Shown in pieces: positions 1-41,720 of a stretch of 41,720 bases of DNA. The position numbers were made by a program, and so were the translations under genes. The stretch lies in the IMG/VR virus record IMGVR_UViG_3300044823_000534, positions 1-41,720 of that record; one strand, given 5' to 3'. The number at the start of each line of letters is the position of its first letter. Within the stretch, counting starts at the first letter, position 1. The stretch comes from a virus. The notes below the pieces were generated by a model. That model did not search any database. It was not told the DNA's origin and was given only the letters and a program-made list of their open reading frames with translations.

Positions 1-201
1 TTAACCAGGTAACTCTTCATTAAAACTATTAGATTTTATTTCAGCATCTTCCATTATAACATATCTGAATTTAAATATTCCGTTTGAATGGAATATTGGA
101 CCGGAAGTAGTTTTTTCTTGTAACCTTTGTATTACTTTCTTTAGTCCATCTACTAATTGACAAATCTCTTCTGCTTGAACAGCAACTCTAATTTCTTTCA
201 T
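1..201 (-). CDS. Small hypothetical early-operon protein (66 aa)
   Basis: I do not recognise this 66-residue protein. It begins with ATG at 201 and its stop codon lies on the first three bases of the window, so it is complete. The N-terminal half is charged and helical, the C-terminal half is mixed. Its start overlaps the end of the upstream gene by 14 bases, so it is probably the most distal visible gene of the leftward early operon and translationally coupled to it. Whether the operon continues to the left cannot be seen. Confidence 0.6.
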   Translation of the reverse strand: MKEIRVAVQAEEICQLVDGLKKVIQRLQEKTTSGPIFHSNGIFKFRYVIMEDAEIKSNSFNEELPG

Positions 202-454
202 TTTTGCTATTTGTTTTTATTCTTTCTAAAAGCCAGTTTGCGATCCAGATTTCATTGTTATTATCTTTGCGCAACTGGCTGAATGGGATCCAGCTCTTAT
301 ATTTTTTGTCATTCACATTAAAAAATAATTCAACGGCTTTGTCTGTGAGCAAACTAATACATTGAACGTCAAGTTTCGTGAAGTTAAAAACATCATGAGG
401 AAGAGTATCGATTGACTTTATTAAAGCGGTTGTAAAAGGATCATTTGCTTTCAT
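188..454 (-). CDS. Hypothetical protein (88 aa)
   Basis: Unrecognised 88-residue soluble protein with no obvious motif, and with several aromatic residues in its centre. It overlaps the ASCH gene upstream by four bases (ATGA) and the 66-aa gene downstream by 14 bases. Both junctions are typical of the coupled genes in this early operon and are the main support for its being real. No function is proposed. Confidence 0.65.
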   Translation of the reverse strand: MKANDPFTTALIKSIDTLPHDVFNFTKLDVQCISLLTDKAVELFFNVNDKKYKSWIPFSQLRKDNNNEIWIANWLLERIKTNSKNERN

Positions 455-903
455 AAATAAATTATCTCCCCGTCATAATTCCATGCGCCTTGATGACCTT
501 TAATCGGGATTGGTTGAATAATATTTATTACTGGTAAGAATAAACCAAACCGTGTAGTAAATTCGCAATCAATTAAAGCTCTTGTAGAATGATATTTTTC
601 CAATTTATCGAAACTTTCAACCCATGCCGTACAAATAATACTTCCACGAATATTGCTATCATTTGTATTACAAAATATATTTTGTTGAAAATCTCCTTTG
701 AGATCATAAATCTTTTTAATTTGATTTTCTGCTAAATATTTTCCTGCAAGAAGTTTCCAGTCTTTATCCCAATGCAGTCCAGCATGAATGCCAATAGTCT
801 GACCTATTAAATGCCGAAATCTTATATGGGTTCTCGTTTCAATACTTTTCCATCCCCATGCTATGAATGAAGCCCATGGCTGCCATAGTGTAATTGTTTT
901 CAT
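451..903 (-). CDS. ASCH-domain protein (150 aa)
   Basis: The N-terminus reads MKTITLWQPWASFIAWGWKS followed by IETRT. This is the characteristic start of the ASCH (PUA-like beta-barrel) family, where a QPWA segment and a downstream K-x-x-E-x-R motif line the putative RNA or nucleotide binding cleft. A second conserved patch, IGIHAGLHW, follows at about residue 37. ASCH proteins are common as small phage genes. Roles proposed for the family are RNA binding, or amidohydrolase activity on modified nucleosides, but none is shown for this protein. It shares four-base overlaps with both neighbours, so it is co-translated with them in the distal early operon. Confidence 0.82.
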   Translation of the reverse strand: MKTITLWQPWASFIAWGWKSIETRTHIRFRHLIGQTIGIHAGLHWDKDWKLLAGKYLAENQIKKIYDLKGDFQQNIFCNTNDSNIRGSIICTAWVESFDKLEKYHSTRALIDCEFTTRFGLFLPVINIIQPIPIKGHQGAWNYDGEIIYL

Positions 904-1292
904 TTCTTCATCATTTTAGTTGCAATAAGTTCCACTTTCATTAGATTCACAATAGTTCCGATTGTTTTATTCATAGCATTTGCAACCGGGATATGTTTAG
1001 CTCCATCAGCTGAGTTAAGTTTGTCTATTAAGTTAAAAGCGGAATCTTTAATTTTTGTCCATTTACTATCTTCACAAAATTTAACAATTCCTTCTAAGTT
1101 GATTTCATTTTCTGCGGGAAGGAATAGTTTAAGTTCGGCTTCAACCTTATCCAATTTGACTATTATGATATTCAAATTGGTAGATATTATTAATTCTTCC
1201 TCAGTTATCCGGAAGTCTATAATCTTACGGGGTTCAAGTTTATACATGAAGGTTTTTCCGCGCATTTTGTTAAGTTGGGTTTCAAGCGACAT
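900..1292 (-). CDS. Hypothetical protein (130 aa)
   Basis: Unrecognised soluble protein of 130 residues. The first 60 residues alternate hydrophobic and charged positions as in a small beta sheet, and the C-terminal half looks helical and is lysine-rich. It starts at ATG 1292, overlapping the HNH gene by 11 bases, and ends in a four-base ATGA overlap with the ASCH gene. Operon position and codon use support a real gene. No function can be assigned. Confidence 0.65.
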   Translation of the reverse strand: MSLETQLNKMRGKTFMYKLEPRKIIDFRITEEELIISTNLNIIIVKLDKVEAELKLFLPAENEINLEGIVKFCEDSKWTKIKDSAFNLIDKLNSADGAKHIPVANAMNKTIGTIVNLMKVELIATKMMKK

Positions 1293-2094
1293 TTTTTATA
1301 CTCCTTTTTAGTAAATATTGTGCTCGTTTCAGTTCGATTATTTCAGGATGTTTTAATATTTCATTGAATAACTTTTCGTCTTTCCGAATTGAACCTCTGG
1401 TCCCTTGTTCTTTTTTCATGGAAAGCATAAAGGCAATAGATCTATTAGCCATATGCATTTTAGAGGCTTGTTCTTCGCGGGTAATTAATGTGAGATTCTC
1501 GGGATTACAATTAAGTGGATTTCCATCTTTCATTATTACCAACAAGCCTGAAGGAATGTGACCGATATGTTTTTCGTAATTAACAAGGGCTAATTTTCTG
1601 AAGCCGCCTTTTACTTTTATTAACTTCGTTAAGTATCCTTGAATAGTTTTTACGATAATTGAACCGATTGGAAGTTGGAATCTTAATTTAGCGTTTGCCC
1701 AACGACAATTATCCATCCTGCCTTGATCAATATTTCTCAATAATATTTTGAATTTTTGTTCCTCGGTTCTTTTTAGTTTTAGGTAACTGCGTTTTTTTTC
1801 AATATGTTTTTTTGTCCATCCTTTTCTCTTATGCCAATTCTTATTAAATATTTCTGCTAATTCAACATCACCCATTATTTTGTAATGATCTGTTAAATAT
1901 TTTATTTGTTCTGCAGTCCAATATTCCATTTCCATTCTTCTGAAACCCAGCTCATAAAGCTTAGTCCTGGTGGATGTTAATCTTAAACCGAGAGCATCAG
2001 CCATTTCTTTATTAGTCATTGTCAAATAATTCATTTTAAGAAATGTGAGCATCTTATCAGTCCAGATTAATTTTTCCCAGGTCTTTCTATACAT
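1282..2094 (-). CDS. HNH-family homing-type endonuclease (270 aa)
   Basis: The N-terminal ~90 residues contain two tryptophan-led helical repeats (around residues 5-50 and 57-100, the second starting YWTAEQIKYL). They resemble SANT/Myb- or HTH-like DNA-binding repeats seen in phage HNH proteins. The C-terminal half holds a candidate HNH core: H-I-G-H-I-P-S-G near residue 180, then KDGNPLNCNPENLTLITREE, the N-P-x-N-L signature of HNH_3-type homing nucleases. In phages such enzymes are free-standing homing endonucleases or packaging cofactors. Its place in the early operon, far from the terminase, favours a selfish or accessory nuclease. The exact catalytic residues were judged by eye. Confidence 0.75.
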   Translation of the reverse strand: MYRKTWEKLIWTDKMLTFLKMNYLTMTNKEMADALGLRLTSTRTKLYELGFRRMEMEYWTAEQIKYLTDHYKIMGDVELAEIFNKNWHKRKGWTKKHIEKKRSYLKLKRTEEQKFKILLRNIDQGRMDNCRWANAKLRFQLPIGSIIVKTIQGYLTKLIKVKGGFRKLALVNYEKHIGHIPSGLLVIMKDGNPLNCNPENLTLITREEQASKMHMANRSIAFMLSMKKEQGTRGSIRKDEKLFNEILKHPEIIELKRAQYLLKRSIKNVA

Positions 2095-2107
2095 TATTAT
2101 TATTAAC

Positions 2108-2692
2108 TTATTTCTCGGAAATTGCTTCTTCGTAAGCTTTTTGAGTTATGATAAATTTATCATAGGCACCATTGTTTTTATCGGGATGTTGTTCCATGCT
2201 TAATTTTCTATAAGCAGTTTTTATTTGGTCTTTAGTTGAATTACTTTCAATGCCTAAAACAACCCACCAGGCAGCGTTTCCTTCGCCTGCATGTTCAGGA
2301 AGAGCTTTGAAGCCCGTGAATGCTCGTTTAAGCATCTCTGAAACGCCATCACGTTCCATCTGGCGAATTGCATTAACCGTTCTTTCTATTGCATGAAGAT
2401 TATCCTGGACACGGTTCCAAAGGTCGCAACATAAAACTGTATTTGACTGGTTGTAAATAAAATAAACCGCAACTCCCATATCATCCACTTTTATATTTGA
2501 ATAAGGTAATCCATCTCTACGCAATGGTATATTAGTTGAGATAATCACTTCTTTTGCTTTAAGCATCCTTAATTGATTGAGGAGTTCATCTCTGGCAAAA
2601 GCAATCGATAACTTGTCATTGAATCGTGAACGTTTTGGAAGTTTAGTTCTAGGGTATTCTAAAGGATAATGTAAAGGATAAGATTCAATCAT
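2108..2692 (-). CDS. J-domain (DnaJ-like) protein (194 aa)
   Basis: The C-terminal ~50 residues form a J domain. AWWVVLGIESNSTKDQIKTA is followed by YRKLSMEQHPDKN, with the HPD tripeptide that stimulates Hsp70 ATPase activity, and a final helix ending in KAYEEAI. The N-terminal ~140 residues have no G/F or zinc region and are unrecognised, so this is a J protein with a private substrate domain. It probably recruits host DnaK to a phage process, perhaps replisome or transpososome remodelling (inference; Mu itself uses ClpX for that step). Its start overlaps the zinc-finger gene upstream by four bases. Confidence 0.85.
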   Translation of the reverse strand: MIESYPLHYPLEYPRTKLPKRSRFNDKLSIAFARDELLNQLRMLKAKEVIISTNIPLRRDGLPYSNIKVDDMGVAVYFIYNQSNTVLCCDLWNRVQDNLHAIERTVNAIRQMERDGVSEMLKRAFTGFKALPEHAGEGNAAWWVVLGIESNSTKDQIKTAYRKLSMEQHPDKNNGAYDKFIITQKAYEEAISEK

Positions 2693-2910
2693 TTTATCTC
2701 CACTTCATTTTTAATTTTTCCAAATATCTTTTTTGACAATTCAACTACGGAAATCTTTCTTAATGCAGTTTTCTTCATTTCTTTATTGTGTTCATAACAA
2801 TATTCTGCATCGGGATTGCGGTCGACAAGATTTTGTTTTAAGCGTTTCGGACAGCCAGGGAAATGACATCGTCTATTGCTCAAGATTCGGAAGTCAAGTT
2901 TTATTGTCAT
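2689..2910 (-). CDS. Small zinc-finger protein (73 aa)
   Basis: A 73-residue basic protein with a probable zinc site. CHFPGCPKRL near residues 15-24 supplies two cysteines, and YCYEH near residues 37-41 supplies a cysteine and a histidine. The spacing suggests a single C3H or C2CH treble-clef knuckle. Such proteins in phage early operons usually bind nucleic acid or adapt host enzymes; no specific role is claimed. It is coupled by ATGA overlaps to both neighbours. Confidence 0.68.
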   Translation of the reverse strand: MTIKLDFRILSNRRCHFPGCPKRLKQNLVDRNPDAEYCYEHNKEMKKTALRKISVVELSKKIFGKIKNEVEIK

Positions 2911-3242
2911 TTTGTATCCTTAAAAAGTTCTAAGTTATCAGTTGTTATTCCTTTCTCTTCCCGCCAGTTGTAAATTGTTTTTACCGATACACCTAATATC
3001 CGCGCGGCTTCGTCATATGCCACGTTTTTATTTTTGATAGCCCAGGCTTTCTTGAGAAAAGTAATTGGCTGGCTGGAGAAGTGAATGCTTGTCTTCTCGA
3101 AGTGTTTGTGCAGCGCCATGTAAGCTTCGAATCCGAGTAATTTATCACCTAAAAAATCCTGTAGTGCTTTTATCGCTTCCCGCTGATCACGGGTGAAGCA
3201 TTTTTCATAATCTGGAATATCTTTTATCCAATCTTGATTCAT
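2907..3242 (-). CDS. HTH protein in the mor position (111 aa)
   Basis: The C-terminal part carries a helix-turn-helix: AYDEAARILGVSVKTIYNWR, a Hin/homeodomain-like recognition unit. A longer reading from TTG at 3260 exists. ATG 3242 is preferred because it gives an ATGA overlap with the stop of the small membrane gene upstream, the junction used throughout this operon. In Mu the middle-gene activator Mor follows gemA, and this HTH protein lies one small gene after the GemA homologue. A middle or late activator role is therefore plausible. The N-terminal ~55 residues do not clearly resemble the Mor dimerisation domain, so this rests on position plus the HTH. Confidence 0.62.
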   Translation of the reverse strand: MNQDWIKDIPDYEKCFTRDQREAIKALQDFLGDKLLGFEAYMALHKHFEKTSIHFSSQPITFLKKAWAIKNKNVAYDEAARILGVSVKTIYNWREEKGITTDNLELFKDTK

Positions 3243-3400
3243 TCGGCTTCTTTCCCGCAAAGAAATTCATGAATTCTTTCTGCAACCCATATCATTAATC
3301 GTTTAAGAACAATTATGATTTCGAATATTCCACAAAGGAATAAATATAAAAAGCAAGTAAGAGCAATAAGAAGGAAGATTAATATTATTATTGATTTCAT
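3239..3400 (-). CDS. Small single-pass membrane protein (53 aa)
   Basis: A 53-codon frame that is easy to miss. It starts at ATG 3400, overlapping the GemA stop in an ATGA, and stops at 3239, overlapping the start of the HTH gene in another ATGA. The first ~35 residues are one long hydrophobic segment (MKSIIILIFLLIALTCF onward), followed by a basic amphipathic tail. Precise overlaps on both sides argue for a real, coupled gene. It could be an inner-membrane modulator of host physiology, but no family is recognised. Confidence 0.7.
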   Translation of the reverse strand: MKSIIILIFLLIALTCFLYLFLCGIFEIIIVLKRLMIWVAERIHEFLCGKEAE

Positions 3401-3831
3401 AATGTCTCGATTGCTTTAATTATTTTATGTGCATCGGCGCCGGTGATAAATTCAATTTTATCTTTGCCGCTTATTCGTTTAATAAAACGATTCATAGATT
3501 CTTCCGTTTTCTCCCGGGAGTGAGTCATCCATAGACCTTCAATCATTCGCATTTGCGCGGGTGATGCAAACTTGCCCGCTCGACCGGCGAACTCTTCATA
3601 TTTTTTTACTTTACCGTTTTGAGTTTGTTTGAATCCAAGTTTTACGAAGATATTCAGGAGGGCTTCTGCTTGTTGGTAATTTAATTCTTTGCATGTTTTG
3701 CATGGTAGCTTCTGATTGTTATTAAACCCGGAAAGAATATCCCGGTATTGTTGATCGGTTAAACTAAGTTGAGATTTTGCAATGTGGACTTTCTTAACCT
3801 GCACCGGCGATATGTTGTCAGACGGCTTCAT
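3397..3831 (-). CDS. gemA: Mu gp16/GemA-family regulatory protein (144 aa)
   Basis: The N-terminus matches the gp16 family (DUF1018), with K-V-H-I-A-K-S-Q-L-S-L-T-D-Q-Q-Y-R-D-I-L and G-F near residues 14-35. A central segment, EEFAGRAGKFASPAQMRMIE, followed by W and a basic stretch, is also typical. In Mu the protein (GemA) modulates host gene expression and DNA supercoiling during the early phase. The biochemical role is not well settled. Length is normal for the family. Its start overlaps the upstream stop by one base (TAATG), and it lies downstream of gam as in Mu. Confidence 0.85.
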   Translation of the reverse strand: MKPSDNISPVQVKKVHIAKSQLSLTDQQYRDILSGFNNNQKLPCKTCKELNYQQAEALLNIFVKLGFKQTQNGKVKKYEEFAGRAGKFASPAQMRMIEGLWMTHSREKTEESMNRFIKRISGKDKIEFITGADAHKIIKAIETL

Positions 3832-4196
3832 TATAAATAAAATTTAGAAAATTTTAATGAATCAAGTTTATCGACTATTTCTTTCCTTGATTTTTCTATC
3901 TCGAATGAAGAAAGAGGATTGAATCGCCCAAGAACAACATTGCAGGTAATATCAAATAAATCTTCTTTAATCCCCCTAAGTTTTAGATAATAAGTGCCAC
4001 CCTGGAAGGGTATACAAGGATTGTTAGTTGAATTATTAAAATAATCAGGATAAAATATTTCCTTTACTACTATTTTATATCCGAAAGCAACTGCATCCTT
4101 AATAAAAATTTCGAAGTCATCATAAGAGGATGCACCGATATAACGGATTAAACGATTAATGATCTTTAATAAAGTCTTTTTCATATCCATACTCAC
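3831..4196 (-). CDS. Hypothetical protein between Gam and GemA (121 aa)
   Basis: Unrecognised 121-residue protein. The first ~15 residues are basic and helical; the middle contains a proline- and aromatic-rich stretch around FYPDYFNNSTNNPCIPFQGG, then a likely beta segment (TYYLKLRG). Several methionines lie near the start (codons 1, 3 and 5), so initiation could be at ATG 4196 or 4184. It follows gam with a six-base gap and is joined to gemA by TAATG. Confidence 0.62.
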   Translation of the reverse strand: MSMDMKKTLLKIINRLIRYIGASSYDDFEIFIKDAVAFGYKIVVKEIFYPDYFNNSTNNPCIPFQGGTYYLKLRGIKEDLFDITCNVVLGRFNPLSSFEIEKSRKEIVDKLDSLKFSKFYL

Positions 4197-4202
4197 TATT
4201 AG

Positions 4203-4736
4203 TTATTTTGTTTCTTCCAGCTTAATTTTCTCTTTATCTATCTCATAAAAGAATTTCTCGCCTTTGAAAATCTTCATGCCGGCAGCTTCAAGCTTCTCCG
4301 GAGTGATAATATTTTTTTCGAAATCGGAAATGATTTTAACCTTATCAATTACTATGCTGACCGAGACATATTTAATTCCAAAGAGATCCTGGAGTTTTTC
4401 TTTTACGCGGTCCCAGCTCCATTTCTTTGGATTAATAAGTTTCAGGGAATTCTTTCCGGCACGGAAACCGATTCTTCCGTATGTAAGTACCCGGCTGCGC
4501 TGATCAGTAAATAACTTTTTATTTGATTTGCCGAATTCCTCGAGCTGGCTTTTAAAGTCTAAAACTTTATTATTCATTTCAAGTATTGGAGTCTCGTAAC
4601 GTTTCTTGAGATCAAGGATAATTACATTCAAATCGTTTTCATCTTTCTCGATTGTTAGTTCGAGCGCAGCGATCTTGAATAATGTATCGTTGACTTCATC
4701 AAAAGTTTTGAGTGCTGGATAATTATTCTTTTTCAT
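4203..4736 (-). CDS. gam: Gam-like host-nuclease inhibitor (177 aa)
   Basis: This matches the Mu Gam family, which binds double-stranded DNA ends as a Ku-like dimer and shields transposing phage DNA from host exonucleases. Visible support: a long N-terminal coiled coil (residues ~10-70), the core GRIGFRAGKNSLKLINPKKW, and a C-terminal beta-rich part ending GMKIFKGEKFFYEIDKE. The frame is open further upstream, but ATG 4736 is chosen because an AGGAG lies about 10 bases before it and because the Gam homology starts here. It overlaps the end of the preceding ATA-initiated frame by 14 bases. Confidence 0.92.
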   Translation of the reverse strand: MKKNNYPALKTFDEVNDTLFKIAALELTIEKDENDLNVIILDLKKRYETPILEMNNKVLDFKSQLEEFGKSNKKLFTDQRSRVLTYGRIGFRAGKNSLKLINPKKWSWDRVKEKLQDLFGIKYVSVSIVIDKVKIISDFEKNIITPEKLEAAGMKIFKGEKFFYEIDKEKIKLEETK

Positions 4737-5034
4737 TATTAGCATCTCCTGTTTGAGCCGCTGATGATTGATCAAAAAGAGTCGGATCATCAATGTTGAT
4801 AACAACCGGGTAATTCTTTTCTAACATGGATTTCATATTGAGAAGAAAATCTTTGTCTTCTTTATCCATCAAACGCAGAAATTCAATCTTGCTTTTGATT
4901 CTCTTGTATTCTTCAACCGCAGGTTTGAGCGTGTTGAGCTTTTTACCAAGCGATTCTATCGCTTCGGAACGCTTCCGTGAATTGGAAGCGAAATCGTTTA
5001 GGAAATCAATTGCTGCGTGTACTTTTTCAGATAT
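4723..5034 (-). CDS. Coiled-coil protein with apparent ATA start (103 aa)
   Basis: An open frame of 103 codons fills the space between gam and the 93-aa gene but has no ATG, GTG or TTG near its beginning. The best start is ATA at 5034-5032. It overlaps the upstream stop by one base (TAATA, exactly where this phage normally has TAATG) and has AAAGGAG six bases before it. The predicted protein starts (M)SEKVHAAIDFLNDFASNS, is highly charged and helical, and ends DANNEKE. It is unrecognised. Alternative starts inside the frame (TTG or ATG near codon 55) would remove half the protein. Confidence 0.72.
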   Translation of the reverse strand: MSEKVHAAIDFLNDFASNSRKRSEAIESLGKKLNTLKPAVEEYKRIKSKIEFLRLMDKEDKDFLLNMKSMLEKNYPVVINIDDPTLFDQSSAAQTGDANNEKE

Positions 5035-5315
5035 TATAACTCCTTTGGTTTATATTCAAAAATGTGAGTAAAATACCCATCATTAGGTGTGTGGATGGTT
5101 GCGACATATCCTATTAAATCTTTGAGATCTACTGGTTGGGATTGGTCAGTAATATGTGCTCTAAATTCTCTTGGTTCTACCGGTAATCTATCATCAACGA
5201 GAGCAAAAAGAATAATAATATTATTAGACCATTGGACAGAAAGAATTGTTGAATGAATAGGCATCCATATAACAGTAAACCCATAAAGATTTATTATAAA
5301 TTGATTAATTCTCAT
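5034..5315 (-). CDS. Hypothetical protein (93 aa)
   Basis: Unrecognised 93-residue protein of likely all-beta structure, with alternating hydrophobic residues at FTVIWMPIHSTILSVQW and EPREFRAHITDQSQPVDL. Its last codons (AAG GAG) double as the ribosome binding site for the next, ATA-started gene. The start ATG at 5315 follows the preceding gene by eight bases. No function assigned. Confidence 0.63.
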   Translation of the reverse strand: MRINQFIINLYGFTVIWMPIHSTILSVQWSNNIIILFALVDDRLPVEPREFRAHITDQSQPVDLKDLIGYVATIHTPNDGYFTHIFEYKPKEL

Positions 5316-5323
5316 CGTGGCTC

Positions 5324-5776
5324 CTATTCTAAAGTTAGATTGTATAAATTTTTATAATTGACAAACCATATTATGTTCGGCATTCCTTTGGGACCCATAG
5401 TTTTTTGACCTGGAAAAGATTCAATTAAGTAAAAGGGCGCCTTTGTAAAATAATTCCTTCTGGCACTGACAATATGAAGTCCCCATTTATCATCATCATT
5501 GAAATATCCTTTAACCTGGTGATCAGTGGCTCTGCCGCCGAGCATGATTAACGCATTCAGATATTCAAATGAATCTTCGGCAAACTTCCCTTTCAGTTTG
5601 TTATATACTTCAGCTTTGATTCCGTTGCCATTCCAGAGCCAGTCCGGATGCTTGATAAAAACACCAGGGTTCTTTTCTGCAGGCATAGAACTTTTAGCAG
5701 AATCAAAAAGAGGGCATCCGGTGGTAATGCCGAATTCTTCAATCATGTTTGCCTTATGTATATTGCGTGTGTACAT
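5324..5776 (-). CDS. Hypothetical protein (150 aa)
   Basis: Unrecognised 150-residue soluble protein. Visible features are an N-terminal acidic and helical region, the central segment ALIMLGGRATDHQVKGYF and a C-terminal aromatic-rich region. The helix following ATDHQVKGYF could be a winged-helix-like element, because phage proteins of this size with an A-T-[DN]-x-x-[VI] step often are, but this is weak. It starts with TAATG on the stop of the 75-aa gene upstream. Confidence 0.65.
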   Translation of the reverse strand: MYTRNIHKANMIEEFGITTGCPLFDSAKSSMPAEKNPGVFIKHPDWLWNGNGIKAEVYNKLKGKFAEDSFEYLNALIMLGGRATDHQVKGYFNDDDKWGLHIVSARRNYFTKAPFYLIESFPGQKTMGPKGMPNIIWFVNYKNLYNLTLE

Positions 5777-6003
5777 TAAACCGGTTCGACCACGAATTCT
5801 TTTTCTCTTACCAACCTTCGATAAGTCATTTTCACTTTATGAAATTTCAGCATTGCCATTTGGTATTTCTCTGAATTCTTGTCTTCCATTGCCATCGCCT
5901 CTTTATTTAGTTGCTGTGCAAGAAGATCACAAGCTTCAATTATTGATACTGCATCAGGAAATTTTAGCGTTGCTTCTTGTAAGATTAAATCTTTCTGTTT
6001 CAT
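5776..6003 (-). CDS. Hypothetical helical protein (75 aa)
   Basis: A 75-residue, strongly helical, charged protein with no recognised domain. It overlaps the upstream gene by four bases (ATGA) and the downstream gene by one base (TAATG), which supports it as a translated member of the operon. A regulatory or adaptor role would be typical for such a gene, but nothing specific can be said. Confidence 0.63.
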   Translation of the reverse strand: MKQKDLILQEATLKFPDAVSIIEACDLLAQQLNKEAMAMEDKNSEKYQMAMLKFHKVKMTYRRLVREKEFVVEPV

Positions 6004-6209
6004 TTGTTGTCCCTATTTTTTGTTTTTAGATTTTCTATTTCAACAATCATTAATTCCGGATCGTGAAGGATGCCGGATTTAATTTTATTCCAATTCATGT
6101 CATAATGCTCTTTGATTAATGAAGCGCATAGAGTAAGAATGAAAACCGAACCAAATTTCCGCTGAAACTTCTCAAGATCTTTATTAATTGATTCAATTGT
6201 TACAGACAT
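6000..6209 (-). CDS. Hypothetical protein (69 aa)
   Basis: Unrecognised 69-residue protein, mostly helical (EKFQRKFGSVFILTLCASLI gives a moderately hydrophobic helix, but too polar at its edges for a sure membrane segment). It overlaps the upstream frame by 17 bases and the downstream gene by ATGA. Confidence 0.58.
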   Translation of the reverse strand: MSVTIESINKDLEKFQRKFGSVFILTLCASLIKEHYDMNWNKIKSGILHDPELMIVEIENLKTKNRDNK

Positions 6210-6483
6210 CAGAATTCCTCTTTCCCTTTTTGGATTTATTTGGTTCGTAAATTGTTATGAGAATACAGTCACGAACTATTATCCGGCAGTTGAAAGTTTT
6301 GCTTTCAAGTAGAACACCGTTATCAGAATCAGAGATGTATTGAGCATCTTTTAGAATGGCATTAATTGCATGTTTAGCCGCGATTAAACGGGCATTATAA
6401 TCCTTTATGGAGGAGAGTTGAGGATTAAGCCGTTCAATATATCTCTCAACTATATGCTCAGTGATTATAATTCCTTTAATCAT
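6193..6483 (-). CDS. Hypothetical protein with EHIVERYIERLNP motif (96 aa)
   Basis: ATG 6483 is preferred over the longer reading from 6558. It lies one base after the stop of the zinc-finger gene, has AAGG a few bases upstream, and the upstream extension would run through that gene. The N-terminal ITEHIVERYIERLNP recalls the I-T-x-H-A-x-x-R-x-x-x-R-x helix found in small phage and toxin-like proteins. The C-terminal half is beta-rich (NCRIIVRDCILITIY) and ends basic. It could be a small RNA-binding or RelE-like fold, but this is speculation. Confidence 0.58.
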   Translation of the reverse strand: MIKGIIITEHIVERYIERLNPQLSSIKDYNARLIAAKHAINAILKDAQYISDSDNGVLLESKTFNCRIIVRDCILITIYEPNKSKKGKRNSDVCNN

Positions 6484-6484
6484 T

Positions 6485-6682
6485 TCAATTGCCTTGAGCC
6501 GGTAACTTTTTGAATATATGATTGCATTTGAAACAAATGCGATGATTTGGTTTTTCATAAACCTTTCTAATAAAATCTTTGTTCATCGGTATCGAGGCAA
6601 TGCCTTTATTTCCGCCATAATTTGCACCGCAAAGAACATTTTTATTTTTATTACGTAGATGAACAACTATTCTTCTTTTCAT
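6485..6682 (-). CDS. Small basic zinc-ribbon-like protein (65 aa)
   Basis: A 65-residue, lysine/arginine-rich protein with cysteines at about residue 18 and in ICFKCNHIF near residues 49-57. This suggests a zinc knuckle that could be completed by nearby histidines. It starts right after a GGAG-type ribosome binding site (the upstream text reads AAAGGAGATAAA before ATG 6682) and follows the ATPase gene by 20 bases. It probably binds nucleic acid. No family assigned. Confidence 0.6.
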   Translation of the reverse strand: MKRRIVVHLRNKNKNVLCGANYGGNKGIASIPMNKDFIRKVYEKPNHRICFKCNHIFKKLPAQGN

Positions 6683-6702
6683 TTTATCTCCTTTATTAAT
6701 AA

Positions 6703-7668
6703 TTATACTAAAAGCGAACTCGCCGCATCATCAATTAGATCTTCGGAAAGAGTTTCTTTAGTTTCAGAAATAGTTCTTTTTACTAATGTGATTAAATGCT
6801 GCAGGTATCTGCCGTTGTGTTTTGATAACGAAAGAAATGTCGAAGCAAATTTCAGAGCTTCCGGGAAGTTTATTGAAAGAATAGCATTGATGTCACTGAG
6901 TTCAAGGAGTTTTATTTCTTTCTGAATGCCAATCCGGCTATATAGCTGCTGGAGTTCTTTACGCTGACCGCGCAACCGGTCAAGAAGTTTGCCGGTACCG
7001 CTAAGCAACATTCCAATATCGGTGAAGTCCTGAATACGTCTGACAATTTCGAGGCATTGAACATTAAGGTTTTCACCTTCATCAATAATAAGTAAGCGTT
7101 TTGTACCTTTGAGTTTTGAGATAATGGCATTAAACAATTCATTCTTTGTTAAAAGTTTTGCGCTCTTTCCGGAATCAGCGAAGGTTACAGGTATTTTTAT
7201 TTCACGGCAGATGTCTTCAATCAAACTGCGTTGTGTAACGAGAGGAGTAACTTCAATCATTATTGAAGTTGGGTTCTTTATACTGTATTGCTTTACAGAG
7301 ATTGTCTTGCCGCAGCCGGGTATACCGGAAATAACTCCGATCTTGCCTTCAGTCATTGCATAATTTGCAATCTTAAAAGTAGACCGGGCAGCGTTCGTCA
7401 TTGCGAATTTGAGAGTACCTTTACCAACATTCTGTTCAACGGAATCACTTTCGTTATTGAGAAAATTTTCAATTGAGGAAGCTACTTCAGGAAGAGTGCT
7501 TTCGACCGGGAATTTTTTAGCCCTGAATTGTGAAATGTAACTGGTTGAATAACCGGTTCCACGTGCAATTGCGGAATTTGTTATAGTAGGATTTGCTTTG
7601 CAGAATTGTTCTAAACGTTCATGAATTGCGTTAATGTAGGAAAGTTGTGATTCGTTTAAGTTTGCCAT
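6703..7668 (-). CDS. MuB-like AAA ATPase, transposition target activator (321 aa)
   Basis: The N-terminal ~55 residues form a helix-turn-helix (NSAIARGTGYSTSYISQFRA), as in MuB. The ATPase core follows, with Walker A GIPGCGKT at residues 115-122, Walker B RLLIIDEGEN with D196/E197, and a sensor-like LLSGTGKLL near residue 220. MuB polymerises on target DNA, stimulates MuA strand transfer and gives target immunity. This protein has the expected length and order (HTH, AAA, C-terminal helical domain). It lies downstream of the transposase with one unknown gene between, whereas in Mu A and B are adjacent. Start ATG 7668 is 84 bases after the previous gene, in a segment with a possible GC-rich hairpin. 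Confidence 0.92.
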   Translation of the reverse strand: MANLNESQLSYINAIHERLEQFCKANPTITNSAIARGTGYSTSYISQFRAKKFPVESTLPEVASSIENFLNNESDSVEQNVGKGTLKFAMTNAARSTFKIANYAMTEGKIGVISGIPGCGKTISVKQYSIKNPTSIMIEVTPLVTQRSLIEDICREIKIPVTFADSGKSAKLLTKNELFNAIISKLKGTKRLLIIDEGENLNVQCLEIVRRIQDFTDIGMLLSGTGKLLDRLRGQRKELQQLYSRIGIQKEIKLLELSDINAILSINFPEALKFASTFLSLSKHNGRYLQHLITLVKRTISETKETLSEDLIDDAASSLLV

Positions 7669-7706
7669 AAATTTAAATGCTCCTTCTTGGAAGTGAGTGA
7701 TTTATC

Positions 7707-7743
7707 CCGGGACCGTGTGTGCTTGGTCGCTATGCGGTTCCGG
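7707..7743. promoter_or_regulatory. Possible GC-rich hairpin before the MuB-like gene
   Basis: In the 84-base gap between the 142-aa gene and the ATPase gene, CCGGGACCG (7707-7715) and CGGTTCCGG (7735-7743) can pair over nine positions with one mismatch or wobble. The loop is 19 bases. The patch is much more GC-rich than its surroundings. It may tune A/B stoichiometry in the early transcript or be an internal processing site. This is a visual call only. Confidence 0.35.
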
Positions 7744-7752
7744 ATTATTTAT

Positions 7753-8181
7753 TTAGTTGAGTGTTGTATAATCAAACTCCATTGTTAACACCCTGGAATA
7801 TGCTCTCAGATGTCTAATATCATCCATCGCTGAATCCTTATTTACAAAAAGCAGAAGCGGAATTTTGTATTTGAAAAAATCATCAAAGATTTTGTTGTAA
7901 CTATCTTTGATAATATCGGCATCCATTATTGTAATCATCTTGCCATCTAAAAGTGCAGGGAGCATATTATATGATAAATGCGGCGTTCTAAGATGAGTCC
8001 CGAGCCGGTTTCTGAACATTGCCGAGGTAAAAACATCCGAACCTTTGAATACAATATGTTTGTTCTCATCAAATAATTTGTTCTGAAGTAAAGCCGCATC
8101 ATTTTTAGGAACGTTGTAAATAATTCCTACCGCTTTATTCTTTATAATTCTATTGACAATATTCAGAACTGTTTTTTTCAT
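7753..8181 (-). CDS. Unknown protein between transposase and MuB-like ATPase (142 aa)
   Basis: Unrecognised 142-residue protein. It shows an alternating pattern of beta strands and helices (AVGIIYNVP, HIVFKGS, MITIMDADII, IPLLLFVNKD), which suggests a Rossmann-like or P-loop-like fold, but no Walker motif is present. Its place, 17 bases after the transposase stop and before the ATPase, suggests a transposition accessory factor. That is inference from position. A ribosome binding site AGGAT precedes ATG 8181. Confidence 0.7.
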   Translation of the reverse strand: MKKTVLNIVNRIIKNKAVGIIYNVPKNDAALLQNKLFDENKHIVFKGSDVFTSAMFRNRLGTHLRTPHLSYNMLPALLDGKMITIMDADIIKDSYNKIFDDFFKYKIPLLLFVNKDSAMDDIRHLRAYSRVLTMEFDYTTLN

Positions 8182-8198
8182 GATAATCCTAAAATTTA

Positions 8199-10157
8199 TT
8201 AAGCTATTTTGGAAATTGTATCTCTATTATTACACGGGTTGTCTTCAGGTAACTCCCATGAATCACTAATATTTTTACGCTTTCTTGATTTAGGTTTTTC
8301 AGTATTTTCCGGCTGTTTTGTTTCTTCAGCTTCATTCAATTGAATGATATTCATATTGTCGAATTGCTTTTTTGCGTAAGGATAAATTTCTTCCTGCAGG
8401 AACTTTTTAGCATCGCCGACAATTGATTTTTTTAAGGAACCTTTTCTCTCCAGTTGCTCGTGTAAAATTCTAACATCTTCTTCATTACCGAGGATGCCGG
8501 CAGCAGGATGAACTTTGTCGAAACGTTTAGCTTCACAAATGAACTCACCATTTTTATCGTAAACAAAAATTGAATCATGTTCAAGAATATCATAACGGAT
8601 TAAAACTTCATCCCATTGTTTGCCGAATAATGCTTCATGCCAGTAAGATGTACTGAACATCCTGATTCCATTGCGGTAAAGAGTTTTAATTTCTGCCTGC
8701 ATCATCAGGAAGTTTAATTCTTTCTTATCAACTCCCGGTCCCTTGCCGGCGTTAAAAACTTCTGCAGGAGTTAAACCTTTAAGATGTCCCTGCTGCTGAA
8801 CTCTTGAATGATATTCATCAAGCCACCAGGCAAGAGCTCTGTGCGCCGTAAAAATATCTATTGTAGTACCGGTCATCATTTTTTCATAAAGTTTTACGTG
8901 AAGTTTTTCGCCGCGATTCATTCGCGGTGGCTGTAATGTTATTGAAGTACCGGAATAAGTAGGCATCATTCTTTCTAGTTCTGCCATAATGCCCCATGTT
9001 CTTTCAATGTTTTTGCCCTGGGCATGATATGCCTGAGCAAAAATTACTTTAATTCCGAGACGTGCTAAAAGAGCAACAATATTTTCCATATCATCACCGT
9101 GAAAATATTTAGCGCCGAAAGCACGTCCGTTATCTATATAAAGAACTTTCGGAACTTTGCCAAGATTAAGAATTGCTCTCCGGAGAGCCACTGCAATTGA
9201 ATGAGTATTTTCTGTGGGCGAGATTTCATAACCGGCTAAATAATTACTTTTCATATCCAGGGCGCCGATCGTCTGCATGCGTTTTGGTTTACCGGTATAA
9301 GGATTAATTATTTCATAATTGTTTACGTGACCATCCATAATGATAATATCACCGACTTCAATCCTATCATAATCACGTTCGAGATAAGGAAGGATTTTAT
9401 TATCGAGCGCATGTTCGCCTTCACGGAAGAAAACCCAATCTGCATAATGTTCTTTACTCCATTTTTCAATGAAGCGGCGGTATGTATTTTTATGGAGGAT
9501 TGTCTCGTCTCTTTTTATTGCAAAAATATCAATCGACATTCTAACAACTTCTGAAGTAAGCGGCTGATTTGGATTGAGCGCCAGTTTAATAAGTACTTCT
9601 GCCTGATGAGGCGGGATAGAACTGCCACGATCGATTTTCTTATCCGCAAATACCCGGAAATCATTTCCCGAATCAAGATATTCTTTTTTCCAGCGTTCGA
9701 TTGTTTTCCAGCTGCCGAGGTTACTTGTATGTTTATATAATTCAGGAAATGCATTATGATTATATAGATTAACAAATTTTACCCGGGTGTTTTCATCCTT
9801 TCCATTGTTGGAAAGATATTCGAGATAAAGCTTTATGACTGAAGAATAAGCCAGGCAGCGTTCGGTTTCTTCCAGAGTGAGTTCAATGTCACATGTTTTC
9901 GTTGTCAGTTTTTCAGGCATTAAAGATTGTTTAACTAGCGATTGTAAACCGTTTAATATGGTATTGCGTAAAGATTCAGGAATAGATTCGTCATTTTTAT
10001 TTATATATCCTTTACCTCCGATTTTTTGATAAGTTTTATAATAATTGCGGGCTGTTCTCTGGCGAATGCTGGCATATTCTTTCTGCCATTCAACCGGATC
10101 GGAAACTTTCGCCAGGGTTTTTAATGAAATCATGTCTTCAGAAATTTCAGTTTTCAT
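8199..10157 (-). CDS. MuA-like DDE transposase (652 aa)
   Basis: A full-length MuA-type transposase, which cuts the phage ends and joins them to target DNA in integration and replicative transposition. The N-terminal ~240 residues are the end-binding, HTH-rich region. The RNase H-like catalytic core carries the DDE triad: D275 in IIIMDGHVNN, D342 in VLYIDNGRAFGAK, and E385 in GKNIERTWG. The beta-barrel typical of MuA follows around residues 500-550 (WDEVLIRYDILEHDSIFVYD). The last ~60 residues are charged and low in complexity, as expected for the part that contacts MuB or ClpX. Its start overlaps the 71-aa gene by four bases (ATGA). Length is close to MuA's 663 residues. Confidence 0.96.
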   Translation of the reverse strand: MKTEISEDMISLKTLAKVSDPVEWQKEYASIRQRTARNYYKTYQKIGGKGYINKNDESIPESLRNTILNGLQSLVKQSLMPEKLTTKTCDIELTLEETERCLAYSSVIKLYLEYLSNNGKDENTRVKFVNLYNHNAFPELYKHTSNLGSWKTIERWKKEYLDSGNDFRVFADKKIDRGSSIPPHQAEVLIKLALNPNQPLTSEVVRMSIDIFAIKRDETILHKNTYRRFIEKWSKEHYADWVFFREGEHALDNKILPYLERDYDRIEVGDIIIMDGHVNNYEIINPYTGKPKRMQTIGALDMKSNYLAGYEISPTENTHSIAVALRRAILNLGKVPKVLYIDNGRAFGAKYFHGDDMENIVALLARLGIKVIFAQAYHAQGKNIERTWGIMAELERMMPTYSGTSITLQPPRMNRGEKLHVKLYEKMMTGTTIDIFTAHRALAWWLDEYHSRVQQQGHLKGLTPAEVFNAGKGPGVDKKELNFLMMQAEIKTLYRNGIRMFSTSYWHEALFGKQWDEVLIRYDILEHDSIFVYDKNGEFICEAKRFDKVHPAAGILGNEEDVRILHEQLERKGSLKKSIVGDAKKFLQEEIYPYAKKQFDNMNIIQLNEAEETKQPENTEKPKSRKRKNISDSWELPEDNPCNNRDTISKIA

Positions 10158-10369
10158 AATGCAGATACCTGTAATTCAACTCTTGTAATCGGAACCCATC
10201 CCTTACGGTGACCATATGGATATTTTTGATCTAATTTAATTTCGTATAGCTGTACCTTTGTTCGTGTATAAGAAATTCTTCGAACCTCCGTAGGAATTGT
10301 GTCACCGTCCGGATTTGAATAATATACTGGAGTACCTTCTTTAAGATTTTGGGTTTGTTCAGGTGTCAT
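10154..10369 (-). CDS. Small protein preceding the transposase (71 aa)
   Basis: Unrecognised 71-residue protein. The sequence (LKEGTPVYYSNPDGDTIPTE, then VRRISYTRTKVQLYEI) looks like a small SH3- or KOW-like beta barrel. It starts immediately after the stop of the LuxR-type gene and overlaps the transposase start by four bases, so it is certainly positioned for coupled expression with the transposase. A chromatin- or nucleic-acid-binding barrel would fit, but is unproven. Confidence 0.65.
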   Translation of the reverse strand: MTPEQTQNLKEGTPVYYSNPDGDTIPTEVRRISYTRTKVQLYEIKLDQKYPYGHRKGWVPITRVELQVSAL

Positions 10370-10861
10370 TTAGTTATTCACTCCTTTCTTAAGTTCAACA
10401 ATTTTATTAGTCATTGCCCAGCTTACTAACTGAGTGCGATCGGTGCAGCCGGTTTTGCTTAGCATAGCAGCAACGTGATTCCGGACAGTAAATTTTGATA
10501 AGAAAATATCTTCGGCAATATCTTTATTCTTAGTGCTTTTTTGTTCGCAGGATCTGCGCACAAGAATATTTAATACCTGCAGTTCACCATCGGATAAAAC
10601 CTTGCCGTTATGCGGTCCGCAGATGTCCAGAAATCTCGCCGGTTCATGATGATTAGGAATTGAAGATTTGAATGAACCAGCAAAAATTAAAGTCTGGATA
10701 AGATTATCCTTTTGAGTTTTCTCAATAAAGATTTTTTGATTTTCATCCCGGAGACGGAGTCGGTCATGGTGTGAATGAATAGCCCATGAGATAAGGGCAT
10801 TGATAAGAAAGATGATTCCTAAGAGAATAATTACAAGCCAAATTAATTGGATTTGAGGCAT
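10370..10861 (-). CDS. Membrane-anchored LuxR-type transcription regulator (163 aa)
   Basis: The first ~28 residues are one transmembrane helix (IQLIWLVIILLGIIFLINAL). After a linker with a coiled portion, residues ~90-155 form a LuxR/GerE helix-turn-helix: LSDGELQVLNIL, then DIAEDIFLSKFTVRNHVAAM and LSKTGCTDRTQLV. There is no receiver domain. A membrane-tethered LuxR regulator in a phage early operon, between the Ner-like gene and the transposase, is unusual. Its start overlaps the end of the 7-TM gene by 19 bases, so the two probably work together as sensor and output (inference). Confidence 0.85.
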   Translation of the reverse strand: MPQIQLIWLVIILLGIIFLINALISWAIHSHHDRLRLRDENQKIFIEKTQKDNLIQTLIFAGSFKSSIPNHHEPARFLDICGPHNGKVLSDGELQVLNILVRRSCEQKSTKNKDIAEDIFLSKFTVRNHVAAMLSKTGCTDRTQLVSWAMTNKIVELKKGVNN

Positions 10862-11445
10862 AAAATCCCCCTAAAATAAAAATAATTGAGTAAACAATTT
10901 GTTAATCCTAATAAGGCACGGGAAAAGTCTGGTAGATATTTCAGAAGTCCAAAAAGAATAATGGTATTTGAAGCATAATAAAGTAAACCAACAATAATAT
11001 AATATTCAAAGGTTTTTCTTTTTATATGATTAAATGCTTCAAGACAAATATAAACAAGGATAACACATTCACTAATCATGAGAACTAAAGGAAATTCATT
11101 CCCCTGATAAAAAAGAATATCAAGAACAAATATTATTAAGAATATTTTCATGGCTTTTGGAATTGCATTCTTGTCATAAATATTTAATATGATCAAAGAG
11201 AGAGCAAACAATTCAAATGGAATGCCGATTGAAATTAAGATAAGATCATTTATCCGGTGAGAACTAAGATAAAAAATACAAATCTGGATGCAACTAATAA
11301 AATAGATATAGAGGAAAAATATAATATGTAAAATTTTGAATTCATCTTTGCGGATGGATGCAATAAAAATTATTGCCAATAGTGGCACTACCATGCTGGC
11401 AGTACCACTATGATTTAATATCGAAGCTAAATTTTTAAGTAACAT
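10843..11445 (-). CDS. Seven-helix membrane protein (200 aa)
   Basis: A 200-residue integral membrane protein with about seven hydrophobic segments (for example VVPLLAIIFIAS, ILISIGIPFELFALSLIIL, FPLVLMISECVILVYICL, YYIIVGLLYYASNTIILF). No enzyme motif is visible. ATG 11445 is preferred over the longer reading from 11493, which would run into the preceding secreted-protein gene. The short gap before it carries AAGAGA. It overlaps the LuxR-type gene by 19 bases. A sensory or signal-transfer role upstream of the membrane-bound regulator is a reasonable guess; the family is unknown to me. Confidence 0.72.
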   Translation of the reverse strand: MLLKNLASILNHSGTASMVVPLLAIIFIASIRKDEFKILHIIFFLYIYFISCIQICIFYLSSHRINDLILISIGIPFELFALSLIILNIYDKNAIPKAMKIFLIIFVLDILFYQGNEFPLVLMISECVILVYICLEAFNHIKRKTFEYYIIVGLLYYASNTIILFGLLKYLPDFSRALLGLTNCLLNYFYFRGILCLKSN

Positions 11446-11455
11446 TATATGTCTC

Positions 11456-11881
11456 TTACGGACAGTTTGGCGGGCAGATACCCGAAAATTCAAGAGTATA
11501 ATTGCCGTTAGTAATAGTTAAAACATTTGTTCTTTGTTCAATGATAATTGAACTTGAAGATCCTTTATTCAACAATTCCTGTAAAACGGTTATAGAAAAA
11601 ACATGTAAGGGCTGAGACGAAGGAAGTATCTGAGAAGTTTGAGTCAATAATTTTCTGGAATTATCCGCAATTAATAACTGACCATTGACAATTCCAAATA
11701 ATAAAGTCTTACCGGAATTAGAAATGAAAGCTTTTAACCTAACCGGAGAAATTGTTTGAGAATTTAAAACTTTGCCGAATTGATTATCAGCATCAGTTTT
11801 TGAAAGGATTTTACCTTGTGCCAAACAAAGATTGCTAAGCATAAGTAATATCAAACTAATTAGAACTAATTTGAGTTTCAT
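11456..11881 (-). CDS. Secreted protein with signal peptide (141 aa)
   Basis: ATG 11881 has GGAG seven bases upstream and begins a clear signal peptide (MKLKLVLISLILLMLSNLCL, then AQG, with cleavage likely before Q). The mature ~120 residues look beta-rich (KTLLFGIVNGQLLIAD, SSIIIEQRTNVLTITNGNYT). They end in a proline/cysteine tip, ICPPNCP. No family recognised. It is the first gene of a three-gene cassette (secreted protein, 7-TM protein, membrane LuxR) and is preceded by an inverted repeat at 11920-11943. Confidence 0.72.
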   Translation of the reverse strand: MKLKLVLISLILLMLSNLCLAQGKILSKTDADNQFGKVLNSQTISPVRLKAFISNSGKTLLFGIVNGQLLIADNSRKLLTQTSQILPSSQPLHVFSITVLQELLNKGSSSSIIIEQRTNVLTITNGNYTLEFSGICPPNCP

Positions 11882-11919
11882 AAAAGACTCCATCTTTAAT
11901 TAATGTATCTATTTTATTG

Positions 11920-11943
11920 TTTGAACCTTAAGATTGGTTCAAA
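11920..11943. promoter_or_regulatory. Inverted repeat TTTGAACC-N8-GGTTCAAA
   Basis: A perfect 8-bp inverted repeat (TTTGAACC at 11920-11927 and GGTTCAAA at 11936-11943) lies in the 115-base gap between the Ner-like gene and the secreted-protein gene. It could be an operator for a dimeric regulator or a transcript hairpin after the first gene of the operon. A similar TTTGAA...TTCAAA dyad lies in the divergent late control region at 21085-21105. Confidence 0.5.
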
Positions 11944-11996
11944 TGAACTATTTACTAAAGAAAAGATTTTATATACATTTAGAATCATCATGTCTA

Positions 11997-12269
11997 TTAA
12001 TTAATTGAAAGTGATTTGTTATCTTTATTTTTAAAAGTACAAAGAGGCGATGATGATTTATCAGTTATAATAACGCAATCGTGGAATAATACAAGAATTG
12101 AGTTACGAATCTTTTTTATTGTTTGAGGATTTTTCCGGATACCGGCGATTGTTTTACTCACGGTAGAGTTAGAGACTCCCGCGTGACGGGCAATTTTGCT
12201 TAGATTGCCGTCCAATAAACTTTTTTTAATTTGTATGTCTAATAGTTCAAGTGTACCATTATTTTTCAT
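11997..12269 (-). CDS. Ner/Cro-like HTH regulator (90 aa)
   Basis: First gene of the leftward early operon. Residues ~18-45 form a helix-turn-helix (LSKIARHAGVSNSTVSKTIA) close to the LacI/XRE type, followed by RKNPQTIKKI. The C-terminal ~35 residues are not recognised. Position and divergence from a repressor-like gene match ner of Mu, which turns down early transcription and opposes the repressor. The start ATG 12269 lies about 27 bases after the predicted transcription start of the early promoter. The short length and lack of a dimerisation domain also fit a Ner/Cro role. Confidence 0.75.
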   Translation of the reverse strand: MKNNGTLELLDIQIKKSLLDGNLSKIARHAGVSNSTVSKTIAGIRKNPQTIKKIRNSILVLFHDCVIITDKSSSPLCTFKNKDNKSLSIN

Positions 12270-12302
12270 ATACTTTATACTTTTACTGTCTCAATCTGTG
12301 GA

Positions 12303-12333
12303 CAAACTTAACACGTGAGATAATTAAAGTCAA
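12303..12333 (-). promoter_or_regulatory. Early leftward promoter, Bacteroidota type
   Basis: On the minus strand TTG (complement of 12331-12333) is followed by 20 bases and then TAAGTTTG (complement of 12303-12310). This fits the Bacteroidota primary sigma consensus TTG-N(19-21)-TAnnTTTG. Transcription would start near 12296, just before the Ner-like gene. One CAYGTGAG operator box lies between the two promoter elements and the second just upstream, as expected for repressor control. Confidence 0.6.
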
Positions 12334-12357
12334 GTAAAATTATCATGTGAGGCAATT
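12312..12357. promoter_or_regulatory. Direct-repeat operator in the lysis-lysogeny switch
   Basis: Two copies of a 14-base element, CACGTGAGATAATT (12312-12325) and CATGTGAGGCAATT (12344-12357), share the pattern CAYGTGAG-N2-AATT. They lie 32 bases apart, about three helical turns. They flank and overlap the early promoter and the region just before the repressor start. They are good candidates for operators bound by the repressor, the Ner-like protein or both. Confidence 0.6.
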
Positions 12358-12362
12358 TTATT

Positions 12363-12902
12363 TTGAATTGGAAGGAAATATTAAAAGAATGGGGATTTAA
12401 CAAATACAAATCCATGAGACTTTTTGCTGAAGCTCTTGGGATTTCTGCATCTCAATTGTCACGTATGTTAAATGCAGATGAAGGCAAATTCGAACCGGAA
12501 TTCCCATTCTTCAAGAAATTAAGAGAATTAGGATTTAATCTAAATAGTTTATTTGATAAACCTTCCGAGTTATCTTTCAAGGGAACAAAAGAACGTGAAA
12601 TTGTTTATGGAAGTAATCTTACACAATCATTGGCTGAAATAAATAAAACGATGAATAGTTTTATCCAGGTTACTGCTAATCTTAAGGAAAAGTTGAACGA
12701 GTCGGAACAGAAAGAACTGTTAAAACAATTTTATTATTTTAAATCAATAATAAAAGAAATGATTGTCATTATTATTAGATTGCAAGTAAATAAAGCATCT
12801 CAAGAATATTCTTTAGAGATGGATGAGCAAATAAATTCCCTGCTGATTGATACTACGAAAATGACAAATACATTGGATGATTATTTTAGTAAGATAGATT
12901 AA
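12363..12902 (+). CDS. Phage repressor-like XRE-family protein (179 aa)
   Basis: Divergent from the early operon. Residues ~15-65 form a helix-turn-helix (SMRLFAEALGISASQLSRML), followed by a helical region typical of Bacteroidota XRE regulators (FKKLRELGFNLNSLF). The C-terminal ~110 residues are coiled-coil-like and lack the S24 peptidase motif, so it would not be induced by RecA-driven autocleavage. No ATG is available; TTG 12363 is used, with GAGG about 10 bases upstream. By arrangement it is the counterpart of Mu c. The operator repeats lie directly before it, so autoregulation is likely. Confidence 0.78.
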   Translation: MNWKEILKEWGFNKYKSMRLFAEALGISASQLSRMLNADEGKFEPEFPFFKKLRELGFNLNSLFDKPSELSFKGTKEREIVYGSNLTQSLAEINKTMNSFIQVTANLKEKLNESEQKELLKQFYYFKSIIKEMIVIIIRLQVNKASQEYSLEMDEQINSLLIDTTKMTNTLDDYFSKID

Positions 12903-12938
12903 TTAAAATCGATAAATAATAATTTATAATAGGAGAAT

Positions 12939-13118
12939 ATGAAATTCAGAATTATTTTAGCTTTATTGCTATTTATGATTTTATCGGTTCCAAGTTGTAC
13001 ACAAAGCACCAATCCCGGAAATAGAACAGGTGCAGTATGCAAGGATGGGACTATCTCAAGCGCTACCGGACAAGGAGCTTGTTCAGGACATGGCGGTGTT
13101 GATCATTGGCTTTATTAA
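12939..13118 (+). CDS. DUF3761-like small secreted protein or lipoprotein (59 aa)
   Basis: A short gene with a strong AGGAG before ATG 12939. The first ~20 residues are a signal sequence ending LSVPSC, so a lipoprotein with C20 as the lipidated residue is possible, though the box is not ideal. The mature part contains VCKDGTISSATGQGACSGHG followed by GVDHWLY. This matches the C-x-D-G-x-x-S...GACS-G-H-G-G-V signature of DUF3761, a small family of exported proteins. It follows the repressor gene by 36 bases, a usual site for genes expressed by the lysogen. Confidence 0.78.
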   Translation: MKFRIILALLLFMILSVPSCTQSTNPGNRTGAVCKDGTISSATGQGACSGHGGVDHWLY

Positions 13119-13165
13119 TAAATTAAAATTTATATTAATGTTGAAATAAATTATAGGTGGGAACA

Positions 13166-13525
13166 ATGAAAAAGTTATTTTTACTATTTGCATTTTCAAT
13201 ATTATTATCTTCACAAATTTATTCACAAAAAACAGATTATAGTAGACCGGAGGATGATTTTAAAAATCCTGATGGAGAAAGAGTTTCACTTCATTTAACT
13301 CCCTTTTTTAACTCTGGATCACATTATAGTAATAATAATCTTATCTATAATTATCAGCCAACATTTTCTTTCCATATTTTATTGAAAATACCACTTACCA
13401 ATAGATTTACAGTTGCACCTTTCTATCAGCAGCAATCATTTGATCAGGAGCCGTCAAAAGATAATATTTATAAAATATTAGATCAGCAAACTAAGGCAGG
13501 TATGACTCTAAGTATTTATTTCTAA
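13166..13525 (+). CDS. Secreted protein, probably outer-membrane associated (119 aa)
   Basis: ATG 13166 is preferred over GTG 13157 because AGGTGG lies five bases before it and it begins a standard signal peptide (MKKLFLLFAFSILLSSQIYS, then Q). The mature ~95 residues include RVSLHLTPFFNSGSHYSNN and alternating beta segments (TFSFHILLKIPLTNRFTVAP), ending with TLSIYF. The terminal aromatic residue and alternation resemble a fragment of an outer-membrane beta barrel. It follows the DUF3761-like gene and may be co-expressed with the repressor in the lysogen, for example in surface modification or superinfection exclusion (inference). Confidence 0.68.
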   Translation: MKKLFLLFAFSILLSSQIYSQKTDYSRPEDDFKNPDGERVSLHLTPFFNSGSHYSNNNLIYNYQPTFSFHILLKIPLTNRFTVAPFYQQQSFDQEPSKDNIYKILDQQTKAGMTLSIYF

Positions 13526-13612
13526 TTAATAACGAAGCCTATTGTAAGATATATTCGGAAGGGTTAAAATGGAATATTTTCCTTATCGATAACAAATAGA
13601 AAATCTGATTAA

Positions 13613-13906
13613 TTAACTGAACTTATAAAGCCGACCTTCTAATTGTTGTTTTACAAGATCCATTAAATTGATCTCACCTTCAAGAGCCGTAACGAGAAGA
13701 TCTGTATGCGTTGAAGAAAAAATAAATGCAGGATTCATATCATCAGGCAATTCTGAATGTCCATGAATAGCGATAAAATTTAATAATTCCTTCTGATCCA
13801 TAAATTTAATTTTTGTGCAGCTTATTTTAAGATTATCTCTGTGGTTGATTTCTCCGGCTAAAGTTCTCAATCTGTTTACATCAAAATTATTTCTGTGTCT
13901 TTTCAT
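13613..13906 (-). CDS. Hypothetical protein at the end of late operon 1 (97 aa)
   Basis: Unrecognised 97-residue protein with a basic N-terminus (MKRHRNNFDVNRLR). The C-terminal half resembles a small alpha/beta domain (HTDLLVTALEGEINLMDLVK). An AGGAT-type ribosome binding site precedes ATG 13906. It is separated from the upstream late genes by 115 bases, so it may have its own promoter. It converges on the secreted-protein gene, and no clear terminator was seen between them. Confidence 0.58.
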   Translation of the reverse strand: MKRHRNNFDVNRLRTLAGEINHRDNLKISCTKIKFMDQKELLNFIAIHGHSELPDDMNPAFIFSSTHTDLLVTALEGEINLMDLVKQQLEGRLYKFS

Positions 13907-14021
13907 TTTGTAAATCCTTTATTTAATTACTAAGACCAACTACGCCAATAGTGTCTGCGAAGTCAAGTTCTTATTTGGGTATTTATCGGTGAAAATGGCG
14001 CATAATCGGAAGATATTAAAG

Positions 14022-14291
14022 TTATTTTAGAAAGAGTTTTATTTGTTGTTTTTCTTTATCATTTTCCTGTTTAGCGATAATTTCTCTTATAGATAACCAC
14101 TGCAGTTGCAATAGAGGGCAGTTCAATAAATGTGATTTATGCTTTTCTTTATCGAATTCAGGATCATTCTTTTCAGTACCATTTATTACTTCAACCGGCA
14201 GATAACCAAACCAACCATGACCTTTTAATACAACATAAACTGTTTTACAATAACGGCAATTATAAGGATGATTGAGAAAGATCATTTTCAT
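14022..14291 (-). CDS. Small zinc-binding phage protein (89 aa)
   Basis: Residues ~11-16 (NCRYCK) provide a CxxC pair. After a G-W-F-G-Y-L-P-V-E-V segment, HKSHLLNCP near residues 51-59 provides histidine and cysteine ligands. This CxxC...LPVE...HxxxxxCP pattern occurs in short proteins encoded next to phage head genes and probably binds one zinc ion. The tail of the protein is a charged helix. Its start overlaps the virion morphogenesis gene by four bases. Confidence 0.65.
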   Translation of the reverse strand: MKMIFLNHPYNCRYCKTVYVVLKGHGWFGYLPVEVINGTEKNDPEFDKEKHKSHLLNCPLLQLQWLSIREIIAKQENDKEKQQIKLFLK

Positions 14292-14869
14292 ATTGTTGAA
14301 ATTACATGTTGCCGGATTATTCTAAGGATATTACTTTTATATTGATCTGTTAAGATCATGAATTCACGTTTTGGAATAATTATTTTATATGCTTTCTGAT
14401 TAACAGTCCTTTCAATTTTTCTTTTATGATTCTTCTTTGCGAAGATTAATAAATTATCGTTTGACTTTTGCTTTAGGAAATTTCCTTTTGCATCAGTGCG
14501 ATGAAATAAAGTCCGGGTACTGGCAGCCATTTCAATCACTCCTCCAAAATTATGAATGGCAGCATATCTTCTGTTTGTACTTACAATTGCCATATTATCC
14601 GTAGATGAAGATTGAAGTGACCTAAGAAGCATTCCGGTCTGCTGCAGCATATTATCCGGAAAGCCCTTTCTTTCTTTTGCTCTTATTGTTGCCGGTTTAA
14701 GAGGCGTCCATCCACCCGGGACATCTTTCCCCTGATTAAGAATATTCATCGTTGCAGACATTTTCATTTCTTCTGCAAGAGTTATCATTAACTGTTTTGT
14801 AGGAGTGAATTTCCTTTTAAGAAGATTTACAGCAGCATTTATTTGTTCACTAAATTCTTTATCAACCAT
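14288..14869 (-). CDS. Virion morphogenesis protein (gpG / P2 gpS-like, 193 aa)
   Basis: This resembles the phage virion morphogenesis family. It has an N-terminal helix, then W-T-P-L-K-P-A-T-I-R-A-K and KGFPDNMLQQTGMLLRSLQS, followed by a beta-rich region with RRYAAIHNFGGVI and a C-terminal KREFMIL. The order 'L-x-x-T-G-x-L-x-x-S...Y-A-x-x-H-x-F-G-G' is the family signature. In Mu (gpG) and P2 (gpS) the protein is needed for head-tail joining or tail completion. It follows the MuF gene by five bases. Confidence 0.85.
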   Translation of the reverse strand: MVDKEFSEQINAAVNLLKRKFTPTKQLMITLAEEMKMSATMNILNQGKDVPGGWTPLKPATIRAKERKGFPDNMLQQTGMLLRSLQSSSTDNMAIVSTNRRYAAIHNFGGVIEMAASTRTLFHRTDAKGNFLKQKSNDNLLIFAKKNHKRKIERTVNQKAYKIIIPKREFMILTDQYKSNILRIIRQHVISTI

Positions 14870-14874
14870 CGCCT

Positions 14875-15627
14875 TTAATTTTGCCTATATTCATTTCGTA
14901 AATCAGTATCATAACTAGATAGATCCGGTTTGAAAGAAGTAATGGCAGGATTATAATCCCAACCTTCACTAACTTCAATAGGAAAATCTGCACCATTTGA
15001 AACATGCAAACCGAGAGCTTCCATTTCCTGTTTATTTAGTGCAATGACATAACAACCGCAATTAAAACCGTTCGGAGGATAGATATGATCCCAGATAGGA
15101 TCATTCCACATAAAAACTTTATTCGCATAAATTGCATGGCTTCTTCTTTTATGCAGACGTTCGATTTGTCTATACCACCAATAAGGTCTTTCAACAGTAT
15201 TCTGAATCTCTGAATTATAGCGACCTTTATTATATCCAACATTTGCATTAGTTGTAAAGATTGTATTTAATCTATAAGGAGAGCCGAGTTGAACAATCTT
15301 TTCTGGATCCACACCGCTTTCCGGATCATATCCCGGAACATCTTTAGCCGGTACCTTTCCCCACCAGCCAAGTCTTCTTAATATTGGTTCTAAATCTTTT
15401 TGAAATTGCTCGTATGTAATTCCTTCGGTAAAAATTTTATCAACTTCATCGCGGAGTTCCTGAAGAATATCAAGTTTCATAACCTTTGCAACTGTGAATG
15501 ATCTGGAATGCGCTTCCTGCCAGACATCCTGCCAGTTCCAGCTGAAGGTATAACCTTTTGATTGATAAAACTTTACAATTTGTTCAGGAGGTAAATTGAG
15601 CAAATATTTCAGCTGATCTTCAGTCAA
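14875..15627 (-). CDS. MuF (Mu gp30-like) head morphogenesis protein (250 aa)
   Basis: Minor head protein associated with the portal. The MuF signature is clear in the C-terminal half: arginine/histidine-rich RQIERLHKRRSHAIY, then MWNDPIWDHIYPPNGFNCGC. The H...DP-x-W-D...P-P-N-G-F-N-C-x-C motif is conserved in all MuF/SPP1 gp7 proteins. The N-terminus is helical, as in proteins that plug into the portal. At 250 residues it is shorter than Mu gp30 but in the family range, and carries no extra toxin domain. It lies downstream of the portal gene, with one small membrane protein gene between them. Confidence 0.9.
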   Translation of the reverse strand: MTEDQLKYLLNLPPEQIVKFYQSKGYTFSWNWQDVWQEAHSRSFTVAKVMKLDILQELRDEVDKIFTEGITYEQFQKDLEPILRRLGWWGKVPAKDVPGYDPESGVDPEKIVQLGSPYRLNTIFTTNANVGYNKGRYNSEIQNTVERPYWWYRQIERLHKRRSHAIYANKVFMWNDPIWDHIYPPNGFNCGCYVIALNKQEMEALGLHVSNGADFPIEVSEGWDYNPAITSFKPDLSSYDTDLRNEYRQN

Positions 15628-15662
15628 TTAAATGCCTGTTAAATGGTAATTAATAAATTGAT

Positions 15663-15791
15663 TTATGAAAATCTTAATGTTAAATGAATGTGTGGAATTA
15701 TCCATGAAATAATCGCATATAAAATTGCTCCGATGATTATGCCAATAATAATAAGAGCTATTAACAATCCTTTAAGATCAATCTCAGGCAT
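15663..15791 (-). CDS. Tiny single-pass membrane protein (42 aa)
   Basis: A 42-codon frame between portal and MuF genes. It begins at ATG 15791, two bases after the portal stop, with an AAAGAGAAA ribosome binding site inside the end of the portal gene. Residues ~7-33 are one hydrophobic helix (LKGLLIALIIIGIIIGAILY and onward), followed by a short polar tail. Operon spacing supports translation. Its role is unknown; a small holin-like or assembly role is possible. Confidence 0.62.
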   Translation of the reverse strand: MPEIDLKGLLIALIIIGIIIGAILYAIISWIIPHIHLTLRFS

Positions 15792-15793
15792 TT

Positions 15794-17413
15794 TTATTTC
15801 TCTTTACTCGCTTCGGCATAACCTTCACACTCAGTGATGAAAAAAACTTTTGTAATGAGGTTCTGAATGTCATCAGTTTTCATTTTTGGATAAAGAGCAA
15901 TGAGTTTATTCTCAAACTCTTCCCGGCTGTTTGAATTCTTTGCAAGTTCAATAACTGGTTTTAATGTTTGCTCGATTGCAAACTGTAAAGTTTTATCCGG
16001 CAGCGCATTCGAGATCAGATCCGCTATTGTTTGTTTTGGAGCGGCATCGGAAAGCTCTAAGCGCCCACCGGTTAGAAAATTCCAAATCTTTTTTAATCTG
16101 GAAAGCTGAATTTGTTCTTTGAAATCCGGCTGAGGCGGATTTAAAGGATTAACTATTTGTCCCTGTGCATTAGGCATTAATTGAACAACGTCAAATTGAC
16201 TTTCATCCATATTATAATTTTCAACAAAATAGTCTTTCTTCGGTCTCCAGCCGGTATCAAATAGGCTTTTATCACGGGCAGCAAGTTCCACACTAATTTT
16301 TTCTTCTTCAAATACCCGGAAAATTGGATATAAACCGGAACCGATATTTATATCAATTATTCTTTTAAATAATTCATCGAATAAAGCGGAAGGAAAATCA
16401 CGATCTTCTTCGCCGATATTGCTTTCAATTGTATCAGCACCGGTCTGACTTGAAGCACGAGCGCCGGTTTTCTGTATTGAAGTACTCAATGAATTTGTAA
16501 GCCATGCTTCTGAGATAGCATTATCACAACGGTTAATAAATTTCTCATGAAGATCATTTGCGCCGGTACCTTTTGTTTCTATCAATTCAATAGATGAATC
16601 ATCCGGACCTGTTCCAACCGCATCTTGAACCATATTAGATAATTTATTTAACAGATCATCATGATCTTCCGGCTTGGCACCTCTGGGAAGTTTCCCAAAA
16701 ATATAAGGCATTCCAAATTTTTCAATAAACTGAGCATAGAATTTCATGCCACCGCGTTTGAAAGTAATGGGCCAGAAACAACGGGCTAAAGTTTTCTGTC
16801 CATAAGGATTTTCGTAAGAAGGATCATTTTGTAAAAGGATAAATTTGATTGCCAGAGCTGGATCGGCGCCCATACCTATCACTGGAATCCCATTCATATT
16901 AAAAGCATCACGAAATCTTAATTCATTTACACTTCCAAAATGGAACCACTCACGCGGTTTTTCTTCTAATTTTATCGGCAGGAAATAACCATTAACATTT
17001 CCCCAAACAATTTCAAATACTGAATAACCATAACCGATCGGATTAAGAGATTGTGAAATTATATCTTTCATCTTGAAACCGTTATCCGAAAGAGTATCTA
17101 AAGCAAGCTGACATATTTTAACTTCTTTTTCACTTGCGCCTTCACCTCTATCAATTTCCCAATCAAGATGCTTTGTTAAATTTTTTCTCCTCGTTTCCAT
17201 TGCAAAACAACGGCTATCTGAAGTAAGGTCTTTATAAACAACCTGATCTATATTTGATTTTCTAAGAATAGGATCCGGATCGGGCAACCAGTTGAAAAAT
17301 CCTACAAAACCGCCAAGCGCAAACTGCCTGGTGGCAATTTCAGAAGTCAGTTGTTCGTTAATTTTACTTAACGGAACAAATGTTGTTGGATTGATATACA
17401 AACCTTTTGTCAT
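15794..17413 (-). CDS. Portal protein, DUF935 / Mu gp29-like (539 aa)
   Basis: Dodecameric portal of the head, through which DNA is packaged. The family pattern is clear: an early NWLPDPDPILRK, then YKDLTSDSRCFAMETRRKNL (the S-D...R-x-x-x-V/N region), LDWEI, and later QKTLARCFWPITFKRGGMKF with F-I-E-K-F-G-M-P. The 'W-x-x-x-F-K-[RK]-x-G-x-x-x-[WY]-x-x-F-x-E-x-F-G-x-P' run is diagnostic of DUF935. Length is normal (~510-540). The C-terminal extension is predicted helical. The stop of the terminase upstream is one base away. Confidence 0.93.
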   Translation of the reverse strand: MTKGLYINPTTFVPLSKINEQLTSEIATRQFALGGFVGFFNWLPDPDPILRKSNIDQVVYKDLTSDSRCFAMETRRKNLTKHLDWEIDRGEGASEKEVKICQLALDTLSDNGFKMKDIISQSLNPIGYGYSVFEIVWGNVNGYFLPIKLEEKPREWFHFGSVNELRFRDAFNMNGIPVIGMGADPALAIKFILLQNDPSYENPYGQKTLARCFWPITFKRGGMKFYAQFIEKFGMPYIFGKLPRGAKPEDHDDLLNKLSNMVQDAVGTGPDDSSIELIETKGTGANDLHEKFINRCDNAISEAWLTNSLSTSIQKTGARASSQTGADTIESNIGEEDRDFPSALFDELFKRIIDINIGSGLYPIFRVFEEEKISVELAARDKSLFDTGWRPKKDYFVENYNMDESQFDVVQLMPNAQGQIVNPLNPPQPDFKEQIQLSRLKKIWNFLTGGRLELSDAAPKQTIADLISNALPDKTLQFAIEQTLKPVIELAKNSNSREEFENKLIALYPKMKTDDIQNLITKVFFITECEGYAEASKEK

Positions 17414-17414
17414 G

Positions 17415-18878
17415 TTAATAACCTTTATAAGATATTATTTCTTTGCGCTTTTTTGATTTGATAATTAAAGGACCGGTATTCCCATCTGAAGCTGCATGCA
17501 ATGCAAGTGCCAACGCCCAAAATCTATCGGCATGACCGGTAACTTTAGTTTCCGAGGTATCTGCTTCCAGTCTTATTTTATTTGCGGAAGTAGTTATTTT
17601 TTTCATTGAATGAATATCATCTTTTATTTCATCCAGATTTTCAATCAATATAGACCGGTCTTCAAAACAACTTTTGGTATAGAAAGCCATTTCACTTCGA
17701 ACAGTCCCGGTTGCAAAGTTTATTGCTTCAACTTTGTATCCACCAAACTCATCAACAGCTTCTTCTGCTATCTGCATACCGATTCCAGTCTCATCAATAC
17801 AGGCACGATATATTCTAGGATGTTTTAACAATGCAAATAAGATTTCTCTTTGTACCCAAAATTTCATCTTATCAAGTACAAAATATCCTCTCAAAAAATT
17901 TATTTTACCGATTTGTTCAATTACTTTTATACAGGTTAAATCTTTTCTGCGTGCAACATCATATCCTAAAAATAAATTACCTTCAACCTTCAGTGATAAA
18001 ACCCATTCGGAAAATTTTTGAATCTTTTCATGAACCCATTTGTTTTTGACATTCTGCGGCTCGGTAATCTTACTCCCATTCCAAGTTTGATCAATAATGT
18101 CTTGTTTCCATAGCAGACCTGCTTCCGTACAAAGATTTATTAAATCATAAGGTATAAATGCATCTCCTTCATCCTGAGCATCGCAGCAATATTCTTCAAG
18201 CCAGGTTATATCATCAAAACAATCCTCTTTTTCCTGTTTAAGCCAATCCTGTTCTTCTTTCTCTGAAAGCTTTCTTCCAAAGATTTTAAATAACAATCCT
18301 TCTTTGACTGCAGTATAAATGTCTGTTGTATGAAGAGACCAATTCAGTTTTTTCTTTTTGATCTTTTCGATGAATTTAAAGAAGAGAGATTGTTTGCCAT
18401 TATGAGTTGAAAGAATCCTAATATCATATCCCCAGGTCGCTGAAGGTTTAGCAGCTTTCCACATCGCCGCCTGATCTTCATGATGGGCAAATTCATCAAG
18501 AATTATTTTTCCGCCTTTGGACCGGAATCTTTTTGGATTGGAAGTAAGTGCATGGATTCTTGAACCGGTTGCGAATTCAATTGCAAGAGCTTTTATGTCC
18601 TTGTCTTTATCAATTACGATCTCGCCAAGTGATTTAGCGGCAACATCGTATAATTTAGCCCACTGCTCACAATAAAGAATATATTCTTTTGCAGCCGATT
18701 CATCTGCAGACGAAAACCATACGGCAAACTTTTTCCTCCTTATGCAATCTTCAACATCTTCATATGATTGAACATAAGTAGCTCCGATACGTCTGGACTT
18801 TTCCCATATCTTTACCCGGGATTTATCTTCAAGCCATCGCATCTGATAAGGGAGAAAATATTTACTCGCATTTGCCAT
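17415..18878 (-). CDS. Large terminase, Mu gp28-like (487 aa)
   Basis: ATP-driven DNA packaging motor and nuclease. Walker A is the deviant type seen in Mu gp28: WEKSRRIGATY at residues 25-35. Walker B is KIILDEFAHH with D128/E129. A coupling motif, ILSTHNGKQS, lies near residue 155. The RNase H-like nuclease domain follows, with D307 in LFLGYDVARRKD and a second acidic site in CIDETGIGMQ. Its start touches the stop of the methyltransferase gene upstream, and portal and MuF genes follow, as in Mu-like heads. Confidence 0.93.
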   Translation of the reverse strand: MANASKYFLPYQMRWLEDKSRVKIWEKSRRIGATYVQSYEDVEDCIRRKKFAVWFSSADESAAKEYILYCEQWAKLYDVAAKSLGEIVIDKDKDIKALAIEFATGSRIHALTSNPKRFRSKGGKIILDEFAHHEDQAAMWKAAKPSATWGYDIRILSTHNGKQSLFFKFIEKIKKKKLNWSLHTTDIYTAVKEGLLFKIFGRKLSEKEEQDWLKQEKEDCFDDITWLEEYCCDAQDEGDAFIPYDLINLCTEAGLLWKQDIIDQTWNGSKITEPQNVKNKWVHEKIQKFSEWVLSLKVEGNLFLGYDVARRKDLTCIKVIEQIGKINFLRGYFVLDKMKFWVQREILFALLKHPRIYRACIDETGIGMQIAEEAVDEFGGYKVEAINFATGTVRSEMAFYTKSCFEDRSILIENLDEIKDDIHSMKKITTSANKIRLEADTSETKVTGHADRFWALALALHAASDGNTGPLIIKSKKRKEIISYKGY

Positions 18879-19627
18879 TAATAATTCATCACAAATAATT
18901 CTTTGAATTTTTGGTTAACAATATTTTTTCTATTAATACCATTCTCTCTTGAAAACTTTTTGACCTTAAATGCCTTAAACATTTTTAGATTCTCTTTGCA
19001 GTCATCAATCGTAAGAAGAAATCTTCCTTTTATTTTATTTAACTCATCGAGAAACTCTTCATAGTTCATTCTTCCAACATCATATTGTGCGCCGTGCCGG
19101 TATGGAGGATCCAGAAAGAAAAAACTTTTCGGATTGTCATAAGTTTTGAATATATTTTTGTAATCTAAATTTTCAATTACAACTCGATCCAACCTTTTTG
19201 ATATATCTTGAATCGATGCAATCATATTCTCATTTGATTTAGCAGCATTTGATTTTGCACCGGTACCGAAGTTTGAAGCTTTAGCTCCGAAGGATCTTTT
19301 CACTAAAAAGAAAAATCTTGCCGCACGTTGTATATCTGTTAATCCTTCCTGCCGCAGGAAATCTTTAAAAAATTCTCTTGAATGTGGAAGCAAAGCCATT
19401 TCTTTTTCGAGAGCTTCAGGATGATATTTCGCAATCTTGAAAAGATTTATAAGGCGGGAATCTTTATCATTGTATATTTCGACTTCTGCCCAACGTTCTT
19501 TATAAAATAGAACCCAACCGGCACCTCCGAAAGCTTCGATATAAGCGGTGATGTCAGATGGGATAAAATGAGAAATCCTTTCTCTTAATAAACGCTTGCC
19601 GCCGACCCAGGGAATTAAACTGTCCAT
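18878..19627 (-). CDS. Dam-like D12-class adenine-N6 DNA methyltransferase (249 aa)
   Basis: Transfers methyl from S-adenosylmethionine to adenine N6. The D12-class motifs are visible: PWVGGKRLL at residues 6-14 (the GGK motif), AFGGAGWVLF at 32-41 (SAM-binding F-x-G-x-G) and FFLDPPYRHG with the catalytic DPPY at 173-176. ATG 19627 is chosen over the longer reading from 19702 because CGGAG lies eight bases before it and family homology begins here. Site specificity cannot be read from the sequence; GATC is the commonest for the class. It sits between the small and large terminase genes, so methylation may mark DNA for packaging or protect it from restriction (inference). Confidence 0.92.
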   Translation of the reverse strand: MDSLIPWVGGKRLLRERISHFIPSDITAYIEAFGGAGWVLFYKERWAEVEIYNDKDSRLINLFKIAKYHPEALEKEMALLPHSREFFKDFLRQEGLTDIQRAARFFFLVKRSFGAKASNFGTGAKSNAAKSNENMIASIQDISKRLDRVVIENLDYKNIFKTYDNPKSFFFLDPPYRHGAQYDVGRMNYEEFLDELNKIKGRFLLTIDDCKENLKMFKAFKVKKFSRENGINRKNIVNQKFKELFVMNY

Positions 19628-19743
19628 GATGAATACTCCGAGATTTGTGATTGATATTTTGATTAGATCCCGGAGTTTTAGCTTTATATTTCTCAAATCC
19701 ATTATTTTTGACCAGCATAATTTTCAGTCTGTTACTCAAATAC

Positions 19744-19771
19744 GTTTAATAATGTTTAATTAGCGTTTAAT
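19744..19771. repeat. Three helically phased GTTTAAT repeats
   Basis: GTTTAAT occurs at 19744-19750, 19754-19760 and 19765-19771, spaced 10 and 11 bases, so all three face the same side of the helix. The array lies in the 237-base gene-free gap between the small terminase and methyltransferase genes. Phased short repeats often bind proteins cooperatively. Candidates are the small terminase (a packaging site) or a regulator of the downstream minus-strand genes. No other gene was seen in this gap. Confidence 0.5.
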
Positions 19772-19864
19772 TTCTACGATCACCCCAAAAAGCTACACTT
19801 ATTGGCTGATTCCTTAAAAGCGATCTATATGCGTTCTGAACTAAAATAGGTAGTAGATGTCTTT

Positions 19865-20269
19865 TTAATCTTCTAATCCTAAAACCTCTCTCCTGATTTT
19901 TGAAATTGTATCCTGAGTAATTACTTTAGGACGGTCATCAGGTTTAGTATCTTTTTCATCGCTGAAATCAATATAGTTTGCACTTTTTAAAGCTGTTATA
20001 AGTTTGCCGATTGCAAAAAGCCCACTAGGCGTGATATTTATTTCCGCCTCATTAATTGCCTGATCAAGAAGAGTTTCAAGGCGCTCTCTTCTATTTTTTG
20101 TTTTAAAAACTCGATCTTTTCTTTGATCTTCCCATTTATCTTCATTGCGCCAATTATATAGAGTCTTCCGTGATACTTCACCAGCAAGCATGTTGAGAAT
20201 TGTATCCATACAAAAACCATTAGTGACAAATAACTCTTTCGCTTTTTCTCTTACTGCAGGATCAGCCAT
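19865..20269 (-). CDS. Small terminase-like HTH protein (Mu gp27-type, 134 aa)
   Basis: Residues ~10-50 form a terminase-small-type helix-turn-helix: VREKAKELFVTNGFCMDTIL, then GEVSRKTLYNWRNEDKW. The 'S-x-x-T-[LI]-Y-x-W-x-x-x-x-x-W' pattern is typical of packaging subunits that recognise phage DNA. The C-terminal half contains a helical oligomerisation stretch and ends KIRREVLGLED. It precedes the methyltransferase and large terminase in the same direction. In Mu the equivalent (gp27) also precedes gp28. Confidence 0.78.
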   Translation of the reverse strand: MADPAVREKAKELFVTNGFCMDTILNMLAGEVSRKTLYNWRNEDKWEDQRKDRVFKTKNRRERLETLLDQAINEAEINITPSGLFAIGKLITALKSANYIDFSDEKDTKPDDRPKVITQDTISKIRREVLGLED

Positions 20270-20538
20270 TATTCTGCTTCTATATTAAAGTTTTTTTGAA
20301 GATTCAACATTTCCTTTACCTTGTTGCTGTATTCTTTCTGAAGATTTATCAATTCTTCAGATAAAGTTTTTATCTTCTTAAAATCCATAGAAGCAAAATC
20401 AGTCTCACTAACCGCGAATGCATTAACCTCATTTTGAATTTCTTCAACAAAAGATTGTGCCTTAATGCCGACCTCATAAATATTTTTTCTCAACATTGCA
20501 TGACGACCGATTGCTCTTTCTCTGATGGTATTATCCAT
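20269..20538 (-). CDS. Helical protein before small terminase (89 aa)
   Basis: Unrecognised 89-residue, almost entirely helical and charged protein (ELINLQKEYSNKVKEMLNLQ). Its stop overlaps the small terminase start by one base (TAATG), and its start overlaps the membrane protein gene upstream by eight bases. Mu-like heads often encode a small helical protein (gp25/gp26 region) here. Equivalence is suggested only by position. Confidence 0.62.
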   Translation of the reverse strand: MDNTIRERAIGRHAMLRKNIYEVGIKAQSFVEEIQNEVNAFAVSETDFASMDFKKIKTLSEELINLQKEYSNKVKEMLNLQKNFNIEAE

Positions 20539-21019
20539 TTTTTTTATCCTCGTGAAATTTCATGTGAAAGTCCAAACTTGTTTCAAATTTGGAAAGTATT
20601 CCTGCGAGCAATCTCTTATGCTGCATTTCTTCCTTCATAATCTCAAATATCCGATCATTTGTTTTCTGATTAATATCAATCATTCTATCTGTTGTTTTTT
20701 GATTACAGTCAAGCGACTCTTTATATTGATCGAGACTTTCTTTATGCTGTGTGTTTACTTGTTTCAGGGCACTCTCAAATTGCTCTTGATTCTGCCCGAG
20801 TGAAAATTCGAATTGTTTCTGCGTGCGTTTAAAGGTGAGATGCCAGATTAAAAATAATATTGTTCCGATACCGGCATTTGCAAGAGCTGTTTCGAGTAGA
20901 TAAGAACCCGGACTACTTTGTCCTATGACTTGTTGAGACACTCCTTGAAGCAACCATAGCATTAAGAACGTAATTACATTTAAAACACTTATCTGATTTG
21001 CAAATAATGTAAGCAGCAT
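20531..21019 (-). CDS. Membrane-anchored coiled-coil protein, first gene of late operon 1 (162 aa)
   Basis: Two hydrophobic segments occur near the N-terminus (VLNVITFLMLWLLQGV and AGIGTILFLIWHLTF). A long polar coiled coil follows from about residue 70 to the end (QKQFEFSLGQNQEQFESALK and onward). ATG 21019 is preferred because GGGAATAAAATA lies before it; a TTG at 21061 would add 14 hydrophobic residues. A membrane anchor with a long coiled coil resembles inner-membrane spanins or signalling scaffolds. As the first late gene it may help lysis, but this is not established. Confidence 0.6.
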   Translation of the reverse strand: MLLTLFANQISVLNVITFLMLWLLQGVSQQVIGQSSPGSYLLETALANAGIGTILFLIWHLTFKRTQKQFEFSLGQNQEQFESALKQVNTQHKESLDQYKESLDCNQKTTDRMIDINQKTNDRIFEIMKEEMQHKRLLAGILSKFETSLDFHMKFHEDKKNG

Positions 21020-21084
21020 TATTTTATTCCCTATATGTAATAAGATAAACCATGCTGCCAAACTAACGATATTGTTTGCTACAA

Positions 21085-21105
21085 TATTTTGAACCTTTCA
21101 AAATA
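21085..21105. promoter_or_regulatory. Inverted repeat in the divergent late control region
   Basis: TATTTTGAA (21085-21093) and TTCAAAATA (21097-21105) form a perfect 9-bp dyad with a 3-base spacer. It lies in the centre of the gap between the two divergently transcribed late operons. It is a strong candidate operator for a late activator serving both directions. The half-site TTTGAA is shared with the inverted repeat at 11920-11943. Promoter elements around it could not be assigned with confidence. Confidence 0.6.
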
Positions 21106-21176
21106 CTTTCCACAAACTGCGAAGTAAGTTTCGTTCTACTCGAATAAGAAAAAAGAGAATCAAGTGGAGAGAACTA

Positions 21177-22358
21177 ATGAGTAAATCTTTCAACTGGATG
21201 CCGATTCTAAAAACCGGAACGTTCACTGCGAAGAATGGAAAGAAGGTTACGTTTCAGGAAAGTGATCTTGATAAAATTGTTTCCAATACAGATCTAACAA
21301 CTGAACCGCAGTTTGTAGTTGAACATCCAAGATATGATAAACTTGGTTTCGGAACGATCTCAGAATTAAAACGCATCGGGAATTATTTATTTGCTCTTCC
21401 TAAACATGTAGAAGAAAAATTTAAGAACGCTGTAAACTCCGGAGAGCTCCCTGGTAGAAGTGTCTCTATAGATGATACTAATTTTGGGTTAAGTTCAATC
21501 GGATTCCTTCCGAAAGAAATATCTCCTGCCGTAGACGGACTCGGATCTTATGCTTTTAGTTCAGAAAATACTGAAGCAAAATTATTATTGATTTTACCAG
21601 GCACAGAATCCCACTTTGCGGAAATTGAAAATGATAGATATGAATTTTCCCTTCAACATGAAGTTTCACAGTGGCCCTTCAAGAATATCAAAGGCATCTT
21701 AAGAAATCTTAAAAATCTTTTAATAGAAAAATTTTCAAAAGAAGAAGCTGATCAGGTTATTCCGGAATTTGATCTTGAAGAAACCGGGAACCCTCCGACA
21801 ATTTTTAATACGCCGGATCCTAAGCCAATTAAAAATGATACACAAATTCAATATTCAACAAATACAAATGGAGATAAAATGAAAATCGATTTAAGCAAAT
21901 TCGATTTAAGCAAAATACCACAAGAAATTAAAAACCTGCTTGAAGCCATGAAAGAAGAAGTAATAAGTCTTGAAGCAAATTTAACTTCCACAAAAACAGA
22001 ACTACAATCGGCTACTACAAAGATCTCAGCTGCAGAAATGACTAAGAACCGCACAGAAGTTCTTCAGTTCTGTGAAAGTGAAGAAATGAAGTTAAGAATT
22101 CTTCCTGCCGAAAAAGAAAAGACTATTCAAATGCTTCTCGCGGCAAAAGAAAAAGGAGTGCTTGAATTTTCTTCCGGCGATGCTGCAGGTACAAAAATTC
22201 AACTTAATGCATATGAGCATTTGAAAGAAACATTAAAACAACTTCCTGTTAAAATTGAATTGCAGGAATTTGCAATAAAAGAAAAGACCGGTGATCAACA
22301 ATTACCTTATTACAAAAAAATAGCAAATGCCATTTCCGATTGTGTGAATAAAAAGTAA
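21177..22358 (+). CDS. Prohead protease and scaffold precursor, Mu gp32-like (393 aa)
   Basis: First gene of late operon 2, with GGAGAGAA before ATG 21177. The N-terminal ~160 residues match the Mu I-type protease: FNWMPILKTGTFTAKNGKKV, then DLDKIVSNTD, a conserved VEHPRYDKLGFGTISELKR in place of the D-H...G-x-V-x-x-L core, and an AVDGLGSYAFS segment. The central part is a linker. Residues from ~235 on form a charged coiled coil, the scaffold. In Mu and lambda the protease and scaffold are nested products of one gene, and the same is suggested here by an internal start at 21879. Confidence 0.88.
   Translation: MSKSFNWMPILKTGTFTAKNGKKVTFQESDLDKIVSNTDLTTEPQFVVEHPRYDKLGFGTISELKRIGNYLFALPKHVEEKFKNAVNSGELPGRSVSIDDTNFGLSSIGFLPKEISPAVDGLGSYAFSSENTEAKLLLILPGTESHFAEIENDRYEFSLQHEVSQWPFKNIKGILRNLKNLLIEKFSKEEADQVIPEFDLEETGNPPTIFNTPDPKPIKNDTQIQYSTNTNGDKMKIDLSKFDLSKIPQEIKNLLEAMKEEVISLEANLTSTKTELQSATTKISAAEMTKNRTEVLQFCESEEMKLRILPAEKEKTIQMLLAAKEKGVLEFSSGDAAGTKIQLNAYEHLKETLKQLPVKIELQEFAIKEKTGDQQLPYYKKIANAISDCVNKK
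21879..22358 (+). CDS. Nested internal-start scaffold protein (159 aa)
   Basis: Inside the protease gene and in the same frame, ATG 21879 (codon 235) has GGAG five bases upstream (GGAGATAAA then ATG). Translation from here gives MKIDLSKFDLSKIPQEIKNL and a coiled coil to the end, which is exactly the scaffold half. This mirrors Mu gpZ within gpI and lambda Nu3 within C, where a separate scaffold is made in excess from an internal start. The product would assemble the prohead and then be degraded by the protease. Confidence 0.75.
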   Translation: MKIDLSKFDLSKIPQEIKNLLEAMKEEVISLEANLTSTKTELQSATTKISAAEMTKNRTEVLQFCESEEMKLRILPAEKEKTIQMLLAAKEKGVLEFSSGDAAGTKIQLNAYEHLKETLKQLPVKIELQEFAIKEKTGDQQLPYYKKIANAISDCVNKK

Positions 22359-22420
22359 TAATAAGCTTTGAGCAATCAAAAATTAAATAAGAATTAATCA
22401 TTAATTAAAAAGGTGTTAAA

Positions 22421-23119
22421 ATGACAGTAAATTTGATCAACGAGCAGGATCAATCGCTGGTACAGTTGTTTGCCGGTGATTTTGACGTTGCGGTAAAGCC
22501 GGTAACTATTATAGCCGGATCCGGAGTTTTAACAAAAGGCACTGTACTTGGTAAAGTTAAACTTGGCGCTGCGACTAAAGCGGCAAAGAGCGGTGGGAAT
22601 ACCGGCAATGGTACTCTGGTCTTAGATGTAACAACTCCAATTCTCTCTAATGCAAAAGCAGGTATCTATCAATTAAGAATAATTCGTGCCGCAGTTGCAG
22701 CTGTCGCAGCGGTTGGAGCAACAAGTAATCCGGTTCCTGCCGAATTAGCCATTGCACAATTATCTGATCCTAAAGGTACTAATCTGGGTTGTTTCCAGGT
22801 TCCGACTACTCCCGGAGTTACATTCGCAAATCAGGTAAAATTTGCTCTCATTGATGGCAGTTCGCCATTTATTCTTGGCGATGGTTTTGACATCACAATT
22901 GCAGCAGGTTCCAATAAATATGCTCCTTATTCGGATAGTAATGTTGACGGAACAGACAAAGCAAATTGCATTCTTGCGCAGGATGTAGATGCAACAAATG
23001 AAGCGCCTTGCAGTGCATTTATAGCAGGTTGGTTCAATTCAGCCGCTTTGACAGGTCTTGATGCAGCAGCGCAGGATGATTTTGAATGTTCGCCGATTTT
23101 AATCGGCAGCGTAGTATAA
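22421..23119 (+). CDS. Head decoration protein (lambda gpD-like, 232 aa)
   Basis: The order LFAGDFDVAVKPVTIIAGSG, then LTKGTVLGKV, and the C-terminal ILAQDVDATNEAPCSAFIAG followed by WFNSAALTG is that of gpD-type decoration proteins. In those proteins a G-x-x-L-x-x-G-x-V-[LI]-G-x-[IV] start and an [IL]-L-x-x-D-V-D-A...A-x-V end enclose the trimer fold. This protein is larger than lambda gpD (~110 aa) because a beta-sandwich-like insert (about residues 65-165) interrupts it. It probably stabilises the expanded capsid, with the insert exposed on the surface. It lies directly before the major capsid gene. Confidence 0.85.
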   Translation: MTVNLINEQDQSLVQLFAGDFDVAVKPVTIIAGSGVLTKGTVLGKVKLGAATKAAKSGGNTGNGTLVLDVTTPILSNAKAGIYQLRIIRAAVAAVAAVGATSNPVPAELAIAQLSDPKGTNLGCFQVPTTPGVTFANQVKFALIDGSSPFILGDGFDITIAAGSNKYAPYSDSNVDGTDKANCILAQDVDATNEAPCSAFIAGWFNSAALTGLDAAAQDDFECSPILIGSVV

Positions 23120-23133
23120 TTATCAAATTTTAA

Positions 23134-23157
23134 AGGGCAGGAATAAAATCCTGCTCT
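23134..23157 (+). terminator. Hairpin after the decoration gene
   Basis: AGGGCAGGA (23134-23142) pairs with TCCTGCTCT (23149-23157) across a 6-base loop ATAAAA, with one G-U pair. There is no clear U tract, so it may act as a partial terminator or as a 3' stabiliser of the mRNA for this highly expressed gene. Confidence 0.55.
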
Positions 23158-23232
23158 ATGGAAGTTCTTTTTGAAAATGTTTTGAATGTAGTTAAGAATA
23201 AAAATTTCTGAAACTAAAAAAGTGAGAATAAA

Positions 23233-24285
23233 ATGAGCATTACAATTAATCCCTTCGGTTTTATGGCATTGACCGAAGCTGTAAACCAAATGCTGCCGGT
23301 CCCAAGTTTTATCAAGGATCTGCTTTTTGGAAGAGTAGAAACAAATGCAACTAAAACTGTTTTAGTCGACATAATTGTCGGTGGTCAAAAAATAGCTCCA
23401 TTTGTAAGAAGAGGCGATCCTGCAAAAGTTCTCGGAAACCTTGGAGTTAAAACTAATACAGTTGAACCGCCTGAAATTCGGTTGAAAAAATTATTAAAAC
23501 CTGATGATCTTTATTATACCCGTGGTGCTGGCGCTCCATTATTTGTTCCGGGCGGTCCTGCCGGTAATGATCCTCTTCAGCAGGCAAGGTTGCAACGAAT
23601 TGCAAGAGAACAAAAAGATATGAAAGATATTATCGATAGAACAATTGAATTCCTCTGCGCGAAAGGTCTTGCAGGGTCTTATTCAATTACTCAGGATAAT
23701 TTGGCTTTCTCAATTGATTTTTCAATGCCAGCGGCAAATAAACCGTTATTGGCAAATACTGCACTTTGGTCGGCACCTACTACTTGCAACCCAATCCAAG
23801 ATATGGATACTTGGAAAGTAATTGCTCAGCAAGGCTCAGGTAGAGTCCCAACCGTAGCTATAATGTCACCCGCTACATGGGCATTATTCTTTGCTTCAGC
23901 TAAAGTTATTCAATATCTAAATGCATTTAAAATAAACATCGGTCAAATTCAAACCGATCCTAAACAAATATCAGCCGGCGCAGAAAGAAAAGCAACAATT
24001 AATAATGTCGATTATTATACCTATGCAGGAATATATGTTGATTCTAATGGCGCTCAGCAACAATTAATTCCTGACGGATATGTTGCATTGGTTTCTCCTT
24101 CAGCTGATTATAGATTACAGTTTGCGGGAGTTGATGATCTCGAAGCTGGTACGGTTGTGGGTCAATATTTCAGCAAAGATTGGATTGAAAAAGATCCATC
24201 AGGTCTGTGGTTACTTGTTGAATCACATCCATTACCGACTTTTAACCAACCTGCGGCAAATATTTATGCAAAGGTTATTGCATAA
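23233..24285 (+). CDS. Major capsid protein, HK97 fold, gpE-like (350 aa)
   Basis: Length and position after the decoration protein identify the major capsid protein. Visible features fit the lambda gpE family: an N-terminal F-I-K-D-L-L-F-G-R-V segment, VLVDIIVGGQKIAPFVRRGD, and then DDLYYTRGAGAPLFVPGGPA. A long E-loop-like helix follows (ARLQRIAREQKDMKDIIDRT). The C-terminal half contains the P-domain style segments TVAIMSPATWALFFAS and DYYTYAGIYVD. It ends in a beta-rich region with GLWLLVESHPLPTFNQP. Flanked by hairpins on both sides, it should be the most abundant late protein. Confidence 0.88.
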   Translation: MSITINPFGFMALTEAVNQMLPVPSFIKDLLFGRVETNATKTVLVDIIVGGQKIAPFVRRGDPAKVLGNLGVKTNTVEPPEIRLKKLLKPDDLYYTRGAGAPLFVPGGPAGNDPLQQARLQRIAREQKDMKDIIDRTIEFLCAKGLAGSYSITQDNLAFSIDFSMPAANKPLLANTALWSAPTTCNPIQDMDTWKVIAQQGSGRVPTVAIMSPATWALFFASAKVIQYLNAFKINIGQIQTDPKQISAGAERKATINNVDYYTYAGIYVDSNGAQQQLIPDGYVALVSPSADYRLQFAGVDDLEAGTVVGQYFSKDWIEKDPSGLWLLVESHPLPTFNQPAANIYAKVIA

Positions 24286-24307
24286 GAAATAATTGTTAAG
24301 TTGATAC

Positions 24308-24339
24308 AAATTCCTCTCCTATAAAAAGGAGAGGAATTT
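24308..24339 (+). terminator. 12-bp hairpin after the major capsid gene
   Basis: AAATTCCTCTCC (24308-24319) and GGAGAGGAATTT (24328-24339) form a perfect 12-bp stem with loop TATAAAAA. The A-rich and T-rich ends make it look like a bidirectional intrinsic terminator, though the T run is short. The core CCTCTCC/GGAGAGG recurs in the hairpin after the tail tube gene. Confidence 0.75.
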
Positions 24340-24353
24340 CTATAGAGAGGTTT

Positions 24354-24515
24354 ATGAATAATAAATATATAAAAAAACTCCGGAGATTCGCGAAGCAACA
24401 ATATAAAATAACTTTAGACAACATACTCAATACAGTTTGTCAGGAAACTATAATTCACCGGTTTGTTTTTGCATTTAAAGTAATATTCAAAATTTATAAA
24501 AAGAAGAAAGTCTAG
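24354..24515 (+). CDS. Small basic protein before the gp36-like gene (53 aa)
   Basis: A 53-codon gene with AGAGAGG just before ATG 24354 and a stop (TAG) directly followed by the next ATG. The sequence is very basic (MNNKYIKKLRRFAKQQYKIT ... RFVFAFKVIFKIYKKKKV). It has a hydrophobic amphipathic stretch near the C-terminus that could sit on a membrane. Unrecognised; a head-to-tail or membrane role cannot be decided. Spacing strongly supports translation. Confidence 0.65.
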   Translation: MNNKYIKKLRRFAKQQYKITLDNILNTVCQETIIHRFVFAFKVIFKIYKKKKV

Positions 24516-24986
24516 ATGGTTTATTCAACTTTTGAAAGTGTCAATAGTGTAATTGATCTTACGATCCTAAAACAATTACTGAATGATGAAAACCGGCAGG
24601 ATGAAGATATAGATCTGACTGACTCGAATGATCCGATTGTTATTCGTTTTAATCAACTGGTTGCTGAAGTAGCAGAAGAAATTGATAATTCATTACGCGG
24701 TAGCTATAAACTTCCTCTTACTAAATCTTCGAATACTATTCAATCACTCAGTGATGATAGAGTCGTTTATAATGCAAAGAAAAGAAGATTGAGAGATTCT
24801 ATATCACAAAGTGAACAAAATATTTATGATGACGGCACAAAACAGTTAAAGGCTATTCGACAGGGTGATTTTGTTCTTGATCTTGATCCGATCTCTTCTG
24901 AAACCGTTGGTTATGCAGGCGAGATAAGAGTAAATAAAACTCCATCCGATAGGATTTTTAACAAAGATATGTGGAATAAATTTTAA
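24516..24986 (+). CDS. Head-tail connector, Mu gp36-like (DUF1320, 156 aa)
   Basis: Matches the gp36/DUF1320 family. The N-terminal region has V-N-S-V-I-D-L-T-I-L-K-Q-L-L-N-D; the I-V-I-R-F-N-Q-L-V-A-E-V-A-E-E-I-D-N-S-L-R-G-S-Y-K-L-P-L helix follows, with the invariant [IL]-[DN]-x-x-[LI]-x-[GS]-x-Y-x-[LT]-P-L. Then come a tyrosine-containing helix with K-K-R-R-L and a late L-K-A-I-R-Q-G-D. The protein closes the head under the portal in Mu-like and HK97-like virions. Length is typical. Confidence 0.85.
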   Translation: MVYSTFESVNSVIDLTILKQLLNDENRQDEDIDLTDSNDPIVIRFNQLVAEVAEEIDNSLRGSYKLPLTKSSNTIQSLSDDRVVYNAKKRRLRDSISQSEQNIYDDGTKQLKAIRQGDFVLDLDPISSETVGYAGEIRVNKTPSDRIFNKDMWNKF

Positions 24987-25001
24987 CCCTGGAGCTATAA
25001 A

Positions 25002-25484
25002 ATGAATTTCATGGGAATATTTTCAATTGGAGTAAGTACCTGGCACTATATAAAGATCAATGCAGCTGCTTTATTGGTCATTGCTATAATCATAACATCT
25101 TTTATAATATGGATATTACCTGGTGAGAATAAAATTGATCAACAGGTTTATGCAAAGAATAGTGAGCTTTCACAAAATTATGATGCGCAGTCGAATAATA
25201 TTATTGACCAAAAAAAAGAATCACAATTACAGATCCAGATTAAACAAATAAAATCTTCCCGCGAAATATATAAGATTGTTAAAGTTACTTTTTTTTCTAT
25301 AATCCTAACCGTTCTAACCGGCTTGCTCGCAACTCTTCTACAGGGAGTTTATACAAAATTAAAATTCACGAACAATCTTGAATCTTCTCAAAGGGTGCTT
25401 AGTGCGGCACTATTCAGTTCTGCGCTAATCGTCTGTGTGGTTTTTATAATTATTTATTATCCTGCGGTTGCCGCGGTCTTATAA
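25002..25484 (+). CDS. Membrane protein of the lysis cassette, holin candidate (160 aa)
   Basis: Three hydrophobic segments: residues ~21-41 (AALLVIAIIITSFIIWIL), ~94-118 (VTFFSIILTVLTGLLATLL) and ~134-155 (LFSSALIVCVVFIIIYY). A charged coiled region of ~50 residues lies between the first two. It sits immediately before the endolysin gene (stop at 25484, endolysin start at 25486), so a holin or lysis-timing role is likely. The large periplasmic or cytoplasmic loop is unlike classic small holins. No family recognised. Confidence 0.6.
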   Translation: MNFMGIFSIGVSTWHYIKINAAALLVIAIIITSFIIWILPGENKIDQQVYAKNSELSQNYDAQSNNIIDQKKESQLQIQIKQIKSSREIYKIVKVTFFSIILTVLTGLLATLLQGVYTKLKFTNNLESSQRVLSAALFSSALIVCVVFIIIYYPAVAAVL

Positions 25485-25485
25485 A

Positions 25486-26025
25486 ATGAAAAGAACATTT
25501 CAAATATCGCTCCTTTTCTTTTTGCTTTTCTCACTGCAATTATCAGCGCAGCAGAAAACTACTTCAGTAGGAATTTCTCTTATTGAATATTTTGAGGGAT
25601 CACAACTTAGAGCTTATTTATGTCCTGCTCATATCTGGACGATCGGATACGGACATACCGGAAGCGATGTTTATCCAGGGATGATCATTACAAAAGAGCA
25701 AGAAGTTCTCTTATTGAAGAATGATTTGAACCGGTTTGAAAATTATACGGACGAGACTGTTGAAAGATCAATGAAGTGGCATGAGTTTGATGCAATGGTT
25801 TGCTGGACATTCAATTTAGGTTATAGAATAGATGATGAATTGAAGGATGCTCTGGACACAGGTAATAATAAAATTGTAGTTATGAAACTCATGAAATATA
25901 ATAAAGCAAAAGTAAACGGTAGACTTATTGTCTTATCCGGACTCGTGATTAGAAGAAAAGCAGAGTGCGCTTTATATAGTAATTCTTATAAAAATGTTTG
26001 GTCAAAAGCTTTATTAGGAATGTAA
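25486..26025 (+). CDS. Endolysin, GH24 lysozyme with signal peptide (179 aa)
   Basis: T4-lysozyme/R21-type muramidase that cuts peptidoglycan. The catalytic triad is E37-C46-T52 in the arrangement E-x8-C-x5-T (YFEGSQLRAYLCP, then AHIWTIGYGHTG). The aspartate of R21 is replaced by cysteine, as in P1 Lyz-type enzymes. Conserved later motifs are EFDAMVCWTFNLGY and VIRRKAEC. The N-terminal MKRTFQISLLFFLLFSLQLS followed by AQQ is a signal peptide, so export is probably by Sec and not only through a holin. ATG 25486 is preferred over an upstream start lying inside the previous gene. The downstream gene overlaps by one base (TAATG). Confidence 0.92.
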   Translation: MKRTFQISLLFFLLFSLQLSAQQKTTSVGISLIEYFEGSQLRAYLCPAHIWTIGYGHTGSDVYPGMIITKEQEVLLLKNDLNRFENYTDETVERSMKWHEFDAMVCWTFNLGYRIDDELKDALDTGNNKIVVMKLMKYNKAKVNGRLIVLSGLVIRRKAECALYSNSYKNVWSKALLGM

Positions 26026-26657
26026 TGCAAATTAAAGAATGGGAAGTAATATTATTTTCAATAATTCTTGTGGCGATAATGTTCTTCAGTAATAAATACT
26101 GCTCAAATAAATATGAAATAGTCGGTACCAAATCCGACACATCTAAGGTCACTAAAACAAAAATCATTAAGAGTAAAAACATTTTTACTGCAGAGCAGGT
26201 TGGAAAAATTAAAAGGGTTTTAATTGATTCTTTAAGCGCCTTATACCAGGCAAAAATTAAAAATATATCCACAAAAAAGATTAGCAGTACTGGAAACGTA
26301 TACGTACAAATAAAAGACAGTAATTCGTATAACAAATATGTTTATCAAAGCGTTATCGATACAAATTTAATAGCGAAGGATTCGTCCGGAAGAGTAACCG
26401 ACAGCACTCATGTTAAATCTACTTTTATGAGCCCACTTCCGTTATCTCAAAGCTGTATCCATTTATTAAGCATTCTCCAAAAATCATTTAGTAAAGAAAC
26501 TGAAACGCTAACAACAATCAGCAATACAACATTTATTGAAAAGAAGAAAAATATTTTCGAACGGTTTAAGATTATTCCTAATGTCTCGCCCGGTTTCGGA
26601 TTAATTCATGGACTATTTGATATAAATGTTGGCGTAGGAATCACTTACGAATTCTAA
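26025..26657 (+). CDS. Membrane-anchored lysis-cassette protein, spanin-like candidate (210 aa)
   Basis: Starts with TAATG on the endolysin stop. One N-terminal transmembrane helix (EVILFSIILVAIMFFS) is followed by a long polar, presumably periplasmic, region with serine/threonine-rich segments. The C-terminal ~30 residues (VSPGFGLIHGLFDINVGVGI, ending TYEF) look like an outer-membrane-style beta hairpin. This topology, inner-membrane anchor to outer-membrane-facing tail, suggests a spanin-type function in a Gram-negative host. Sequence alone does not prove it. Confidence 0.6.
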   Translation: MQIKEWEVILFSIILVAIMFFSNKYCSNKYEIVGTKSDTSKVTKTKIIKSKNIFTAEQVGKIKRVLIDSLSALYQAKIKNISTKKISSTGNVYVQIKDSNSYNKYVYQSVIDTNLIAKDSSGRVTDSTHVKSTFMSPLPLSQSCIHLLSILQKSFSKETETLTTISNTTFIEKKKNIFERFKIIPNVSPGFGLIHGLFDINVGVGITYEF

Positions 26658-26677
26658 TAAATAAAAGGAGTAGTAAA

Positions 26678-27145
26678 ATGAAAAGGTCATACAAAACCAT
26701 TATATTTATGATTGCATTAACAGCAATCATTTTCTGTACAGCTTTTACAGTTAATGCACAAACAGCAACTAATGCAGTGCCTGTTATCTCATCTCCTATA
26801 CAAATTGATCTTACAACATTATTCACTTCATTAACCGGTTTTGCTGCAGGAGTTTTGTCTCTTACTGCAGTATTCAAAAAATGGTGGAATACAAACGGGA
26901 CTTTAACAATTGTTTTGAGTTTTGGCATAAGTTTAATTCTCGGAAGTTTCGGATGGCTCTTATCAATCGGAATATTTGCTGCTTTAGCCTGGTATTATGT
27001 TGTCATTTATGGAATTGTTGTAACCGCACTTGCAAATGGTTTGTCTACCTGGGGAATAATTTCTTATATACTGACTTTGTTAAAATTAAAATTACCTGAA
27101 GTAACTCCTCCTACACCCCCTATTTCACCAACTATTAAAGTATAA
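26678..27145 (+). CDS. Multi-pass membrane protein, second holin candidate (155 aa)
   Basis: The N-terminal ~27 residues resemble a signal peptide (MKRSYKTIIFMIALTAIIFC, then TAFTVNAQ, with cleavage likely before Q). Three hydrophobic helices follow at about 48-66, 78-98 and 99-130. The tail is proline/threonine rich (PTPPISPTIKV). GGAG precedes the start. Its location after the spanin-like gene suggests a holin or a membrane component of the lysis cassette. Which of the two membrane proteins is the pore former is not decided. Confidence 0.6.
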   Translation: MKRSYKTIIFMIALTAIIFCTAFTVNAQTATNAVPVISSPIQIDLTTLFTSLTGFAAGVLSLTAVFKKWWNTNGTLTIVLSFGISLILGSFGWLLSIGIFAALAWYYVVIYGIVVTALANGLSTWGIISYILTLLKLKLPEVTPPTPPISPTIKV

Positions 27146-27175
27146 AAATGATTTAATGATGGGAGTTGTAAAATA

Positions 27176-27676
27176 ATGCCTGAAGTAAAGATTGATGAAA
27201 TAAGAAAAGCAATAGAAGTTTTTGAAAATGTCCTTGATCCGGCAATAAAAGAACTTGATCAATGTGATCAGGTTGGTAAAGAAAGATTGAGAACATTATC
27301 AGAATATAAATTGACACATCCGCGCGGAGTACTTGGAATCCTTTACGGCGGGTCTACATATGAATCAATTACAAAAGGCAGAACATTATTAATGAAAAGA
27401 ATAATGTTGATACAGGTCGCAGCTGTAATCAGATTTGTAGATAATCCGCTGCAGCCAAGCGAAAGTTATCGTGTTATGATGCCGGCTGAATATGTGGATT
27501 TTGTGATTAATACAATTAGCGGTATTGAAGTGTTTAATCATCTATCGGAAAATGAAAGAAAAATTTATCCGGTGCGCGATGAGCTTGTCGATGAACAGGA
27601 TTATGTCTGGAAATATCTTGTCACATTTGGCGTACCGGTTGATTTTATGGAAAAGGAATTAAAAGAAAACAATTAA
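27176..27676 (+). CDS. Probable tail terminator, Mu gp37-like (166 aa)
   Basis: Weak similarity to the gp37/DUF1834 family: an N-terminal helix, then T-H-P-R-G-V-L-G-I-L-Y-G-G-S-T-Y-E, like the P-[AR]-x-L-V-x-Y-x-G motif. A strand such as IMLIQVAAVIRFVDN and a closing helix-strand unit follow. In Mu-like phages this gene follows gp36, and here only the lysis cassette intervenes. It would cap the tail tube for head joining. The tail tube gene follows 12 bases later. Confidence 0.6.
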   Translation: MPEVKIDEIRKAIEVFENVLDPAIKELDQCDQVGKERLRTLSEYKLTHPRGVLGILYGGSTYESITKGRTLLMKRIMLIQVAAVIRFVDNPLQPSESYRVMMPAEYVDFVINTISGIEVFNHLSENERKIYPVRDELVDEQDYVWKYLVTFGVPVDFMEKELKENN

Positions 27677-27688
27677 TGAGGTTAAAAA

Positions 27689-28642
27689 ATGGCAACTATT
27701 TCAATACCCGGAATTAAACAAATTGGCAAATGCAATGCAGGAACATTATTGACAACACCTGTAGGTGTTGCATTATGCGGTATCCGTGATAAAGCAACAA
27801 TGAAATTCCCACCTTATAAAACAAGTAAGGATGTTAAAGACCGACAAGGCAGGAATATGATTCAGGCAGCCATTGAATATGAAATGTTGCAGCCGACTAT
27901 GAAATATTTAAATTCGTTATTCACTCACATGAATCTCGGTTGTGATGTTCAAATCATGACGGAAAAACAATCATTTACTGCCGGCAGTGAAGACGTTTTA
28001 CAATTTAATTCCAGTTCATTCCTTCTCGGATTAGGATTTGAATACCTGATCTCAATGGAAAGAAGATCTGTTAAAGAAACATTGAAAGGCGCAGCGGATT
28101 TTGCTACCGTACAAACTTTAATTGATGGTGCATCCAGCGCAACCGAAGTAGTGTTAAATGGCGGCGCGAATGTCAGCGGTGAAGATGAAACTCTCCGGAG
28201 ACGTGTGAACTTCCTTGCTATCGAAGTTCCAATTGCAACCGCTTTATTCGCGCCGGGAGAACTTGAAGATTTCAAATATTCCATGAAAGCGAACACAACC
28301 GAAAATGCGAATGGTCAATTATGTGTTGATTGGATTATCCATACTCTCGAAATTACAATGAGAAATGCGGCTATATCTAAAATTCAAGAATTACTTGCAA
28401 AGGATATTAACGCTTCTTGCAATATAAAACTTGGAAATACAGGAGCTTATTATGACGCATTCCTGTTTAATGCAGGCGCCGTAAATAATTTTGTTGAACC
28501 GGATTTTGAGGATAAGAGGATCTCGAAATTAACTCTCACCGGAAAAGTGAGACCATATGAACATTTATTCCAATTTGGTGCTGCATATGGCGGCATAGCA
28601 GCTGATCTTGGACTAAACGGCGGAACACTTTCAATCGGTTAA
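27689..28642 (+). CDS. Tail tube (major tail) protein candidate (317 aa)
   Basis: Identified mainly by position (after the terminator, before chaperones and tape measure), by size and by the following hairpin, which marks other abundant structural genes here. The N-terminal ~60 residues (GIKQIGKCNAGTLLTTPVGV and onward) and beta-rich central part fit a tail tube fold. Segment DEDKRISKLTLTGKVRPYEH-like text near the C-terminus (actual EDKRISKLTLTGKVRPYEH) is typical of tube proteins. No sheath gene precedes it, so a non-contractile tail is likely. Confidence 0.7.
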   Translation: MATISIPGIKQIGKCNAGTLLTTPVGVALCGIRDKATMKFPPYKTSKDVKDRQGRNMIQAAIEYEMLQPTMKYLNSLFTHMNLGCDVQIMTEKQSFTAGSEDVLQFNSSSFLLGLGFEYLISMERRSVKETLKGAADFATVQTLIDGASSATEVVLNGGANVSGEDETLRRRVNFLAIEVPIATALFAPGELEDFKYSMKANTTENANGQLCVDWIIHTLEITMRNAAISKIQELLAKDINASCNIKLGNTGAYYDAFLFNAGAVNNFVEPDFEDKRISKLTLTGKVRPYEHLFQFGAAYGGIAADLGLNGGTLSIG

Positions 28643-28655
28643 TAAAAATTTAAAA

Positions 28656-28677
28656 CCCTCTCCATCACCGGAGAGGG
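28656..28677 (+). terminator. Hairpin after the tail tube gene
   Basis: CCCTCTCC (28656-28663) pairs perfectly with GGAGAGGG (28670-28677) across loop ATCACC. It is followed by AATTATTT rather than a strong T run. The stem shares CCTCTCC/GGAGAGG with the hairpin after the capsid gene. It probably sets the ratio between the abundant tube protein and the following low-copy tail genes. Confidence 0.65.
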
Positions 28678-28705
28678 AATTATTTATAAAAATTGGATTA
28701 TTGAA

Positions 28706-29077
28706 ATGGCAAAAAAAGACACTACACAGGATAATTCGGTTGATGTTTATATCGAAGAAGTTCTCTCAGAAGATCAAAAAACTACTATTAAATCCTTATT
28801 AAAGATCCCTTATCAGGATTTTAATACCCATAAAGCATTAAGAATATTTGATGCCGCAAACGGACAATTATTCTATGCTTCTACGAGAATTAAGGATAGT
28901 CTTATCCAGAACGAAACCGGTTTTGAAGTTGAAGTAACAAACATTGCAAATTCACTCCCGGGCAAACGCTATGAACTTTCCGAAGCAAACTGTAAAAAGA
29001 TTGTTCTTCAGGGTAAGATAATCAGTAAAAGCGCGGCAGCTAAAGTTGTAAATATTTCAAAAACCGGAACCGATTAA
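28706..29077 (+). CDS. Hypothetical tail protein (123 aa)
   Basis: Unrecognised 123-residue protein, acidic at the N-terminus, with a beta-rich centre (LRIFDAANGQLFYASTRI) and a basic C-terminus. It lies between the tail tube and the tail chaperone genes and overlaps the latter by one base (TAATG). A small tail-assembly or tube-associated role is likely by position only. Confidence 0.62.
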   Translation: MAKKDTTQDNSVDVYIEEVLSEDQKTTIKSLLKIPYQDFNTHKALRIFDAANGQLFYASTRIKDSLIQNETGFEVEVTNIANSLPGKRYELSEANCKKIVLQGKIISKSAAAKVVNISKTGTD

Positions 29078-29469
29078 TGGACCTGGCACAAGAAAAAACA
29101 CCGGAATTAATTATAGAGAAACATTCTTATAAGATTGGTGAAAAAGAATTTGTTATGCACCATGATTATACCTGGGATGAAGGTGAATGGCTGCAGGAAT
29201 TTCTTAAAAAATTTAAGAACACCGGAAATATTTATAAGAGTGAAAATATTATAAAAGCAGAAGCTACTACATTTTTGAAAACAGTATTAAGACCTAAAGA
29301 TGGTTCTGATATAAAGGATTTTAATTTCGGCAGCGCCACAAGAACAGAAACCTCTGCAGTAATAATTGATTTTTTTTTGACCTACATGCTATTACAAATT
29401 TCTATGCAGGAATTTTTGAAACTCTCGGAGGAAGAGAGAGAAAAGCTTTTAATGACTTCAATGACTTAA
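29077..29469 (+). CDS. Tail assembly chaperone, short form (gpG-like, 130 aa)
   Basis: Lies directly before the tape measure gene, where tailed phages encode the chaperone that coats the tape measure. The protein is acidic and mixed alpha/beta (EFVMHHDYTWDEGEWLQEFL), ending EEEREKLLMTSMT. A run of nine T residues at 29370-29378 lies in codons 98-101. A -1 shift there would extend the product by 102 residues, so the short form is one of two products, like lambda gpG and gpG-T. The identification rests on position plus the frameshift architecture. Confidence 0.78.
   Translation: MDLAQEKTPELIIEKHSYKIGEKEFVMHHDYTWDEGEWLQEFLKKFKNTGNIYKSENIIKAEATTFLKTVLRPKDGSDIKDFNFGSATRTETSAVIIDFFLTYMLLQISMQEFLKLSEEEREKLLMTSMT
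29370..29376 (+). other. Slippery heptamer for -1 ribosomal frameshift
   Basis: T TTT TTT (29370-29376, within a T9 run) is a canonical X-XXY-YYZ slippery site in the reading frame of the chaperone gene (codons GAT TTT TTT TTG). In the -1 frame a TGA stop ends exactly before the T run, and the frame is then open for 102 codons. I did not identify a definite downstream pseudoknot by eye. Confidence 0.78.
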
Positions 29470-29684
29470 GAGGTTATAAAAATAAAAGTTGGAATGGAGA
29501 ATTAAAACTTTCGGAATCAGATTTAATTCTCTTTTCTGTTTCTGAAGGTGACCCGGCAAAAGAAGATCTGTTAAGAAAAACAAAAAGAAAAACCGTACTT
29601 AATTATTATTATAAAAACCGGCTGCAGCAATTGAATGAACTAACCGGTTTGATTAAATCGATAAGAAGGATAAAGAAGAGTTAA
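29376..29684 (+). CDS. Tail chaperone -1 frameshift extension (T domain, 102 codons)
   Basis: An open frame with no plausible start of its own, entered by -1 shift at the T9 run. From the slip it reads FDLHAITNFYAGIFETLG, passes through LRGYKNKSWNGELKLSESDL, and ends LIKSIRRIKKS. It stops in a TAATG overlap with the tape measure gene. The joined product (from 29077) would be about 202 residues. The extension is basic towards its end, as expected for the domain that binds the tape measure and recruits tube subunits in lambda gpGT. Confidence 0.78.
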   Translation, partial: FDLHAITNFYAGIFETLGGRERKAFNDFNDLRGYKNKSWNGELKLSESDLILFSVSEGDPAKEDLLRKTKRKTVLNYYYKNRLQQLNELTGLIKSIRRIKKS

Positions 29685-31888
29685 TGGATGATAATGTATT
29701 AAAATTTTATTTGATGCTTGATGGAGGGCAGGTTGATTCAACTGTTGAACTTACTCAAGACAAACTTAAAGAGCTCGCCGGTGAAGTCCAGCAAACCGCG
29801 GGCGCGATGAAAGAAGGAACTGCAGCTACAAATGAAAGCACTCAGGCAACTGCAGCACAAGGCAGGGAAGTAAGCAAACTCACTGAATTTTACCGGCAGG
29901 AAAGATCAATTCACCGGGAAAGAAGTTTTATGTTCCGTGAAGGTCGTGACGCTATTATGATGATGACATTTTCACTATCGGCACTCATGAATTCCGGAGA
30001 TAATGCAAATGAAACTCAAAGAAAATTTACCCGATCGCTTATGGAAGGATTTATAGCATTTCAGGCAACTGATTTTGCTATTAAAGGTTTATCAATGGCG
30101 ATGGGTGCAACGCTTAGCGGCGGATTAACTCTTGCTATCAGTGCAGTTGTAGGAGCAGCAATTTTATTGAAAGGAATTCTAGGAGTAGATACTGAGGCAA
30201 TTAAAAAACAGAAAGAAGAAGTTGATAAACTCCGTGATTCTTATAATAAATTAAGTGTTGCACAAATTGAAGAGCAGGAAACTGAATTAAAATTAAAACT
30301 TTCTCAGGAACCTTTTAAAATGGTGAAAGGTACTTCGGGGAAATTCATAGCTCAGGTACCGGAATATAAAACAGATGAGGGCAAAAAATTAAAAACGCAA
30401 TTAGATCTACTAATAGAAGTAAAAAATAATATGGGGGATCTAGTCAAATTAGAAAACCAGCGCAATGAATTAAATGCTAAAATCAGTAATCTTCAACATA
30501 TAGACGATGGAGTTATTTCTCCTCATAATTTGGAATTATTAAAACAATATCAAAATGAACTTACCCGGATAAAAGATAAAATTGACATCATTAATGGTAA
30601 TTCTTCAAAAAAAGATTTAAAGGATGCCGAAAAATCTGCTAATCAATTTTCTTCCGAGAAAAGCCAATTACAAACTGATTTAGCAAAAGAAAATCAGGAA
30701 AAACAATTTAATGATGATCTTCAGACTAAGGATTATATCCAACTTCTTGATATGAAATCCGCTGCAGAGGAAAAATATTCTGCTCTTTTAGGAACATTAA
30801 CCGGTATAAACAAACAAACTGATCTTAATGCATTTGAAACAAAAAAAGAATTAGCTGAGAAAGAAATTGCTCTTATTACAAAGAAAATTGATGAAGATCA
30901 AAAACTTTATGATGATGCCGGTAAAAAAGCTTTAGAAAATAGAAAGAAAAGATATGATGAAACTCAAAAGTTTAATGAGGGAATGAAGAAAAAATATTAT
31001 GAAAAAGTAAAATACGCTGATCCGGAATATATGACCGATCAAACTTCTGAAGTTGATAAAAATGCAAATGATTTCAGAGCAGCCGGAATAAAAGAAATAG
31101 ATATTACCGCTTATAAAACGGCAGCTATGAAAGAGATTGAGCAGGATTATTATGATTGGAAATCAGAGCAATATAAAAAAGATCATCAATTATTTGAAGG
31201 TGGACTTAATGTAATGTGGGCGGGTTACGATACTTTTTTCCATTCGCTTACTGATACGACTATGACCGGAAGTCAGAGACTTTCTGCAATCTGGACAAGC
31301 GTTAAAAATTCTTTTATCGGTATGATTACAGATATGCTTAAAAAATATTTAGAAAGTTTGATCATGCAGGCAGTTATTGGTGACGTAGCTAAATCAGCTG
31401 AAGTAGGTACTGCAATAACTACAGGGACTACAATCGCTGCAGCTTATGCTCCGGCAGCAGCTTTTGCAAGTATTATGTCTTTTGGTGCGGCGGATCTTGC
31501 AGGTGACGCCGGATTATCTTCTTCGGTTGCATTAGCATATATATTATCCATCCCAAAAGTTGTTGGAGGATTTGAAACAGGCGGAAGATTACCTGCCGGG
31601 AAGTTCGGGTTTTTTGAAGGTTATGGGAATGAAATTGTTGCACCTGAAGAAGATTTTGTAACTGTGGCTCATCAATTAGTTGGTAATGCTGTAATTGATG
31701 CCCGTAATTATTTTAATGCCGGCGCCGGTGGAAATAATAATAACCTATCAGATAAACTCGAAGCACGATTTGCAAGTCTTGAAAAAACTTATAAAGAAAC
31801 ACCACATCGAGCATATTTTGATGAAAAAGAAGCACGTAAAGTTGGGGTTTTTAATGATTCTAAAAATAGATCGAGTAGACTATCTTAA
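29684..31888 (+). CDS. Tape measure protein (734 aa)
   Basis: Sets tail length. The order is typical: an N-terminal helical region with alanine- and threonine-rich stretches, hydrophobic segments near residues 135-165 (LSMAMGATLSGGLTLAISAV), and a long charged coiled-coil region (~170-480). A hydrophobic C-terminal part follows (AAYAPAAAFASIMSFGAADL), then a glycine-rich segment GGFETGGRLPAGKFGFFEGY. That G-G-x-x-P-G-x-x-x-x-G-x-G-[ND]-E motif recurs in tape measures of Bacteroidota phages. The length is modest, predicting a tail of roughly 100 nm by the usual rule of about 0.15 nm per residue. Confidence 0.88.
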   Translation: MDDNVLKFYLMLDGGQVDSTVELTQDKLKELAGEVQQTAGAMKEGTAATNESTQATAAQGREVSKLTEFYRQERSIHRERSFMFREGRDAIMMMTFSLSALMNSGDNANETQRKFTRSLMEGFIAFQATDFAIKGLSMAMGATLSGGLTLAISAVVGAAILLKGILGVDTEAIKKQKEEVDKLRDSYNKLSVAQIEEQETELKLKLSQEPFKMVKGTSGKFIAQVPEYKTDEGKKLKTQLDLLIEVKNNMGDLVKLENQRNELNAKISNLQHIDDGVISPHNLELLKQYQNELTRIKDKIDIINGNSSKKDLKDAEKSANQFSSEKSQLQTDLAKENQEKQFNDDLQTKDYIQLLDMKSAAEEKYSALLGTLTGINKQTDLNAFETKKELAEKEIALITKKIDEDQKLYDDAGKKALENRKKRYDETQKFNEGMKKKYYEKVKYADPEYMTDQTSEVDKNANDFRAAGIKEIDITAYKTAAMKEIEQDYYDWKSEQYKKDHQLFEGGLNVMWAGYDTFFHSLTDTTMTGSQRLSAIWTSVKNSFIGMITDMLKKYLESLIMQAVIGDVAKSAEVGTAITTGTTIAAAYAPAAAFASIMSFGAADLAGDAGLSSSVALAYILSIPKVVGGFETGGRLPAGKFGFFEGYGNEIVAPEEDFVTVAHQLVGNAVIDARNYFNAGAGGNNNNLSDKLEARFASLEKTYKETPHRAYFDEKEARKVGVFNDSKNRSSRLS

Positions 31889-34800
31889 TTAAATTTAGAA
31901 ACGGACTTAACGGATCACTGATTGATTGGACTCCATCAATAATTATCAATCGAATTGGAGCTATTAAACGACAACTCGAATCAGATAATATTGGTGAATC
32001 CGGAATTATTGCATACGATAATGCTCAATTAACACTTGGTTATCAGGCAGTTAATAACCCGGTTTATAATGCCTTTAGCGGAGATCTTACACAGGCTGAA
32101 CAATATATTTTTGAACTTCATGGTGAGAAGAGCAATGGGACAACTTCTAAATTATTTGAAGGTTTATGCGACTTTTCAACTCTTAATTGGCCGGATTTAG
32201 AACAGAATATTGATCTTGAAATTGTCGATAAACTAAAATCGCTTGAGATTCTTACCAACACAACTACACAACGAGAATTCATTGATTTTTCAACAAGATC
32301 TTTTGTTACAAACGATCCTTCAAGACCTTATAAATACATCCAATTAACGAATGTTAAACAGACAAATTCTGATGCATCAAAAAGACCTTATTTGAAAGTT
32401 GTTGCTTTAGCATTTAATGCAAATGCAGAACGATGGCAATCAGATACAAATCCAACCGGTGTAGGAGTACCTATTAATTTTATTGATACCTTTGTCAAAC
32501 AAGGAGAAACCTTACGCCTTAATAAAGGCAACGGTATTTATGATTATTATTTTGTTGCTGGAAGTACACTTGAGACACGAGGTGCTCAAATGTCGGGAAG
32601 TCTTCTTCCCGGAGTTGTTGTAAATATGTTGGAATTATTACCAATAAATATTTCGACATTTGGATTTGGAAGAACAACTTGTCAATATGTTTATGATGCA
32701 AGTTCTCAAGGTGCTTATAATCCTGAATATGCTGAATCTAATGATGTTGCAACAAACGTATATATGATCCATTGTCAGGGTACCTTCCAAAACTCATATT
32801 GTTACGGTAGTCCTTATTATGGTAATGATACAATTAATATCACAACCAACGGAATAATCACAGGTTTTGATGCAATAAAAATAATTGAAGCAATTGCCAT
32901 TAATGCATGGAGTGATGTTGTAATTAGTAATCTTTCAACATATTCAACCTTCCCTATAAATCCATTCTTATATTTTCAACAATTACTTTTTGAAGATCCA
33001 TTTGATATGCATCCACTTGATGCAGTCAAATTTTTAGCGGATTCGCTTGGCTGTTATATCTTTTTTAATAAGCAGGGACAATTAGTATTAAAAAATAAAA
33101 GTACCATTTCTACAGGGACAGTTAGAACTCTTCCGGATGTTTATAAAAATGATGGTAATAAAAAATATTTTTGGGATAAAATTATTGATTCAGTTACGGT
33201 TAATGTTCAAACCAGCAAGACCGGAATATTAAAATCCATCACTGCAATAACAAAAGAAACTCAAGCGCAATTTACAATTCCGGGTCATGGTTATACTGCA
33301 GGTAATCCGTTAATGATATTTGGAGATACCACAACCGAATGGCAAAGTTTACTTGAAAATCAAAATTTGAGTGTTGTTATTGTTGATCAAAATACAATAA
33401 AATTAACATCGAATGGATCCTTTATAAATTCAACTGGGATGACTACAGATTATATTACTGAAAGTCTTTCAACTTTATTTGATGATGGAATTACTCCACT
33501 TACCTGGACAAAAAGCATTTCAATTTACCCGGGAATAAAACCACGCAATGAAATTCAGTTACAAGTTTTGGCGCCTTCTAATCTATCATTTACTCAAGCA
33601 GCTCTTGATAATTATGCTCTTACAATTGCTCAAAATGTTTTTAATTTTTACGGGCTTAGACATTTTTATTATAATATAAAAGTACGACTAAATGATGATA
33701 TGCTGGATTGGGAATTACTTGACCTAGTTTACATTTCGGGAGAATATTATTTTATTCTTTCCAGCGAAATTGATGAAGTCGCAACCACTGCAACTTTCGA
33801 ACTGGTTAGCGTTAACAGTTATGATTATAATTATCAGCAGGCTCAGATAGTTTTAAGCCCGGCAATTTATGCAGCATCAATAGGTTCTGCACCATCAACT
33901 GTCCAAACTGTTACTCAAGTGGTTTCTTCCGGAGGTGGAACAATTTCCATTTCGGCACAACTTCCTCTTCTTTTAACTGGTTCCGTTCTCTCAATCAATT
34001 ATTCTACTAATCTTAAAATCACAAATAATAATCTTGATACAATTCAAGGGATAAAAACAACAGATACTCCTCAATTCGCTAAAATCGGAATTGGAGGAAT
34101 AGCAGACACATCTTTTAATATAAAAAATTATGGCGACGAATGGATTGTCGGAAATCAAAAGGTAGATGGAGTAGTATCTATCGGCGGGATTGCAGATACA
34201 AATTATAAATTAAAAGTTTATGGGAATCAAAGAATAACCGGTGATTTAACAATTGATGGAAATTTTTATGTAACAGGAGCAATTAATGAAGTAAACCAAA
34301 CAAATCTAAACATAGTTGATCATACAATAAATCTAAATAATAGCGGAGATAATACCACAGCGTTAAACGGCGGCATACAAATGCTCGGAGCAAGTAATGC
34401 TGTTATTGCCTCAATAATTTACAATGGATCTGCATGGTTATCCTCCTTGCCTCTTGATTTATTGGCAGGCAATGTTTACAAAATAAATACAATTGAGGTC
34501 TTAAATTCTACAACACTTGGCGCCGGAATTATTAATTCATCTTTGACAAAAGTTGGAACAATAAGTACTGGTGTGTGGCAAGGAACAATAATCGACGGAA
34601 CATATATAAATTATAATACAACAAATTTTCAAGTCTCCTCGAATAAATTAAATACAATACAAAATATATCATTAACAAGCAGTCCGCAGTTTGCAAATGC
34701 AACATTAACCGGGCAACTAACTTGCAATATAGCAATTGGAACTGCTCCTTTAATCATAACATCTAATACTTTAGTAGCAAATTTAAATGCAGATAAAGTT

Positions 34801-37371
34801 GATAATTTTGATTTTGACCAAAGTGTGAAGACAACCAATAGTCCAACTTTTGTTCAACTAACATCATCTGCAACATTCGGAACGGCGCCATTTATAATCA
34901 TGTCCACAACAAAAGTTGCAAATCTTAATGCAGATAAAGTTGACGGATATGATTTTGATCAGTCGTTAAAGACAACGGATAGTCCTACTTTTTCTAATTT
35001 AATAATAACTAATAATTTCTCAACTAGTTTAGTAAACTCTAGTTTAATACCGATTTCAACAGATACCTACGATTTAGGTTCATCCACAAAATTATGGCGC
35101 AAAGGCTGGCTTTCGGAAATGGAAGCAATTCTATTTGCAAAAAATACTATTACACTTTTAGGTGGATGGTTTTATGTTACTAAAAATGCCGGCACTTTAC
35201 CCAGCGATGTAAATAATACGCAGACACAAATTGATCTTGGCACAACACTGAATTATGGTGACTATATTATCTTCCGTCAACCTTTAGTAGTTGAATATAT
35301 GATCGTTGGTTCAAATGTTTCGGGAACAACCTATAATGTTGGAAGGGATCTTGACGGGACCGGCGCGAATGCATGGGCAGCTGGAACTCCCTTTGCTGTT
35401 TTTGGACAGAACGGTGACGGAAGAATAGAACTAAATGCATATGACACTCCGCGAATTTCTTTAATTAAACAAGGTATAACATATAATAGTCAAACAGAAA
35501 TTATTCGTATAGGTGACTTAAATGGTATGCCGACATATTCAACACAAAAGTGGGGCATTTATATTGGTGATTCGACTCAATATCTAAAATATGATAAAGA
35601 TACCGGTGCGTTAGTTATTGCTGGAAATGGAAATGCATTAGATATTTCTTCAAATACAACAGTATCAACAATTAATTCTACTCTTACAACTTATGGTACG
35701 AGCATAACCGCTAACGCAAATGCGATAGCATTAAAAGCTTCACAATCTGATTTAAATACATTATCAGGAAGAGTTACAACCGCTGAGGCAAGTATTGTTA
35801 TCAATGCTAATGCAATCGCGCTTAAGGCTTCACAGACCAGCTTAGACACATTAACTGGTAGAGTTACAACTGCTGAATCAAACATAACTGTTAACGCAAA
35901 TAATATCGCACTAAAAGTTTCAACGACGGATTATACTGGTGCAACGATTGCAAGTAAACTTAATCTAACCTCTCACTCAATTGATATGAGTGCGTTGAAT
36001 ATTGATCTTACCGGGATAGTTACTTTTTCAAGTTTCGATACTACAACTGCAAATACAATAAACGGAAAAACAAATTCATCTGATGTAACAACTATCATCG
36101 GTAATACAGTAACAACAAGTTATCTAAATGCAAAATCAATTACTGCTTTAGGAGCAGTTACGGCAGGGACTTTTTCGCTCGGATCAGGAGCATTTAGTGT
36201 TGATGCAAACGGTAAATTAACAAGTACAAGCGCAGCTATAGCAAGTTGGGCTATAAATGCTACCAGTATCTCAAATACTTTCACATATGGAACAACTCAA
36301 CAGATTGTTAATTTGTATGGGGCACTTGTAGGCTCCCCAGCTGTAACTTCCGGTTTGCAAATAATATCTAATTTATATAATCCAAGTACTTTTACTTCAA
36401 CTAACCAGTTATTAATAACTGTAGGATCATATAATGATGCAGGAGCAATGAGGTCAGGTATATCTATTTGGGATTGCGTTAATAATGGTTGGTTAATGAA
36501 CGTTGGAAGTAGTGCAGGGGTAAATACCATTGCTTTAGCAGGATTTAACTTTACTAAAGACTATTTCTGTGATATAGCAGCAAAAATTTATATCAGTAGC
36601 ATTAATAAATCTATTTACATCAGACCTTTAACAGGTTTGACAAAATTTGTTATGGTAGGACAAACTTATTATGGAGGGACTTATGCCAGTCCAACTACTG
36701 CAGTATGGACCGGAAGTTATGGAATAAGCGCAATAGATAATTCAAATAGATGGATGTTTATTCTTGACGATCAATATACAATGATTGCAGGATGGACTTT
36801 TGATTATCAGAAATTTACTGTTGGTACATCTGCAATGGGCATGTCATTGAATACTTCGAGTACACCTTTTATTGCTAATAGTGGAACAGGTTTTGAGGTA
36901 TGGAATGTATCATCTCCCAAGATGATGCTTGGCACAAAAAATTCTACAGGAACAGCTTTAACAGCAGGTTATGATTGGAATATGACTACAACAAATAAAT
37001 TAACAGTTGTAGGTGATATGATAGGCTCAAATTTTAGTACAATAAGTTCTTTAGATACTACAAAAGTAGGTACTTGGTCAATGATGAAAGCAGGTAATAT
37101 TTGGGCTTCTTACTATAATAATAGCATTCAATATTTAACTATGATAGCAGGAGCAGCATTAACTTTGAGCAATCTGTCCAATAATAATAATATTCAAATA
37201 AATTCAGCAGGCTCAGCAGGTAGTTGGATGTCTATGGATGGTTATTATGTACCTAAATATTTAGGTGTTATTAATTCTCCTGCAATGTCATTAAACCCTG
37301 GTGATTTTAGATTTAATACAGCGGGCAAATTTCTTGTTTATAACGGTAGTGCGTGGCAGCAAATTAATTAG
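31888..37371 (+). CDS. Giant tail-tip / central fibre protein, apparent ATT start (1827 aa)
   Basis: The first conventional start is a TTG at 32392, but the frame is open and protein-like back to 31873. The best start is ATT 31888, which overlaps the tape measure stop as TAATT in the place of TAATG. The extra 168 residues (start (M)KFRNGLNGSLIDWTPSI) contain structured sequence and fill an otherwise empty 500-base gap. Residues to ~650 look like a tail-tip hub. From ~700 on come fibre repeats of the 'T-T-D-[ST]-P-[TQ]-F' type (near 34050, 34670, 34830 and 34975), then three 30-residue 'NANAIALKASQ...RVTTAE' repeats at 35713 onward. The C-terminus is glycine/serine rich with beta-strand character. 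It is comparable in role to lambda J with fused fibre domains. Confidence 0.8.
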   Translation: MKFRNGLNGSLIDWTPSIIINRIGAIKRQLESDNIGESGIIAYDNAQLTLGYQAVNNPVYNAFSGDLTQAEQYIFELHGEKSNGTTSKLFEGLCDFSTLNWPDLEQNIDLEIVDKLKSLEILTNTTTQREFIDFSTRSFVTNDPSRPYKYIQLTNVKQTNSDASKRPYLKVVALAFNANAERWQSDTNPTGVGVPINFIDTFVKQGETLRLNKGNGIYDYYFVAGSTLETRGAQMSGSLLPGVVVNMLELLPINISTFGFGRTTCQYVYDASSQGAYNPEYAESNDVATNVYMIHCQGTFQNSYCYGSPYYGNDTINITTNGIITGFDAIKIIEAIAINAWSDVVISNLSTYSTFPINPFLYFQQLLFEDPFDMHPLDAVKFLADSLGCYIFFNKQGQLVLKNKSTISTGTVRTLPDVYKNDGNKKYFWDKIIDSVTVNVQTSKTGILKSITAITKETQAQFTIPGHGYTAGNPLMIFGDTTTEWQSLLENQNLSVVIVDQNTIKLTSNGSFINSTGMTTDYITESLSTLFDDGITPLTWTKSISIYPGIKPRNEIQLQVLAPSNLSFTQAALDNYALTIAQNVFNFYGLRHFYYNIKVRLNDDMLDWELLDLVYISGEYYFILSSEIDEVATTATFELVSVNSYDYNYQQAQIVLSPAIYAASIGSAPSTVQTVTQVVSSGGGTISISAQLPLLLTGSVLSINYSTNLKITNNNLDTIQGIKTTDTPQFAKIGIGGIADTSFNIKNYGDEWIVGNQKVDGVVSIGGIADTNYKLKVYGNQRITGDLTIDGNFYVTGAINEVNQTNLNIVDHTINLNNSGDNTTALNGGIQMLGASNAVIASIIYNGSAWLSSLPLDLLAGNVYKINTIEVLNSTTLGAGIINSSLTKVGTISTGVWQGTIIDGTYINYNTTNFQVSSNKLNTIQNISLTSSPQFANATLTGQLTCNIAIGTAPLIITSNTLVANLNADKVDNFDFDQSVKTTNSPTFVQLTSSATFGTAPFIIMSTTKVANLNADKVDGYDFDQSLKTTDSPTFSNLIITNNFSTSLVNSSLIPISTDTYDLGSSTKLWRKGWLSEMEAILFAKNTITLLGGWFYVTKNAGTLPSDVNNTQTQIDLGTTLNYGDYIIFRQPLVVEYMIVGSNVSGTTYNVGRDLDGTGANAWAAGTPFAVFGQNGDGRIELNAYDTPRISLIKQGITYNSQTEIIRIGDLNGMPTYSTQKWGIYIGDSTQYLKYDKDTGALVIAGNGNALDISSNTTVSTINSTLTTYGTSITANANAIALKASQSDLNTLSGRVTTAEASIVINANAIALKASQTSLDTLTGRVTTAESNITVNANNIALKVSTTDYTGATIASKLNLTSHSIDMSALNIDLTGIVTFSSFDTTTANTINGKTNSSDVTTIIGNTVTTSYLNAKSITALGAVTAGTFSLGSGAFSVDANGKLTSTSAAIASWAINATSISNTFTYGTTQQIVNLYGALVGSPAVTSGLQIISNLYNPSTFTSTNQLLITVGSYNDAGAMRSGISIWDCVNNGWLMNVGSSAGVNTIALAGFNFTKDYFCDIAAKIYISSINKSIYIRPLTGLTKFVMVGQTYYGGTYASPTTAVWTGSYGISAIDNSNRWMFILDDQYTMIAGWTFDYQKFTVGTSAMGMSLNTSSTPFIANSGTGFEVWNVSSPKMMLGTKNSTGTALTAGYDWNMTTTNKLTVVGDMIGSNFSTISSLDTTKVGTWSMMKAGNIWASYYNNSIQYLTMIAGAALTLSNLSNNNNIQINSAGSAGSWMSMDGYYVPKYLGVINSPAMSLNPGDFRFNTAGKFLVYNGSAWQQIN
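35713..35982 (+). repeat. Three 30-codon repeats in the tail-tip gene
   Basis: A 90-base period encodes NANAIALKASQ...TLSGRVTTAE... at 35713-35802, again at 35803-35892 and in diverged form from 35893. The repeat is the short coiled-coil linker common in phage tail-tip and fibre proteins, where a heptad stretch alternates with a threonine-alanine turn. DNA identity is partial, so the repeat is old compared with that at 38821. Confidence 0.75.
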
Positions 37372-37393
37372 AAAATAAATTAGGAATATTATA

Positions 37394-37942
37394 ATGGGAA
37401 ACATCAAAATCAAACAAAATCAATTGTTCAAAATTACTTCAGAAGGGATTTTAGAAATTGGAATAATGAATCCTTCTTTATCTGCTTTACTAAATTTCAA
37501 ACCTGCAGGTGCGGCTTTGAGATATGATATTCAACGTCGGTTAACAATATCTGTTAATAAAGCTTTAACTGATTTTTCAGAACTAAGAAAAGGGCTATTG
37601 GAAGAATTGTCCATTAAGAAAAAAATCAAATTAAAATCCGGAAATGAATTTGACTCTTATTCACAAGTTATTGATGAAAACAGTGACAGTAAAGCCGAAG
37701 ATTTAATATCTGAAATAGATGGGAAGAAAATCAAAGGTAAAAAGATACTTTCCGAACAATATGATCTCGGTAAAAATATAGAAGAATTCGGCAAAAGACT
37801 TACTGAATTAATAAACCTTGAAATCGAACTCGATTGTAAACGAATTAGTCTTACAAAACTTGATGCCGAAAAAAGTTTACCAGTTGAGATTGATTTCCGT
37901 GTTCTGGAAAACTTTATTATTGATGATATAAACAATAATTAA
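37394..37942 (+). CDS. Hypothetical tail-associated protein (182 aa)
   Basis: Unrecognised 182-residue protein, lysine- and glutamate-rich and mostly helical, located between the tail-tip and fibre genes. The N-terminus (IKIKQNQLFKITSEGILEIG) is beta-like; the remainder includes helices KALTDFSELRKGLLEELSIK and EEFGKRLTELINLEIEL. A fibre adaptor or chaperone role is possible from its position. Confidence 0.62.
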   Translation: MGNIKIKQNQLFKITSEGILEIGIMNPSLSALLNFKPAGAALRYDIQRRLTISVNKALTDFSELRKGLLEELSIKKKIKLKSGNEFDSYSQVIDENSDSKAEDLISEIDGKKIKGKKILSEQYDLGKNIEEFGKRLTELINLEIELDCKRISLTKLDAEKSLPVEIDFRVLENFIIDDINNN

Positions 37943-37964
37943 TAACTCATTAATTGTGAATTAA

Positions 37965-38585
37965 ATGAAAATTACGAAAAAAAATATTCTAATTGAACGC
38001 GGAGATGCTTATCTCGATGAAGATCGTTTGGAGATTAGAATCCCGGGTGATTGGACAACTTCAAAATGTTCCTGGGGTGTAAAAGAGAATAAGATTGCTT
38101 CCGGAGATTTATTGATCTGCAAAAAAAATACTTTAGCCGGAGGCAATAATTCCCAACTCGAATTAGTACTTGAAGGCGAAGATACGATTTTCAAGATTTC
38201 ATTACTTAAGGAAGATACACAAGACTTCAAAAAACCAAAATATGACTATGATTTAGTTGCAGTTAATCCCATTGATCTTACGAATACAAAAACAATAGCA
38301 AACGGTGATTTCAAACTTAATTTTGATGTTCAAAGCGATCTGAACGGAATCGATCTTCCGGAAACTGCAGAACGCTTAATCCCTGTTTTAGCTAGCAATT
38401 TTGAAAATGGTCAATTTATACAAGTCCTTGAAGCAACTCCGGGCAATAAAAAATTTCAAGGCAGTTATTATGTATTTGGAATGATGTTAATTGACACCGA
38501 TGGGAATTTAACCATTGATGATCACATAGAATTAGACAATAATTTAACAATTGATGAAAGCGGCGATATAACGCTAATAGATTAG
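37965..38585 (+). CDS. Hypothetical baseplate/fibre-linked protein (206 aa)
   Basis: Unrecognised 206-residue, acidic and beta-rich protein. The N-terminal part (LIERGDAYLDEDRLEIRIPG) is reminiscent of baseplate upper protein N-domains, in which an R-G-D start precedes beta strands, but similarity is weak. The C-terminus consists of short repeats (GNLTIDDHIELDNNLTIDES, then GDITLID), like linkers that pack into beta-helical fibres. The next gene starts 11 bases downstream. Confidence 0.6.
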   Translation: MKITKKNILIERGDAYLDEDRLEIRIPGDWTTSKCSWGVKENKIASGDLLICKKNTLAGGNNSQLELVLEGEDTIFKISLLKEDTQDFKKPKYDYDLVAVNPIDLTNTKTIANGDFKLNFDVQSDLNGIDLPETAERLIPVLASNFENGQFIQVLEATPGNKKFQGSYYVFGMMLIDTDGNLTIDDHIELDNNLTIDESGDITLID

Positions 38586-38596
38586 GAGATAATAAA

Positions 38597-40306
38597 ATGC
38601 CTTTAAGAAATTTTGTACCAAACGCAAATAAAGAAGAACGCACAATCGGTACGCTGCTCAAAAAATGGCTGAAGGGTTTTTTCTATGATTTATCGATTGA
38701 GCATAATCTCACCGATGAAACTAATTCGGTCACGGTTGCTCAGATAAAAACTGCAAGTGATAACGAGCATACACATTCAAATAAAACTAATCTCGATAAC
38801 GTTTCCGGTATCAATACAGGAGATCAAGATTTATCCGGTAAAGTGGATAAAATAACCGACAAAGGACTCTCGGCAAACGATTATACAAATGATGAAAAAA
38901 CAAAATTAGATGCAATCTCAGGGACAAATACAGGAGATGAAACTTCAACCTCCATTAAATCGAAATTAAGTATCTCAACTTTATCCGGTTCTAATACCGG
39001 CGATCAGGATTTATCCGGTAAAGTGGATAAAATAACCGGTAAAGGACTCTCGGCAAACGATTATACAAATGATGAAAAAACAAAATTAGATGCAATCTCA
39101 GGGACAAATACAGGAGATGAAACTTCAACCTCCATTAAATCGAAATTAAGTATCTCAACTTTATCCGGTTCTAATACCGGCGATCAGGATTTATCCGGCA
39201 AAGTCGATAAAATAACCGACAAAGGACTCTCGGCAAACGATTATACAAATGATGAAAAAACAAAATTAGATGCAATCTCAGGGACAAATACTGGAGATGA
39301 AACTTCAACCTCCATTAAATCGAAATTAAGTATCTCAACTTTATCCGGTTCTAATACCGGGGACCAGGATTTATCCGGCAAAGTCGATAAAATAACCGAC
39401 AAAGGACTCTCGGCAAATGATTTTACAAATGACGAAAAAAGTAAACTTGATAATATTTCCGGATCAAATTATGGTGATGAAACCAACTCCACAATCATTA
39501 CTAAAATTGGTTTCACTCCGGAAAATTCAGCGAATAAGAATCAGGAGAGCGGTTACGCCGGTCTTGATAGTAATAGTAAATTAAATCCTTCTCAATTGCC
39601 GTCTATTGCTATTATTGATTTTCTTGGGACAGTTGTTTCTCAAATAGCTATGTTGGCTTTAACCGGTCAAAAAGGTGATTGGTGCATAAGAAGTGATCAA
39701 TCATTATCTCCGATGTGGATAATTACTGGTAGTGATCCAACTCAATTAAATAATTGGACTGCAATCCCATATCCAGCTATTCCAACTTTATTATCTCAGC
39801 TAGGTGATGATAGTACACATAGATTAGTAACTGATACGATCTTAACACGTTTGGCAAACACCTCAGGGACAAATACGGGTGATCAAGATCTATCTGGTAA
39901 AGTTGATAAAGTATCAGGTGATAGATTAATAACGTCTGCTGAATCTACTTTACTCGGGAATACGAGTGGTACTAATTCTGGGGATCAAGATTTAAGCGGT
40001 AAAGTTGATAAGATCACGGGTAAAGGACTTTCGACAAATGATTATACAACTGCTGAAAAAAATAGTTTAGCAAATGCGGTCCCAAATACTCGGACTATAA
40101 ATGGTCATGCTTTGAGTGCTGATATAACATTGATTGCATCGGATATTGGTCTCGGCGACGAAGACATGACTGCAGCAATTGCTTCTGCATTAAAGTTCGA
40201 AGCGTTTTTCAATTTTGTCATAAATGGGATTCTTGATTTAACTACATCAGCATTAAATATAGATTTTAATCAAACAATTCTAAAATTAGACTTAGGAGCG
40301 AAATAA
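38597..40306 (+). CDS. Repeat-rich tail fibre protein (569 aa)
   Basis: AGGAG precedes ATG 38597. After ~70 N-terminal residues the protein contains nearly identical 60-residue repeats (GDQDLSGKVDKITDKGLSAN, DYTNDEKTKLDAISGTNTGD, ETSTSIKSKLSISTLSGSNT). Two diverged copies lie further on at 39865-40060. The 'LS-x-[NY]-[DY]-[FY]-T-x-x-[EL]-K-x-K-L' motif marks tail fibre and receptor-binding proteins in many Gram-negative phages. The final ~130 residues hold the typical N-x-H-x-L-x-x-D-I-T-L turn. It probably forms a trimeric fibre, and repeat number may set its length. Confidence 0.87.
   Translation: MPLRNFVPNANKEERTIGTLLKKWLKGFFYDLSIEHNLTDETNSVTVAQIKTASDNEHTHSNKTNLDNVSGINTGDQDLSGKVDKITDKGLSANDYTNDEKTKLDAISGTNTGDETSTSIKSKLSISTLSGSNTGDQDLSGKVDKITGKGLSANDYTNDEKTKLDAISGTNTGDETSTSIKSKLSISTLSGSNTGDQDLSGKVDKITDKGLSANDYTNDEKTKLDAISGTNTGDETSTSIKSKLSISTLSGSNTGDQDLSGKVDKITDKGLSANDFTNDEKSKLDNISGSNYGDETNSTIITKIGFTPENSANKNQESGYAGLDSNSKLNPSQLPSIAIIDFLGTVVSQIAMLALTGQKGDWCIRSDQSLSPMWIITGSDPTQLNNWTAIPYPAIPTLLSQLGDDSTHRLVTDTILTRLANTSGTNTGDQDLSGKVDKVSGDRLITSAESTLLGNTSGTNSGDQDLSGKVDKITGKGLSTNDYTTAEKNSLANAVPNTRTINGHALSADITLIASDIGLGDEDMTAAIASALKFEAFFNFVINGILDLTTSALNIDFNQTILKLDLGAK
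38821..39480 (+). repeat. 180-bp tandem repeats in the fibre gene
   Basis: Three near-identical 180-base units (38821-39000, 39001-39180, 39181-39360) and a partial fourth (39361 to about 39480) encode 60-residue fibre repeats. Differences are few and mostly synonymous (for example GGTAAAGTGGAT against GGCAAAGTCGAT). That indicates recent duplication or ongoing recombination. Copy number may vary between isolates, and assemblies may collapse here. Confidence 0.93.
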
Positions 40307-40307
40307 A

Positions 40308-41720
40308 ATGGGCTTACAATTATTGCGTGGTAATAAGACAAACAAACCGACATTAAATGCCGGTGAAGTATTTGTTGCACTTGATACAAATGAATTTGTA
40401 GTTGGGTTAGGCAACAATTGTGATATTTCAATGCCAATGAGTAAAGTAAATGATATTGGCACTCCCGGTAGTGTTGGTTTTGGAGTTGGCATAGCTCCCT
40501 ATGTTCCATCTTATATCATACCACTTCCAGGTACTTTTTCACTTGGCAACGATCAATATGGGAATTATAAGTGTGTAATTGATAATTCAATCGTGTGCTG
40601 GATACCAAAACATTATGAAAGAATTACTAATGTTACGGCAGCTCCATATTATGGAACAAAAGCTGATGTTGCAGGAATTAATGTTTTCGCAAATGAAGCC
40701 GCTGCAAATCTTTTAGGATATTTTTTACCTCGTTCCTTTGTGGATGGCGGAGTTATAAAAGATGGGTTTTTTGTAGATAAGGTTAAATGGAGTCTCACAA
40801 ACTTTGTTTATAATTCCACAGGAATTGCTTCTTCAATATTAAACTCAAATCCTGTTACTTCTTCAGCTGATGCAAATAGAAATGCTTCAAATCTCTTTGC
40901 CGGGTCTTTTTCGAATTTTAAAAGCAATGGACAATCACCTGCAGATAATTATGGAGGTGCATGGGCGGCTGCAAAGTCTCGTGGAAATGATTTTGCTGTA
41001 TGTTCTATGTTTATTCATTCCACATTAGCATTTTTGTCATTAGCTCATGGACAGGCATCAATTTCAAATGCTAACAATGCCTGGTATGATCCGACCGGTG
41101 TTAACAATTTTCCGAAAGGAAATAATAATTCTGGGGCAGATATAAATGATTCGACTTGCACTTTTTCTGTTTGTGATGATAGTTATTGGGCGAGTCTTAA
41201 TTGTGCTCGCAAAAACGGATCCGGTTCAATATTTGCAAAGATAACCCATAATGGTCAAAATTGTGGAGTGGCTGATCTCAATGGAAATCAGTACGAGATC
41301 TCTCAAGGTTTTACAAATATCGGAGGAGTTGCAGGTGGCTTTTTGAGTCTTAAAGAAAGTATTGCATTAATGAATGTGACCGGAGGTGCTGGCGGAGCCA
41401 ATGATCATTTCTCAAATGCAACTATTTTTAATGCAATTACTTTACCAACTGACTTGACAGGAGCTACCGGTTGGACTTATTTTGGTAATAGTACAAATCA
41501 AATATTTAGCGGTATAACTGATAGAACAAATAATGCTTATCTTTTAACTGCATTAGGATTACCACAACTCAATGGAAGTGGATCCGGAATAAATATGATG
41601 GGTAACGACGGTCTCTATAAATTTATACTTGATCAGTTGTGTCCTATTCTCGGCGGCTATTGGCTTAATACCTCTAATGCCGGCGTTTGGTGTGTCTATT
41701 TGAATGGTTATCGTACTACT
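40308..41720 (+). CDS. Receptor-binding-type protein with C-terminal CLec fold, probable DGR target; truncated by window end
   Basis: The frame runs open from ATG 40308 through the last base (471 codons) and is therefore partial. It starts one base after the fibre stop. The N-terminus (MGLQLLRGNKTNKPTLNAGE) is like fibre-tip attachment modules. From about residue 90 on the sequence resembles C-type-lectin/formylglycine-generating-enzyme-like targets: CWIPKHYERIT, KSRGNDFAVCSMFIHSTLAF, NNFPKGNNN. The visible end reads CPILGGYWLNTSNAGVWCVY and then LNGYRTT. This matches the G-G-x-W-x-N-x-x-x-A-G-V-x-x-x-x-L-N motif at the C-terminus of diversity-generating retroelement variable proteins. A normal, non-DGR CLec-fold fibre tip is the alternative. 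Confidence 0.8.
   Translation, partial: MGLQLLRGNKTNKPTLNAGEVFVALDTNEFVVGLGNNCDISMPMSKVNDIGTPGSVGFGVGIAPYVPSYIIPLPGTFSLGNDQYGNYKCVIDNSIVCWIPKHYERITNVTAAPYYGTKADVAGINVFANEAAANLLGYFLPRSFVDGGVIKDGFFVDKVKWSLTNFVYNSTGIASSILNSNPVTSSADANRNASNLFAGSFSNFKSNGQSPADNYGGAWAAAKSRGNDFAVCSMFIHSTLAFLSLAHGQASISNANNAWYDPTGVNNFPKGNNNSGADINDSTCTFSVCDDSYWASLNCARKNGSGSIFAKITHNGQNCGVADLNGNQYEISQGFTNIGGVAGGFLSLKESIALMNVTGGAGGANDHFSNATIFNAITLPTDLTGATGWTYFGNSTNQIFSGITDRTNNAYLLTALGLPQLNGSGSGINMMGNDGLYKFILDQLCPILGGYWLNTSNAGVWCVYLNGYRTT
41640..41720 (+). other. Start of a putative DGR variable region
   Basis: Codons 445-471 spell CPILGGYWLNTSNAGVWCVY and LNGYRTT. At positions usually variable in DGR targets the codons are TAT, CTT, TGT, TAT, GGT, TAT. 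All end in T, as expected if AAT codons of a template repeat had their adenines replaced. The rest of the variable region, the template repeat and the reverse transcriptase would lie beyond the window. No copy of this segment was seen elsewhere in the window. Confidence 0.6.

Follow-up and report, generated by a model that had tools for sequence, protein, structure and literature searches.

Phage setting of the record

The DNA analysed here (the window) is the whole of IMG/VR record IMGVR_UViG_3300044823_000534, a truncated record of 41,720 bp. The C-terminal domain of the Mu transposase (PF09299), the Mu portal (PF06074) and the Mu F protein (PF04233) are all matched above cut-off, and on these families the phage is a Mu-like transposable phage, which bears out the description "transposable phage" given in the initial annotation. 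The gene considered here is the last of the record and follows a tail-fibre-like gene, in which the 180-bp repeat is present in about four copies, supplemented by degenerate ones. Coordinates of these features, and of their counterparts in related phages, are collected in Table 1.

The reverse transcriptase (RT) family PF00078 has no match anywhere in the 41,720-bp record. Neither is a template repeat (TR) present within it, as the best non-self alignment of positions 41640-41720 contains 17 non-adenine mismatches in 81 bases. A cassette of a diversity-generating retroelement (DGR) is therefore invisible in this molecule, and the reading developed below depends on its relatives.

Table 1. Features of the window and of related phage loci. 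Plain numbers are window positions; the prefixes L038, L001 and L003 denote loci of G001 (IMGVR_UViG_3300021182_000386), Helicobacter ganmani prophage BK070120 and Campylobacter phage CP220, respectively.
Feature	Position	Strand	Evidence or remark
Mu-type transposase	8199..10157	-	PF09299 Mu-transpos_C, 4.3e-14
Mu-type portal protein	15794..17413	-	PF06074 Portal_Mu, 1.1e-73
Tail-fibre-like gene, upstream of target	38597..40306	+	180-bp repeat copies; PHROG tail fibre matches
DGR target gene (predicted), probable tail-tip receptor-binding protein	40308..41720	+	471 codons seen, open at record end; homologous targets in G001 and the H. ganmani prophage
N-terminal stretch, weakly like the N-terminal domain of Bordetella phage Mtd	40317..40406	+	PF18454, E = 0.0021, below curated cut-off
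C-terminal region homologous to FGE-type C-type-lectin domains of DGR targets	41109..41720	+	HNGQxxGVADLNGN and GGxW...AGVW...R motifs; phrog_2889
Variable repeat (VR), first part, cut by record end	41638..41720	+	aligned to G001 VR and TR
G001 target gene	L038:7228-8943	-	homologue of window target, 47% identity in alignment
G001 Avd gene, 116 codons	L038:6815-7165		NCBIfam DivGenRetAVD 96.3 bits (cut-off 80); PHROG "Avd protein of DGR"
G001 template repeat	L038:6686-6797		near-identical to G001 VR
G001 reverse transcriptase, 344 codons	L038:5495-6529		PF00078, 7e-27
Complete unannotated DGR, BK070120	L001:7207-9220		VR, Avd-like gene, TR, RT
Target-body homologue in CP220	L003:2569-4320		27% identity; little of the variable motif

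The last gene and its protein

The translation of the last gene finishes in CPILGGYWLNTSNAGVWCVYLNGYRTT, where it is cut by the record end, and this is the ending from which the initial annotation had proposed a C-type-lectin (CLec) motif of a DGR target. The family phrog_2889 matches the C-terminal part of the protein with E = 2.2e-07, and the same family matches the DGR target of another viral locus, L043, with 1.1e-124. A profile built from the three targets (window, G001 and H. ganmani prophage) aligns with one built from two further phage DGR targets at a probability of 98% (E = 2.8e-13), the aligned motifs being HNGxxxGxADLxGN and GGxWxxxxxAGVxxxxLxxxR. The crystal structure of TaqVP from Thermus aquaticus (PDB 5VF4) is that of an FGE-type C-type-lectin DGR target (PMC6328139). 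It is distant from the window protein: a profile that includes the two other phage DGR targets matches TaqVP at 3.1e-48, and the profile without these two added targets gives a weak match (E = 0.036), yet on the same two motifs.

Structure prediction for the homologous target of G001 reached a mean pLDDT of only 27.6, so that the assignment of the CLec fold rests on homology. Homology places the VR at the C-terminus of the target, for which sequence profiles point to a probable CLec fold. Receptor binding is the likely role of the protein, given its profile matches, its weakly Mtd-like N-terminal stretch and its place after the tail-fibre-like gene. Short exact peptide patterns of the target retrieved no relatives from the viral and genome collections, and the other viral loci reached through the upstream fibre gene contain no match to it.

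Codons at the record end

The conserved GGC GGC of the VR starts at 41652, and the record stops 69 bases further on. The codons listed earlier as lying at usually variable sites are all present, namely TAT (41658), CTT (41664), TGT (41691), TAT (41697), GGT (41706) and TAT (41709), and TCT (41673) and ACT (41718) display the same T-ending pattern. The use first made of this pattern, as a sign of adenine-directed mutation of AAT codons, stands only in part. The pattern itself is real; as proof on its own it fails, since T-ending codons make up 49% of the rest of the gene and tyrosine is encoded by TAT in 15 of 16 cases. Bare T-ending codons were accordingly rejected as proof of a DGR, and it is the relatives that decide for this reading, because the argument from codon endings is weak by itself. 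As to the break in the assembly at 41652-41720, VR and TR repeats and variability in the population would be a plausible cause.

A close relative with a complete cassette

A search with the window terminase led to one viral contig, IMGVR_UViG_3300021182_000386 (G001), 30,678 bp in length. Its terminase is 93% identical to that of the window over the part that G001 holds, and its capsid protein is 94% identical. The two phages are syntenic: blastn pieces at 82-85% identity account for the greater part of window 18.2-34.2 kb and of 37.3-38.1 kb, and weaker matches lie between them. The same contig was the sole match when viral contigs were scanned for the exact VR pattern; the corresponding scan of genome contigs gave none.

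G001 extends beyond the point at which the window stops and there carries, in this order, a target gene, an Avd gene, a TR and an RT gene, the open reading frames of the cassette genes all being kept. An Avd protein is a frequent, though not an invariable, companion of DGRs. The best solved-structure match of the RT is 8ub7, "Reverse transcriptase" (3.3e-52), and the protein is 36% identical to Brt of Bordetella phage BPP-1. Judged by position in G001, the TR would lie about 0.5 kb, the RT about 0.75 kb and the end of the phage about 2.6 kb past the equivalent of the window end. An RT gene and a template repeat had been predicted just downstream of the window, and both are thus found in this relative at the homologous place.

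Differences between variable and template repeats

Within G001, VR and TR differ at 12 of 112 nucleotides, and every mismatch is at a template A (12/30 A against 0/82 other bases). The window VR can be compared only across phages, its own TR being outside the record. In this comparison with the G001 TR (41652-41720), 12 of 24 template-A positions differ, compared with 6 of the 45 remaining ones (Fisher p = 0.0015). Wherever the G001 TR has an AAT codon, the window has NNT, which holds for 11 codons in all. The encoded residue is changed at eight of these 11, against one of 12 other codons (p = 0.0025), and among the five other differing codons, which are not AAT, four are silent. Such a pattern is what would be expected from DGR mutagenesis together with the ordinary divergence of two related phages.

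The origin of the variable sites in AAT codons, as first proposed, agrees with the relative, which has AAT in its TR at each predicted site, and the codon pattern at the record end gains its force from this alignment of each listed codon with an AAT codon. The background codon frequencies given above, including the near-constant use of TAT for tyrosine, would allow the motif and the T-ending codons to be put down to chance in an AT-rich gene. This is exceedingly improbable in view of the homology to real VR/TR pairs and of the contrast between template-A and other sites, and the TR of G001, once aligned, refutes it.

Other relatives and the distribution of the cassette

Among annotated phages, the target is best matched by a protein of Helicobacter ganmani prophage BK070120, at 29.4% identity with 96% of the query covered. 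In this prophage some 0.9 kb separates the target from an RT gene downstream, and throughout the repeat TR and VR differ at adenines only. Its Avd-like gene is recognised above cut-off by the Pfam bAvd model and below cut-off by the NCBIfam Avd model.

Of the further viral records carrying related RTs, 11 were tested, and 10 of these 11 possess an adenine-biased VR/TR pair. Over the 80 bases compared, nine of the 10 pairs mismatch at adenines only, and that of L043 has one non-adenine mismatch. In the control of the finder, C or G in place of A returned nothing, and the matches returned for T are those of A on the reverse strand. Three loci without a detected RT likewise yielded no pair.

Proteins homologous to the body of the target are also encountered in phages in which the search for an RT was negative. 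Campylobacter phage CP220 has no RT in its whole genome of 177.5 kb, and the faecal phage record MT835557, which likewise contains a target-body homologue, has none in 42.9 kb. Homology of the body alone thus does not imply a DGR, and the CP220 protein may represent this receptor-binding family in a fixed state. These relatives without a detected RT, and the fact that neither RT nor TR occurs within the present record, would also suit a phage that has lost its DGR and keeps a fixed lectin-like receptor-binding protein, the VR being a fossil or simply the ordinary C-terminus of the family. Such a history is improbable: the relatives that lack an RT also lack much of the C-terminal motif, whereas the window retains the motif with NNT at every AAT site, and its nearest relative bears every part of the cassette, with the reading frames open.

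The preferred reading, to which we assign a probability of roughly 0.93, is that the last gene is the target of a DGR in a Mu-like temperate phage, and that the missing 2.6 kb or so would hold the rest of the VR, the Avd gene, the TR and the RT gene. The DGR interpretation first put forward is in this way supported by homology, a close relative carrying the complete cassette; for the window phage itself its presence is inferred from that nearest relative, and the DGR there may be inactive or lost.

Proposed mechanism and comparison with known systems

In Bordetella phage BPP-1 it is established that RNA of the TR is copied by RT and Avd and that the product replaces the VR. If the same process operates in the window phage, RT-Avd would copy TR RNA into cDNA, making errors at adenines, and the mutated cDNA would replace the VR. 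On the binding face of the CLec domain, AAT (Asn) codons would in this manner turn into NNT, and a varied binding face would be expected to vary attachment to the host.

The BPP-1 system (mtd-avd-TR-brt) resembles that of G001 in its order of target, Avd, TR and RT, in its C-terminal VR and in differences confined to adenines. Three points separate the window phage from BPP-1: the body of its target is not detectably Mtd save for the weak N-terminal match, its template codon is AAT, and host-range switching, which is proven by experiment in BPP-1, is here a prediction. The Bacteroides hankyphage, transposable like the window phage, carries a DGR that mutates a tail fibre gene (PMC6199706, PMC12135933); the window target, in contrast, matched no Bacteroides phage record. 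BK070120 shares with the cassette predicted here a homologous target and the order VR, Avd-like gene, TR and RT, but differs in genome context, and its record has no DGR annotation. C-type-lectin targets and adenine bias are near universal in DGRs according to a large survey (PMC8144416).

With this finding a DGR is assigned to an environmental lineage of transposable phages, and an unannotated receptor-binding-like family common to Campylobacter and Helicobacter phages is linked to DGR diversification. It also illustrates that a cassette hidden by the truncation of a record can come to light in a relative. The understanding of DGRs themselves is unchanged, and DGRs in transposable phages were already known. 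A wider picture can be offered only tentatively, and we consider it doubtful: a Mu-like lineage, whose hosts may be bacteria with type IX secretion, might carry a DGR on a target family common to a Helicobacter prophage and to Campylobacter phages without a detected RT, so that one receptor-binding scaffold would move between DGR-diversified and fixed forms, and the break of the record within the VR might stem from active diversification in the population.

Variation at the end of the phage

The targets of the window and G001 are less similar to each other (47%) than are the structural genes, and the genes directly upstream of the target differ as well, which indicates more frequent exchange at this end of the phage. 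At the equivalent of window positions 38597-40306 the gene content of G001 is different, and the fibre module has therefore been exchanged.

The target of G001 possesses an inserted domain (L038:7675-7956) that is absent from the window target. This domain shares 40% identity with part of the large tail protein of the phage itself (window 32392-37371, residues 270-362), which suggests domain shuffling within the tail module.

Finally, L038:1-4830 of G001 has the appearance of an integrated prophage end. The right end of the phage adjoins a gene for a subtilase that bears a type IX secretion tail; this gene seems to be without its start and is followed by one that by eye is uvrA-like; this arrangement fits a Mu-like insertion into a host gene.
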